Source: Deltaproteobacteria bacterium
Lineage (GTDB): Bacteria > Desulfobacterota > Syntrophorhabdia > Syntrophorhabdales > Syntrophorhabdaceae
Assembly: GCA_022711595.1 (NCBI GenBank)
Contig: JAKLET010000027.1
Coordinates: forward strand, 1 to 52,133
DNA length: 52,133 nt
Direction: 5' to 3'
The position numbers and the translations under genes were made by a program. The notes beneath the pieces are model-generated. The model was not told where the DNA came from. It did not search any database and was given only the letters and a program-made list of their open reading frames with translations. Positions within the stretch are counted from its first letter, which is position 1. The number at the start of each line of letters is the position of its first letter. Shown in pieces: positions 1 to 52,133 of this stretch.

Positions 1-2
1 GG

Positions 3-77
3 ACGAAGTGGGGAATGAACCAGTATATGAAGATGGACCGGCTTGAAGAGGAAGTCGCTGAAATCCTGAAGGCATAA
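3..77 (+). CDS. C-terminal end of an unidentified protein (partial)
   Basis: The reading frame that is open from base 3 runs for 24 codons to a TAA at 75-77 and ends in RLEEEVAEILKA, a charged helical tail. The 5' part lies outside the window, so the function cannot be told. It converges on the ExeA-like ATPase gene that ends at 130. The 52-bp gap between them shows no clear terminator hairpin. It is called a gene end mainly because the frame is open from the edge and the peptide looks protein-like; it could be chance. Confidence 0.4.
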   Translation, partial: TKWGMNQYMKMDRLEEEVAEILKA

Positions 78-129
78 CCGGACTGATGGGGTTGCTATGA
101 AAAGTGCGAAAGATTCTTGACACTATCCT

Positions 130-1653
130 TTATTTGGTTGTCACGTTTGCCACGATCGAGGCGATCCAGCCTGTCCGGTTACTGTAAAGGATGACCTTGT
201 ACCACTTCATGCCCTTCCGGTCTGTTCTTTCCTCGATGACGGGGAGTATCTCGCCGCGGACAATGGTGAGGATGCGGGGTGCATCAATATCGGGGGCGCT
301 TCGTATGTTGGCGGCATCCGCTTTTACAACAGCCACACGTTCCGAAACATGTTCCTTCCGGTTCTTCATTTCTTCTTTAAAAGCGGAGATCACGTCTTTT
401 TCAATGGTTTGATCGGAGGCAGAGGTCTGTGTGGCGGTTTGATTTTGCACGGTTGTGCCGGACTTTTCCGCTTCAGGTTCATTTGGGGGGTTTTCTGCCG
501 CAGGTTGTTTTTTTGGCTGCTCGGTCTTTTCCACCTCTTTGATGATGACCTTGTTTTCGACTTGCCTGGGTGAAGATAAAAGATGATATCCTGCGGCCCC
601 GATGAAGATGAGCAGGAGAATGACCAGCGTCAGGACAAGAGGCTTGATATACTGGAGGAAATATTGATCAAAAAAAGTTTGTCTTGTATTGTGAACGACG
701 TATTCAAAGGGGTTTGCGGCGGCCCTGTTTACGATCACCTGTGCCGTTTCGGCCGTTGATCTTGGAGACGGTTCGTTCGTTTCTTCCCGTTTTTCCGTGA
801 TAATATAAGGGATAGTCTCGCCTCTGCCGCTCATGGCATTGATGGCCTTGGAAACCTCCTTAAAGCCGACCTTTCGCGTTTTGTCACTGTATCCGTTGAG
901 GAGTGCCAGGTCGGAGACTGCCATAATCGTACGTGGAAGCCCTTTTGAATACTTGTGGATGATCTCGATGGCATCTTCGGCGAAGATCTCGCGTGCAACG
1001 TCGAGGCCGGCCTTGTTGAGTCGATAACGTATGAGCTCGCGGGTTTCTTCGAAACGCAGAGGGGTGAAGTAATACCGTACGGGTAGCCTCTGCCAGAATT
1101 CCGGCATCTCCTGGAGGGTGTCCCAGAGGGCTTTTTGACCTGAGAGTATAAAAGTGTGGAGGTATTCATTGTTGTGGGTGAGGTTGATGAGGACCCGCAG
1201 TTCCTGCAGGACGTTCCTTGTGTCGCAGAGCATCTGTCCCTCATCGATGACGATGATGCTCTTTCCGCCCTCCTTCTTTACCTCGGTGAGGGCATCTTTC
1301 AGAATGGTGAGATTCTTCAATTTATCGTCTGACGGCATTTCGCCGGTGATGAGCCCTGTTATCTGGCCTATCATCTGGTCCGACGTCAGGGTGGGGTGGT
1401 CGACAAAGGCGCAGCGGAAATTCCTGCCGTGTTCCTCTTTCATGTCTTCAATGAGTTTGAGGAGGATCGTTGTTTTCCCGAGCCCGGCGTCTTCCGAAGC
1501 GACAAGCACGCCGCCCTTGTTGGTGTTTATCGCGTATTTGAGTCTTTCGAAACACTCGAAATATTGGCCCGTTACGCACATCATCTTCCCGTCCGGCGCA
1601 AGCAGGAAAGGATGCTGCGTGAGACCCCAGTATCTAAGATATTCTTCGTTCAT
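130..1653 (-). CDS. ExeA/GspA-like AAA ATPase with membrane anchor and C-terminal SH3 domain
   Basis: A 507-residue protein. Residues 1-280 are an ExeA-type AAA domain. The P-loop is EDAGLGKTT (about 54-62; the usual first Gly is Glu), Walker B is IIVIDE (133-138) and a sensor-like stretch LHTFILSGQ follows. One transmembrane helix lies at about 338-359. A low-complexity Pro/Glu/Thr/Gln linker (about 375-425) leads to a bacterial SH3-like domain (about 440-505, NIRSAPD...GWI). In type II secretion, ExeA uses ATP to help insert the secretin, and its periplasmic part binds peptidoglycan. Here the SH3 domain would play the wall-binding part. No secretion genes are visible nearby. The start overlaps the stop of the upstream nuclease-fold gene in an ATGA (1650-1653), so the two are probably translationally coupled. 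The family call is fairly safe; the partner system is unknown. Confidence 0.85.
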   Translation of the reverse strand: MNEEYLRYWGLTQHPFLLAPDGKMMCVTGQYFECFERLKYAINTNKGGVLVASEDAGLGKTTILLKLIEDMKEEHGRNFRCAFVDHPTLTSDQMIGQITGLITGEMPSDDKLKNLTILKDALTEVKKEGGKSIIVIDEGQMLCDTRNVLQELRVLINLTHNNEYLHTFILSGQKALWDTLQEMPEFWQRLPVRYYFTPLRFEETRELIRYRLNKAGLDVAREIFAEDAIEIIHKYSKGLPRTIMAVSDLALLNGYSDKTRKVGFKEVSKAINAMSGRGETIPYIITEKREETNEPSPRSTAETAQVIVNRAAANPFEYVVHNTRQTFFDQYFLQYIKPLVLTLVILLLIFIGAAGYHLLSSPRQVENKVIIKEVEKTEQPKKQPAAENPPNEPEAEKSGTTVQNQTATQTSASDQTIEKDVISAFKEEMKNRKEHVSERVAVVKADAANIRSAPDIDAPRILTIVRGEILPVIEERTDRKGMKWYKVILYSNRTGWIASIVANVTTK

Positions 1654-2270
1654 GGCTTGCAGACCTTACAAGGTATGTAACCGACCTTTATGGCATCGCT
1701 CCTGTTATGGAAAATTATTTTACTTTTTTCAGGTATTTTTTCAACGGCCTTGCATGAGGGCCTGTGAAAAGCCTGTGTACGCTTGTTGCCGATATAGACC
1801 TCTTCCGTGTCCTTCTTTTTTTCCTGCCAGATGCCCTTGTCGGAATCTATCGCCTTTTTTTCCGCTCCAAGGAGGATGTCTTTGTACTTTATGTTCGGTT
1901 CCGAGATGTGTGCCTTTGCGCAGCCGTTCTTTATCAGCTCGGCGTTAATGAAGGTTTTCTTGACATAGACGTAGGCAAGGGTGTTTCCTTGGGGGTCTTT
2001 TTTCTGCACGTCGAATTCGAGCCTTACCTTTTTCATAAAGACGAGTTTTTTGTTGGATCGCACGGCCTCTTTCGCGTAGAATTCGGATCCGCCTTCCTTC
2101 CTGTTGAGGTCAGGGGCCTGCACCCCGATGTATTTGACGATCTCTCCCGAGTCAAGCTCGACCGTATTGCCGTCAATGATCTTTTTAACAACATAATCTT
2201 TTGCGATCACATTTCCCGAGGAAAAGACCAGCGCCAGGAATAGTGCGAGGGCAATGAATTTTTTGTGCAT
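1650..2270 (-). CDS. Secreted SNase-fold protein with degenerate active site and Ada-like zinc domain
   Basis: A 206-residue protein with an N-terminal signal peptide (about 1-23, hydrophobic core then VIA-K). Residues 25-150 follow the thermonuclease (SNase) fold, with IIDGNTVEL, YIGVQAPD and the LAYVYV strand in order. The C-terminal 45 residues match the Ada metal-binding pattern, with H169, C173, C201 and C204 placed to bind one metal. Aligned by eye to Staphylococcus aureus nuclease, Arg35, Glu43 and Arg87 become K46, D54 and N96, and the calcium ligands Asp21 and Asp40 become N35 and Q51. Nuclease activity is therefore doubtful, and a binding role is more likely. It is the first gene of a two-gene operon with the ExeA-like ATPase. 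A TTTAAC-17-TAGAAT promoter lies only 10 bp before the ATG and no Shine-Dalgarno is seen. Confidence 0.85.
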   Translation of the reverse strand: MHKKFIALALFLALVFSSGNVIAKDYVVKKIIDGNTVELDSGEIVKYIGVQAPDLNRKEGGSEFYAKEAVRSNKKLVFMKKVRLEFDVQKKDPQGNTLAYVYVKKTFINAELIKNGCAKAHISEPNIKYKDILLGAEKKAIDSDKGIWQEKKKDTEEVYIGNKRTQAFHRPSCKAVEKIPEKSKIIFHNRSDAIKVGYIPCKVCKP

Positions 2271-2280
2271 ATTGGAAATG

Positions 2281-2309
2281 ATTCTACACCATTTTGTTGT
2301 TGTGTTAAA
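2281..2309 (-). promoter_or_regulatory. Predicted sigma-70 promoter of the SNase-fold/ExeA-like operon
   Basis: On the minus strand a TTTAAC -35 (2304-2309) and a TAGAAT -10 (2281-2286) are separated by 17 bp. The -10 ends 10 bp before the ATG at 2270, so the predicted transcript has a leader of only about 3 nt. Confidence 0.5.
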
Positions 2310-2390
2310 GAATTATCATAAAGAAAAGGGGAGAATGAGCCAATAACATAGGTAAAAAAGGGTGGTTCGCAATACACAATGAACAGGACA

Positions 2391-2425
2391 AAAAAAGAAC
2401 TGCTCCGCCTGGATGCGGAGCAGTT
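2391..2425 (-). terminator. Intrinsic terminator of the beta-oxidation operon
   Basis: Perfect 11-bp stem, AACTGCTCCGC at 2398-2408 pairing with 2415-2425, with a 6-nt loop. On the minus strand it is followed by a run of seven T (2391-2397 read in reverse). It lies 26 bp past the thiolase stop codon. Confidence 0.92.
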
Positions 2426-2451
2426 CAGGGTGGTTCGTATCAGGTCAGGTT

Positions 2452-3663
2452 CTAGCCAACCTTGAAGATCATCGATGCGCCAGTGTCGCCGGCTGCGCAA
2501 CCTGCCCAGAGGCAGTAGCCGCCGCCGATGAGAACCATTTCCTCGAGCATCTCGGCAATGATCCTGCCGGCTGTCGGGGCCTGGGGATGCCCGTAGATCA
2601 GCGAAGAGCCGTAGTTGTTCATTTTCATCACGTCAATGTTGAATTTCTTGGCGAAGTTGAGGTCGTTGGTGGTAAAAGGATTGTGGCTTTTTATGGCCTT
2701 CATGTCAGTGATCTTGAGGCCGGCATTGGCAAGGGCCATTTCTGCTGCCGGAACGGGTGCAGAGGCCATGAAACCGGGGTTGACCCTGGAGTAACCGTAG
2801 GAAACGACCTGGATCTCGACCTTCGGGTCTGCGCTGAGCTCTTTTGCCTTCTCGCGGTTCGTTACGATAAAACCGACATTGCCGTCTGCCGGGAATGTCT
2901 GAGCGCCGAAGCTGTGGATCCCGCCCTTTTCTGCAGGGCCGAGTTTCGCAAGGCCTTCAGCCGTTGTCGGGGTAACACCCTCATCGAGCTCAACCAGTAT
3001 GCTTTTCTTTTTCGATACTTTTACTTCAGCGGGGAACATGTATTTTTTCTGGAACTCACGGTCATTTGCCTGTGACATCATGTACTGCTCGTAACGCCGA
3101 AGCACTACCGCGTCTGACTGCTCCTTGGTGAACCCTTCGAGTTTGGCGACGTTCTCGGCGGTCCCTACCATTTTTGTAGGCGGTGTGACGTTGGGATCGG
3201 CGTTGAAGTTGTCCATCATCCAGTTTTCATGCAGCAGTTCTCCACCGGGGCCCATGGGGTTCGGCCATACGGTGTGCGGGCCATTGGAACAACGGTCGGA
3301 CATGAGGCCAAAGCCCACATCGTAAACACCCAATTCGATGTCCTTTGCAAGCAGACTCAAAATGGTGGTAGAGGTTGTGCAGGCCTGGTTAACCATAAGA
3401 CCGGGTACATTCTTCTTGTTGTCCGTCAGCATGCCTGCCGCCCAGTTATGGCTGTAGAACAGGTATTTGTGGGCGATGGAAACACCATAATAGAGATAAT
3501 CGATAACGGTTGGGTCTATCTTTTTCTTCTCCAGAAACCATCTTCTTGCAGTTTTAGCTCCGAGTTCGATCGGATTCTCGTTCTGCATGCTTCCCTGCCA
3601 GCGGGTGAACGGGGTTGAATAGTAGCCGTTGTAAGGGATGTACACTTTTGAAAAAGTCTTCAT
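2452..3663 (-). CDS. Thiolase family protein (acetyl-CoA acetyltransferase)
   Basis: A 403-residue thiolase-fold enzyme. The nucleophilic cysteine is C95 in NQACTTSTT. The C-terminal catalytic set is present in variant form: SHNPFTTND in place of the usual Asn motif, H359 in YGHPQAPTAGR and C389 in AGCAAGDTG. Thiolases cleave 3-ketoacyl-CoA with CoA or condense two acetyl-CoA. The variant motifs resemble the SCP2/unclassified thiolase branch more than classical FadA. It is the last gene after the dehydrogenase and hydratase on the same strand and just before a strong terminator, which fits the final step of beta-oxidation. A strong Shine-Dalgarno (TAGGAGGAGG) precedes the ATG. The 143-bp gap upstream holds a GTTACGGA motif and may carry its own promoter. 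Confidence 0.88.
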   Translation of the reverse strand: MKTFSKVYIPYNGYYSTPFTRWQGSMQNENPIELGAKTARRWFLEKKKIDPTVIDYLYYGVSIAHKYLFYSHNWAAGMLTDNKKNVPGLMVNQACTTSTTILSLLAKDIELGVYDVGFGLMSDRCSNGPHTVWPNPMGPGGELLHENWMMDNFNADPNVTPPTKMVGTAENVAKLEGFTKEQSDAVVLRRYEQYMMSQANDREFQKKYMFPAEVKVSKKKSILVELDEGVTPTTAEGLAKLGPAEKGGIHSFGAQTFPADGNVGFIVTNREKAKELSADPKVEIQVVSYGYSRVNPGFMASAPVPAAEMALANAGLKITDMKAIKSHNPFTTNDLNFAKKFNIDVMKMNNYGSSLIYGHPQAPTAGRIIAEMLEEMVLIGGGYCLWAGCAAGDTGASMIFKVG

Positions 3664-3806
3664 GAAACTACCTCCTCCTAAATATTTGGTTGAATCTGGG
3701 CACCTTTATAAAACCTGCGAAGTATTGAACTTCCGTAACAGGCCATGTGCCGTAAGTTTTAAATCTTCCTCTGCTTAACAACATACTGATTTGCGGCATG
3801 TGCGGA

Positions 3807-4589
3807 TCATTTCCCTTTGTAATTGGGTTTTCTCTTTTCCACGAAGGCATTGATCCCTTCGCGTCCGTCCTCGGATGTAAAGGCGATGGAGAAAGAATCC
3901 ATCTCCAGGGTCAATCCCGTGGCAATGTTGGTATCCATACCGGTATCGACGCATTTCTTAATAAGGGCGAGGGCCGCTTTCGGTTTGGCGGCAAGTTTCC
4001 CGGCCCATTTTTTTGCTTCTTCCATCAGCTGGTCTCTCGGCACCACCTTGTTGACCAGACCCACACGGTATGCCTCCTGGGCGTTGACGTTATCGCCGAA
4101 GAAGAGCATTTCCTTTGCCTTGGGGAGCCCGACGAGCCGGGGAAGGCGTTGGGTTGCGCCGGAGCCGGGCATGATACCGAGGTTGATCTCGGGTACCCCG
4201 AATACTGCGTCCTCTGATGCTATGCGAAGGTCGCAGCATATCGTGACTTCACAACCCCCGCCGAGGGCGAGGCCGAAAACGGCGGCGATCGTAGGCTTTG
4301 CAATCGACGTCAGCTTGTCGAAGGTTTTCCTTGGCGCCGTCCAGAGGAAATCAAGCGTTTCAACGGCTGATTTTCCCATTACGTCCTTGACGTCGAGACC
4401 TGCCCCGAAGGCTTTATCGCCATTGCCGGTGATGATGATCGCGCCGATGGAATCGTCCTTTTCAAGATCGACGAGCGCGTCGTAGATATCGAGGTAAGAT
4501 TGGACGCTGAGCGGGTTCACGGGAGGCCTGTTGAGCTTGATGATCCCGATGGGTGCTTCCTTCTCAACGATGATCGTTTCGTAGGCCAT
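3807..4589 (-). CDS. Enoyl-CoA hydratase/isomerase family protein
   Basis: A 260-residue crotonase-fold enzyme, the normal length. Oxyanion-hole segments are AFGAGLDV (about 61-68) and GLALGGGCE (about 105-113). Both hydratase glutamates are visible, one in GGGCE and one in VPEINLG, so true hydratase activity (trans-2-enoyl-CoA to 3-hydroxyacyl-CoA) is likely rather than isomerase only. It lies 23 bp downstream of the 3-hydroxyacyl-CoA dehydrogenase gene on the same strand, consistent with one transcript and consecutive reactions. An AGGAGGG-type ribosome site precedes the start. Substrate chain length cannot be read from the sequence; short-chain crotonyl-CoA is the default guess. Confidence 0.92.
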   Translation of the reverse strand: MAYETIIVEKEAPIGIIKLNRPPVNPLSVQSYLDIYDALVDLEKDDSIGAIIITGNGDKAFGAGLDVKDVMGKSAVETLDFLWTAPRKTFDKLTSIAKPTIAAVFGLALGGGCEVTICCDLRIASEDAVFGVPEINLGIMPGSGATQRLPRLVGLPKAKEMLFFGDNVNAQEAYRVGLVNKVVPRDQLMEEAKKWAGKLAAKPKAALALIKKCVDTGMDTNIATGLTLEMDSFSIAFTSEDGREGINAFVEKRKPNYKGK

Positions 4590-4612
4590 GAGGGCCCTCC
4601 TTTGTCGATGTC

Positions 4613-5473
4613 TTATTTGGAATAGTCGTACCAGCCTTTTCCATTCTTGCGGCCCAGCTGGCTGGATTTCACGAGGTTCTTAAGGGCCAGCGGGGGATCC
4701 CATTTCAGTTCTTTCGGCAGGTTGTCGTAGAAATACTGCTGTACATGGAGGTTGATGTCCAGGCCGGTGAGGTCCATGAGTTCAAAGGGCCCCATGGGAT
4801 AGTTGAGACCAAGCTTCGCGGCCTTGTCGATATCTTCTTTGGAAGCGATGCCCTGCTCGTAGAGTTTGATCGCTTCTATGAAGTGAGGGACCATGAGCCT
4901 GTTGACGAGGAAGCCGGGGATGTCAACTTTGACTTCGACAGGCTCTTTACCGAATTTTCTCGTAAGATCGATGGTTGCCGCAACCGTTGCATCGCTTGTC
5001 TGAACGGCGCGGATGACTTCCACGAGTTTCATAAGAGGAACGGGGTTGAAAAAGTGCATACCCACAACCTTGTCGGGTTTCTTCGTCGCTGTCGCCATTT
5101 CAGTGAGCGACATGGACGAGGTGTTCGAGGAAAGGATAACATCGGGTTTTGTTATCTCATCGAGTTCCGCAAAGACCTTTTTCTTGATGTCCATTACTTC
5201 TACGACTACCTCCACGACGAAGTCGGCGTCCTTCATGGCCCCCATGTCAGTCGTGCCTTTGATCCTGCCCATTATCGCGTTCTTGTCATCGGCGGACATT
5301 TTGCCTTTTTCCACTGTCTTGGCAAGGAATTTGTCGATGTTCTTGATGCCGCCTTCAACAAATCTGTCCTCAATGTCCCTCAGAATGACGTTGTAGCCTG
5401 ACTGTGCGGCTACCTGTGCGATACCGTTGCCCATAACGCCGGCACCCAAAACTCCGATTGTCTTTATCTCCAT
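4613..5473 (-). CDS. hbd: 3-hydroxybutyryl-CoA dehydrogenase
   Basis: A 286-residue NAD-dependent 3-hydroxyacyl-CoA dehydrogenase of the short, single-function type. An N-terminal Rossmann motif GVLGAGVMGNGIA (about 8-20) binds the dinucleotide. The catalytic His is in HFFNPVPLMKLVE, followed by the family motif GFLVNRL. The C-terminal domain has the conserved NYPMGPFELMDLTGLD. It oxidises (S)-3-hydroxybutyryl-CoA to acetoacetyl-CoA or the reverse. It is the promoter-proximal gene of the dehydrogenase, hydratase, thiolase series. The upstream spacer (5474-5670) is AT-rich near the start and contains TTGACA and TATAAT-like elements on the minus strand plus a GTTACGGA motif, so control probably acts there. 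Whether it works in oxidation or reduction cannot be decided from sequence. Confidence 0.92.
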   Translation of the reverse strand: MEIKTIGVLGAGVMGNGIAQVAAQSGYNVILRDIEDRFVEGGIKNIDKFLAKTVEKGKMSADDKNAIMGRIKGTTDMGAMKDADFVVEVVVEVMDIKKKVFAELDEITKPDVILSSNTSSMSLTEMATATKKPDKVVGMHFFNPVPLMKLVEVIRAVQTSDATVAATIDLTRKFGKEPVEVKVDIPGFLVNRLMVPHFIEAIKLYEQGIASKEDIDKAAKLGLNYPMGPFELMDLTGLDINLHVQQYFYDNLPKELKWDPPLALKNLVKSSQLGRKNGKGWYDYSK

Positions 5474-5670
5474 ACAGCCCCTCCTATATATTTTGGTATT
5501 TGAAAAATTAAATTATTCACATGGCAATATATCTAACTATTATTATACGTAACGTGTCAACTGTTTTTGTCGTTTAAAGGCAATGGTTTTGCGGGTTACG
5601 GAGCACATGGAGGGATGCCGGGAAGGGAGGTTCAGAGGTGGCGTCGCAAAGGTTTAAATAAAGCGCCATT

Positions 5671-6579
5671 TCACTTATTTATCCCTGCAAGATGGGCCAC
5701 ACGTGTCTTCAGGTTGAGCAAATATGCCCCCTCAGGTTGCTTCGGCCCCGGATTGGGATCATATTCTTCCTCCTTGATACGCTTTACCACCGTTTCGATA
5801 CAGTTTCCTTCCATGGAGAGCAGTTCCATGACCCGGTCTCTGAAGATGTATGCCGCATCCAGGGAGGAATTGAAAAAATCCCTCACATCTGTGCCTGTAT
5901 AAACAAAATGATGGCCCTGGCAGAAGATGTCCACATCGAGGAAGGCAAGGCGTTTGAGGGAGTCGATATATGCGTCAAAATCGACGAGGAACTCACTCAC
6001 GATCTGTCCTGTTTGACCCCGGCACCCTGCGGATTCGGTGGCGACAAGGATCCTGTGCGAGGGAATGTAATAACTGAGCATGTCTCTTGTGTGGCCCGGT
6101 GTTACCATTACTTGTATAGAGAGGGAAGAGTCGATCGTGAAAACCTCTTCGCTGTCGAAGGCGATGTCAATGTCGAAGGCCTCGAAGGGGGAATATAAGA
6201 GGGAGCTTTCATCGACCCCGGGTGTGGACGCAATGAGTGAAACGGCATCCCGGCTCAGGTCGGTCATCAGTTTGACGGCGTTGGGGCGCGCAAGGATCTC
6301 TTTTGCCCTTTTTGATGCGCAGATCTTCATACCGGGAAAGACCTTTTTCAGATAAGCGGCGCCGCCGCAATGGTCGTAGTGGACATGGGTAAGGAACAGA
6401 AAACGCGGCTGCCTGTTCCCGAGGACCGCCCTGATATCTTTTTCGTAAAGAGGGCCCATGCAGTAGAACCCGGCCTCGAACAGCACAGGCGTGGAACAAT
6501 CCAGCAGATATGACGGTGACCAGGGGAAACCTGTCACGTGAAAATCCCCGGCTATATGCCCTGTACCTTTAAAAATCAT
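5671..6579 (-). CDS. Metallo-beta-lactamase-fold hydrolase
   Basis: A 302-residue protein with the MBL signature THVHYDHCGG (about 83-92), a second metal-ligand segment TPGHTRD and a late GHH, in the expected order. The usual bridging Asp before the sheet turn appears as Glu in VATESAGC, a mild departure. MBL-fold enzymes hydrolyse thioesters, lactones and other esters; the location between two acyl-CoA gene groups makes a thioesterase-like role possible but unproved. It has its own promoter (6611-6639) and a GGGAG ribosome site, and is separated by 197 bp from the dehydrogenase gene, so it may be a separate unit transcribed in the same direction. Confidence 0.85.
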   Translation of the reverse strand: MIFKGTGHIAGDFHVTGFPWSPSYLLDCSTPVLFEAGFYCMGPLYEKDIRAVLGNRQPRFLFLTHVHYDHCGGAAYLKKVFPGMKICASKRAKEILARPNAVKLMTDLSRDAVSLIASTPGVDESSLLYSPFEAFDIDIAFDSEEVFTIDSSLSIQVMVTPGHTRDMLSYYIPSHRILVATESAGCRGQTGQIVSEFLVDFDAYIDSLKRLAFLDVDIFCQGHHFVYTGTDVRDFFNSSLDAAYIFRDRVMELLSMEGNCIETVVKRIKEEEYDPNPGPKQPEGAYLLNLKTRVAHLAGINK

Positions 6580-6610
6580 TGATCATCTCCCGCATATGAT
6601 CACCGCGTTC

Positions 6611-6639
6611 ATTATATAAAAGCGTTATGCCCGGTGCAA
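6611..6639 (-). promoter_or_regulatory. Predicted sigma-70 promoter for the MBL-fold gene
   Basis: Minus-strand TTGCAC (6634-6639) and a perfect TATAAT (6611-6616) with 17-bp spacing, 31 bp before the ATG. Confidence 0.65.
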
Positions 6640-6750
6640 GGATTGATGCTATCATTCTTGTAATAACGGAGCGTTACGGAATAGTCAATGTGTATGTCGT
6701 TAACCACTATAAATCATTGGTAAACGCTCGCTGTTTTTCACAAAATTAGC

Positions 6751-6780
6751 TTGACAGGCGAAAAGCCCTTTTGCTAAGAT
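6751..6780 (+). promoter_or_regulatory. Predicted sigma-70 promoter for the acyl-CoA dehydrogenase operon
   Basis: TTGACA at 6751-6756 and TAAGAT at 6775-6780 with an 18-bp spacer. The leader is about 55 nt and contains a clear Shine-Dalgarno AAAGGAG at 6826-6832. Upstream in the same spacer lie a short palindrome TAACG-GAG-CGTTA (6664-6676) and a GTTACGGA copy (6673-6680), possible regulator sites. Confidence 0.65.
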
Positions 6781-6840
6781 AGGTTTGTTAATTGTTTCAC
6801 AATATTGCATCATAATATCGTAATGAAAGGAGAGTAAAAT

Positions 6841-7995
6841 ATGGATTTCAAGATTTCCGATGAATTAGAATCAATGCGTAAAATGGCTTATGATTTTGCA
6901 GTAAAAAATGTCAAACCCACGATGGAAGAAGATGAGAAAGAGCATAAATACCGCCCCGAACTCTTAAAGAAGATGGGAGATCAGGGTATGTTCGCATGTC
7001 TGGCCCCGGAGAAGTTCGGCGGACTGGGACTGGAAGAAGGCAATATGGCAGCGACCCTCATGGCGATGGAAGTTGCAAGAGTCAGCCCGTCATGGGGTCT
7101 CCCCTTCAACCTTCAGATGAACGGCCCGCAGAACGTCCTTCTCAAGTTCGGCAGCGAAGAGCTGAAAGAGCAGTTCCTTCCCGGTCTCATCTCCGGAGCG
7201 AGCGGCGGGTGCTTTGCCATTACCGAACCGAACTCAGGTTCCGATGTTGCCAGCATGAAGACAACCGCGGTCGAAGTCGACGATGGCTATGTGCTCAACG
7301 GAACCAAGACATGGATCTCAGGTGTCCCTTATTGCGGATGCGGTGTTGTCTATGCCATGACGGACAAAGCGGCAAAGCATAAAGGCATGTCGGCCTTCTT
7401 CATCGATTTTAACACCCCGGGCGTTGTCCAGAGGGCGATCACCACGAAACTCGGCCTCCACTGTGCCCCGACGGGAGAGATCTTTTTCGAAGAGGCAAAG
7501 ATACCGAAAAGCGCCCTTCTTGGAAAACTCGGCCAGGGTTTTGCCATCTGTATGACGATGCTCAATTTCACCCGTCTGAGTTCGGCAGCGAGAGCTGTTG
7601 GAGTAGCCCAGAGTTGTATCGAAGAGGCGTGTAAATATGCCAACGAAAGAGAGCAGTTCGGACAGCCCATCGGCCAGTTCCAGATGGTCCAGGAACAGAT
7701 CGGAAGGATGTCAGTTGAACACGAAGCTGCGAAACTCCTGCTTCTCAAGGCTGCGTGGCAGAAAGACCAGGGTATGAACAACACCCTCGAGACCTCCATG
7801 GCAAAATACTATTGTGCCGAATCGGCAAACTTCTGCGCATCTGAAGCAGTCAAGATCTTCGGCTCCTACGGGTTCTCTTCCGAGTACCCTGTCGAGAGGT
7901 ACCTGAGGGACGCAAAGTCTTACCAGATCGTTGAAGGAACATCCAACGTCCAGAAGATGATCATTGCCCAGTTTGCCCTGGGTTACAGGAAGTAA
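6841..7995 (+). CDS. Acyl-CoA dehydrogenase
   Basis: A 384-residue FAD-dependent acyl-CoA dehydrogenase of normal length. It shows the FAD/substrate signature CFAITEPNSGSD (about 125-136) and TKTWISG. The catalytic base is Glu in YQIVEGTSNVQ near residue 367, the position used by medium- and short-chain enzymes. It introduces the 2,3 double bond into an acyl-CoA and passes electrons to electron transfer flavoprotein. It leads an operon with a biotinyl carrier (30 bp downstream) and a CoA-enzyme activase. That company suggests an acyl-CoA handled in an anaerobic pathway, for example a glutaryl-, aromatic- or branched-chain acid route, rather than general fatty acid oxidation. The exact substrate is not readable from sequence. 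Confidence 0.93.
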   Translation: MDFKISDELESMRKMAYDFAVKNVKPTMEEDEKEHKYRPELLKKMGDQGMFACLAPEKFGGLGLEEGNMAATLMAMEVARVSPSWGLPFNLQMNGPQNVLLKFGSEELKEQFLPGLISGASGGCFAITEPNSGSDVASMKTTAVEVDDGYVLNGTKTWISGVPYCGCGVVYAMTDKAAKHKGMSAFFIDFNTPGVVQRAITTKLGLHCAPTGEIFFEEAKIPKSALLGKLGQGFAICMTMLNFTRLSSAARAVGVAQSCIEEACKYANEREQFGQPIGQFQMVQEQIGRMSVEHEAAKLLLLKAAWQKDQGMNNTLETSMAKYYCAESANFCASEAVKIFGSYGFSSEYPVERYLRDAKSYQIVEGTSNVQKMIIAQFALGYRK

Positions 7996-8025
7996 TAGAC
8001 AGTCAATCTTGAAGGAGGAAATTGT

Positions 8026-8241
8026 ATGGCCACAGAAGTAACATGCCCAATGGTTGGAAAAATAGTGAAAGTTGACGTAAAGGTCGGCGATAAGGTCGGC
8101 GAAGATGACCAGATCGCGATCCTCGAGGCAATGAAGATGGAAATGCCCATCTCCTCGCCTGCGGCAGGCACTATAAAAGAGGTGTTTGTTGAGGCCGGTC
8201 AGGAAGTGGAAGCGGATACGGTTATTGCCACTATCGAGTAG
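8026..8241 (+). CDS. Stand-alone biotinyl (biotin/lipoyl) carrier domain protein
   Basis: A 71-residue protein consisting only of a biotinyl domain. The attachment lysine is K37 in EAMKM, the canonical biotin signature. It has the usual flanking glycines and the second half SPAAGTIKEVFVEAGQEV. Such domains carry carboxyl groups between the carboxylase or decarboxylase and transferase subunits. No carboxylase, transferase or biotin ligase gene is in this window, so its partner must be elsewhere, or it is a free BLAP-like carrier. It is preceded by AAGGAGG and sits between the acyl-CoA dehydrogenase and the activase in one operon, which favours a biotin-dependent acyl-CoA decarboxylase or carboxylase in the same pathway. 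Confidence 0.88.
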   Translation: MATEVTCPMVGKIVKVDVKVGDKVGEDDQIAILEAMKMEMPISSPAAGTIKEVFVEAGQEVEADTVIATIE

Positions 8242-8292
8242 TTTTTGTGACGATCAAATGATTGTTGAATAAAAAAAAGGGGAGAGAAGCTT

Positions 8293-9072
8293 ATGTTAGT
8301 TGCCGGCATAGACATTGGTTCCATCACGACAGAAGCGCTGCTTCTTGACAAGGACAAAGGGATTTTGGGATATACGATCCTTCAAACAGGTGCGGATTCT
8401 AAAAAGACAGCGGAAATGGCACTCGAGAAAGTACTTGCCTATCCGGGCAAGAGTCCTTCCGATGTCTCCTATATCGTCGCGACAGGCTGCGGCAGGAAAA
8501 GAGCAGCCTTTGCGAAGCAGGCGGTAACTGAGATAACCTGCATAGCGAAAGGTGTAAACCATCTTTTTCCGCAGGCTAGAACGATCATCGATATCGGCGG
8601 CCAGGATACAAAAGTTATCAGAATAGATGAAAAAGGCCGCGTTGTGGAATTCGAGATGAACGATAAATGTGCGGCCGGGACCGGAAGGTTCATTGAGGTA
8701 ATGGCCAAGGCACTCAACGTCGAACTCGACAGGATCGGTGATATTTCTCTGAAACACAAAAAGGAACTTACCATAAGTAGTATTTGTACGGTTTTTGCGG
8801 AGTCGGAAGTGATATCCCTCGTCAGCGAAGGCGAAGAACTTGAGGACATCCTGTATGGTATCCACAAGGCGATCGCCGACAGGACAATGGGGCTTATAAA
8901 CCGGCTTGGCGGCATCCAGAACGATGTCATCATGGCGGGCGGTGTAGCTAAGAACATCGGAGTGGTCAAGGCCCTTGAAACGGCCCTTGGAACACAGCTT
9001 AAGATCCATGTTGAGCCGCAGATAGTCGGTTCTCTCGGCGCCGCGATCATTGCCATGGAAAAGACCGCGTAA
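8293..9072 (+). CDS. CoA-substrate enzyme activase (BadF/BadG/BcrA/BcrD, HgdC-like ATPase)
   Basis: A 259-residue protein, the length of HgdC, the activator of 2-hydroxyglutaryl-CoA dehydratase. It has the ASKHA phosphate motifs GIDIGSITTE at the N terminus, IDIGGQDTK in the middle and IMAGGVAKNIG near the end. Two cysteines, in NDKCAAGTGRF and SSICTVFAESEV, are those that bind the single 4Fe-4S cluster shared across the homodimer. Such proteins use ATP to drive an electron into a dehydratase or a class I benzoyl-CoA reductase. The catalytic partner is not in the window. A long perfect hairpin terminator follows 15 bp after the stop codon, closing the operon. The family call is strong; which enzyme it activates is open. 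Confidence 0.93.
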   Translation: MLVAGIDIGSITTEALLLDKDKGILGYTILQTGADSKKTAEMALEKVLAYPGKSPSDVSYIVATGCGRKRAAFAKQAVTEITCIAKGVNHLFPQARTIIDIGGQDTKVIRIDEKGRVVEFEMNDKCAAGTGRFIEVMAKALNVELDRIGDISLKHKKELTISSICTVFAESEVISLVSEGEELEDILYGIHKAIADRTMGLINRLGGIQNDVIMAGGVAKNIGVVKALETALGTQLKIHVEPQIVGSLGAAIIAMEKTA

Positions 9073-9087
9073 AGGAAAAAATCTGAA

Positions 9088-9121
9088 TTAAAAAGGCCAG
9101 CTGAAAAGCTGGCCTTTTTAA
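9088..9121. terminator. Bidirectional intrinsic terminator
   Basis: Perfect 15-bp stem (9088-9102 with 9107-9121) around a GAAA tetraloop. The GC core GGCCAGCT is flanked by A-run and T-run, so it works in both directions between the convergent activase and TRAP permease genes. Confidence 0.93.
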
Positions 9122-9167
9122 TTTCCCCTTGAAAGCAATCTAACTAAACAAGAAAAGCCTGCTGTTA

Positions 9168-11150
9168 CTATGTGGCGGCCTGAGGAGCCGGCGATTTGTC
9201 TTTGCGCAATTTCTGCATGATGATGACAAGGGCAAGGCAGATAAATCCTGCAACATCACCGAGCCTGTGGGGATAGACAAATGCAAGCGCGCCTATCACA
9301 ATGATAAAGCGTTCCAGTATGTTGGATCTCTTCAGGAACCATCCGGCGCATCCCGATGCGAGCATCCCGATGCCGAGGAAGGACGCAATGATCGTCCAGA
9401 TGCCGGTTGCGTAACCGATCCCCTCAAAGTGAAGGAGGATGGCCCTTCCCGCAGGAAGGATGGTAAAGACGAAAGGCAGCAGAAAGGCGGGGAGGGCGTA
9501 TTTCCAGGCCATAAACGTTGTTTTGTACGGATCTCCTCCTGTTATCGCGGCGGCTGCGAACGGTGAAAGGGCAGTCGGCGGTGACACCTCGGAGAGAAGG
9601 GCGTAATAGAATATGAACATATGGGCTGCATATTCCGGTACCCCGAGTTGGGTAAAGGCGGGGGCCACAATAACGGCCGCGATGATGTAGGTCGCCGTGA
9701 TCGGGACGGCAAGGCCGATGACCCACAGCAGGATTGCCGCGAAGACGGCGGTGACGACAAGGTTCCCGCCTGCGTAGCCGATGATGATCGTGGAGAGCTT
9801 CAGGCCCAGGCCGGTGAGACTCACGATGCCTACGATTATGCCTGCCGCCGCGCATATGGCCGCAACGTTGAGGACGGTTACCGATCCTTCCCTCAGGGCG
9901 GTTATGAGCTTTTTAAGCGTAAACCTCGTGTCTTTTCGGATAAAGCATGCAAGAAAGCATGTGATGATCGCGGCAAGGACTGCGACCTGGGGCGTATAAC
10001 CTTTAACAAGGAAGCCGACAATGGCAATGAGGGAAAAGAAATGAAAACCGTACATTTTTGTCAGTTGCCATAGCGTGTATCTTTTGTCTATCTGCACTGC
10101 CTTCAAGCCGAACTTCTTGGCATCGAGCTCTACCATGATGAGCAGTCCCCAATAATATAGCGCTGCCGGTATAATGGCCAGGAGGATGACGTCAACGTAG
10201 CTGATCCTCAGGAACTCTGCGATGAGGAATGCCGCTGCGCCCATGACAGGAGGAGTTGTGATGGCCCCCATTCCTCCTGCCGCGAGAAAACCCCCGGCGT
10301 TGCTCTTGTCGTACCCGGCTTTTTGCAGCATGGGGTATGCAACGGAACCGATGGCGACAGTATTGGCTACGCCTGAACCGGATGCCATAGCCAAAAGATA
10401 TGACGTGGCAATGACGGATCGTCCAGCCGCGGTAGGTTTCCTTCCCATGGCCGAAAAGGCGAAGTCAACGAAGAACTTTCCCGCACCTGAAACAGCGAGA
10501 AAGGCGCCGAAGATGCAGAACATTATGATGATAGTCGATGAAACATCGATCGGTACGCCGAAGATCCCCTCCAGCGTCATATACATATGTCCTATGATGC
10601 GCTCCACGTCATATCCCCTGTGTGTCCATGGCGCGGGGAGCCAGGGCCCGACATAGGCATATACCAGAAAGACGATGCATGTGACAGGCATGATCCAGCC
10701 CGAAGATCTCCTTGTCGCTTCGAGGATAAGAAGGATAAAGATGACCCCGAAGATCATGTCCCATCTTTCGGGAGTGACGGCCCTGTATATGAAGTCTTCG
10801 AAATCGAAAAGCATGTATCCAATGCACGCAAGGCCAAGAAGGGACAAAAATATGTCCAGGATTGTGATCTTCCCTTTGAACCTTTTAGACAGCGGGTAAT
10901 ATAGAAAAGAGAGGGCAAGAAGCAAGGCAACATGTACACCCCTGACTATCTGGGTGGTGACGGGAAAGATCGTCGTGTATATGGCAAAAAGCGACATGAT
11001 GATGGCAAGGCAGGTGATGATCGCATCCCAGAAGCCGGTTACTTTTCGGGTGACCCCCTCCTCCTGTTCAATGAGCTCTTCTATCTTTTTTTTCTGCTCT
11101 TCAGTGAGTTCAGCATCTGCAGTGGTCTGCTGTATGTTATTGTCTTCCAT
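9168..11150 (-). CDS. TRAP transporter fused permease (DctQ-DctM type, TAXI family)
   Basis: A 660-residue integral membrane protein. An N-terminal charged, probably cytoplasmic region (1-38) is followed by about four helices like the small DctQ subunit (about 45-180), then a DctM-like core of a dozen helices. Recognisable DctM features are the Gly/Ala-rich SGSGVANTVAIG and AGGMGAITTPPVMGAAAF stretches and the later AVPITATYIIAAVIVAPA and SEVSPPTALSPFAAAA. It imports an organic anion using the ion gradient, with the TAXI binding protein encoded upstream delivering the substrate. A stable hairpin (11286-11317) lies between the two genes. GGAGG precedes the ATG. The substrate is unknown; TAXI systems carry glutamate, oxoglutarate and related acids. 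Confidence 0.93.
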   Translation of the reverse strand: MEDNNIQQTTADAELTEEQKKKIEELIEQEEGVTRKVTGFWDAIITCLAIIMSLFAIYTTIFPVTTQIVRGVHVALLLALSFLYYPLSKRFKGKITILDIFLSLLGLACIGYMLFDFEDFIYRAVTPERWDMIFGVIFILLILEATRRSSGWIMPVTCIVFLVYAYVGPWLPAPWTHRGYDVERIIGHMYMTLEGIFGVPIDVSSTIIIMFCIFGAFLAVSGAGKFFVDFAFSAMGRKPTAAGRSVIATSYLLAMASGSGVANTVAIGSVAYPMLQKAGYDKSNAGGFLAAGGMGAITTPPVMGAAAFLIAEFLRISYVDVILLAIIPAALYYWGLLIMVELDAKKFGLKAVQIDKRYTLWQLTKMYGFHFFSLIAIVGFLVKGYTPQVAVLAAIITCFLACFIRKDTRFTLKKLITALREGSVTVLNVAAICAAAGIIVGIVSLTGLGLKLSTIIIGYAGGNLVVTAVFAAILLWVIGLAVPITATYIIAAVIVAPAFTQLGVPEYAAHMFIFYYALLSEVSPPTALSPFAAAAITGGDPYKTTFMAWKYALPAFLLPFVFTILPAGRAILLHFEGIGYATGIWTIIASFLGIGMLASGCAGWFLKRSNILERFIIVIGALAFVYPHRLGDVAGFICLALVIIMQKLRKDKSPAPQAAT

Positions 11151-11285
11151 TGGCGCCTCCGAAAGTATTTTACGGGATCGTTCTTGAAGACCCTGTTGCT
11201 TGTTTAATAAGCTTTTTAGTTAAATGCAGAAATTATCCGCAAATGGTCCGTTTGTGCATTTCCGTGGTCGGGAACGCACATTGAC

Positions 11286-11317
11286 ACAGGCATGGGAGAT
11301 GCTTCTCCCATGCCTGT
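11286..11317. other. Stable hairpin between TAXI binding-protein and permease genes
   Basis: Perfect 14-bp stem (ACAGGCATGGGAGA at 11286-11299 with 11304-11317), 4-nt loop TGCT. There is no T-run on the minus strand, so it is not a standard terminator. Its place after the binding protein suits mRNA stabilisation or partial attenuation, giving more binding protein than permease. Confidence 0.8.
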
Positions 11318-11326
11318 AAAACCGTG

Positions 11327-12340
11327 TTAAACCGGTACGTTAAACCCTTTTTCCTTGAAAAATTTCTGTGCGCCTGTGTGATAAGGTATGGCTTTTGAGG
11401 ATGCCCCGTCCTTAAGAGTGATATGGAGCGCTTCCTTGTGGATGGCGGATAGCTCTTTCAGATGTTCGAAGATCGATTTCAGTGCGTTGTATGCGAGCTG
11501 GTTGTCCATGTCCTTGTGACAGATAAGGACATTGGCCACCGTAGATACGGGCGTATCCTGGGTCATGCCTGTGTAGACTTTTTTCGGTATAACGGATTTG
11601 TAATAGATCGGCCCGTATTTTTCGGTCATTTTCGGAATGAGGTCATCGTGTCCAAGAAGGGTCATTTTTACGCCTGGAGAAGCAGCAAGATCGAGGACTG
11701 AAGCAGTGGGGACCCCGCCTGACCAGACGTAGGCGTCGATCTTCCCGTCTTTTAGTGCACCGGCAGATTCCGATGCGCCGAGCCTATCCTTTTTGATATC
11801 CTTTTCATGGTTCAGGCCTGCTGCCTCAAGAACGCGCAGGGCGATGACCTCTGTCCCGCTGCCGGGAGCTCCCGTCGATACCCTTTTCCCTTTAAGATCG
11901 GAGACTTTCGTTATGCCTTTGCCCTCAAGGGTGACAAGGTGCGTAAGGTTTGGATAGAGAACGGTGAGGATCCGAATAGGGACCGGGCGTCCTTTGAAGA
12001 TGCCTGTGCCTTTGTATGCGTCAAAACCGGTGTCAGCCATGATAAGTGCAAGATCGGATTTTTTAGCGCCGATCAGCTTGCAGTTATCAACGGAAGCGGC
12101 CGTCACCTCGGCTGCCGCCTCGACGCCGGCATATTTGGTGAGCATGCTGGCAATACCGCCGCCGATGACGAAATAGACACCCCCCATGCCTCCTGTCGCG
12201 ATGGAGATCCTCTTCTTCGACTGGGCGAAGACCTTCCCCGCACCCCCCAGGAGCATTGCCCCGCCGACTGCTGAGGTCAATTTCAGGAAATCACGCCGTC
12301 TGATGTTATTGCTGTCCACGAGCATTTCATAAAGTTTCAT
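11327..12340 (-). CDS. TAXI family TRAP transporter solute-binding protein with Tat signal
   Basis: A 337-residue periplasmic binding protein. The N terminus has a twin-arginine signal, RRRDFLKL, followed by a weakly hydrophobic Gly/Ala stretch ending KVFAQ at about residue 40. The mature part starts RISIATGGMGGVYFVIGGG, typical of TAXI proteins, and contains LKGKRVSTGAPGSGTE. It captures an organic anion outside the membrane for the fused permease encoded downstream. A Tat rather than Sec signal implies export in a folded state, which is less usual for TRAP binding proteins. The ATG is preceded by a GGGGG ribosome site. A promoter with an internal inverted repeat lies at 12418-12446. The amidohydrolase gene is upstream on the same strand. 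Confidence 0.93.
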   Translation of the reverse strand: MKLYEMLVDSNNIRRRDFLKLTSAVGGAMLLGGAGKVFAQSKKRISIATGGMGGVYFVIGGGIASMLTKYAGVEAAAEVTAASVDNCKLIGAKKSDLALIMADTGFDAYKGTGIFKGRPVPIRILTVLYPNLTHLVTLEGKGITKVSDLKGKRVSTGAPGSGTEVIALRVLEAAGLNHEKDIKKDRLGASESAGALKDGKIDAYVWSGGVPTASVLDLAASPGVKMTLLGHDDLIPKMTEKYGPIYYKSVIPKKVYTGMTQDTPVSTVANVLICHKDMDNQLAYNALKSIFEHLKELSAIHKEALHITLKDGASSKAIPYHTGAQKFFKEKGFNVPV

Positions 12341-12417
12341 TGTTACCCCCTTCTGAAATTGTGTTGATAATTGCGACCTTTAATGATTGAATCCCCAATA
12401 GATGCTTCAATAAAAAT

Positions 12418-12446
12418 ATTATGGTATTGACTAAGATGTTGTCAAT
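12418..12446 (-). promoter_or_regulatory. Predicted promoter with operator-like inverted repeat for the TRAP-TAXI genes
   Basis: Minus-strand TTGACA (12440-12445), 16-bp spacer, CATAAT (12418-12423). An inverted repeat ATTGAC-N9-GTCAAT (12426-12446) covers the -35 and most of the spacer, where a repressor could block RNA polymerase. Confidence 0.55.
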
Positions 12447-12484
12447 TTATTTATTGAGAGATTTATCACAAAGCATCATCAATT

Positions 12485-13237
12485 TTATTGATGTTTTATT
12501 TGAACGCACGGATGCGCAAGTCTTATGATATTTCCTGAGAGGATCAGTTCTTTATCGGAAGCACCGAGAGACAGGCCGGCAACCTTTGAAAGTTCTCCGC
12601 GCATAGTGCCAAAGGGAACGTCGGAACCGAAAATGACCCTCTGCGGGCCTATTGCCCGGACAAATTCGGAGATCATGTCCTGCGAGCCCAGTGCCGTATC
12701 GAAATAGACGTTGTCCTTGTTTTTAAAGGCGCGCAGAAAGTCCAGCGGGAAGCCTCCGAGAAGGCCGAGGTGCGGGATGATAAGGGTGATCCCCGGGAAC
12801 ATATCAACAAAACGTTTCGTGAATTCCAGCTCTTCTTCGAATATGACCGGTTTGCCGGTGTTCCGGATCTTTTCTGTGAGGCCGGGCAGGTTTTCGTCTT
12901 CCAGAACGCGGTAATTGGAGGATGAATCCTGAACGCCCCTCATCCAGTGCCATTTCCCCCCGAAATAGCTGTCGGGGATGGGATCGAAACCGTCGGTATC
13001 GTAGTTTTCCCTGATGTAGTGGTACGGAGAGAAGGTGTTTACCTTCCTTGTTTCGTCGAGGAGCCTTATATTGATGGAATTGTTCGCTATTGCGGTGGAA
13101 GGGAAGGGTATGATGATCACGTGATCGACGCCGGACTCCTTTTGCTGCCGTTTGAGCTCGGCAGTGGTGACATCGATGCCCATCGAGACGGAGGGCCCCC
13201 AATGGGAATGGCTGTCTATGATGAGATCAAATTCCAC
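12485..13237 (-). CDS. Amidohydrolase family protein (ACMSD-like metal-dependent hydrolase)
   Basis: A 250-residue TIM-barrel hydrolase of the amidohydrolase-2 type. Metal ligands are the N-terminal HSHWG (HxH, residues 9-11), the His in [11 protein letters not shown], and the Asp in IFGSDVPFG near residue 202. Members hydrolyse or decarboxylate small, often aromatic acids, as in ACMSD and related decarboxylases. The start is GTG (13235-13237), with no good Shine-Dalgarno; a TTTACC-16-TACAAT promoter can be drawn about 40 bp upstream. It lies upstream of the TAXI transporter genes, so it may process the imported compound. The stop codon sits in a small hairpin (CATCAA/TTGATG). The family is clear, the substrate is not. 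Confidence 0.88.
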
Positions 13238-13309
13238 GTATGTTTGATGATTACCACAACAGCTTTTGATTGTAAATATTTATCGGGACAGGTAAAGTTA
13301 ATAACAGCG

Positions 13310-13732
13310 ATGGAGCATACACTGAAAACCCCTCTCCTTACCGTGGATGTGATAATTCTTCACTCCGGCGGGATCGTTCTCATTGAGCGAAAGAACCCGC
13401 CTGAAGGCTGGGCGCTCCCCGGGGGGTTCGTCGATGTGGGCGAGTCAGTCGAACACGCGGCCGTCAGGGAGGCAAAAGAGGAAACTTCGCTGGATGTGCG
13501 GCTCATCGAGCAATTCCACGTATATTCGAGACCGGACCGTGATCCCAGGTTTCATACGGCAACGGTTGTTTTCATAGGAGAGGGCAGGGGGACCCTCAAA
13601 GGCAGGGACGATGCAAGAAGGGCGGCCGTTTATACGCAGGACTCCCTGCCTGATGTTGTAGCCTTCGATCATCTTGAGATAATTGAAGATTATTTCAGGT
13701 ATGCAGAAACAGGGCAAAGACCCGGACCGTAA
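13310..13732 (+). CDS. NUDIX hydrolase
   Basis: A 140-residue NUDIX protein. The NUDIX box runs [23 protein letters not shown], matching GX5EX7REUXEEXGU with Ser in place of the late Gly. The substrate-side WALPGGF precedes it. Such enzymes hydrolyse nucleoside diphosphates linked to another group, for example ADP-ribose or oxidised nucleotides. An upstream ATG at 12947 would create a 121-residue extension antisense to the amidohydrolase gene, so the start at 13310, just before the first beta strand, is chosen. No strong ribosome site is visible. A degenerate inverted repeat begins inside the last codons of this gene. Confidence 0.9.
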
Positions 13733-13867
13733 GGCGTGAGTCGTAAGAAGAAGCTGTTCCATGTTCCATGTTCAAAGTTCCAAAAAAAACATCTTTAACT
13801 CTTTCACACCTTACGCTTGACGGTCTCTTATCACACCTTACGCTTTACGCCTCACTCCTCACGGTCT
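13725..13867. repeat. Degenerate GTAAGGCGTGAG-type inverted and direct repeat
   Basis: Left arm GACCGTAAGGCGTGAG (from about 13725, overlapping the NUDIX stop codon) is imperfectly inverted at 13838-13867. The exact 15-mer TCACACCTTACGCTT occurs at 13804-13818 and 13831-13845, and ACGGTCT occurs at 13820-13826 and 13861-13867. It lies between convergent genes and may act as a terminator or be a dispersed non-coding repeat. Confidence 0.75.
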
Positions 13868-13872
13868 TTTTA

Positions 13873-15063
13873 TCATGTCAGTTCCGCAACGGCCTTCTTG
13901 ATCCTGTCAATGCCCTTTTCGATGATATCCATTGAAGTGGCAAAGGAAAGCCTGAGATAACCCTCTTTCCCGAATTCCACGCCTGGGACGACGGCGGTAT
14001 GGAACTCATCGAGAAGGAGCTCGGTGAGCACGGTCGATGTATCGATGACACGGTTCTTGTGTTTTTTGCCCATTACACTGCTAAAGTTGGGAAAAACGTA
14101 AAAGGCGCCTTTCGGGTCATAGCAGGTCACGCCGTCGATGGCCCTTAAACTTTTCACGAGAAAATCCTTTCTCCTTTTGAACTCTGCCACCATTGTGGAG
14201 ATAAAATCCTGATTGCCCGTGAGCGCTGTCAGCGCGGCCATCTGTGATATCGAGGTCGGGTTCGAGGTGCTCTGGCTCTGGATGTTCCCCATGGCCTTGA
14301 TAATGCCTGCCGGTCCCGCACTGTATCCGATCCTCCATCCTGTCATGGCGTAGGTTTTTGATACGCCGTGGCAGATGATCGTCCGCTCTCTGAAAACGTT
14401 GTCCATTGATGCGATGCTTATGTGCTTGTAATCATCGTAAACGAGCTTTTCATATATCTCGTCTGAAACGATAAAGAAATCGTGTTCCACTGCGAGCCGG
14501 CCTATAGCTTCGAGGTTTTCACGGTAGAAGACGGAACCTACAGGGTTAGAGGGGTAGTTGAGAATGACCGCCTTTGTTTTCGGTGTCAGGTGTTTTTTGA
14601 GGATCTCCTCGGTAACCTGGTAATCGTCTTCCTCACGGGTCTGCATGATGACTGGTTTTGCACCGGCGAGTTCGATCATCGGCGGATAAGATACCCAGAA
14701 CGGTGCAGGGACTATGACCTCGTCTCCTTCCTGGAACAGCACCTGAAAGAGATTATAAAGGCTGTGCTTGCCGCCGCAGGAGACCAGGATCTCTTCTCGT
14801 TTGTAAGTGAGATCATTGTCGCGTTTGAACTTTTCAATAATCGCGTCCTTGAGCGGATCGATCCCTGCAACGGGTGTATATCGGGTGAAATTATCGTTGA
14901 TCGCCTTGACGGCAGCCTCTTTGATATGGGCAGGGGTGTCGAAATCCGGTTCTCCTGCTCCGAAGCCGGCGATGTCGATGCCCTGCGCCTTGAGCGCTTT
15001 TTCTTTTGCAGAGATGGCCAGCGTAGGTGAAGGTTTCAGTGAGGCGGCTCTTTTCGATAGCAT
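13873..15063 (-). CDS. Class I pyridoxal-phosphate aminotransferase (aspartate aminotransferase type)
   Basis: A 396-residue fold-type I aminotransferase, the usual length. N-terminal SPTLAISAKEKALKAQG and GAGEPDFDTP are family hallmarks. The PLP-binding lysine is in HGVSKTYAMTGWRIGY near residue 237, with NYPSNPVG and SDEIYEKLVY upstream and a substrate-carboxylate Arg in RLSFATS near the end. It most likely interconverts aspartate and oxaloacetate with glutamate and oxoglutarate; other amino acids are possible. It follows tilS on the same strand but is separated by 265 bp, and a TTGACA-like -35 on the minus strand near 15145-15150 suggests its own promoter. AAGGAG precedes the ATG. Confidence 0.92.
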   Translation of the reverse strand: MLSKRAASLKPSPTLAISAKEKALKAQGIDIAGFGAGEPDFDTPAHIKEAAVKAINDNFTRYTPVAGIDPLKDAIIEKFKRDNDLTYKREEILVSCGGKHSLYNLFQVLFQEGDEVIVPAPFWVSYPPMIELAGAKPVIMQTREEDDYQVTEEILKKHLTPKTKAVILNYPSNPVGSVFYRENLEAIGRLAVEHDFFIVSDEIYEKLVYDDYKHISIASMDNVFRERTIICHGVSKTYAMTGWRIGYSAGPAGIIKAMGNIQSQSTSNPTSISQMAALTALTGNQDFISTMVAEFKRRKDFLVKSLRAIDGVTCYDPKGAFYVFPNFSSVMGKKHKNRVIDTSTVLTELLLDEFHTAVVPGVEFGKEGYLRLSFATSMDIIEKGIDRIKKAVAELT

Positions 15064-15212
15064 GTCAAAGCTCCTTATGATCCTGTATATAACTCCAGTG
15101 AAGATTGATGCGCGGATACTCTTTTACACCATCAAAGAAGGAGCTGTCAATCATAAATTGATAAGGGTTGACAGAAAAAATAACCAGATCAGAATCAGCA
15201 AAAAAGTGATAA

Positions 15213-15328
15213 TGACCAATTTACCAATTACCAATGACCAAAAAAAAGAGAACAACAAGCCAATACCGCTGTTTTTTGAATATTCAGGGTCATTTCTTTG
15301 CCGGTGTTTGGAATTTGATCATTGATCG
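15213..15328. repeat. Degenerate ACCAATTACCAATGACC-type repeat
   Basis: TGACCAATTTACCAATTACC... at 15213-15240 is a run of imperfect 7-8-bp units. A partly inverted counterpart, TTTGGAATTTGATCATTGAT (15307-15326), abuts the tilS stop codon. The 265-bp spacer 15064-15328 holds no gene that I can support. Confidence 0.6.
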
Positions 15329-16738
15329 TTACCGCTGTCCCTGGTTATTTTCGTTCCCCGGCACCTTAAGGGTCCTTAAGGTCACTTTCAGCACCCGCTT
15401 CGTATTCTCATCTATCTTGTATCGTTCGTCTATCCTGTGGCCGGCAACCCAGATGATGGAGTCGCCGGAAAGGAGCAGGGGGATCTTTCTGCGGAGTTCG
15501 ATGGGGACCTTGCGGGCAATGAAGAAATCCTTTAATTTCAGCGGTTCCTTCATGCCGAGGGGGCGGAACCTGTCGCCGTCGAGGAATGTGCGTACCGTAA
15601 GCGCCCCAAGCTTGTCGAGATCGAAATAGGCTGTTGAGGCGCTTTTGGGATATGAAGACGGACGTTTTTCCGAGGACATAAGTATGATCTCGACGTCGAG
15701 GGGGGCTATAGGATTGCGGCCCTCATGTACCGGAAATGCCTGTGCTATCGGTAAAGGCAGGGGTTTTGTGCTGAAGACAAGCCTGTCATAGGTCTTTCTT
15801 ACCAGAAGCGATGAGGGGAGGGAAAGCCGAAGGTTCGGCCTGTCCGAGGATATCATGTTCTCAATGAGACGGATATGTTCCCGCAAGGGGATAAAAAGAG
15901 GTCTGAATGATGTGATCACATCGCTGAGGACCCGGAAAAGAGTTTCCTTGTCCATATCTTTAAGGGCTCCGATTTTCACGGTGGTCTCATTTGTGCCTTT
16001 CCTGGCATGCCTGCCAAGGAAAGAGTGTTTCCGGTCATCAAAAAGCCGGTTTATTTCGGTCAGGTCGGCGAGGAGGGAGATCACTTTTCCCCTGAAGGCA
16101 GGATTCAGTTCGGACATGAGAGGGATGATACGGTGGCGAATGAAATTACGCTCGTAGACAGTCTTGTCGTTGGAAGAATCCTGGACGAATAGAACCGGTC
16201 TTGATGCGGCATAAGCGGAAATATCCGACCGGCATGTATAAAGAAGCGGCCTGATGATCCTGCCGCGTGCGAGCGGTATCGATGAGAGGCCCCGGATGCC
16301 GGTACCCTTGATAACACGCATAAGGAAGGTTTCGACCTGGTCGTCGAGATTGTGCGCGACCGCTATTTTCGTGTATCCTTCCCTTTGCGCTGTTTCGTCG
16401 AAGAAACAATAGCGTATATCGCGCCCAGCGTGCTGGACGGAGAGACCTTTTGATAAAGCGTATTCCTTTGCATCCTCCCTCTTGAGGAAAAAGAGAAGGC
16501 CGTGTTGCAGGGCCGCCTGTCTCGCGAACTCTTCGTCCCTGTCCGATTCTTCCTTCCTGAGAAGATGGTTGATATGGGCAATGGCCAGATCAAAGGGGAG
16601 CTCTTTCCGTACCTCGAGGAGGATGGAAAGCAAGGTCGCAGAATCTATCCCGCCGGAGAACCCAAGGAGGACACGATCGCCCGGAATGATGAGCCCTTCT
16701 TTTTTAATAAGTTTCAGTATGTTTCCGGCGAGGTCCAT
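15329..16738 (-). CDS. tilS: tRNA(Ile)-lysidine synthetase
   Basis: A 469-residue protein. The N-terminal PP-loop ATPase motif SGGIDSATLL (about 29-38) is diagnostic, followed by the conserved AHNLDDQVETFLMR and IKGTGIRGLSSIP, then a C-terminal tRNA-recognition region. It attaches lysine to C34 of tRNA-Ile(CAU), so AUA codons are read as isoleucine; this is essential in most bacteria. It is the last gene of a group with ftsH, a 297-residue unknown protein and a small zinc-ribbon gene, the reverse of the common tilS-ftsH order. No clear ribosome site precedes the ATG. Confidence 0.93.
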   Translation of the reverse strand: MDLAGNILKLIKKEGLIIPGDRVLLGFSGGIDSATLLSILLEVRKELPFDLAIAHINHLLRKEESDRDEEFARQAALQHGLLFFLKREDAKEYALSKGLSVQHAGRDIRYCFFDETAQREGYTKIAVAHNLDDQVETFLMRVIKGTGIRGLSSIPLARGRIIRPLLYTCRSDISAYAASRPVLFVQDSSNDKTVYERNFIRHRIIPLMSELNPAFRGKVISLLADLTEINRLFDDRKHSFLGRHARKGTNETTVKIGALKDMDKETLFRVLSDVITSFRPLFIPLREHIRLIENMISSDRPNLRLSLPSSLLVRKTYDRLVFSTKPLPLPIAQAFPVHEGRNPIAPLDVEIILMSSEKRPSSYPKSASTAYFDLDKLGALTVRTFLDGDRFRPLGMKEPLKLKDFFIARKVPIELRRKIPLLLSGDSIIWVAGHRIDERYKIDENTKRVLKVTLRTLKVPGNENNQGQR

Positions 16739-16800
16739 TTACAGGGCGGCAGTGATCGCGGCTGGCTTCGCTGAGAAGATCTTTTGCAGACAGAAACAGA

Positions 16801-17019
16801 TCATGAACAACTCGAACAATTGGGTGAGGAACAACCGGAGCAGGAAGACCCCGATCCGCCGGAGGACTTGAACTTATGACCGGTGGAGAACCCGAAAGAT
16901 GACATGTTCTTTTTAGGGTTTTTGGCTCCGCAGGCGGGGCAGCGCGGTTTGTCATCGCCAAAGACGATGACCTCGAATTCGCTGCCGCATTTTTTGCAGG
17001 TATACTCATATATGGGCAC
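16801..17019 (-). CDS. FmdB-type zinc-ribbon protein
   Basis: A 72-residue protein. It starts MPIYEYTCKKCGSEFEV and has a second pair CPACG, giving a CxxC...CxxC zinc ribbon as in FmdB regulatory proteins. The last 20 residues are rich in Gly, Ser and Cys and add further CxxC-like spacings (CSGC, CSSC). FmdB-type proteins are proposed regulators of formamide/amide genes, but most members have no known role. AGGAGG lies 10 nt upstream of the ATG. It sits 13 bp after the 297-residue unknown gene and 62 bp before tilS, probably co-transcribed with ftsH. Confidence 0.85.
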   Translation of the reverse strand: MPIYEYTCKKCGSEFEVIVFGDDKPRCPACGAKNPKKNMSSFGFSTGHKFKSSGGSGSSCSGCSSPNCSSCS

Positions 17020-17032
17020 GGTTTCCTCCTGC

Positions 17033-17926
17033 CTATTTCTTTTTTTTCTTTATCTCTCTGGACAGATCGGCGATCAGTTTGGTCAGGGATTGATCGTAGC
17101 CGCCCTTGATCGTGTCGTCAATCTTCATTTCATGCGCCTTTTCAGCAAGCATGAGCGCCCTCGTGAACATGCTCTTGAAATAAAAATAATATGCTGATGC
17201 GTAGAGATAGAGAAAGAGCGCCGCCTTGTTCTTGCTGTCTGTTCTCGTTATGCGTTTGAAAAGGGACCGTGCGGTCTCGTAATAGTCGCTTTCCAGATAG
17301 CTGCTGGCGGTTCTGAAGATGAGAAGGGACCTTCCGTCCGCGTACATCGTTTGCAGAAGATCTTCGAACCCTTTGCGCCCGTATATCCTGGTAAGCTGTT
17401 TTTCATGCTCATATAGAAAGCGGGGAAGGAGATAGTTTCCCCTGTACAGGAAAATAATGTCTTTGAGCTGCCTGATAAGCTCGTCGTTCAGGACTGTGAT
17501 CTCCTTAAAGCCTTCCTTTAAGCGGGTCTTTGCTTTTTTTACCAGTACCCCGATCTCGTTTACTATCTTTTTTTCCTGTTCACTCAGGCTTTGGATCGTC
17601 ATGTCGCACTGAGGACGGTAATATTCGAGCTGATACAGGTTTTCCCTGAGCTTCATCGCCTCATGAAAGGTATAACCCACGGTGATGTCGTAGAGTTTTT
17701 CCTTGTAATTTGCCTCGCTGGAATTGCGGAAAAGATCGTGGCACATCTCTTTGAGCCTGAAAAGGCAGCTCTTGCCGCGGTCGTCGACAAAATCCTCTAT
17801 TGTGGAAAAGTAGAGCTGTTCATCTCGGAAGAGGGATTTGCAATATTTAACCTTTTCATAGACGCAGATCGATTCTTTAATCAGGTCTATCTGTTTTTTC
17901 TCCAGATTCGTTGTTGTGATCCCCAT
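17033..17926 (-). CDS. Conserved-looking hypothetical protein in the ftsH operon
   Basis: A 297-residue soluble, mostly helical and Lys/Tyr-rich protein that I do not recognise. The second half ([20 protein letters not shown]... and [23 protein letters not shown], about 205-270) looks like a pair of TPR-type helical repeats. The tail is a lysine run. No catalytic motif, signal peptide or membrane helix is seen. Of the two adjacent ATGs, the one at 17926 is favoured because AAAGGAG lies 7 nt upstream; the one at 17932 is only 1 nt from it. The gene starts inside the 3' end of ftsH (about 50 nt overlap), implying translational coupling and perhaps a role as FtsH adaptor or substrate. That is inference from position only. 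Confidence 0.75.
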
Positions 17927-19814
17927 CTGCATGCTCCTTTAGGATCGTCCTCAGTTCGTCGCCGTCAATGGATTCCTTTTCGAGGAGCGTCCTGGCGACC
18001 AGCTCAAGAAGGCCGCTTTTTTCCGTTAGAGTGCTTTTCACTTTAACATAACAATGTTCAATGATATCCCGCACTTCATTATCTATCTCCCGGGCCGTTT
18101 CCTCGCTGTAATCTTTCGATGTTCCGAAACCTGGTGTGATGTCGAGGAAAAGGGGCTTCCTGTTGTGTTCGAAGGTCATGTGACCCAGTTTTTCGCTCAT
18201 GCCGTATTCCTTCACCATCGATCTGGCGATGTCCGTTGCGCGTGCCAGGTCGTTCTGCGCGCCTGTCGATATCTCTTTGAAGATGACCTCCTCGGCGACT
18301 CTTCCGCCAAGAAGGACGCACATGCGGTCAATGAGCTCATTTTTAGTCATGAGATAGCGGTCCTCTGTGGGGAGCTGCATTGTATAGCCAAGGGCCGCGA
18401 TGCCCCTCGGTATGATCGAGATCTTGTGGACGGGATCCGTCGTTTCCAGAAATTCCGCCATGAGGGCATGGCCGGTTTCGTGGTATGCAACGATCTCTTT
18501 TTCCTTTCTGCTCATCACCCTCTTTTTTTTCTCAAGCCCGGCGACGACGCGGTCGATGGCTTCTTCAAATTCCTCCATTGTGACGGAACTTTTTCCCTTT
18601 CGTGCGGCGAGAAGAGCAGCTTCGTTGATAAGATTGGCGAGGTCCGCACCGACAAACCCGGGAGTCCTGGCTGCGATGACGGCAAGGTCGATGTTCCTGG
18701 CCAGTTTTACCTCCCGTATATGGACCTTGAGGATCTCCTCGCGCCCCTTGATGTCCGGCCTGTCGACGAGAACGTGCCTGTCGAATCTGCCCGGTCTGAG
18801 CAGCGCTGAGTCGAGGATTTCAGGCCTATTGGTGGCGCCGACAATAATGACGCCGGTCTTGGTGTCAAACCCGTCCATTTCGGCCAGCAGCTGGTTCAGG
18901 GTCTGCTCCCGTTCGTCGTGAGATGACAGCGGGTTCATTCCCCGTGCCTTGCCGAGTGCATCGAGCTCATCGATGAATATGATGCACGGGGCTTTTTGCT
19001 GGGCCTGTGAGAAAAGGTCGCGGACACGGGACGCACCGACTCCGACGAACATCTCCACGAAATCAGACCCGCTCATGCTGAAAAAGGGCACCTTTGCCTC
19101 GCCCGCAACGGCCTTGGCGAGAAGTGTTTTCCCCGTACCCGGAGGGCCCACCAGGAGGATGCCTTTGGGGATCTTTCCTCCGAGATCAAGGAATTTCTGC
19201 GGGAAACGCAGGTATTCGATTATTTCCTGCAGTTCTTCCTTGGCTTCGTCAACACCGGCCACGTCATCAAAGGTGATCTTGATCTCGTCCTCTCCATAGA
19301 TCTTGCCCCTGCTTTTCCCGAAATTAAGAACGCTCGACGGAGCACCGCCCATCTTTCGCATGAGCAGGTTCCAGATCAGGATTATGACCGCGAAAGGCAG
19401 GATCCATTCGATGATGACCCTGACGATCTTGTTCTCAAAGGAGCCGGAGAAGCGAACATTTCCTTTCTGGAGGTCCTTTACGAGGTCCGGGTCTTCAACC
19501 CTGCTCGCCATGAACTTGACTTTTTTGCCATCGTCCTGGGCCATCGTTCCCTGGATCTTTTCATTGTCGATGGTGAGGTCGCTGATCTTGTTCTGTGAAA
19601 CAAGTGTTTTGAACTCACTGTAAGGGATGGTCTTGATCTCTGTCCGGAATGAAAGATAGCTGTGGATCATGAAGATGGCTATGATCGCCACGATGAAATA
19701 GAGGAACGTGAAGTTTTTCGTTTTCTTCTCACTATTCTTGTTCTTGTCCTTGATCTCGAGGATGATGTTCTTGCGTTTTTTCGGTTCTTTTTTCGGCTTG
19801 TTGCTTTTTGGCAT
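17877..19814 (-). CDS. ftsH: ATP-dependent zinc metalloprotease FtsH
   Basis: A 645-residue membrane AAA protease. The order is a very basic N-terminal extension of about 35 residues, a first membrane helix (about 36-54), a periplasmic domain, a second helix near 130-148, an AAA domain with [22 protein letters not shown] and the second region of homology [19 protein letters not shown], then the zinc protease site HETGH. It degrades misfolded membrane proteins and short-lived regulators. The tail after about residue 605 is acidic and variable. The lysine-rich start before the first helix is longer than in E. coli. No Shine-Dalgarno precedes the ATG, and a TGATATGCT extended -10 lies only 6 bp upstream, so a leaderless mRNA is possible. 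Confidence 0.96.
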
Positions 19815-19820
19815 GAATAA

Positions 19821-19849
19821 AGCATATCAGAAAATAATGAGGTTTGAAA
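19821..19849 (-). promoter_or_regulatory. Possible extended -10 promoter of ftsH
   Basis: Minus-strand TGATATGCT (hexamer at 19821-19826) with a weak TTTCAA about 17 bp upstream. The predicted start is at or next to the ftsH ATG (19814). Confidence 0.35.
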
Positions 19850-19863
19850 TATGTTTCCCTGCG

Positions 19864-19891
19864 TTTACAAAACGGGATGAGGTGCTATAAT
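19864..19891 (+). promoter_or_regulatory. Predicted promoter for the PAS hybrid kinase
   Basis: TTTACA (19864-19869), 16-bp spacer, perfect TATAAT (19886-19891). It places transcription start near 19898, which rules out the far-upstream ATG at 19844 and supports the start at 19943. Confidence 0.6.
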
Positions 19892-19942
19892 TGGCTATAT
19901 ACGGACCGGTCGGGGGATGAGGTCTGTAAAGCGAGGCAGTGC

Positions 19943-22693
19943 ATGGCGGAAAAGGGGCGGACTGTCGGCAGTTTCGACCAGGCGGCAGCCGAAGCGAGAT
20001 TGGACTCAGAACTGTTCGAGGCCCTCGTAGGGGCGTTCTGTGACGGTTTTTTTATCACTGACACGCGCGGATCTTTTTTGGCCGCCGATCCTTCCCTGTG
20101 CAGTCTGCTCGGTTACAGCAGCGCGGAGATCCTCGGCATGTCGCTTTATGATATCGATACATCCAAGGCATTCGAGGAGACCATAATCCATATCCAGAGA
20201 ATGATCGAGAAAGATTCCGGCAGATACGATACAAGATACAGGCGGAAAGACGGGACGCTGATCGACGTGGAAGTTGGAATTCTTTATCGTCCATTTCCTG
20301 AGAGCGGGGGCCGTTTTTTCGGAATGGTGCGCCATATCGGCCATCAGAAAAGGATCGAGAAGGCGCTGAAGGAAAGTGAGGAGCTTTTCAAGGCGCTCTT
20401 TGAGAGATCGGCGGATGCCGTGCTTATCTTCGAAAAGGGACGTTGTGTTGATTGTAACGACAAGGCCCTTGAAGTGCTCAAATGTAGTGACAGGGCCCGT
20501 ATCATAGGCAGGGCGCTCTCTGAAATGGCCCCGGTGAAACAGGCAAACGGAGTTGATTCCCAGGAGAGGGCAAGGAAGATGCTGAAGATGGTCCTTGCTG
20601 ACGGGGCAGGAAGGTTCATGTGGACGGTGCAGACCATGGACGGGGCGGAGACGGTCTTTGAGGTCTCTGCGGTGAACGTCCCCTTTCATGGGGGAAAGAC
20701 TGCTCTTTATACGGTGTGGCGGGAGAAAAAGCATCCTGAAGCCCCGTCGAAGGAGGCCAGGGAGAGCGAAGGCAGGTTCAGGGCCTTCAGCTATGCGAGC
20801 CACGAAGCACTCCTGCATTTGGACAACCAGGGAAAGATCATTTACTCGAACCCGGCCGCCGCGAGAATAATGGGATATGGCGAAAGAGAAACGCAGGGAA
20901 TGGAGATCCACAGTTTCCTGAAGCCCCTGCATTATCATGACGAACAAAAACTGCAGCTCGGTATAGCCGAAGCAATGCCCGTTGCCTTGAGGTCAGGCGA
21001 GGCTGCAGTGTCCGGAAAGGCCCTGGAATTGACCGTCGTGAGGAAGGACAGAAGCGAGGCGGACATAGAGCTTTCTCTGCTTTCAGAAGAGGCTGGAAGC
21101 AAATGGCGCATGATCGCCCTGTTCAGGGACGTGACAGAGCAGAAAAGAGCGGTTGAGACACTCAGAAAATCCGAGGAAAAGTATCGCAGGCTTTTTGAAG
21201 AAACAAAGGATGTTGTTTTTTTAAGTACCCCGGCAGGGGAACTCCTTGATATCAACAAGGCCGGTGTTGAACTTTTCGGCTATCCCTCGAAGGAGGAGAT
21301 GCTGAAGATCAATCTCACCCGTGATCTTTACCGCAATCCCGAAGACAGGGATCGTTTCAGCAGGGAAATAGAGAGATCGGGCTCGGCGAGGCTCGATGAG
21401 CTCTCGCTAAAACACAGGAACGGTGGTGATGTCATCGTTTCGGTGACAGCGAACGCCGTATATGACGAGGTGGGCAACGCGGTCGTGTATCAGGCTATCA
21501 TGCGCGATCTGACCAATGTGAAGCGGCTGGAACAGCAGGTCCGTGCCTTTCAGAAAATGGATGCCGTAAGGGAACTGATAGGCGATATAGCCCATAATTT
21601 CAACAATATCCTCAATATTATCATCGGCAACGCACAGCTTGCCAGAATGTCCGCTGACTGTGCCGGGGATGTGCCAGGGCATCTTTCATCGATCGAAGAC
21701 GAGGTCTTCAGGGCGGCGGACATGGTGGACCGGCTTCTCGCTTCCGGAAGCAGGCAGCCCGTTGACATGAGGACCGTTGATATGAACAGGATCGTGAGGG
21801 ATTTTGAAAAGGTCATCGCAAGGGTTGTCAGCGAAAGGATCAGTACGGTGGTTTCCTATACGGCAACACCTGTCTTTGCAAAGGTCGATGCGGCACAGAT
21901 GAACCAGGTCCTGCTGAATCTCGTAATGAATGCCAGGGATGCCATGGAAGACAGGGGCACTTTGACCATACGTGTGGGTACCGAGGAAGTGGGAGATCTG
22001 GCGAGCAGGTTTTACACTGATGTAAACCCTGGCATGTATGCTGTAATATCCGTCACGGATACGGGAAGGGGTATCGGTACCGGCCTGAGAGACAAGATCT
22101 TCGAGCCCTTCTACACGACCGACGAGTCTGGAGAAAAAAAAGGGCTCGGCCTTCCTGTTGTTTACGGGATAGTAAAACAGCATGGAGGTTTCATCGATTT
22201 TGAAAGTGAGGCCGGGGAAGGAGCTGTTTTTAAAGTATACCTGCCGGCGGCCGTGGAACAGGTTAAGGCCGAGAGACTGGCTAAAAAGGGGATCGAAGGA
22301 GGAAATGAAACGATCCTTATCGCAGAGGATGAGGACGCGCTTAGAGAAATAGCGGCAAGCATACTGAAAAACCTTGGATACCAGGTTTTGGCGACATCGG
22401 ATGGCGAGAGCGCGCTTGCTCTTTTTAAAGAAAGACCCGGTGAGATAGACATGGTCTTCCTCGACATAGCCATGCCGGGCATCAATGGTCTGGAGGCCTA
22501 TCGCGGAATGAAAAAGATCAGGGACGATATCCCCGTTCTTTTTGTTACAGGCTACAGCCTTGACGGTATGCATACGCAGTTCATCGAGGAAGAGGGTCTC
22601 AGTGCTATACAAAAGCCGTACACCCTTGTAACACTGGGCGGGAAGATAAGGGAAGTGCTGGACAAAGGTAAAAAAATAGTTCCAACCGTTTGA
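19943..22693 (+). CDS. PAS-domain hybrid sensor histidine kinase with receiver
   Basis: A 916-residue cytoplasmic protein with no membrane helix. Four PAS-like segments lie at about 25-135, 150-260, 275-400 and 412-525. A HisKA-type dimerisation domain has the phospho-acceptor H551 in DIAHNFNNIL. The HATPase has its N-box LNLVMNARDA (about 658-667), DTGRGIG and KKGLGLPVVYG. The C-terminal receiver has the acidic cluster EDED and phospho-acceptor D840 in VFLDIAMPG, followed by the conserved Lys in IQKPYT. It should sense a soluble cue such as redox state or a ligand through PAS. No separate output regulator is adjacent. The start at 19943 follows from the promoter position; the ribosome site is weak. 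Confidence 0.92.
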   Translation: MAEKGRTVGSFDQAAAEARLDSELFEALVGAFCDGFFITDTRGSFLAADPSLCSLLGYSSAEILGMSLYDIDTSKAFEETIIHIQRMIEKDSGRYDTRYRRKDGTLIDVEVGILYRPFPESGGRFFGMVRHIGHQKRIEKALKESEELFKALFERSADAVLIFEKGRCVDCNDKALEVLKCSDRARIIGRALSEMAPVKQANGVDSQERARKMLKMVLADGAGRFMWTVQTMDGAETVFEVSAVNVPFHGGKTALYTVWREKKHPEAPSKEARESEGRFRAFSYASHEALLHLDNQGKIIYSNPAAARIMGYGERETQGMEIHSFLKPLHYHDEQKLQLGIAEAMPVALRSGEAAVSGKALELTVVRKDRSEADIELSLLSEEAGSKWRMIALFRDVTEQKRAVETLRKSEEKYRRLFEETKDVVFLSTPAGELLDINKAGVELFGYPSKEEMLKINLTRDLYRNPEDRDRFSREIERSGSARLDELSLKHRNGGDVIVSVTANAVYDEVGNAVVYQAIMRDLTNVKRLEQQVRAFQKMDAVRELIGDIAHNFNNILNIIIGNAQLARMSADCAGDVPGHLSSIEDEVFRAADMVDRLLASGSRQPVDMRTVDMNRIVRDFEKVIARVVSERISTVVSYTATPVFAKVDAAQMNQVLLNLVMNARDAMEDRGTLTIRVGTEEVGDLASRFYTDVNPGMYAVISVTDTGRGIGTGLRDKIFEPFYTTDESGEKKGLGLPVVYGIVKQHGGFIDFESEAGEGAVFKVYLPAAVEQVKAERLAKKGIEGGNETILIAEDEDALREIAASILKNLGYQVLATSDGESALALFKERPGEIDMVFLDIAMPGINGLEAYRGMKKIRDDIPVLFVTGYSLDGMHTQFIEEEGLSAIQKPYTLVTLGGKIREVLDKGKKIVPTV

Positions 22694-22779
22694 ACAGTTT
22701 CAATGTTTATCCCAGGAGAAGAAAAATACATTCGCCTTGAAACGATTCATAAACGTTGAAACTTTGAAACTGTTTTTTT
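22693..22779. terminator. Terminator-like inverted repeat of the GTTTGAAC/GTTTCAA family
   Basis: AACAGTTTCAATGTTTAT (22693-22710, starting in the kinase stop codon) is inverted with an 8-bp insertion at 22749-22774 and followed by a T-run on the plus strand. The 14-mer AACCGTTTGAACAG at 22684-22697 recurs inverted at 50467-50480. Confidence 0.65.
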
Positions 22780-24400
22780 ACAGGGAGATCTCTTTCGCCT
22801 CGATCATACCGTCAATGGCCAGGATCTCCCGGAGGACCTTTTCACCTATGGGGTCGTCCACGGAGACGAAAGCGACCTCCTCTCCACTGACCTGGCGGGA
22901 GACGCTGAAGCCGGCTATATTGATACCGTGGTTGCCGAGGATGGTCCCGACCTTGCCGATGATCCCCGGCCGGTCGAATATCCTGAAGTGAAGGAATGTC
23001 CCTTCTGGGATGACGTCAAGATGGAATCTGTCGAGCAGGACTATTCTTCCGAATTTGTCGGGAAAGACGGTGCCGGCAATGCTGATCTCCTCAATGTCGG
23101 TTTTAAGTGTGAAGATGATGAGGTCATTGAACTTGTCGAACTGGTCAGTCTTGGCCTCTTCTACGATAATGTTCCGGTCTTTTGCGAAATAGGGCGCATT
23201 GATGTGGGTGACGGACTCCTTGAGACTGACCTCGAGAAAGCCTTTTATTCCGGCGATGGTAAAGGGCTGATAGCTGAATGGTACATCAAACTTGCGTTCG
23301 CACAGGTCTTCTTCGAAGTTCTTCCCCACCATGACGATGGCGATCTTCTCGGGTCTTCCACGGGTGGTCTGTGCCGCAAGCTTTCCCATTTTTTCGGCAA
23401 GATTGAAGTAAAGCTGGAGGTGTTCGGGCAGCTGGGATTTCATAAAAGGGATGTTGACGGCATGCTGGTATGGCCGTCCGTGGAGTGCATTGAGGACCTG
23501 TTCGGCTATGATGACGGATACGGCCTCCTGACCTTCCATCGTATTTGCTCCGATATGCGGTGTCGCAAAGGCGTTTTCAAGCTCCAGGAGCCTGTTGCTC
23601 TCAGGCGGCTCTTCCACGAAAACGTCGACGCCGGCCGCAAAGACCTTGCCGGAACGCAATGCCTCGTACAGGTCATCCTCGTTGACGATGCCGCCCCGGG
23701 CGCAGTTGACGAATATAACATTGTCCTTCATCAGGGAGATCTTTTCAGACGTTATCATGTTCTTCGTCTTACTGGTCAGCGGTGTGTGGAAGGTGACGAC
23801 ATCCACTTCCCCGAGGAGTTCGTCGAGACTGTCATACAGGGTGACCCCCAGTGAATCGGCCTTGCTTTTCTTTATATAAGGGTCGTAGGCAATGACCTTC
23901 ATCCCGAAGCTCTTCGCGCGGATGGCCACGTTGCTCCCGATGCGGCCGAGCCCTATAATGCCCAGGGTCTTATTGTAGAGTTCGATGCCAAGGAACTTTT
24001 TCCTGTCCCATTTACCTTTTTTGAGAGAGTCGTTGGCAAGGGGTATCTTGCGTGCAGCGGCGAGCATGATACCCAGGGTGAGTTCTGTCGCGGCCAGGGT
24101 GTTGCCCGTAGGTGCGTTGAGGACAATGAGGCCCTTCTTGCTCGCCGTTTCGATGTCAATGTTGTCGACGCCGACCCCGGCCCGCCCGATGATCTTGAGC
24201 CGGCCCGGGTTTTCGATGAGATCCGCTGTTATTGTTGTACCGCTGCGGGTGATGATGGCGTCATAATTGCCTATGATCGTTTTCAGTTCGTCGTTTTTTA
24301 TACCTGCTTTCACGTCGAATTCAATATCGCTGTCGGCCGCAAGTATCCTGAGGCCTTCTTCAGCGATGTGGTCGGTGACGAGGATGGTGAAATTTTTCAT
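22778..24400 (-). CDS. serA: D-3-phosphoglycerate dehydrogenase
   Basis: A 540-residue enzyme of the long form: substrate-binding domain, NAD domain with GLGRIGSNVA (about 151-160), the catalytic Arg in NCARGGIVNE, Glu in VDVFVEEPPE and His in TPHIGANT, an intervening domain (about 320-450) and a C-terminal ACT domain (about 468-540, LHFRIFDRPGIIGKVG). It oxidises 3-phosphoglycerate to 3-phosphohydroxypyruvate, the first step of serine synthesis. The ACT domain is the usual site of serine feedback control. It is transcribed alone, divergent from a membrane methyltransferase gene. A modest AGGCGG precedes the ATG. Confidence 0.95.
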   Translation of the reverse strand: MKNFTILVTDHIAEEGLRILAADSDIEFDVKAGIKNDELKTIIGNYDAIITRSGTTITADLIENPGRLKIIGRAGVGVDNIDIETASKKGLIVLNAPTGNTLAATELTLGIMLAAARKIPLANDSLKKGKWDRKKFLGIELYNKTLGIIGLGRIGSNVAIRAKSFGMKVIAYDPYIKKSKADSLGVTLYDSLDELLGEVDVVTFHTPLTSKTKNMITSEKISLMKDNVIFVNCARGGIVNEDDLYEALRSGKVFAAGVDVFVEEPPESNRLLELENAFATPHIGANTMEGQEAVSVIIAEQVLNALHGRPYQHAVNIPFMKSQLPEHLQLYFNLAEKMGKLAAQTTRGRPEKIAIVMVGKNFEEDLCERKFDVPFSYQPFTIAGIKGFLEVSLKESVTHINAPYFAKDRNIIVEEAKTDQFDKFNDLIIFTLKTDIEEISIAGTVFPDKFGRIVLLDRFHLDVIPEGTFLHFRIFDRPGIIGKVGTILGNHGINIAGFSVSRQVSGEEVAFVSVDDPIGEKVLREILAIDGMIEAKEISL

Positions 24401-24499
24401 AGAAAACCGCCTAAGTTATTATTTCTTGTAATATTTCCATGCCCGTGTTATAGGTTAGTGAACAGTAAAAAGATATCATTCGCAAGCAGAAAAAGCAAT

Positions 24500-25291
24500 A
24501 TGGGGAAAAGCGCAGACGTAAACAAATATCCCGACAACGGCCTAAAGGAAGAGATGAACGGGGAAAAAAACGGGGCGAAGAACGGATATGACAGGAACAA
24601 CCGTCCCTTGCTAAATCGTAGCAACCTTCGCGATATAATTATAGTTGTGTGCCTCATATCCGCGGTGCTTTACGACCTTGACTGGGTCAGGCTTGTCCTG
24701 TCCGGTCTGCTCATGATCTTCGGCTGTTTCTTCCATTACGTGACAAAAGGCGTGCTTATCCGCAACGTGGTCCTGTGCCAGGCCGGGACTTACAGTGTTG
24801 TCCGCCACCCCTATTATATGGCCAATTACCTGATAGACTCCAGTTTCTGTCTCCTTAGCGGGAACGTCTATCTCCTGCTCATTTATCCCTTTCTTTTTTA
24901 CTGGTCCTACGGGCCGACGATCAGAAAAGAGGAGAGCACCCTCGCGTCGCTCCATAACAGCGCATTTCTGCGCTACAGCCTTGATGTCCCCCAGATATTT
25001 CCCGATGCCTATTCCATCAGGAGCATGAAGGAGGTTGTCAGCGGATTTTCGACACAGAGGATCACCCGCAACGAGATATCGCGATTCATGCGTTTCTGGG
25101 CGACGGGGTTCTTTATCGTATTCATCCATACCGTGAAAAAGGGTCATCTGGAAAAGATATGGCCCCTCGACCCGGTGTTCTTTCATGACCATTACCGTGC
25201 CTTGCTTCTTCTGCTGATCGCCTTCGTGCTGTTTACCGCAAGCCTTTTTTTTCAGTGCAAAAAGGAACCATCCGCCGTTAAGTTCGAATAA
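24500..25291 (+). CDS. Isoprenylcysteine carboxyl methyltransferase-like membrane protein
   Basis: A 263-residue membrane protein with about four to five helices. The motif VVRHPYYMANYLI (about 100-112) followed by helices and then EESTLASLHNSAFLRYSLDVPQIFP matches the ICMT/PEMT pattern RHPxY...EExxL...Y...VPxxxP, which binds S-adenosylmethionine at the membrane. Bacterial members methylate lipids, small molecules or unknown targets. An N-terminal soluble stretch is rich in Asn, Gly and Lys. The ATG at 24500 is given, but the in-frame ATG at 24554 has a better ribosome site (AAGGA, 24545-24549) and may be the true start. It is divergent from serA and transcribed alone. The C-terminal third (helix pair about 195-255) is not typical of the family. 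Confidence 0.7.
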   Translation: MGKSADVNKYPDNGLKEEMNGEKNGAKNGYDRNNRPLLNRSNLRDIIIVVCLISAVLYDLDWVRLVLSGLLMIFGCFFHYVTKGVLIRNVVLCQAGTYSVVRHPYYMANYLIDSSFCLLSGNVYLLLIYPFLFYWSYGPTIRKEESTLASLHNSAFLRYSLDVPQIFPDAYSIRSMKEVVSGFSTQRITRNEISRFMRFWATGFFIVFIHTVKKGHLEKIWPLDPVFFHDHYRALLLLLIAFVLFTASLFFQCKKEPSAVKFE

Positions 25292-25379
25292 CCGTCTTTC
25301 CCCTCAGATCCCTTCGTCCGTTTCTTTCCTGTTCCCGGCATCATTTTTGATCTGGAATTGGAACAAGATCTTTTCATCC

Positions 25380-25407
25380 TTGACACCAAACATAAGTTTG
25401 GTATAAT
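25380..25407 (+). promoter_or_regulatory. Consensus promoter with embedded palindromic operator (dinB operon)
   Basis: TTGACA (25380-25385) and TATAAT (25402-25407), both perfect, 16 bp apart. The spacer is filled by a perfect inverted repeat ACCAAAC-ATAA-GTTTGGT (25385-25402). Its CAAAC-N4-GTTTG core resembles Gram-positive type LexA boxes (GAAC-N4-GTTC). Position and downstream dinB make it a candidate SOS operator. Confidence 0.75.
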
Positions 25408-25412
25408 AAGGC

Positions 25413-25667
25413 ATGGTGACAAAGGTAGGGGAAAGAATAAGGGTGGGGGCCGTGTTCCGGGAAGAGGGGGACAAGGTCGAACCCAGGTGGTTCAAGTGGA
25501 AGGGACGGAAATTGCCGGTGCAGAAGGTCACGTACCGGTGGTGCGAGAGGGACGGAAAAGACATGGTCCACCGTTTCGTCGTTACCGACGGGAGTGACCT
25601 CTACGAGCTTTCATACCGGCAGGGGCGGCTCATGTGGTTCCTCGAGGCAGTGGAGACCGATGGATAA
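25413..25667 (+). CDS. Small DinB-associated protein of unknown function
   Basis: An 84-residue basic protein with no cysteine pair, signal or membrane helix. The pattern PRWFKWKGRKLPVQKV...W...LYELSY...WFLEAV resembles small beta-rich proteins encoded beside DinB or ImuB-type polymerases (DUF6504-like); I am not certain of the family. The ATG lies only 5 bp past the -10, so the mRNA would start at or inside this codon. The GTG at 25443 has an AGGGGA ribosome site 10 nt upstream and would give a 74-residue protein starting just before the conserved-looking part. The stop overlaps the dinB start by 8 nt, so dinB translation is coupled to this gene. Confidence 0.7.
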   Translation: MVTKVGERIRVGAVFREEGDKVEPRWFKWKGRKLPVQKVTYRWCERDGKDMVHRFVVTDGSDLYELSYRQGRLMWFLEAVETDG

Positions 25668-26874
25668 GACCGTTCTCTACATTGACATGGATGCCTACTT
25701 CGCCTCTGTGGAGCAGGCATCGAGACCACATCTGAAAGGCAAGCCCATAGCGGTAGCGGGCAGCGGCAAGAGGACCGTCATCGTCGCCTCTTCATACGAA
25801 GCAAAGCGTTTCGGGATAAGAACAGGTATGACAAAAGGAGAGGCCCTTGCCATTCTCCCGTCCCTTGTCATCGTGGAGGGGAGGAACAGCAAATACGTTG
25901 ACACCTGCGCCCGCGTTCACGAGATCCTTCTCAGGTATACCCCGGATGTGGTGATCCATTCCATCGACGAATTTTACATGGACATCACCCGTTGTCTCGA
26001 CCTTTTTCCGTCTCCCGTCGCCGTAGCCCGCGAGATCAAGAAAGAGATCGCCCGGCGTTTTTCCATCACCTGTTCCGTGGGGGTGGGAACGACAAGGCTC
26101 ATCGCGAAGATGGCCGGCGAGAGCGGCAAGCCCGACGGCCTTGTGGCTGTGAAAAAAAAGGATGTTCCTGGATTTCTCGAGGACCTTCCCGTGGAGGACA
26201 TCCCAGGTATCGGCAGGAAGATGAAGCTGGCCCTCAATGTCCTCGGCATCACGACCTGCGGCGGACTTTCCAGGTACCCGGTTAGTGTTCTGCGAAGGAG
26301 GTTCGGTATATGGGGTGATTACCTGTCCCTTATCTCACGGGGCCTCGAACCTTTTCCAGCCGGCGGCGGCGGCGCCCCCCGTTCCATCGGCCACAGCATG
26401 ACATATGAGAAGAACATCGGCGATAAGGCGATGATCACGGCGAGGATCCTTGAGCTTGCCGAGATGGTGGCGGCGAGGTTGCGGCGTGAGAAAATGACCG
26501 CGAAGGGCATCTGCCTGATCTGGAGGTACCCCGATTTCACCACCTGCGCGAAACGTGTCACCATAAGGTTTTTCACACAGGACGGCAGGGTGATCTACGA
26601 TGCCGCGGCAGGGCTCATGGATTCCGTGAGGCTCAAAGATGCCGTCAGGCTCCTCGGTGTCACCGTCTATAACCTGAGGCCTGTCTCGCCCGCGGCGCCG
26701 CTCATCGACGGGTTCGACAGGGCGCAGCGCCTGTGGGGGGCCATGGACCGCATCAACGATACCTTCGGAGAATATACCATCCACCGGGCCACGATCCTCA
26801 TGTGTGCGAAGCACCACTGGGTCATCTCGCCGGCGTTCAAGCCCCACAAGTCTTATCCCTATAGAAAAGAATGA
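25660..26874 (+). CDS. dinB: DNA polymerase IV (Y-family translesion polymerase)
   Basis: A 404-residue Y-family polymerase. The start MDKTVLYIDMDAYFASVEQ has the first metal Asp and the aromatic steric gate. YEAKRFGIRTGM follows, then the catalytic HSIDEFYMD with Asp-Glu. The helix-hairpin-helix region VEDIPGIGRKMKLALNVLGI and a little-finger domain complete it. It copies past damaged bases with low fidelity. The ATG at 25660 is chosen over the in-frame ATG at 25594 because the conserved N terminus starts here. It overlaps the small upstream gene by 8 nt. An embedded palindrome in the operon promoter suggests damage control. No clear clamp-binding QLxLF tail is seen at the C terminus. Confidence 0.95.
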   Translation: MDKTVLYIDMDAYFASVEQASRPHLKGKPIAVAGSGKRTVIVASSYEAKRFGIRTGMTKGEALAILPSLVIVEGRNSKYVDTCARVHEILLRYTPDVVIHSIDEFYMDITRCLDLFPSPVAVAREIKKEIARRFSITCSVGVGTTRLIAKMAGESGKPDGLVAVKKKDVPGFLEDLPVEDIPGIGRKMKLALNVLGITTCGGLSRYPVSVLRRRFGIWGDYLSLISRGLEPFPAGGGGAPRSIGHSMTYEKNIGDKAMITARILELAEMVAARLRREKMTAKGICLIWRYPDFTTCAKRVTIRFFTQDGRVIYDAAAGLMDSVRLKDAVRLLGVTVYNLRPVSPAAPLIDGFDRAQRLWGAMDRINDTFGEYTIHRATILMCAKHHWVISPAFKPHKSYPYRKE

Positions 26875-26953
26875 CCAACGTAGTTTTTATGGTTATGGAT
26901 ATTTTTTTAACCAAAGAAACTAAAGAAACCAAATTGATCATTGTTTTTTATTA

Positions 26954-26982
26954 TTGACTCTGCGGAGTTGCACGCATATATT
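26954..26982 (+). promoter_or_regulatory. Predicted sigma-70 promoter for the GT39-type gene
   Basis: TTGACT (26954-26959), 17-bp spacer, TATATT (26977-26982). The -10 ends 11 bp before the ATG, so the leader is only about 4-6 nt and has no ribosome site. Confidence 0.6.
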
Positions 26983-26993
26983 AGCCGTATCTT

Positions 26994-28751
26994 ATGGACA
27001 TTGATACGGGTTTGAAGCCATATCGGCCGTGGTCTTCCCGGGATTATGCCGCGCTTGCCGTTCTTGTAGCCCTGGCTGCCCTCCTTTTTTGCACGGGGCT
27101 GTCGCTCAGGTCGCTGTGGGGGTCGGAGGGGCGGTGGGCTGTCATTGCCAGGGAGATGATGCGGGGGGGCAACTATTTTTTGCCCACCATCAACGGGAGC
27201 GTTTATTTTGACAAACCGCTCCTCAGCTACTGGGCCATTGTCCCTTTTTCTCTTTTTTCGGGGGTGACGGAGGTTTCTGCGCGCCTCCCCGGCGCCCTGG
27301 CAGGCATCGGGACGGTGGCGCTCGTTTTCACCATGGGCAGGGGACTCTTCGGATATGTCCCCGGTTTTATTGCAGGACTTCTGCTCATGACAACGGTGAT
27401 GTTCGGCTTCTGGTCAAGAACTGCCTCGGCGGAGATCCTCAACCTTGTTGCCATCTGGTCCATGCTGTGGGTGCTGCCGAAAGGTGATGAAAAAAGGTCC
27501 TTTGCGCGCTATCTTCTTTTTTACCTTATCGGGGCCGCGGCCTCCTTCTGCAAGGGTCCGCTTGCACTTGCCGTAGCATTGGCCGCGGTCTTCGCGCTGA
27601 GCTGTGCCGATCTCTTCCTTGACGCAAGGCAGGCCGGAGTTCGCGGGATAAGGGGAAGGGTGGTCCACCGCTTTCAATGGATACTTTCTTTAAAGGGCAT
27701 ACTTGCCGCCCTGTGCGGTCTCACCCTTTTCGCTGTCCTTCTATTTCTGCCGGTTATCGTGACGGGTTCGTGGGATGCCGTACTGCTCATGTGGCGGGAG
27801 AACGTACTCAGGTTTGTCAGGCCCTTCGACCACGTCGAACCTTTTTACGTTTATTTCAAACACCTGCCGGTATTTTTGCTCCCCTGGACGTTTATCGCGG
27901 CTGCGTCGCTTGCATACATGAGCACCTGGGAGGAGGACTGGAGAAGGAGATGGCTTGCCGTCGTTGCCTTCGCCATCTTTATGTTCTTCACTATTTCAGG
28001 CTCGAGGAGGAGTTACTACATCCTGCCCGTTGTCCCTGCCTTTGCCCTGATCATGGGACGCTGCCTTGCCGGGTTTTTTTCATCACCGGAAGGAAAGTTT
28101 TCCGTTGCTATAAAAACCACCCTCATTGTCACGGCATTTTTACCGGTGTTTGCAGGATTGGCCATGATCGTCGGGTACTTCAAGCTGCCTGAATACCGCC
28201 ATTTGTCCCTTGTCTTTCTTGGTCCTGCTGTGACGATTGCCGGGGCGGCAGCGTTGTTTTTCATTTTTCGAAAGCGGTACGGCAGCGGATTCGTCACGGT
28301 TGCCTTTTTGATGACCGGGATCCTCCTGTGGGTGTTTACTGCTGGAGCGTCACTGGCGGAGAAAAAGCGGACCCTTAAGCCTTTCGCGCAGGAGGCAAGA
28401 GGTCTTCTGCTGAATGTGGACAACAGAGCGGTTGCCATGTACGGGGTGGGAAATTCATCGTTTCTGTTCTATCTCGACCCTCCCGCGCCCATCAGGGCCT
28501 TTAAAGGCCTGAAGGAGGTTTGCACTTTTATCGCCGCGACACCGGGAGGATATCTGGTCACCGAAGCAGCATTTTCGGAAAGCGTGGAAAAGACATGCAG
28601 GTCATCTTCATTGGCCAGGGTTCTTGTTCAAATATCTGAAGCGGAAAAAAAGGACGAGAATGATCTTGTCATTTTTCGGGTAGGCAACAGGGACAAAGAG
28701 CGACCCGGCGAGGATGACAAAGCAGTGGAAGATTGGGACAGGGAGGCCTGA
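26994..28751 (+). CDS. GT39/ArnT-like membrane glycosyltransferase
   Basis: A 585-residue polytopic protein with about 11-12 helices. After the first helix the periplasmic loop reads SLWGSEGRWAVIAREMMRGG, followed by FDKPLLSYW, the ArnT/PMT pattern in which an acidic residue in the first loop is catalytic. Here that pair is S-E rather than D-E. Such proteins move a sugar from a polyprenyl-phosphate carrier to lipid A, protein or another acceptor on the outer face. A soluble C-terminal part follows the last helix, ending in a charged tail (about 560-585). It is a single-gene unit with a close promoter. The acceptor and sugar are unknown. Confidence 0.85.
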   Translation: MDIDTGLKPYRPWSSRDYAALAVLVALAALLFCTGLSLRSLWGSEGRWAVIAREMMRGGNYFLPTINGSVYFDKPLLSYWAIVPFSLFSGVTEVSARLPGALAGIGTVALVFTMGRGLFGYVPGFIAGLLLMTTVMFGFWSRTASAEILNLVAIWSMLWVLPKGDEKRSFARYLLFYLIGAAASFCKGPLALAVALAAVFALSCADLFLDARQAGVRGIRGRVVHRFQWILSLKGILAALCGLTLFAVLLFLPVIVTGSWDAVLLMWRENVLRFVRPFDHVEPFYVYFKHLPVFLLPWTFIAAASLAYMSTWEEDWRRRWLAVVAFAIFMFFTISGSRRSYYILPVVPAFALIMGRCLAGFFSSPEGKFSVAIKTTLIVTAFLPVFAGLAMIVGYFKLPEYRHLSLVFLGPAVTIAGAAALFFIFRKRYGSGFVTVAFLMTGILLWVFTAGASLAEKKRTLKPFAQEARGLLLNVDNRAVAMYGVGNSSFLFYLDPPAPIRAFKGLKEVCTFIAATPGGYLVTEAAFSESVEKTCRSSSLARVLVQISEAEKKDENDLVIFRVGNRDKERPGEDDKAVEDWDREA

Positions 28752-28841
28752 AACCCTCTCCCAAAGCGCGTAAACCGTAAAGTTTTGCTTGACTTAGAAC
28801 GCTAAATGTATTAATTTAGACAAATTTTTTTAAGGGTGAAA

Positions 28842-29294
28842 ATGGTTATGAAGACATATTTTCCAAAAGAAGGTGAAGTTTCGAACGATTGGTATGTGAT
28901 GAATGCCGATGGTGCCGTTCTCGGAAGGCTTGCCGCAAAAGTGGCAACGATCCTGCGGGGCAAAACGAAACCGGTATTTACACCTCACGCAGACACAGGG
29001 GACTTTGTCATTGTTGTCAATGCTGAAAAAGTTAAGCTCACAGGCGCAAAGCTGGTTCAGAAGACCTATCAGAAACACAGCAATTATCCCGGCGGATTGA
29101 GAGTAACGAACGCAAGGACGATGCTTGAAAAGAAGCCGGAAGAGGTCATATACCAGGCCGTCAAGGGTATGCTGCCGAAAAACAGCCTTGGCCGGAAGAT
29201 CTTCAAGAAATTGAAGGTCTACCGTGGGAACGAACATCCGCACAAGGCGCAGATGCCAAAGGAGATATCGCTGAAGGAGGTACAAGGTGCCTGA
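28842..29294 (+). CDS. rplM: 50S ribosomal protein L13
   Basis: A 150-residue L13. Family marks are [25 protein letters not shown] near the N terminus, [24 protein letters not shown] and the end AVKGMLPKN...[14 protein letters not shown]. It binds 23S rRNA early in large-subunit assembly. The ATG at 28842 is chosen over GTG at 28836 and ATG at 28848 because AAGGG (28832-28836) lies 5 nt away. A TTGACT at 28789-28794 may be the -35 of its promoter; the -10 is weak. It overlaps rpsI by 8 nt, the usual L13-S9 pairing. Confidence 0.96.
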
Positions 29295-29679
29295 AAAACG
29301 GTACTACGCAACTGGTAAAAGAAAGACCGCCGTCGCGCGGGTATGGATCAAACAGGGTGTCGGTGAATTTATCATCAACGGCAGGCCTTTCGAAGATTAT
29401 TTCCCCGTTGAAGAGCTGCGGTTGACAGTCAGCAAGCCTTTTGTGCTGACGGGAAACGTAGGCAAATTTGACGTCGTCGCGAACATATACGGCGGCGGGA
29501 TACCAGCCCAGGCTTGGGCGCTCGGCCATGGCATCGCCAAGGCCCTTCTTGAAGTGAACGCCGGTCTCAGGGTCGCACTGAAGAAACAGGGCCTTATCAC
29601 GAGGGACCCGAGGTCTAAGGAGCGGAAGAAATACGGCAAGAAAGGCGCAAGGGCCAGCTTCCAGTTCTCTAAGAGATAA
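29287..29679 (+). CDS. rpsI: 30S ribosomal protein S9
   Basis: A 130-residue S9 with the start [15 protein letters not shown], the [19 protein letters not shown] centre and the basic tail ending FSKR, whose last Arg reaches the P-site tRNA. The start codon is GTG (29287-29289), inside the last codons of rplM, with GAAGGAGG upstream, so translation is coupled. argC follows 5 bp after its stop. Confidence 0.97.
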
Positions 29680-29684
29680 TCCGC

Positions 29685-30707
29685 ATGTTGAATATCGGAA
29701 TCGTAGGAGCAACGGGCTATACAGGCGCGGTCTTGATGTCCTTGCTCCTTACCCATCCCGATGCAAAGATAACCCTTATCACATCAAATACTTACAAAGG
29801 CAAAAAGATATCGGACATCTTTCCTTTTTTAAGGGGGTGTTTTGAAGAGGTCCTGCAGCCTACGGACAAGGACCACCGCGGGTCATGCGATGTCTTTTTT
29901 CTCTGCCTTCCCCACGGTACATCCATGGAGAAGGCGCGGGAGCTTTTCGATGGGAAGGCCCTCATTGTTGACCTGAGCGCGGATTTTCGCTTCGAGGATG
30001 TCTCCCTGTATGAAAGCGCCTATGTTCCGCACACAGCAAAAGAGCTCATACCCGGGGCTGTCTTCGGGATGCCGGAGCTTTACCGGGAAAAGATCGCAGG
30101 AGCAAGGCTCATAGGTAATCCCGGGTGCTATCCAACGTCGGCCATCCTTGCCCTTTATCCCCTTGTCAGAAACGGGATGCTTGAAGGTGACATATTCATA
30201 GATTCGAAATCCGGAGTGAGCGGCGCAGGCCGGGAAGCAAAGGTAGGCAGTCTCTTTTGCGAGGTTTCTGAAGGTTTCCGGGCATATAACGTCGGGATCC
30301 ACCGTCATGAACCGGAGATACAAAAAGAGGTGGCCAAATATGCGCCTCTCAGGATCTCCTTCGTCCCCCATCTCGTTCCCATGTCGAGAGGTATTTTGAC
30401 AACGGTTTACGGCAGACTTGCAAAACAGGTTAAGACTTCCGATGTACTTGGCCTTTATCGTGAAACGTACAGGAATGATCATTTTGTGCGTATCATGGAT
30501 GAGAACAATTATCCAGATACCCGCTTCGTCCGTTTTTCAAATTACTGTGATATCGGTCTCAAGGTCCTTGAAGACGGCAGGGTCATCATCATCTCCGCAA
30601 TTGACAATCTCGTAAAAGGCGCCTCCGGTCAGGCAGTGCAGAACATGAACACGGCCCTGGGTCTCCCCGAAGATGCCGGTCTTTCGATCATACCTCAATA
30701 TCCATAA
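29685..30707 (+). CDS. argC: N-acetyl-gamma-glutamyl-phosphate reductase
   Basis: A 340-residue reductase. The N-terminal NADP motif is GIVGATGYTGAVL (about 4-16). The catalytic cysteine is in GNPGCYPTSA (about 146-155), and the active-site His lies in the VGIHRHEPE segment. It reduces N-acetylglutamyl phosphate to the semialdehyde, the third step of arginine synthesis. It begins 5 bp after rpsI and is probably co-transcribed with rplM-rpsI, an arrangement that would tie arginine synthesis to ribosome production. The ribosome site (AAGAGA) is weak. A degenerate inverted repeat follows the stop codon. Confidence 0.95.
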   Translation: MLNIGIVGATGYTGAVLMSLLLTHPDAKITLITSNTYKGKKISDIFPFLRGCFEEVLQPTDKDHRGSCDVFFLCLPHGTSMEKARELFDGKALIVDLSADFRFEDVSLYESAYVPHTAKELIPGAVFGMPELYREKIAGARLIGNPGCYPTSAILALYPLVRNGMLEGDIFIDSKSGVSGAGREAKVGSLFCEVSEGFRAYNVGIHRHEPEIQKEVAKYAPLRISFVPHLVPMSRGILTTVYGRLAKQVKTSDVLGLYRETYRNDHFVRIMDENNYPDTRFVRFSNYCDIGLKVLEDGRVIIISAIDNLVKGASGQAVQNMNTALGLPEDAGLSIIPQYP

Positions 30708-30711
30708 AAAC

Positions 30712-30808
30712 CGTTCCAGAGTTCGAGGGTTTAAAAAGTTTATATGGCGATACGGAAGGCTAATTCCTTCTCTTTAAACGGTCCACAAACACCCGAACCC
30801 TCAAACTG
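30712..30808. repeat. Degenerate GTTCGAGGGTTT inverted repeat between convergent genes
   Basis: CCAGAGTTCGAGGGTTT (30716-30732) is imperfectly inverted at 30787-30808 (AAACACCCGAACCCTCAAAC). An inner GAAGG-N6-CCTTC hairpin lies between. It probably ends transcription of argC and of the opposing flippase-like gene and belongs to the same word family as the repeats at 22.7 and 50.4 kb. Confidence 0.6.
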
Positions 30809-30817
30809 CCTTTTCTG

Positions 30818-31798
30818 TCACCCATCTTCCTGCTCTTCAAGTTTCTGAATATCCTTTATATGCAGATGTTCCTTGAGGATGAATATGAATCCAAGGACGT
30901 TGTAGGGTATGTACCACGATGCGTGGAAGAAGAGGGAAACGGCGAAGGCCTCGTATTTGGGTATGCCGAAGATGGCGAGGAGATATACGAGGAGGAACTG
31001 GTACACGCCGATGTACCCGGGAGAGGAGGGTACAACGAGCCCCATGTTCAGGAGGGCGCAAACGAAGGGGGCGTAAGCGAACGGCAGCGTCACCCCGACG
31101 GTTCGAAGCGAAAAATAGAGGGCGCAGCTCATTGAAAGCCAGCTTGCCAGGGAAAAGGACATGAAAAAAACGAGCTTCCCTGGTGTGCCTATGCGGACAA
31201 GATTCGCCTGTATCTCGATGATCCTGTGGGCGAGCTTGTCCAGGAAGGGTCGGTGAAACCCTTCGAGAAACAACGAGATCCTGGCGGCGATCCTCTCCCT
31301 GCTCACGGCAAAGAGCAGGGCTACGCAGACGATGAGGATGGCGACAAGGACATACAGCGCTTTTGAGACCGATGGAGGGAGGGTCTCCTTTGGAAAGAAT
31401 ATAAAGACCATTACAAGGAGCCCTACGAGGTCAAAGACCCTGTCGATGAACACCGTTGAAACGGCGTAGGTGAAGGGGATGTCCTTACGCCGCGAGAGGG
31501 CATATCCCCGCGCAACTTCCCCGATACGGGCAGGCAGGACATTGTTGATGAAGAGGCCTATCAGCAGCGATATAAATGCATCCCTGAGCGTTATATTGTT
31601 GCCGACCACCTTCGACCATCGGTAGGAACAGATGGTGAGGCAGAGCAATATGAAGCAGACGGGCAGGAATGCGAAGCGAAGGTCGGCATTTCCTATGGTT
31701 TCGGCGAGCTGCCGGTACTCAATCCCCCGAAGAGAGAAATAGAGAAGGACGATGCTGATGATGAAGCCGATTATGGTGATGAGCCTGTGTTTTTTCAT
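30818..31798 (-). CDS. Flippase-like / lysylphosphatidylglycerol synthase TM-domain (UPF0104) membrane protein
   Basis: A 326-residue polytopic protein with about eight helices and no soluble catalytic domain. It has the family segment INNVLPARIGEVARGYALSRR (about 84-104), then VSTVFIDRVFDLVGLL and the late GLVVPSSPGYIGVYQ. It corresponds to the membrane half of MprF and to YbhN/AglD proteins, some of which help lipid flipping or hopanoid/glycolipid handling. An upstream ATG at 32053 would add an antisense-like extension overlapping the EamA gene, so the ATG at 31798 is chosen; it overlaps the EamA stop in an ATGA. The two are translationally coupled. The substrate is unknown. Confidence 0.85.
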   Translation of the reverse strand: MKKHRLITIIGFIISIVLLYFSLRGIEYRQLAETIGNADLRFAFLPVCFILLCLTICSYRWSKVVGNNITLRDAFISLLIGLFINNVLPARIGEVARGYALSRRKDIPFTYAVSTVFIDRVFDLVGLLVMVFIFFPKETLPPSVSKALYVLVAILIVCVALLFAVSRERIAARISLFLEGFHRPFLDKLAHRIIEIQANLVRIGTPGKLVFFMSFSLASWLSMSCALYFSLRTVGVTLPFAYAPFVCALLNMGLVVPSSPGYIGVYQFLLVYLLAIFGIPKYEAFAVSLFFHASWYIPYNVLGFIFILKEHLHIKDIQKLEEQEDG

Positions 31799-32676
31799 TT
31801 CCTGTAATTGGTTACGTATATGCCGATGCTTACCATCAAAAGCCCTGCCATCAAACCGTACGTGAGCTCTTCCCGCTGGAACAGAAAACCGAAGGCAACG
31901 CCGAACACGGGCGTGAGAAAGGTGAAGACGGAAAGCTTTGCCACCGGGTAATCGTGGACAAGTTTGAACCAGATCAGATACGACGCAAAGGCAATGATGA
32001 CCGCCTGAAAGAGGAAGGACCAGAGCACCATCTGCCCCGGATCGTGTATCCACCGATCCTCGATGAAAAAAGCACAGAGAAAGAGAACGGGGACGGAAAA
32101 GACAAGCTGATACAGGAATGTGTTGATGGGGTGCATTTTTTCAGCAAGGTATTTTTTAATGTAAAGCGTAGTGGCGCCCCAGAAGAAGGCCGCAAGTATC
32201 TCCAGGATGTCACCTGCAAGCATGAGGCTCGTGTACTTCGACGGTTTACCGTAGAAGACGCTGACGAGACCGGCGAATGCCAGGATAAGGCCGGCCCACT
32301 TGAGGGGGCTCAGTTTTTCACCGAGGAAAATATGGGCGCCTGCGGCCACGATGAAAGGCGAAAGATATATGAGGATCACGGCCCGGGCGGAGTCGGTGAA
32401 GAGCATCCCCAGGTAGAGACAGGCGAATTCCAGTCCGAAGAGGACCCCCACCACGATCCCGTGGATCAGGAGCGTTCCCCGATGGTAGAGCGGTTGCTTT
32501 ATGGCCACGCAGTAGGCAATGCCAAGCGCAGAGGCCACGACGGAGCGCAGAAGGGACGTGAAGATCGGGGAAAGGCCTGTGTTCGTTATCTTGATCGCGG
32601 AATAGTTGATCCCCCAGAGAGCGGCAAGGATAAGGATCGTGACAAAGCCCCGTGTGTCGATGTGGTCCGTTTTCAT
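31795..32676 (-). CDS. EamA/DMT family transporter
   Basis: A 293-residue protein with ten predicted helices in two EamA halves (about 10-140 and 155-290). It has the characteristic first-half sequence ALWGINYSAIKI and FTSLLRSVVAS, and second-half AAFFWGATTLYIKKYL and TPVFGVAFGFLFQREEL. Drug/metabolite transporters export amino acids, nucleotides or other small solutes; the substrate cannot be inferred. The promoter is at 32693-32720. No Shine-Dalgarno precedes the ATG and the predicted leader is only about 10 nt. It heads a two-gene operon with the flippase-like protein. Confidence 0.9.
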   Translation of the reverse strand: MKTDHIDTRGFVTILILAALWGINYSAIKITNTGLSPIFTSLLRSVVASALGIAYCVAIKQPLYHRGTLLIHGIVVGVLFGLEFACLYLGMLFTDSARAVILIYLSPFIVAAGAHIFLGEKLSPLKWAGLILAFAGLVSVFYGKPSKYTSLMLAGDILEILAAFFWGATTLYIKKYLAEKMHPINTFLYQLVFSVPVLFLCAFFIEDRWIHDPGQMVLWSFLFQAVIIAFASYLIWFKLVHDYPVAKLSVFTFLTPVFGVAFGFLFQREELTYGLMAGLLMVSIGIYVTNYRK

Positions 32677-32692
32677 TGAGAGTGTGAGTCAT

Positions 32693-32720
32693 GTTATAAA
32701 CTTACACAGCTGCATGTCAA
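32693..32720 (-). promoter_or_regulatory. Predicted promoter of the EamA/flippase-like operon
   Basis: Minus-strand TTGACA (32715-32720), 16-bp spacer, TATAAC (32693-32698). It lies 16 bp from the ATG. Confidence 0.6.
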
Positions 32721-32775
32721 GGAAATTAAGCCTAAAATCCTCATGTTCCGGATGGCGGGCAGTCCGGCTTTTCCC

Positions 32776-32805
32776 TTGACAATACGGCAATATTTTTGTT
32801 CTATT
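32776..32805 (+). promoter_or_regulatory. Predicted promoter of fabH
   Basis: TTGACA (32776-32781), 18-bp spacer with a TG extension, TCTATT (32100-series: 32800-32805). A GGAG ribosome site precedes the ATG at 32839. Confidence 0.4.
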
Positions 32806-32838
32806 AAACAACTGACTTTAAGACAAAACGGAGCGTCC

Positions 32839-33825
32839 ATGAAAAAGACCGCCATTGTCGGGACGGGTTCATATCTTCCCGAGCACATCATGACCAATTT
32901 CGACATCGAGAAATTCCTTGACACATCCGATGAATGGATCTACACCCGCACAGGCATAAAGGAGCGCAGGATAGCCGACAAAGGACAGGCCACCTCGGAC
33001 CTGTGCAAAGTTGCCTGTGAAAGGGCCATGGACATGGCCGGTGTAAAGGCAGCGGACATTGACCTCATCATCCTTGCCACCATCACTCCCGATACACATT
33101 GCCCCGCGGGTTCAAACTGGCTCGAGGCCAAACTGGGCTGCGATAACGCGGTTTCCTTCGATGTCACTGCTGCCTGTTCCGGGTTCCTCTTTGCACTTCA
33201 CGTTGCGGACAAGTTCATCAAGGCGGGCGCAAACAAGAATGTCCTTGTCGTTGCGGGTGAGATCATGAGCCGGGTCGTGAACTGGAAGGAGCGGGAGAGC
33301 TGCATCCTCTGGGGTGACGGCGCCGGGGCTGCGGTTGTGACGGAATCGGACGAGGGCGCGCAGGTGCTTTCCACCCACATCCACACGGACGGTGCGGCGG
33401 GCGACACACTCCTCATGCCCGGCGGCGGATCGAAAACGACGCCCATTTCTCATGAGAGTGTCGACAAGGGCCTCCACTTCCTCAAGATGATCGAGGCAAA
33501 CAAGTCCTTCAAGGTGGCCGTGAACCGTTTTGCCGAAGCGAGCGAAGAAGCCGCCGCGGCGAGCGGTTATACCATAGGCGACATGGATGTCATCATTCCC
33601 CACCAGGCCAACCTGAGGATCCTCCAGGGCGTTGCGAAGAAACTGGGTGTTCCCATAGAGAAGATATACATGACTATTGAGAAGTACGGAAATATCTCTT
33701 CAGCGACGGTCCCCATTGCCCTCGATGAGGCTGTTCGCAACGGTACGATCAGGAAAGAGTCCCTGGTGCTTCTCACTGCCTTCGGAGGCGGCCTCACGTG
33801 GGGGAGCAGCCTCATTCGGTGGTAA
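32839..33825 (+). CDS. fabH: 3-oxoacyl-ACP synthase III (FabH type)
   Basis: A 328-residue condensing enzyme. The catalytic triad is Cys in TAACSGFLFAL (near 113), His in IPHQANLRI (near 255) and Asn in KYGNISSATVP (near 285). N-terminal GTGSYLPE and DTSDEWIYTRTGIKERRI are typical. It joins acetyl-CoA with malonyl-ACP to start fatty acid synthesis. The ATG at 32839 is chosen because the protein family begins at MKKTAIVGTG; an upstream ATG at 32743 would read through the promoter. It stands alone, without other fab genes nearby, and is followed by a tRNA gene. Confidence 0.94.
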   Translation: MKKTAIVGTGSYLPEHIMTNFDIEKFLDTSDEWIYTRTGIKERRIADKGQATSDLCKVACERAMDMAGVKAADIDLIILATITPDTHCPAGSNWLEAKLGCDNAVSFDVTAACSGFLFALHVADKFIKAGANKNVLVVAGEIMSRVVNWKERESCILWGDGAGAAVVTESDEGAQVLSTHIHTDGAAGDTLLMPGGGSKTTPISHESVDKGLHFLKMIEANKSFKVAVNRFAEASEEAAAASGYTIGDMDVIIPHQANLRILQGVAKKLGVPIEKIYMTIEKYGNISSATVPIALDEAVRNGTIRKESLVLLTAFGGGLTWGSSLIRW

Positions 33826-33829
33826 CGGG

Positions 33830-33858
33830 TTTACATTTGTCCGGGAAGCGTTTACAAT
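33830..33858 (+). promoter_or_regulatory. Predicted promoter of the tRNA-Ser gene
   Basis: TTTACA (33830-33835), 17-bp spacer, TACAAT (33853-33858), placing the start about 4 bp before the mature tRNA. Confidence 0.6.
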
Positions 33859-33868
33859 TATCAATACC

Positions 33869-33958
33869 GGAGGGATGGCTGAGCGGCCGAAAGCGGCGGT
33901 CTTGAAAACCGTTGGGCATGCAAGTGCCCCGTGGGTTCGAATCCTACTCCCTCCGCCA
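33869..33958 (+). tRNA. tRNA-Ser (anticodon UGA)
   Basis: A 90-nt class II tRNA. The acceptor stem GGAGGGA (33869-33875) pairs with TCCCTCC (33948-33954), followed by discriminator G and an encoded CCA. The anticodon loop CTTGAAA (33901-33907) gives TGA at 33903-33905. A long variable arm (GGGCATGCAAGTGCCC region) and the GGTTCGAATCC T-loop are present. It reads UCA and related serine codons. No U-rich terminator is obvious downstream, and no integrated element lies at its 3' end. Confidence 0.96.
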
Positions 33959-34060
33959 TTATTCCACCATATAATACATTGAAAATTTACATACCCTCGA
34001 ATGCGGATCCATCCCGGAACCATGCGCCGTGATTTTTAAGAGGGGTCCCGGTCATAAGGT

Positions 34061-35233
34061 TCAGAGCACCTTTTTCGCGTAGGGGATTTTCCTGATGAAG
34101 TAATGGCAGACAAGGAAGGTGAGGACCGTCCCGATGATGAAGACGGAAATGAACTTCACGAAAGGATAGCCGAGGAGGCTGTTCCGGGCGTACCAGGTGA
34201 CGGCGATGATAACGGGGGAGTGGAAGATGAAGGCCGCGTATGCGTCCTGGGCCATCGAGCGGACAATGCCGGGCTGGCCGTTGAGAAATGTCCTGAAGAG
34301 ATATGTAAGGCTGATGGAACTGCCAACAGCGATGAAGGTGCCCACATATGTTGCGGCGAGGGTCTTCAGAGAGAGGCCTCCCCTCAGGAAGGAAAGGCTT
34401 TCGCCCGCGCTCCAGGACTGGACGATGAAAAAGATGTAGACGCAGACCGCCGCCAATGTGATGACTGTCCACTGCCTGCCGATGACGTCTGTCAGCTTGT
34501 CGAGCCATTGATTGCGATATGCCAGGATCCCTGTAAAGAAGAACGCCACGTATTCGGCATAGTTTCCGAGACGGAGGTGGAAGATCTGCTTTTCCGACGG
34601 AAGGTAGATGCGCATTACGAATGTGAAGGCGGCGAGGACGATGATGGAGATGACGATAATGCCGTTGCCCGGGAAGGGAAGGCCTTCGCGCTTTTCTCGC
34701 CGGGTCGGCCTGGCCGCCGCCTTCCAGGCCGCGTAGACAAGGGAGAAGACGAGGAGCACTTCCAAAAACCACGCGGGACCGGGAGCGGCGTTCTTCATGA
34801 GAAAGATGTTCGTAAGATAAGAGTACTGCGGGGAGAGCGTCTCCCATTTGAGGAGGTAAACTATGGTCGGACGGATGAACAGCGCGAATATGGCAAGCGG
34901 TATGCCGATGCGGATGAAACGGTCCTTGATGAATGCCCGTGTACCTTTCCTGTCCAGGGAGCCGGGTGTGAAATATCCCGAGATAAGGAAGAAACATGCC
35001 AGAACCCAGGTCCTGCCCACACCCATGAGGATGTTGAGAACGAGATTGGTGAAGGGGTCGTAGAGATGCTGGTAAAAATACCATCCGCTGTCGGCGGCGT
35101 AGGTGAGGCAGATATGGTGAAGGATGACAAGGAAGGTGAAGGAGAGCCTCAGGTTGTCGAGATAAAGCATCCGCTGCGCTGATTTTATCGGTTGAGGCCG
35201 GGAGGCCGGGGTTTGTTCTGCGCTCATCTGCAT
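34061..35233 (-). CDS. Acyltransferase 3 (OafA/NolL-type) membrane protein
   Basis: A 390-residue protein with about ten helices. It opens with the family motif YLDNLR (about 24-29) and the essential His pair in VILHHI, and a later VLNILMGVGRTWVLACFFLISGYF segment that is typical of acyltransferase 3. Members transfer acetyl or other acyl groups to exported sugars, lipopolysaccharide or peptidoglycan. An N-terminal 20-residue soluble leader is Pro/Gln-rich. Two ATGs at the start (codons 1 and 3) both lack a strong ribosome site. A longer frame on the same strand at 33987-35255 is a frame-shifted shadow. It is a single gene, divergent from an MFS exporter; the target is unknown. Confidence 0.85.
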   Translation of the reverse strand: MQMSAEQTPASRPQPIKSAQRMLYLDNLRLSFTFLVILHHICLTYAADSGWYFYQHLYDPFTNLVLNILMGVGRTWVLACFFLISGYFTPGSLDRKGTRAFIKDRFIRIGIPLAIFALFIRPTIVYLLKWETLSPQYSYLTNIFLMKNAAPGPAWFLEVLLVFSLVYAAWKAAARPTRREKREGLPFPGNGIIVISIIVLAAFTFVMRIYLPSEKQIFHLRLGNYAEYVAFFFTGILAYRNQWLDKLTDVIGRQWTVITLAAVCVYIFFIVQSWSAGESLSFLRGGLSLKTLAATYVGTFIAVGSSISLTYLFRTFLNGQPGIVRSMAQDAYAAFIFHSPVIIAVTWYARNSLLGYPFVKFISVFIIGTVLTFLVCHYFIRKIPYAKKVL

Positions 35234-35360
35234 ATTGAGTTATCCATTTTGACATAACCTGCGTGCAAGTTCAACCCCATTCTCCCGTGCTCAGGAAGAT
35301 TATCACCCGTCCCAGAAAAGCCTTGCGCAAGTGCGTGAAAGATTGTAAATAATTGCATTC

Positions 35361-36809
35361 ATGACGCAGCCCGGCAGATACGCATATCTTCTCATTGTTA
35401 TCAGCGTCGCCTTCAGTTCTTTTCTGGTGCGTCTCAACAATTACATGGTCAACATCTCTTTGCCTACCATCACACGCTCTTTCGGTGTGACCTCCAGCGA
35501 TGCCTCGCGAATAATCTCCTCCTACCTCCTTATCATCACGACGACGCTCCTGCTCTTCGGCAAGCTTGGCGACAGGATAGGGCTGAAGCGGGTCTTCATT
35601 TCGGGCTATATTATTTTTACCGTGGGCTCGCTCATGTGCGGACTGTCCCATAATATCGACATGCTCATCGGTTCGCGGTTCATCCAGGGCATTGGCAGTG
35701 CCATGCTGCTGGCTGTGAGTTTTGCCATCATCTCCCATTTTCTCCCCGAGGGAAACACGGGCTGGGCCTTCGGCATCACATCCACCGCCTCCGCCCTCGG
35801 CGTGGCGACGGGCGCGCCTGTGGGCGGGATAATCACGGGATATCTCTCCTGGAACTGGTCGTTCTTCATCAATGTTCCCGTCGGCATTGTTGCGGTAATC
35901 GTGGCGACACGGTACATACCGGCCGCGAAGCCCGACAGGGGACCAGCACAAGAAACAGGCGGAGGAAGGTTCGACTTTCTCGGGACCGTCCTGAGCTTCG
36001 CCGGACTGGGGCTTCTCATTTACAGCCTCAACAACGGCAACAAGTACGGGTGGCTCTCTCCTGTTGTCATCGGCGCTCTGGCCGGTGCCGTTGTGATCAT
36101 CGGGTTTTTTATCTTCTGGGAAAAACGTCACAAGAATCCCCTGCTTCACCTGGAGCTTTTTTTGAATCCCCGGTATACCTTCGCGCTTGTGGCCACCTTT
36201 CTTGTCTATATGCTCATATCGGGGAACGCCTTTCTCATGCCTTTTTATCTTGAGGTGATGAAAGGGCTGAACGCCCAAGCAGCGGGCCTGATGCTCCTCA
36301 TCTATTCCATCATCTATGTCATCCTCTCGCCAGTGGCAGGCAGGCTCTCCGACAGGGTAGATCCCTCCCTGCTGTGTACCATCTCCATGACGTCGGCAAC
36401 GGCCTGTGTCCTGTTCTTCTCTTTCACACTTCATTGGACAGGCCTCACCGTTGTTGTCGTCTATCTCATCTGGCTCGCACTCTCCCTGGTCCTTTTCTTC
36501 TCACCCAACAACAACCAGATCATGAGCTACGCGCCACCGGACAAGAAAGGTGTATCGTCAGGGCTCTTCAACACTACAACGAACCTCGGCATGGTTGTCG
36601 GCGTCACTGTCATCGAGGTTGTATTTGCAGCGAGCGCTTACGGACCGGGAGGTCCCCCGGTGAAAACGGCGCTCAAGGGCTTGACTGCAGAAACCGCCCT
36701 TTCAGGGTTCCAGCATGCATACCTGGCGGGAGCGTTGTGCTGCATGCTGGCGCTTGTCTTCTCTTTTTTGGGGAAAAAGCGGGCGCGGACCGGCGGTCCC
36801 AGAAGTTAG
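35361..36809 (+). CDS. MFS transporter, DHA2 (EmrB/QacA-like) drug:proton antiporter family
   Basis: A 482-residue exporter with about 14 helices. Motif A is GKLGDRIGLKRVF (about 67-79), the antiporter motif C is GAPVGGIITGYLSWNW (about 153-168), and a second-half motif near GRLSDRVD is present. Such proteins expel drugs, dyes or metabolites using the proton gradient. No membrane-fusion partner gene is adjacent, so it may act alone at the inner membrane. The ATG lacks a Shine-Dalgarno, and a TTGCGC-17-TAAATA promoter (35323-35351) lies only about 9 bp upstream, again suggesting a very short leader. It converges with the HATPase-GNAT gene with a 21-bp gap. Confidence 0.9.
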   Translation: MTQPGRYAYLLIVISVAFSSFLVRLNNYMVNISLPTITRSFGVTSSDASRIISSYLLIITTTLLLFGKLGDRIGLKRVFISGYIIFTVGSLMCGLSHNIDMLIGSRFIQGIGSAMLLAVSFAIISHFLPEGNTGWAFGITSTASALGVATGAPVGGIITGYLSWNWSFFINVPVGIVAVIVATRYIPAAKPDRGPAQETGGGRFDFLGTVLSFAGLGLLIYSLNNGNKYGWLSPVVIGALAGAVVIIGFFIFWEKRHKNPLLHLELFLNPRYTFALVATFLVYMLISGNAFLMPFYLEVMKGLNAQAAGLMLLIYSIIYVILSPVAGRLSDRVDPSLLCTISMTSATACVLFFSFTLHWTGLTVVVVYLIWLALSLVLFFSPNNNQIMSYAPPDKKGVSSGLFNTTTNLGMVVGVTVIEVVFAASAYGPGGPPVKTALKGLTAETALSGFQHAYLAGALCCMLALVFSFLGKKRARTGGPRS

Positions 36810-36830
36810 AAAGGCCGCGGTGAATGGGTA

Positions 36831-38342
36831 TCATTTCCTGTTCGGATCGTTGGATTCGACGTACGCGAGAATCTCCTGTCCTACCTCGTCAGCGATTTTT
36901 ATCTTGCCGTAATCGATGGGTACATTGTTGAGGTATTGCAGAAGCAACGCGTCCCCCACGTGGGAAAAGGGAAGGATGCCAGCGAAGAAGAAACCCATGT
37001 CCTCGAAACGCGGGCACATTACAGCTGTCATGGGGTCCCGGAGGTTCAGATAAAGCGTTATCTGCTCCATTTTCTGGTAGCACAGATCTTTCAGTATTAG
37101 ACCTACCTGAGGAACAGTCTGTTTCCCGAAGTGTTCGACCTCGATGACGGCCCTCTGGTATGTGGGCACGACGGTCACCTTCACCTCCGCTTCCTCTTCG
37201 GCCCTGGGCGTGAGACCCGACGGAGGTTCGGTAAAGATCCTCTTTATGCCGACGGAGCTGTATATCTTTTCAGTCATCTTCCTGTGCCGGGCAGGGGGAT
37301 ATAGTTCTATGTCGCCAGGGTCGTCGACAACGCGGTAGCCGTAGGCTACTGATTCGCGCTGAGAAAGGGCGGCCTGTATCCCTTTAAAGGATCTGTCTGC
37401 AGGGATAAGGCCCACCACGACGGCGCAGCGCCTGAACCCTGCCTTTTGTCCCGCCTTCTGGGCATAGACGTGGTTCGTCACCGCCTTGCTGAATATGCCG
37501 GCGAGACCGACGGCGCGTGCTTCCTCGACAAGCTTTGTTATCATGATGCTCTGGCAGCCCTGGCCCCTGAAACCAGGCTCAACGACGGCCATTGCCGCCT
37601 CCGCGGTCTTGCTCGACGCATCGTCCCTGACGAGGGCCGCGTGCCCGACGACACGGTCGTCCCCGGGGGTCACGGTAACCACGGAAATGATGGTGCCGTC
37701 ATCATGGCGCTGGGCCAGCTTCTCCGGGTAGTAGATGGTATCGATGCCGTAGGAATAGCCGTAGGCCCGGTAAAAAAGCTTTGACACATCATAGACCTCG
37801 GAAGGCCGTATGCGGCGAATGGAAAAGTCTTTTTTCTCCGGCGGCCCGGGCGTCTTGACAGGCTCGGGGAAGGGTGCCAGTTCAGACTCCGTCTGCATCT
37901 CCTCTATGCTCTTGTAGGGAAGGTACTTGATAAGGTGGAGTTCCTTTCCTTCGCGGCCGAGGTTGTGGAAGAATATCTCGTCAACGCTGTGCTTGATCAG
38001 ATGCGAGCCGAGCCCCGACTGGTGAGCGGTGTCGATGCCGGAGGGCGGAACGTACTGAGGCACGAGCTGAGGCGAATAGGGCAGCCCCTTGTCTTTGATT
38101 ATGATCCTGATCCCGGCGGTAATGGGGTCTATTATCACCTGATAGTTCGCTTTCTCGCCGGGTTCAAAGGCATGCCGCACCACGTTCACGATGGCCTCTT
38201 CCAGGGCAATAAGGACCATTGTTGTGTCCCGTTTGCTATAGCCGCGGCGCCCCATCACTTCCGAAACGAAAGCCTGGATAGCGGGAAGATATTCAAGATC
38301 GTTTGGAACAGTAAGGCAGGAGCCTTCGATAAGGGGTTCCAT
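36831..38342 (-). CDS. RsbW-like ATPase domain fused to GNAT acetyltransferase
   Basis: A 503-residue fusion. Residues 1-140 form a serine-kinase/anti-sigma-type HATPase: N-box ALEEAIVNVVRHAF, G1 KDKGLPYSP (DxGxP) and G2 SGLGSHLIK. After a Pro-rich linker, about 165-310 is a GNAT domain with acetyl-CoA motif VEPGFRGQGCQSIM. The last 190 residues are a further domain I do not recognise. The ATPase part would bind or phosphorylate a partner-switch protein, and the GNAT part acetylate a target. The ATG at 38342 is chosen over upstream ATGs because GGAGG lies directly before it. No sigma factor or anti-anti-sigma gene is adjacent, so partners are unknown. Confidence 0.85.
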   Translation of the reverse strand: MEPLIEGSCLTVPNDLEYLPAIQAFVSEVMGRRGYSKRDTTMVLIALEEAIVNVVRHAFEPGEKANYQVIIDPITAGIRIIIKDKGLPYSPQLVPQYVPPSGIDTAHQSGLGSHLIKHSVDEIFFHNLGREGKELHLIKYLPYKSIEEMQTESELAPFPEPVKTPGPPEKKDFSIRRIRPSEVYDVSKLFYRAYGYSYGIDTIYYPEKLAQRHDDGTIISVVTVTPGDDRVVGHAALVRDDASSKTAEAAMAVVEPGFRGQGCQSIMITKLVEEARAVGLAGIFSKAVTNHVYAQKAGQKAGFRRCAVVVGLIPADRSFKGIQAALSQRESVAYGYRVVDDPGDIELYPPARHRKMTEKIYSSVGIKRIFTEPPSGLTPRAEEEAEVKVTVVPTYQRAVIEVEHFGKQTVPQVGLILKDLCYQKMEQITLYLNLRDPMTAVMCPRFEDMGFFFAGILPFSHVGDALLLQYLNNVPIDYGKIKIADEVGQEILAYVESNDPNRK

Positions 38343-38601
38343 TTTTTCCTCCGCAGGGTAGTCGTAAGAATGATGAATCAGGTGACAGTCATTATACTCC
38401 ATACAGATTTTTGTATTCATCAAAAAAGAACACATTTTCAAGATAAAATGCACTTTTCCGGACCATTACCATTGATTCTTTCCTTCTCCAGGCTACCGGC
38501 AATCCGGTTGTTCGGGCCTTGTTTTTTTGCAAACTCCTTGATAATATCGTATATATATAATAAAGAAAAAAATCAGCAAGTTCTCACGATCGGAAGGGGC
38601 A

Positions 38602-38910
38602 ATGAAACGTTCGAAGACAATCACTCTTGTGCTTCTCACGGGGACACTTCTGCTGGGGTGCGGTGAAAAAGAGGACGTGCGGAACAAGTATGCAAGCTGG
38701 GATGACTGTGTGGCTGATTACAAGGACCCGGCCAAATGCAAGATGGAGCAGGAGAGGACATCCAGCGGCATGAGAATGTATTATTTCGGTCCGTGGTATC
38801 GTTCTTCCCAGGCCCGCAACAGCACTTACAATCCCTCTTTTTCAAGCGGTAAGTCGATCGGTGTTTCGCGGGGCGGGTTTGGATCGTCGGCCCGCTCATC
38901 GTCTTCATAA
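38602..38910 (+). CDS. YgiB-like (DUF1190) lipoprotein, compact form
   Basis: A 102-residue lipoprotein. The signal peptide ends in the lipobox LLLGC (Cys at residue 20). The pattern YASWDDCVADYKDPAKC (about 30-46) resembles the YATREDCVAEFGEGQC repeat of E. coli YgiB, and the end VSRGGFGSSARSSS matches its Gly/Ser-rich tail. The protein is about half the length of YgiB and lacks the first cysteine repeat. A strong ribosome site GGAAGGGG precedes the ATG. It lies 6 bp before a YgiC-like ATP-grasp gene, the same pairing as ygiB-ygiC in enterobacteria, which supports the assignment. The two cysteines may form a disulfide. The function of the family is unknown. Confidence 0.8.
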   Translation: MKRSKTITLVLLTGTLLLGCGEKEDVRNKYASWDDCVADYKDPAKCKMEQERTSSGMRMYYFGPWYRSSQARNSTYNPSFSSGKSIGVSRGGFGSSARSSSS

Positions 38911-38916
38911 AAGCGC

Positions 38917-40035
38917 ATGCAGCGGATCAAACTTGACAGGATACGCGACGACTGGAAATCAAAGGTGGAGAGCGTCGGTTTTTATTTTCACGAGATTGAC
39001 GGCTTGCCATACTGGGATGAGTCGGTTTTTTACGAGTTTACGGCAGACCAGATAGACCATGTCGAAGCGGTCACCGAAGAGCTTTACAGGATGTGCAGGA
39101 ATCTTGTGGAGCATGTCTTCTATAATAACCTTTCTTCCAGATTGGCGATCCCCGAACCTTTTTTTGAATACGCAAAGGAATCGTGGCGGGCATCTGAGCC
39201 TTCGATCTACGGGCGTTTCGACCTCTGGTGGGACGGGCGGTCGGAACCGAAGCTTCTCGAGTTCAATGCCGACACCCCGACAGCGCTGTTCGAGGCAAGC
39301 GTCATCCAGTACTACTGGCTCCAGGACATGTTCCCTTCCAAGGACCAGTTCAATTCCATCCATGAAAAGCTCATGGATGTCCTGGGTGGAAAGATAAAGA
39401 GGTTTGCCGGATACGAGACCCTGTATACATCGTCGGTCAAAGACAGCGTCGAAGACCTTACCACAACAGAGTATATAAGGGATGTTGCAACGCAGGCCGG
39501 CCTCAAGACAGAGCACATATACATTGACGAAGTGGGATATGACAACGAAAATAAATACTTCGTCGATCTCGGCAACAACAGGATCCGTTGCATGTTCAAA
39601 CTTTATCCATGGGAATGGTTGATAAGGGAGGAATTCGGGCCACATCTGCTGGAAAGGAGCCTCACCCTTCTCGAGCCTGCCTGGAAAATGGTATTGAGCA
39701 ATAAGGCCATCCTGCCGATCCTGTGGGAGATGTATCCAGGCCACAAGAACCTTCTCCCGTCATATTTCGAGCCCAGGGAAAGCAGTGTTACCTATGTTGA
39801 GAAGCCTTACTTTTCGCGGGAAGGGGAAAATATCATCGTAAGTGACCGGTTCAGCGCCGGGAAACCTGGGGTTATCTACCAGGAATATATGCAGCTGCCC
39901 GATTTTTCAGGCAGTTATCCAGTTATCGGATCATGGATTGTGGGGACCGAACCTGCCGGTATCGGTATCCGGGAGGACACGAATCCGATAACAAACAATC
40001 TGAGCAGATTCGTTCCCCATCTTTTTGACGATTAA
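38917..40035 (+). CDS. Glutathionylspermidine synthase-like ATP-grasp ligase (YgiC/YjfC type)
   Basis: A 372-residue protein without the amidase half of E. coli Gss, so of YgiC/YjfC type. Diagnostic segments are YGRFDLWWDG, LLEFNADTPTALFEAS (about 114-129) and the C-terminal IGIREDTNPITNNLSRFVPH, holding the ATP/Mg-binding and amide-ligase residues. ATP-grasp members join an amine to a carboxylate through an acyl phosphate. The YgiC group has been predicted to modify a peptide or protein rather than make glutathionylspermidine. It is preceded by the YgiB-like lipoprotein (6 bp) and followed by a small membrane protein (23 bp), so the three probably act together at the envelope. Confidence 0.92.
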   Translation: MQRIKLDRIRDDWKSKVESVGFYFHEIDGLPYWDESVFYEFTADQIDHVEAVTEELYRMCRNLVEHVFYNNLSSRLAIPEPFFEYAKESWRASEPSIYGRFDLWWDGRSEPKLLEFNADTPTALFEASVIQYYWLQDMFPSKDQFNSIHEKLMDVLGGKIKRFAGYETLYTSSVKDSVEDLTTTEYIRDVATQAGLKTEHIYIDEVGYDNENKYFVDLGNNRIRCMFKLYPWEWLIREEFGPHLLERSLTLLEPAWKMVLSNKAILPILWEMYPGHKNLLPSYFEPRESSVTYVEKPYFSREGENIIVSDRFSAGKPGVIYQEYMQLPDFSGSYPVIGSWIVGTEPAGIGIREDTNPITNNLSRFVPHLFDD

Positions 40036-40058
40036 ATATACAAAGGAGAGGAAATCTC

Positions 40059-40496
40059 ATGGATCAATCAAATACAGGCAAAGGTTACGAATTCAGCCAG
40101 GAAGAGAACATGGTCCTCCTTGGTCTCTCAAAAGACCTGACAAGACTTGGAATCGCGATTCTCGTCGCCGGCATTCTTCTTGTCCTCTATCTTGTCGTGT
40201 CCTTTATCGATCCCGTTTCGGTCCTCCAGGTAAGCGACGCGAGGCACACCGCCCTTTCCGTTCTGGACTATGCGGTATGGGGGCTTATCTCTTTGCTTGT
40301 CATTTATATGAGCGCAACGATCATCAAGCTGGCTATACCTGTAAAGATGATCGCAACGACATCCGGGCTGGACATCCCCTACCTGATGGGTTTCCTGAAG
40401 CACCTCAGCACACTTTCAAGGGTTTCCTTCGCGAGCCTTATAGTAATATGTGTTCTCATGGCCTTCAGCCTTGCCATGCTCATCCTGGTCTTCTGA
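40059..40496 (+). CDS. Small membrane protein of unknown function
   Basis: A 145-residue protein with three predicted helices, at about 29-51, 71-93 and 118-143, and a hydrophilic 25-residue N terminus. I do not recognise a family. It occupies the place held by DUF350 (YjfL-type) membrane proteins near other YgiC/YjfC-like ligases, but lacks their usual four-helix look, so it may be a functional analogue only. An AAAGGAGAGGA ribosome site and a 23-bp gap after the ligase gene argue for one operon. It converges with the PocR kinase gene. Confidence 0.75.
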   Translation: MDQSNTGKGYEFSQEENMVLLGLSKDLTRLGIAILVAGILLVLYLVVSFIDPVSVLQVSDARHTALSVLDYAVWGLISLLVIYMSATIIKLAIPVKMIATTSGLDIPYLMGFLKHLSTLSRVSFASLIVICVLMAFSLAMLILVF

Positions 40497-40584
40497 CAGG
40501 CAGTCTTCAGGAGGTTTGTCAAAAAAGGGGTCTTCCTTTTCCGTCAACAATCTATAAACATGGAAGGACAAAGGAGATTCTACG

Positions 40585-43500
40585 CTATTCATTCCGTGCC
40601 AGGGACATGAGTTCCCTGATCTTTTGAAGCAGATCATGAGGTGAGAGAGGTTTGGAAAGAAAGCTGACATCTTTGTCTCGCAGGCCTTTTTCGAGCACGA
40701 CGTCTCTTGTGTAGCCGCTTGTGAAGATGGTCTTCACATCGGGTTTTATAGCTTTTATAGCTTCAAAGACCTCTTTTCCGTTTAGTTTGGGCATGACAAC
40801 GTCGACTATGATGAGATCGATGCTCTCCCGGTTCGCAATAAATGAATCTATCGCTTCCTGACCATCGCACGCCTCGATGACACTGTAGCCTGTCCTTTTA
40901 AGCACGTTGCTGGCAAGACGCCTGACATCAGGATTGTCTTCGGCAATAAGTATCGTTCCCGATGCGTCCCTGATCACCGGGGTCTCTTTTTTTTCCTTTT
41001 CGGCCTTCCCGTCAACGGTGGGCAGGTAGATATGGAACGTGGTCCCCCCCCGGGGTTCGGAATAGACGGTTATAAAACCATTATGCTGCTTTATGATCCC
41101 GTAGACGATAGACAGGCCGAGCCCGGTCCCCTTGCCGACCTCTTTCGTGGTAAAAAAGGGTTCAAAGATGTGTTCCCGTGTTGCAGCATCAATACCCACA
41201 CCGGAATCGGAAACGGAGATCATCACATACCTTGATGTTTTTCCGTTTCCCCGGACATCGAAGCCGCTGCCGTCGAGGTTGATGCATCTGGCTTCAATGG
41301 AGAGTGTTCCTCCTGCCGGCATTGCGTCACGTGCGTTTGTGGCCAGATTTATGAGGACCTGGTTGATCTGGGTGATGTCCGCGAGAACGACAATATTCTG
41401 CAGCGCGGGGGATATTTTCAGATCTATATCTTCAGACAGGAGACGTTTTAGAAGCTTTTCAACGCCGGATATGATGTCATTGATGTTGTGGTGCCTTAAG
41501 GTTATCGCCTGTTTCCTGCTGAAGGCGAGGAGGCTCTGCGTCAGGTTTGCCGCCTTTTCGGATGAATATAGTATCTGCTCCACATATTCCCTGAGCGGAT
41601 CATCTTCCGGCATTTCCATTTCCAGAAGGTTTCCGTAACCGATGAGGGCCGTCAGGATATTGTTGAAGTCGTGGGCCACGCCTCCGGCGAGCTGTCCGAT
41701 GGCCTCCATCTTCTGTGATTGGAGAAGCTGCATCTGCAGCCTTTCCTTTTCCTCATCGGCGCGCTTTCTTTCGCTGATGTTATGGGCGAAGGCGAATATA
41801 TATTCGTTCCCGCTGTATTCCATGTAATTAAGATTGAGCTCAACGGGAAATTTGGAGCCGTCTTTTCGCTTGTGCATCGATTCCATTATAATCGAGTGCT
41901 GTTCTTTCAACAGTTTGCCCAGTTCGTCCCAGCGATGGTAGGGAAAGTCCTCGTCCCATGCCTTTACGTTCATGCCAAGGATCTCTTCCTTGGTGTAGCC
42001 AAGGGAGTAACAGGCCGCATTATTGACATGTATGGCATTGCCCGAGGTGCTGAGCCAGAAGGTCGGGATCGATGATTGGTCAACAGAGAAGCGCGTCATT
42101 TTGAGAAGCTCATCGGTCTTTTTTCGCTGGGTGATATCGAAACATATGGAACAGATGTATCCGACACCGTTGAACTCCATATAGTTGCCGTTTATCTCTA
42201 CGGGGCAATCAGAGCCATCCTTTCTTTTCTGGACCGATTCGAAAAGTGTTGTGCCTTTTCTTTTCACCGATTCCCAGTGATTATTCCAGACTGCCTTTGG
42301 AAAATTGGGGTCGATGTCGGATATCGTCAAAGAAAGGAACTCTTCGCTTGTATATCCCAAGCAGCGGCACGCTTCATCGTTGGCGTAGAGTATGCGGGCA
42401 TCCTTGTCCACCCAGAGGATGAGAGCGGCCGCCCGGTCAACGGCAAACTGTGTGAAAAGCAGTTTTTCTTCCGCCTTTTTCCGTTCGCTTATGTCTCTTG
42501 CGAAAGAACAGTTGTATTCCTTGTTGTCGTAGACAAAATAACTGGCCGATACCTCGACCGGATAGATCCTGCCGCTTCTCGTGCGATGGTGTGTTTCAAA
42601 GACCATTGCACCCGCCTCTCTCTTTTTTTCCCAGTGTTCAAGCCATTTTTCCATGGTGAAGTCTGGGTCTATATCGAGAATGGTCATTGAAGACAGCTCT
42701 TCCGGAGAATAGCCGGTTATCCTGCTCGCGGCGTCGTTGGCGAAGACGATCCTTGCATCCCTGTCAAGCCAGAATATGCAATCCAGGGCATGATCGACGG
42801 CCGATTGAGTGAACTGAAGGCGCTCATGCGTCCTTTTTTGCTCGGTGATATCTATGACATTGATAATGCGGTGTTTCTTTCCGGGAAAATCGATGGTGTG
42901 GCCCGTCACTTCCACGATGGTCACGGTGCCGTCCTTTTTCCTGTGGCGCCAGGTTTCTCCAGGCGCATGGGCCGCAGGGTCGGCGAGATATTCCAGGAGT
43001 CTCGGCAACTCTTCCGGAAGAAGGATCTCTTTGAGAGTCATGGAAAGAAGCTCCTTACGGCTGTAACCGTAATGATCGGCGGCGGCATCGTTGACATCCA
43101 GGATCCCGAGGGTTTCCAGGTCATACAGGATACAGGGGAAGGGATTGCTGCTGAACATTTGACGATAGCGAAGCTCGCTCAGCCTGAGTTCTTCTTCCAC
43201 GCGTTCGAGCTCTGCTATGTTCTGTGTTTTGCGGATGTTCTCTATTGCGAGATGAGATAACTGTTCGGCTATTAACGAGGCGGTGACGCATATCTTTTCA
43301 AATCTTTTCCTTGTTACGCGGGGGATCCCCTCAAGGGCGCGGCGGTATTCTTCGCGGTCTATGCCCATTTTCACCGTCGCGCCGAGGATGGTTTCCATAT
43401 CCGCTCCCTCATCGACAACCTGTCCGACGATCCAGTTCGCGATGCGCTCATTACCGGCGTTTATGGCTACCGAGCCATAAAGGAGGCCGCATCCGGAGCA

Positions 43501-43854
43501 TTGTTCGATCCGGGGATTCTCATTGATGACCTGGGGGCCGACGATCGAAGGGTACATGCAATTAATGAATGTCAGACCGTCGAGCCTTGGGATCGAGTTG
43601 AGACGTTCACTAAAGCCTGCAGGGCGCGTGACGGCATTGCCGGCGTTGTCGGTGATGACCGTTGCGACCCCCATGGCTTCGGCAAAACTGTCCTGGAGCG
43701 CCTGTATCTCGGAAAGATCGAAAAGGTTGGCAAGACCGATCCTGCAAGTGTCTGCCGCCGGCTTCGGGGATCCGGCCCTTAATGGGGAGGGATCGTTCTT
43801 TATACCCCCGGGGATCCTGGCAGATCTTTGCTTGATCTTGGGCTTGTTTTCCAT
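40585..43854 (-). CDS. PocR-PAS hybrid sensor histidine kinase with receiver
   Basis: A 1089-residue soluble kinase. The N-terminal region (about 40-205) is a PocR sensory domain with cysteines C99, C119 and C122 in the pattern INCM...QCSGCGL. Four PAS segments follow (about 225-340, 345-460, 465-580, 585-700). The HisKA acceptor is H728 in [11 protein letters not shown], the HATPase has NLATNARDA and [12 protein letters not shown], and the C-terminal receiver has D1018 in [12 protein letters not shown]. PocR domains bind small metabolites such as diols or hydrocarbon derivatives. The gene follows rnr on the same strand. Its start codon is inside a long inverted repeat (43852-43920), a possible translational or transcriptional control site. 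No response regulator with an output domain is adjacent. Confidence 0.93.
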
Positions 43855-43920
43855 GAAAAGGTCTTCTGTATATTTATTTTATCATCAAAACACCTGTTTT
43901 GATTAAGACCTTTTTTCATG
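43852..43920 (-). promoter_or_regulatory. Nested inverted repeat covering the start codon of the PocR kinase
   Basis: On the minus strand, CATGAAAAAAGGTCTT (43905-43920) is complementary, with a 2-nt bulge, to AAGACCTTTTCATG (43852-43865), whose ATG is the kinase start codon. Between the arms lies a 20-bp palindrome ATCAAAACA-CC-TGTTTTGAT (43884-43903, plus-strand reading). It could fold in mRNA and hide the start, or be a protein-binding operator. Confidence 0.65.
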
Positions 43921-43937
43921 TCCGTGTGAAAATGCAT

Positions 43938-46046
43938 TTACGCAAGCTCGAAATGAAGCCTCTTGGATTCTACATCAGACAGGACCACCTTTATTTTTGC
44001 GGCGTCACCGATGCGATAGCTTTTTTTGGTCCGTCTTCCGATGATCCTGAAGCGCTCTTCCTGGTAGTGGTAGTAATCGTCTTCCAGGCTTGACAGCAAT
44101 ACAAGGCCTTCGACAAATACATCGGTAAGCTCCACAAAAAAACCGAAGGACGTGACATGAGAGATAACACCGTCAAAGATCTCTCCTACCTTGTCTTTCA
44201 TGTAAAGGATGCGTATGCGGTCTTCAAGTTCGCGCTCCGCCTCCATGATGAGACGTTCACGTTCGGACAGGTGATTGGCCATTGCTGCAAGCTCTTCTTC
44301 GCTATAAGCGGGTCCGTTGCCGGAGAGGATCCCTTTCAATACCCTGTGGCATACAAGGTCGGGGTAGCGCCTGATAGGCGAGGTGAAGTGGAGATAACTT
44401 TCAGACGAGAGGCCGTAATGTCCGCGGTTGCGCGCAAAATACCTGGCCTGTTTCATGGAGCGCAAGAGGACCCTGTTGACGATGAACTCATAATTCGTGC
44501 CGCTCACATTACCAAGGACTTCCTGGAGGGCCCTCGGAGACCCGGTCTTTTTATATCCCACACCGAGTCCCTGGAGGAGCCTTTCGAAATCCTTGAGCTT
44601 TTCCTTTTCAGGCGGCTCGTGTATCCTGAAGAGGGCAGGAATGTTTTTGGAAACGAAAAGATTTGCCACGGATTCATTTGCCGCTATCATGAACTCCTCG
44701 ATGATACGGTGCGAAAAAAGGCGCCGGGCACGGAGGATGCTTTTCACGCCCCCCTTTATATCGAGGATGACCTCGGGTTCGGGAAGATCGAAATCGATGC
44801 TCCCTCTTTCTTCGCGGGCTTTGCTGATAAGTCCGGCAAGCTCTGCCATGTCTGTAAGCCCGCCAAGTACGGCGTCAAGTTTTTTGCGAGCCCTTTTGTC
44901 ATTTTCGATGACGGCTTTTTCGACTGCGCTGTATGTGAGGCGCATCGCGCTGCGGATAACGCAGGGATGGAATGATGAACCGGTGATCATGCCCCTCGAG
45001 TTGAAGCGCAGTTTTGCGGTGACGGTAAGACGGTCTTCGAGGGGATTGAGGCTGCAAATGCCCGTTGAGAGCACCTTTGGCAGCATGGGAATGGCCCTGT
45101 CGGGAAAATAGACGCTTGTTCCGCGTTTGAAGGCTTCCCTGTCAAGGGATGACCCTTTATGGACATAATGGGAAACATCGGCAATGGCGACATAAAGGAT
45201 GAATCCGTCCTTCGTGCGCTCTACACAGACGGCGTCATCGAAATCCTTCGCGTGTTCGCCATCTATGGTGACGAATTTCAGGTCCCTGAGATCAGTTCTT
45301 CCGGTAAGGCCGGTCCTGGCGGCGGCGGCGCGCGAATCTTCTTCGGCGGCCCTGGTGAAACGCCGGGGCAGTGAATGTTTGTATTCGATGAACTTTCCAA
45401 TGGAGGAAACGCTGGTGAGATCACCCAGGACCTTCGAGATCCTGCACTGCGGTTCAACCTTTTCACCGGGAAAGGCGGTCACTTCAGCGACAACAAGGCG
45501 GCCGCTGCTTATGTCGGTATTGACCGTTCCTTTTACACAATATTCTATGTTATATCTTGCATCTTCAGGCAATATATAAAGATTATTATTATAAAATTTT
45601 GTGAAACCTATGATAATATTAGATTTTCTTTCATTTATCCTGATTATTTTTCCTTCAGGTTTACCTCTGAAGTATCGATCGAGCCTGACGGTCACACGGT
45701 CGCCATGTACAGCGCTGCCCATATTGCGGGAGGACACGAATATGTCCTTGCCTCCTTCGGAGTCCGGGATGACAAAACCGTTGCCGCTTCGGGTGCACCA
45801 GAGCGTTCCCGTGATCAGGTTCATCTCTTTCGTTATTCCGAAACGTTTGTTCCTGAGTTGTGTAACGCGGCCTTTTTCCACAAGGCTGCCAAGGAGCCTT
45901 TTCAGGTCCTTTCTGATCGACCTGCCGGGAGCGAAGACGTTCTCGAGCTCATCAAAACCGACGGGGCGCCTGGCGCCCAGAAGGACCTTCAGGAGATGTT
46001 CTTCGGTCAGCTGAGGAGAGGCTTCTTTTTTCTTTCTTTTTTTCAT
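43938..46046 (-). CDS. rnr: Ribonuclease R
   Basis: A 702-residue 3'-5' exoribonuclease of the RNB family. It has an N-terminal winged-helix segment (about 10-75), OB/cold-shock domains, then the RNB domain with the metal-binding GEHAKDFDDAVCVER and YVAIADVSHYV, and later SPIRRYPDLVCHRVL. The C-terminal S1 domain begins near FDGVISHVTSFGFFVEL (about 620-700). It degrades structured RNA and takes part in rRNA quality control. The lysine-rich C-terminal tail of E. coli RNase R is missing. A good promoter lies at 46078-46106, and AAAGG precedes the ATG by 11 nt. It is divergent from the kor operon. Confidence 0.95.
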   Translation of the reverse strand: MKKRKKKEASPQLTEEHLLKVLLGARRPVGFDELENVFAPGRSIRKDLKRLLGSLVEKGRVTQLRNKRFGITKEMNLITGTLWCTRSGNGFVIPDSEGGKDIFVSSRNMGSAVHGDRVTVRLDRYFRGKPEGKIIRINERKSNIIIGFTKFYNNNLYILPEDARYNIEYCVKGTVNTDISSGRLVVAEVTAFPGEKVEPQCRISKVLGDLTSVSSIGKFIEYKHSLPRRFTRAAEEDSRAAAARTGLTGRTDLRDLKFVTIDGEHAKDFDDAVCVERTKDGFILYVAIADVSHYVHKGSSLDREAFKRGTSVYFPDRAIPMLPKVLSTGICSLNPLEDRLTVTAKLRFNSRGMITGSSFHPCVIRSAMRLTYSAVEKAVIENDKRARKKLDAVLGGLTDMAELAGLISKAREERGSIDFDLPEPEVILDIKGGVKSILRARRLFSHRIIEEFMIAANESVANLFVSKNIPALFRIHEPPEKEKLKDFERLLQGLGVGYKKTGSPRALQEVLGNVSGTNYEFIVNRVLLRSMKQARYFARNRGHYGLSSESYLHFTSPIRRYPDLVCHRVLKGILSGNGPAYSEEELAAMANHLSERERLIMEAERELEDRIRILYMKDKVGEIFDGVISHVTSFGFFVELTDVFVEGLVLLSSLEDDYYHYQEERFRIIGRRTKKSYRIGDAAKIKVVLSDVESKRLHFELA

Positions 46047-46077
46047 TATTATATGTGCCTTTCAATTGCGTAACACG

Positions 46078-46106
46078 TTTATACCACGTTTGCCCCATCC
46101 TTCCAA
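46078..46106 (-). promoter_or_regulatory. Predicted promoter of rnr
   Basis: Minus-strand TTGGAA (46101-46106), 17-bp spacer, TATAAA (46078-46083), about 31 bp before the ATG. Confidence 0.55.
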
Positions 46107-46126
46107 CCTTTTAGGTGAGACTCCAG

Positions 46127-46155
46127 TTGATATTTCCAATATGCCATTCTATAAT
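46127..46155 (+). promoter_or_regulatory. Predicted promoter of the kor operon
   Basis: TTGATA (46127-46132), 17-bp spacer, perfect TATAAT (46150-46155). The start would be near 46162, which excludes the ATGs at 46066 and 46141 and supports the one at 46174, with a leader of about 12 nt and no ribosome site. Confidence 0.7.
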
Positions 46156-46173
46156 GGTGTTTTGGATAAAGCC

Positions 46174-47889
46174 ATGGATTACACCATAAAGATAGGAGGA
46201 CAGGCCGGGCAGGGGATACAGACCATAGGCGATGTACTCGCAAAGGTGTTTTCCCGCTCGGGTTACCATGTCTTTACAGATCAGGACTATGAATCAAGGG
46301 TCCGTGGAGGGCACAATTTTTACCGGATACGGCTCTCCGATACACATGTTTACGCCCCCAGGGCGTCTGTGGACATACTTGCGGCCTTCGACAGGGAGTC
46401 GATAGCAGATTACGGGAAGGAACTTGCCGGCAGCGGTATCATCGTTTACGATTCATCAATGCTGGGTGAGAGATACGAGGGCCCGCAGATGCTTGATGTG
46501 CCATTTACCGCTCTTGCCGCGGAGTCGGGCGCAGGCAGGATCGCAGCCAATACCGTTGCCATCGGTGCCATTCTCGGAATGCTCGGTTTTCCGCTGGAGC
46601 CACTTTTTGATATCCTCAAGGATGGCCTGAAAAGAAAAGACAATGAGACGCTGGAGAACAACAGGAAGGCGGCAGGCGCGGGTTACGAATACTCGGTGCA
46701 AAATTGTACACGCTGCGAGTTTGAGGCCCTCTCTGCGGGCGAGCCGAAGATGCTCGTTGGCGGTAACGAGGCCATAGGTTTCGGCGCCGTTGCGGCGGGA
46801 TGCAAGTTCTACGCTGCATATCCTATGACACCTTCCACGGGGATCATGCTTTTTGTCGCAGGGAAGGCGAAAGATTACGGGATAATAGTTGAGCAGGCGG
46901 AAGATGAGATAGCGGCCATAAATATGGCGCTGGGGGCCTCCTTCGCAGGTGTTCCGTCGATGACTGGAACATCAGGCGGAGGTTTTGCCCTGATGACGGA
47001 GGGACTTTCCCTTGCGGCCATGACCGAGACCCCTATAGTTGTAGCATTGGCCCAGAGACCGGGCCCGGCAACAGGACTGCCTACGCGGACAGAACAGGGC
47101 GATCTCATGATGGTGCTCCATGCGGGACACGGTGAATTCCCCCGGGTTATCTTTGCGCCCGGAGATCCCGGGCAGGCAGTACGGCTGACAGCAAAGGCCT
47201 TCAATATGGCCCTGAAATACCAGATACCCGCATTTGTTCTGACGGACCAGTACCTTGCCGATACCCGGTGGACACTGGATTCGATACAGATCGAAGGCCT
47301 CACGGTACCCAACTACCGTGCCGGAAACGAAAGACTTGATACAATGGAACAATACAAGAGACACGCATTTACGCCCGACGGTGTATCCCTGTTCGGGATG
47401 CCGGGAAAGACAAGGCATCTTGTCGTGACTGACAGTGACGAGCACAATGAAGCAGGTCACCTCATAGAAGATTCCCTGACGAGAAAGAAGATGGTCGAGA
47501 AAAGGCTTTTTCTCAAGCTTGAAGATATCAGGAAGGAGATAGGGCCGCCGATCCTTTTAGGCCATGGATCGCCCGATACGGTCTTGATCTCATGGGGTTC
47601 GACATACGGCGTGGTAAGGGAGGCGATGGAGGCTATGCCGGCCGGCAAAAAGGTCGCCATGCTCCATTTCAGCGAACTCTATCCGCTGCCGGGCAATGAA
47701 AGACTGGATTATCTTGCGCTCTTGAGAGGAGCAGGCCGGACCGTCTGCGTCGAGAACAATGCCACCGGGCAGTTCGCCGGTCTTATGAGAACTGAATGCG
47801 GACACGAGGTGTCGGACTCGGTCCTCAGGTATGACGGCAGGCCTTTCATGGTGGAAGAACTTGTGGAGGAATTGCGTGGAAGGATCTGA
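46174..47889 (+). CDS. korA: 2-oxoacid:ferredoxin oxidoreductase, fused gamma-alpha subunit
   Basis: A 571-residue protein. Residues 1-185 are the gamma domain (IGGQAGQGIQTIG at the start, DYESRVRGGHNFYRIR). From about 200 the alpha/pyrimidine domain begins with GNEAIGFGAVAAGCKFYAAYPMTPSTG, then EDEIAAINMALGAS and TGTSGGGFALMTEGLS. With KorB it oxidises a 2-oxoacid, probably 2-oxoglutarate, to acyl-CoA while reducing ferredoxin, or runs in reverse. No separate ferredoxin-like delta subunit gene is present, as in two-subunit enzymes. It overlaps korB by 14 nt. Substrate preference cannot be proved from the sequence, so the symbol is by family. Confidence 0.9.
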   Translation: MDYTIKIGGQAGQGIQTIGDVLAKVFSRSGYHVFTDQDYESRVRGGHNFYRIRLSDTHVYAPRASVDILAAFDRESIADYGKELAGSGIIVYDSSMLGERYEGPQMLDVPFTALAAESGAGRIAANTVAIGAILGMLGFPLEPLFDILKDGLKRKDNETLENNRKAAGAGYEYSVQNCTRCEFEALSAGEPKMLVGGNEAIGFGAVAAGCKFYAAYPMTPSTGIMLFVAGKAKDYGIIVEQAEDEIAAINMALGASFAGVPSMTGTSGGGFALMTEGLSLAAMTETPIVVALAQRPGPATGLPTRTEQGDLMMVLHAGHGEFPRVIFAPGDPGQAVRLTAKAFNMALKYQIPAFVLTDQYLADTRWTLDSIQIEGLTVPNYRAGNERLDTMEQYKRHAFTPDGVSLFGMPGKTRHLVVTDSDEHNEAGHLIEDSLTRKKMVEKRLFLKLEDIRKEIGPPILLGHGSPDTVLISWGSTYGVVREAMEAMPAGKKVAMLHFSELYPLPGNERLDYLALLRGAGRTVCVENNATGQFAGLMRTECGHEVSDSVLRYDGRPFMVEELVEELRGRI

Positions 47890-48739
47890 AAAATATCAGG
47901 GTGAGGTGCCTGCCTGGTGCCCGGGCTGCGGCAATTTCGCCATCATGCGCGCCTTCAAGGAGGCACTCACCGAGCTTGCCATTGAGCCGGAGAACTTATG
48001 TATTGTGTCTGGTATAGGCCAGGCGGGCAAATTTCCCCATTACATCCGCTGCAATACCTTTAACGGGCTCCACGGCAGGAGCCTGCCTGTCGCGACAGGA
48101 GTGAAACTTGCCAACCACGCGATGCCGGTTATTGCCGTCGGGGGCGATGGAGACATGTACGGCGAAGGAGGAAACCACCTTCTCCACGCCATAAGGCGAA
48201 ATATCGGGATCAAGCTTTTCGTCCATGATAATCAGATCTACGGTCTGACTAAAGGCCAGGCATCACCTACGAGTATGGAAGGCATGGTGACCAAAAACCA
48301 GCCTTTCGGCGTTCTCTCGGGTCAATTCAACCCCATGGCCGTTGCGGTCGCTCTTGATTGCAGTTTTGTTGCCAGGGGGTATGCCGGAGATCATGATCAC
48401 CTGAAAGGCCTCATAAAAGAAGCGATGGGCCACAAAGGTTTTTCCCTTGTAGATATCCTGCAGCCGTGTGTCACATTCAATAAGGTCAACACGTATGAAT
48501 GGTACTCGAAAAGGGTATACCCTGTCGGGCCGGAACATGATCCCGAAAGCAGGACGGCGGCCTTCGCGAAGGCCCTCGAATGGGGGGACAGGATACCCAT
48601 AGGTGTCATATACCGCAACAACCGCCCGTCATTCGAGGAAAGGGTGCCTGTTATAAGCGGCAGCTGCCTTGTCGACCAGGTCCTGGAGGGGCGGTCTTTG
48701 AAGGATAAGCTGACTGCAACATTGAAAGAGTTTTATTGA
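47876..48739 (+). CDS. korB: 2-oxoacid:ferredoxin oxidoreductase, beta subunit
   Basis: A 287-residue TPP-binding subunit. The N-terminal CPGCGNF (about 15-21) supplies cysteines for the 4Fe-4S cluster. The TPP/Mg motif is GGDGDMYGEGGNHLLHA (about 89-105) with HDNQIYGLTKGQASPT after it. The start is GTG (47876-47878), inside the end of korA, with GGAGGA 5 nt upstream; this favours it over the ATG at 47831, which would lie far inside korA. The pair are translationally coupled. The flavin/rubredoxin gene follows 46 bp later and is likely on the same transcript. Confidence 0.93.
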   Translation: MEGSEKYQGEVPAWCPGCGNFAIMRAFKEALTELAIEPENLCIVSGIGQAGKFPHYIRCNTFNGLHGRSLPVATGVKLANHAMPVIAVGGDGDMYGEGGNHLLHAIRRNIGIKLFVHDNQIYGLTKGQASPTSMEGMVTKNQPFGVLSGQFNPMAVAVALDCSFVARGYAGDHDHLKGLIKEAMGHKGFSLVDILQPCVTFNKVNTYEWYSKRVYPVGPEHDPESRTAAFAKALEWGDRIPIGVIYRNNRPSFEERVPVISGSCLVDQVLEGRSLKDKLTATLKEFY

Positions 48740-48785
48740 AAGTTCGCGTTGCCATAAGAATACATGTTAAAAAGGAGGAACAAGG

Positions 48786-49475
48786 ATGAACATGAAGGCA
48801 ATCCAGAAAATCTGTTACGGAGTCTATATCATAAGCTCTAAAATGAACGGAAAGGTCAACGGGCAGATCGCCAATACGGCCTTCCAGATCACATCCGATC
48901 CTCCGACGATGGCGATCAGCATCAACAAGCAGAACCTCACCCATGAGTATATCGCTTCGAGCGGGGTTTTTACCGTATCCATCCTTTCAAAAGATGCACC
49001 CATGACCCTTATCGGCCAGTTCGGCTTCAAGTCCGGAAGGGACATTGACAAGTTCAAGGATATCGGGCACAAAACAGGCGCGACGGGCGCGCCGATCGTA
49101 ACGGAAAGCACCATCGGTTTCCTGGAATGCGAAGTACTGAGTATGACCGATGTGGGAACCCACACGATCTTCATAGGGAAAGTTATAGAATGCGACGTGC
49201 TGAGTGATGCCGAGCCCATGACCTATGCCTATTACCATCAGGTCAAAGGCGGTAAATCCCCCAAGACGGCTCCCACCTATATAAAAGAAGAGCCGCAGGC
49301 GCAAGGGACAGCGCCGGCGCCCAAATATCACTGCAATGTGTGCGGTTATATCTATGATCCCGAAAAAGGTGACCCTGACGGCGGGATCAAACCGGGGACA
49401 ACCTTTGAGGAATTGCCTGATACCTGGGTTTGCCCCATCTGCAACGCGCCAAAGGCTGATTTTTCGAAGGAATGA
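48786..49475 (+). CDS. hrb: Flavin reductase-rubredoxin fusion (high molecular weight rubredoxin)
   Basis: A 229-residue two-domain protein. Residues 1-160 are a flavin-reductase-like FMN-binding domain ([32 protein letters not shown]). After a Pro/Ala linker, residues 179-229 are a rubredoxin with [10 protein letters not shown]...[10 protein letters not shown], two CxxC pairs for one iron. This layout matches Hrb of Moorella thermoacetica, which passes electrons from NADH to flavodiiron proteins that reduce oxygen or NO. No flavodiiron gene is nearby. AAGGAGG precedes the ATG. Being in the kor-purC group suggests protection of the oxygen-sensitive Kor enzyme, an inference from position. Confidence 0.93.
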
Positions 49476-49487
49476 CGGAGGATATTG

Positions 49488-50375
49488 ATGACTGATATTG
49501 TGCGGGAAACGAACTTTGCCGATCTGGGAGGATTAAAGAGGGGGAAAGTGCGTGATGTCTACGATCTTGGCGACAAACTGCTCATAGTGGCGACGGACAG
49601 GCTTTCAGCCTTTGACGTCGTGCTCCCCACCGGTATAGAGGACAAGGGCAAGGTGCTTACCAGGCTCTCCCTTTTCTGGTTCAGGCAGATGAAAGACATC
49701 GTGGCCAACCATATAATCGAAACGGATGCGGCAAAGTATCCGGAGGCGCTGAAGAACTACGCCCCCGTCCTTCAGGACAGGAGCATGCTCGTGAAAAAGG
49801 CGAAGGTGCTGCCTGTAGAATGCGTGGTGAGGGGATACCTTGCCGGATCGGGATGGAATGAGTACAGAAAATCGCAGACCGTTTGCGGCATCAGGCTGCC
49901 CGACGGCCTCATGGAATCGTCAAAGCTTGAAAGACCTGTATTCACACCTTCAACGAAGGCCGAAGAAGGTCACGACCTCAATATCTCATATGAAGAGGCG
50001 GCCGGGATCATAGGCGAGGAATACGCCGCTAAATTGCGCGATACGAGTATAGCCATTTATGAAAAGGCCCGCGATATAGCGCAGGAAAGAGGCATCATTG
50101 TCGCTGACACAAAATTCGAGTTCGGTGTGATCGACGGCGAGGTCATCCTTGTCGACGAAGTGCTTACCCCGGACTCGTCGCGTTTCTGGTCCATGAAAGA
50201 CTACCAGCCGGGCAAGTCCCAAGACAGCTACGACAAACAGATCGTCAGGGACTATCTCAATACCCTTGATTGGGGAAAGACATATCCGGGTCCAGAGCTT
50301 CCACCGGAGGTAGCGAAGAAAACATCGGAGAGGTATAAAGAGATTTACACAATACTCACCGGGGAAGAGTTTTAA
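49488..50375 (+). CDS. purC: Phosphoribosylaminoimidazole-succinocarboxamide synthase
   Basis: A 295-residue SAICAR synthase of the longer bacterial/yeast-like type. Family marks are KRGKVRDVYDLGDKLLIVATDRLSAFDVVLP, VLPVECVVRGYLAGSGW, KAEEGHDLNIS and the late DTKFEFGV...LVDEVLTPDSSRFW. It joins aspartate to CAIR in purine synthesis. The ATG at 49488 is chosen, with ACGGAGGA upstream; the TTG at 49485 is less likely. It begins 12 bp after hrb, is the last gene of that group, and is followed by a strong hairpin terminator. Confidence 0.96.
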   Translation: MTDIVRETNFADLGGLKRGKVRDVYDLGDKLLIVATDRLSAFDVVLPTGIEDKGKVLTRLSLFWFRQMKDIVANHIIETDAAKYPEALKNYAPVLQDRSMLVKKAKVLPVECVVRGYLAGSGWNEYRKSQTVCGIRLPDGLMESSKLERPVFTPSTKAEEGHDLNISYEEAAGIIGEEYAAKLRDTSIAIYEKARDIAQERGIIVADTKFEFGVIDGEVILVDEVLTPDSSRFWSMKDYQPGKSQDSYDKQIVRDYLNTLDWGKTYPGPELPPEVAKKTSERYKEIYTILTGEEF

Positions 50376-50391
50376 AAAAACAGCTTTAAAG

Positions 50392-50502
50392 TTCAAGGGT
50401 TTCAATGTTTCGAAGTTGTCAAGGCAGAACAATGGCCCCTTATGTAAGAGGGGCCATTGTTCTTTTCTGTTCAAACGGTTCAAGCAGTTCAAACGGATGT
50501 AA
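50392..50502. repeat. GTTCAA-type degenerate repeats flanking a terminator
   Basis: GTTCAAGGGTTTCAATGTTT (50392-50411) lies on one side of the hairpin. On the other, GTTCAAACGG occurs at 50469-50478 and again at 50487-50496 (18-bp period). CTGTTCAAACGGTT (50467-50480) is the exact inverse of a 14-mer at the end of the PAS kinase gene. Confidence 0.7.
50426..50466. terminator. Intrinsic terminator, kor-hrb-purC operon
   Basis: Perfect 15-bp stem AGAACAATGGCCCCT (50426-50440) with 50449-50463, an 8-nt loop, then TTT on the plus strand. It lies between convergent purC and dctM genes and may work both ways. Confidence 0.9.
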
Positions 50503-50510
50503 CTGTTCTT

Positions 50511-51818
50511 CTATTTCACCATATTAGACAGTACAAGTACCGTTCCGTATGGGAAAAGGAGCAGCAGCAGTATTGAAATTATATACGACGGTATATAATA
50601 AAAACTCCCCTTGAAAACCGTCGCAAGGGGGATGTCCCGTGCCATTCCGGCCACTACATAACAACACAGTCCGACGGGAGGCATGATGGCCCCCATGGTG
50701 GTAACAATGGTAATGACCTGACCGAACCAGATCGGGTCATAGCCCATCTCCATGACGATGGGGTAGAAGATTGGCAGCGAAACAAGCAGGAACGCAAGCG
50801 CATCCATAACACAGCCCCCGATGATGTAGCAGAGCATTATGATCCAGAACAGTGCCCAGCCCGGGAGAGAAAGTGTCGATATCCAGGAGGCCGCCTCGAA
50901 GGGAAGCCGGGTCACGGCGAGAAACCTTCCGAAAATGACCGCGCCGGCGACTATGATAAAGACCATGGCGGATATTCTCAGCGTGTCTGTAATAGAGGCC
51001 AGAAGTCCCTTCCATGAAAGCTTTCTCCGTATGACGCACAGTATGAGCCCAAGGGCGCAGCTTGCCGCCGCCGCCTCTGTGGCGGTGACATATCCTGTGA
51101 ACAGGGCGGACATGATCACCGCGAAGAGCAAAAAGATCTCAATGAGGTCGGGCAGGGCGCGGAGCCGCTCTTTCCAGGTGCTTCTTGGACCCTTTGGACC
51201 CCAATCGGGGTGCCTGTGGCATATATAAAACACGGTAGCGGCGATGAGTACCGTCAGAATGATGCTGGGGATGACATTGCCGAAGAAGAGCTTTCCGATG
51301 GACTGCCCGGTATAGAGACCGTAAATAACGAGAACGATGCTCGGGGGTATGAGCACGCCCAGCGTTGCCCCTGCCGCGACTGCACCGGCGTTGAGTTCAG
51401 GCTTGTAATTGTATTTTTTCATCTCAGGTATTGCAACGGTGCTCATTGTTGCTGCCGTGGCCGAGTTTGAGCCGCTGATGGCGGAAAAGATGGCGCAGGC
51501 CATGATGGTCGTGATAGCAAGACCGCCCCTGTAATGGCCGAACCACCTGTACGTGGCATTGTAAAGGCTGTTATTGTAACCGCCGTAATGGGCAAACTCA
51601 CCCACGAGTATGAACATGGGTATGACCGTCAACCCGTAGCTGGAAAATATGTTCCACATATCCGCCCCGATCATGCCGAGGGCGGCCTTCAGGGAAGTGA
51701 CATAAACGACTCCGGCGAATCCGACTATCGCCATGGTAAACGCTGCAGGTATCCTTAGCAGAAAGAGGGTCGCGAACATTACAGCGATGCCTATGACCCC
51801 TACGATGGGACCTTCCAT
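50511..51818 (-). CDS. TRAP transporter large permease (DctM)
   Basis: A 435-residue protein with about 12 helices, the normal DctM size. It shows FLLRIPAAFTMAIVG near the N terminus, SGSNSATAATMSTVAIPEM (about 119-137) and AGATLGVLIPPSIVLVIYG, all conserved in the family, and the later MDALAFLLVSLPIFYPI. It forms the transport path of an organic-anion importer with the DctQ subunit. The ATG at 51818, just after the DctQ stop and with AGGAGGAGG upstream, is chosen over the frame start at 51914. This is a second TRAP system, of separate-subunit type; its binding protein is expected beyond the window edge. Confidence 0.93.
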   Translation of the reverse strand: MEGPIVGVIGIAVMFATLFLLRIPAAFTMAIVGFAGVVYVTSLKAALGMIGADMWNIFSSYGLTVIPMFILVGEFAHYGGYNNSLYNATYRWFGHYRGGLAITTIMACAIFSAISGSNSATAATMSTVAIPEMKKYNYKPELNAGAVAAGATLGVLIPPSIVLVIYGLYTGQSIGKLFFGNVIPSIILTVLIAATVFYICHRHPDWGPKGPRSTWKERLRALPDLIEIFLLFAVIMSALFTGYVTATEAAAASCALGLILCVIRRKLSWKGLLASITDTLRISAMVFIIVAGAVIFGRFLAVTRLPFEAASWISTLSLPGWALFWIIMLCYIIGGCVMDALAFLLVSLPIFYPIVMEMGYDPIWFGQVITIVTTMGAIMPPVGLCCYVVAGMARDIPLATVFKGSFYYIPSYIISILLLLLFPYGTVLVLSNMVK

Positions 51819-51819
51819 G

Positions 51820-52133
51820 TTACGCCTCCTCCTTTTTTTTAAACACAAGACCTGTGAAATCCACAAAGAGCGTAAAAGCAAGGACGGCGAAGCCGAAGGC
51901 AACGGCAAAAACAAAGGGGTGATAGATGATCTTCAATGTTTCGGACAGTTCGCCCGACTCCAGGATCCTCATGCCCCATTCGTATATCTGCCATGAGACA
52001 AGGCCAAAAAAGATGCCGCTGATGATATAGTTTGTTCCCTCAAGGATCTTTTGCAGTCTTTTCGAAAATCTTTCCGTAAGGATATCCACTACGATGTTGC
52101 CTTTTCTTTTCTCGGTGTATCCAAGGGCAAAGG
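51820..52133 (-). CDS. TRAP transporter small permease (DctQ), 5' end missing
   Basis: The last 104 codons of a DctQ-type protein, open to the window edge. The segment GYTEKRKGNIVVDILTERF matches the conserved R-G-x-I-x-V-D-L loop after the second helix, so the frame continues upstream rather than starting at the GTG at 52087-52089. Two helices follow (about 40-60 and 78-98 of the visible part), and the end is a charged KKKEEA. It lies 1 bp before the dctM start. Confidence 0.85.
   Translation of the reverse strand, partial: FALGYTEKRKGNIVVDILTERFSKRLQKILEGTNYIISGIFFGLVSWQIYEWGMRILESGELSETLKIIYHPFVFAVAFGFAVLAFTLFVDFTGLVFKKKEEA

Follow-up and report, generated by a model that had tools for sequence, protein, structure and literature searches.

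The promoter of the dinB operon in a 52,133-nucleotide stretch of DNA from a deltaproteobacterium of the family Syntrophorhabdaceae (contig JAKLET010000027.1, hereafter the window) holds an 18-bp palindrome that is a real conserved element. We put the probability at roughly 0.7 that this palindrome is a repressor operator within the promoter, with a class-A LexA as its most likely binder, release upon DNA damage and a single operon under its control. A bound dimer would cover the spacer between the −35 and −10 hexamers of a near-perfect promoter, and would keep RNA polymerase off an operon that encodes an ImuB-C-like protein and DinB. The most likely repressor would be the class-A LexA of the same genome. 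DNA damage would lead to RecA filaments and these to LexA self-cleavage, the operator would empty, and a strong, probably leaderless transcript would give the genome's only Y-family polymerase together with a small protein rich in beta structure.

The −35 hexamer TTGACA (25380–25385, forward strand) and the −10 hexamer TATAAT (25402–25407, forward strand) are both exact consensus and are separated by 16 bp (25386–25401); the promoter is assigned by this consensus match. The putative operator, ACCAAAC-ATAA-GTTTGGT (25385–25402, forward strand), fills the spacer, and the last A of the −35 and the first T of the −10 are common to palindrome and hexamers. An earlier reading of the DNA, made from the sequence only, had called this a perfect promoter with a palindrome that touches both hexamers. 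Both descriptions are correct, and the sharing of one base with each hexamer goes slightly beyond touching. The exact-consensus promoter is rare: the window has one, and 60 dinucleotide shuffles averaged 0.017. The palindrome by itself, leaving conservation aside, is unremarkable and not rare, as nine perfect 7-N4-7 palindromes occur in the window and the same 60 shuffles averaged 3.55 (sd 2.01). It rises above chance because it is conserved in relatives. A further perfect palindrome in the window, at 43885–43902, is AT-rich (TCAAAACACCTGTTTTGA).

The first gene behind the promoter (25413–25667, forward strand) encodes a DUF6504-like protein of 84 amino acids, whose match to Pfam PF20114 is weak and under the cut-off (E = 3.9e-4; 21.1 of 24.2 bits). 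The protein is 65–71% identical to seven orthologues from codon 1 on, and its AlphaFold model, which is of low confidence (mean pLDDT 64.7), is all beta. It is probably a standalone ImuB-C, an assignment made from size, gene order and fold type and not from a direct comparison to ImuB-C. The protein is unlikely to be a DNA-binding regulator, given that its relatives stand behind different palindromes and that the low-confidence model is all beta. The second gene, dinB (25660–26874, forward strand), overlaps the end of the first by eight bases and encodes a Y-family polymerase of 404 amino acids, with matches to Pfam IMS (2.8e-46) and IMS_C (9.2e-23) and, above cut-off, to NCBIfam PRK02406. PF00817 has a single match per genome, the operon polymerase, in the window's genome and nine relatives alike. 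By this profile the ten genomes that have the box yielded no second Y-family gene and no imuB, one of the genes before which the sequence-only reading had advised looking for the motif. The C-terminal tail of the polymerase (MDRINDTFGEYTIHRATI) resembles, by eye, the RecA N-terminal motif of mutasome polymerases as a passage of PMC6511836 describes it.

The small gene starts at 25413, five nucleotides past TATAAT, and therefore the mRNA of the dinB operon is probably leaderless, with its 5′ end at or beside the ATG given the usual start point. In the window's operon as in its seven orthologues (listed as L020, L021 and L027–L032), the start codon comes 5–6 nucleotides past a perfect TATAAT. 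Sixteen other loci were checked, and in eight of them a start codon likewise follows a perfect TATAAT, upstream of the polymerase gene, at a distance of 5–11 nucleotides. The short distances in the window's operon and its relatives suggest leaderless mRNAs.

Ten genomes are known to us to have the box. Eight were obtained by polymerase orthology, independently of the box, and two (G060 and G061) via the box itself, behind which they have the same operon; seven of the ten belong to one genus. The polymerase search covered 60 genomes and gave matches in 48, with an orthologue of 63–100% identity in eight, the window's included, and next best matches at or below 48%. In all eight, ACCAAAC-N4-GTTTGGT is followed by TATAAT, and the small gene starts 5–6 bases further on. 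No box precedes the polymerase in the other 22 loci read (the contig-edge loci L026 and L033 were left out). The arms and TATAAT are unchanged in 10 of 10 genomes. TTGACA is present in eight of nine aligned genomes and in G060, and G018 has TTTACA; the centre of the palindrome appears as ATAA, ATAT, GTAT or AAAT. When four genera are compared, with one genome each and no gaps, the hexamers and arms are 100% identical and the central N4 71%, and the 40 bp before the −35 are 28% identical; at 24–28%, the DNA just upstream of the promoter is unrelated between genera. Fixed arms and hexamers with a variable N4 are the trace that a protein bound to a promoter as a dimer would be expected to leave. 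The sequence-only reading had staked its proposal on the spacer being kept before dinB in relatives, and the palindrome is indeed conserved there.

The palindrome had also been thought to define a variant LexA motif for the lineage. This did not hold up: the exact 16-mer occurs in ten of 39 family genomes, once each and only at the polymerase operon, and in none of the other 29. The count alone is unenriched, because a reversed-pattern control gives 11 matches against 10 in the same 39 genomes, and it is the placement that matters. The window's genome has fewer sites within three mismatches of the 18-mer (46) than of the reversed control (79); the six two-mismatch sites other than the dinB site were read in context, and none precedes a repair gene (the frame at L043 enters masked bases). 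Eight genomes together have two one-mismatch 16-mers, one inside a long gene frame of the window's genome (L042) and one intergenic in G019, 49 bases before a frame that is presumably a glycosyltransferase. A looser box, RAACRWWYGTTY, is in clear excess in the window's genome, with 22 sites against 10 in the reversed control. Among the relatives G036 has 15 against 14, and the other six genomes show no excess (6–11 against 7–23). The looser-box sites that were read, 41 in 40 stretches, are all 22 of the window's genome and 19 hand-chosen in relatives, among the matches listed; none stands before a recognizable repair gene, and most are inside long frames.

The lexA and recA genes were where the motif had been expected to recur. 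In the window's genome there is no site within three mismatches near lexA (contig C56) or recA (contig C19). In eight genomes the 16-mer with at most one mismatch is never found on the lexA or recA contigs, with lexA undetected in G015 and recA in G036. Nor was a box seen in the regions read upstream of six further lexA and six further recA loci, where a gap precedes some of the lexA genes. The genes that precede lexA are taken by us to encode an HNH nuclease, a HIT protein and a nucleosidase, and the one before recA is presumably thpR. Some lineages reportedly have no recA box, to go by a title of Jara et al. Across phyla, recA and lexA are named as core LexA targets in a passage of PMC8565304. 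A lineage-wide CAAAC-N4-GTTTG regulon is rejected, there being no excess over the reversed control for the 16-mer or for sites within three mismatches, and no second SOS target having been found among the sites read.

The candidate repressor of the window's genome, L005 (contig C56, 26416–27003), matches NCBIfam lexA TIGR00498 above cut-off and, by this match, is a canonical LexA. Class-A LexA proteins (57–60% identity, E below 1e-70) are present in nine of the ten box genomes and in none of the 29 other family genomes, where the best LexA is 41% identical to L005. All nine class-A LexA proteins retain the self-cleavage residues A-G, S and K. The Fisher p value for co-occurrence of box and class-A LexA is 4.7e-8, a figure that ignores kinship in a set where one genus makes up seven of the ten genomes. 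Of the 12 genomes of the window's genus, some of them incomplete, only the window's has the box or a class-A LexA. G015, which is 96% complete in 290 contigs, has the box, and no LexA match was found in it. It should be pointed out that the correlation may reflect shared inheritance, because the polymerase type itself co-occurs with class-A LexA.

Other LexA classes of the family have palindromes of their own. Class-B lexA loci show TATAC-N4-GTATA at the start in seven of seven cases, and class-C loci show TAG(A/T)AC-N4-GT(A/T)CT, anywhere in the locus, in nine of nine; AC-N4-GT is common to these two and the window box. The four sister loci read through have lexA, then a small gene, then dinB. 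The four small proteins are 38–41% identical to that of the window, and none gave a Pfam match, DUF6504 included, at 0.001. At L186 an inverted repeat with 18-bp arms (beginning CAAACAGGGAAAAATTTG) lies directly before the start of a class-C lexA.

The GTDB collection (84,980 species, one genome each) was scanned for the box joined to TATAAT, and 29 stretches matched, with a rough chance expectation of 7–8. Seven of these precede a small gene and dinB, in records named Deltaproteobacteria, delta proteobacterium, Syntrophorhabdus or Syntrophorhabdaceae. Among the 22 other matches, L089 and L096 alone were checked against Pfam. In Bacilli MAGs the window-type box with TATAAT precedes a RecX protein in one case and a UvrD-type helicase in one; L106 we take to be radical-SAM-like. 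At L085 and L095, in Firmicutes, box and TATAAT lie a short way upstream of two similar proteins (459 and 449 amino acids), possibly from mobile-element genes. Seven Firmicutes genomes with the window-type box were hand-picked from the 22; six have a LexA above cut-off, and in two of these six MAG loci the exact CAAAC-N4-GTTTG is upstream of lexA. An overall likeness of class-A LexA to that of Firmicutes is not upheld, as its DNA-binding domain is 38% identical to Firmicutes LexA and 39% to class B. In helix 3, on our reading, class-A LexA presumably resembles B. subtilis LexA.

The palindrome had been put forward as a strong SOS-operator candidate, and as a putative operator it keeps that standing: it is conserved in relatives, and its layout is that of the LexA-linked palindromes of sister genomes and Firmicutes. 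Binding of class-A LexA, repression and damage induction at the palindrome are what we infer and not what we observe, because no box was seen at lexA or recA, looser searches found no second SOS target, and the class-A DNA-binding domain is no closer to Firmicutes LexA than to class B.

Perhaps a different, dedicated repressor gates the operon, either an S24 peptidase, for example of the L006 type, or a TetR/MarR-like protein whose gene lies elsewhere. We consider this unlikely, while giving it some weight. One site per genome would suit a regulator of a single operon, G015 retains the box with no LexA detected, and a passage of PMC13148647 describes a phage-derived repressor that controls dinB homologs in some Francisella species. 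However, neither immediate operon neighbour in the window resembles a DNA-binding regulator, and the layout of the palindrome together with its gene context points to LexA. L006 is a second, divergent LexA-like S24 protein (window's genome, contig C1, 22733–23290); none of the other nine box genomes yielded a protein of its type, and it has a different palindrome, TATAC-TTGT-GTATA, just before its own start.

It appears very improbable that the palindrome owes its conservation to a role in the promoter or in DNA structure, with no specific repressor involved. It is contiguous with a near-invariant −35 and an invariant −10, which would fit such a role, but the middle four bases vary between constant arms, as in a site bound by a dimer, and an invariant sequence is not what one expects of a promoter spacer. 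In addition, the palindrome stops at the −10 and should be absent from the RNA; a role at the RNA level was set aside for this reason. An operator of the MerR type, placed in the spacer, was likewise set aside; promoters of that type have longer spacers, of 19–20 bp. That a chance palindrome was kept merely through recent common ancestry can hardly be entertained: seven-base palindromes are not unusual, the window having 9 where 3.55 would be expected, but upstream DNA between genera is at random identity, and therefore ancestry alone does not keep the block.

The LexA operator that we favour has both likenesses to and differences from known systems. Passages of PMC4551915 and PMC9578287 give the B. 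subtilis LexA box as CGAAC-N4-GTTCG. This LexA/DinR box and the window site CAAAC-N4-GTTTG have in common the AAC-N4-GTT core and the 4-bp centre. In the window site A/T replaces G/C at the second and second-last positions, in all ten genomes; the site is also extended to ACC...GGT, and is found at one operon only and not at lexA or recA. The closeness to boxes of the GAAC-N4-GTTC type that had been noted from the sequence extends to the AAC-N4-GTT layout, whereas the site departs from CGAAC-N4-GTTCG in all ten genomes.

The lexA-imuB-C-polY operon of Geobacter is damage-induced, as stated in section 17 of PMC6511836. The G. sulfurreducens operon (GeoPolY-like), described in the same part of that paper, has a small ImuB-C gene directly before the Y-family polymerase, as the window operon probably does. 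The window operon differs in having no lexA, while the four sister loci have lexA in front. The motif reported for Geobacter in a passage of PMC8565304, GGTT-N10-AACC, is different from the window operator. Minimal S24-controlled regulons, those of HdiR and UmuDAb, likewise have a self-cleaving repressor mainly over error-prone polymerases, as outlined in that paper (PMC8565304); the candidate repressor here is instead a canonical LexA (TIGR00498), apparently with just one operon. Deinococcus has lexA-imuY-imuB-C-dnaE2 cassettes, as mentioned in PMC8072749. A search of openly licensed full texts found none on a LexA-binding motif with Deltaproteobacteria and dinB, none on LexA with Syntrophorhabd or on DUF6504, and none linking LexA with CAAACATATGTTTG.

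The SOS interpretation of the sequence-only reading thus survives in part. What remains is a conserved SOS-type operator in front of a translesion polymerase, accompanied by one LexA class; what falls is the lineage motif. Judging from the genomes compared, the palindrome is most likely a LexA operator at one operon, a variant within the known SOS theme and not a lineage-wide LexA motif. LexA in the box clade appears to control the polymerase operon alone, with no such site found at lexA or recA. LexA motifs are varied, and motif change has been linked to lexA duplication and loss, according to a passage of PMC8565304. A tentative scenario, to which we give somewhat less than even odds, is that among these uncultured Syntrophorhabdaceae SOS has shrunk to one operon, under a canonical LexA that does not control itself and has a private CCAAAC-N4-GTTTGG box; this box would have replaced the TATAC-N4-GTATA of sister genomes once the operon, having lost the lexA it contained, came under another LexA.

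Sister genera of one family have related polymerase operons with different LexA classes and different palindromes at the same spacing. The Syntrophorhabdaceae genera are therefore a compact natural experiment on the joint change of a repressor and its operator. Should LexA indeed bind the palindrome of the window, this would be a LexA whose detected targets have dwindled to one, the translesion polymerase, in a response that leaves out recA and lexA.
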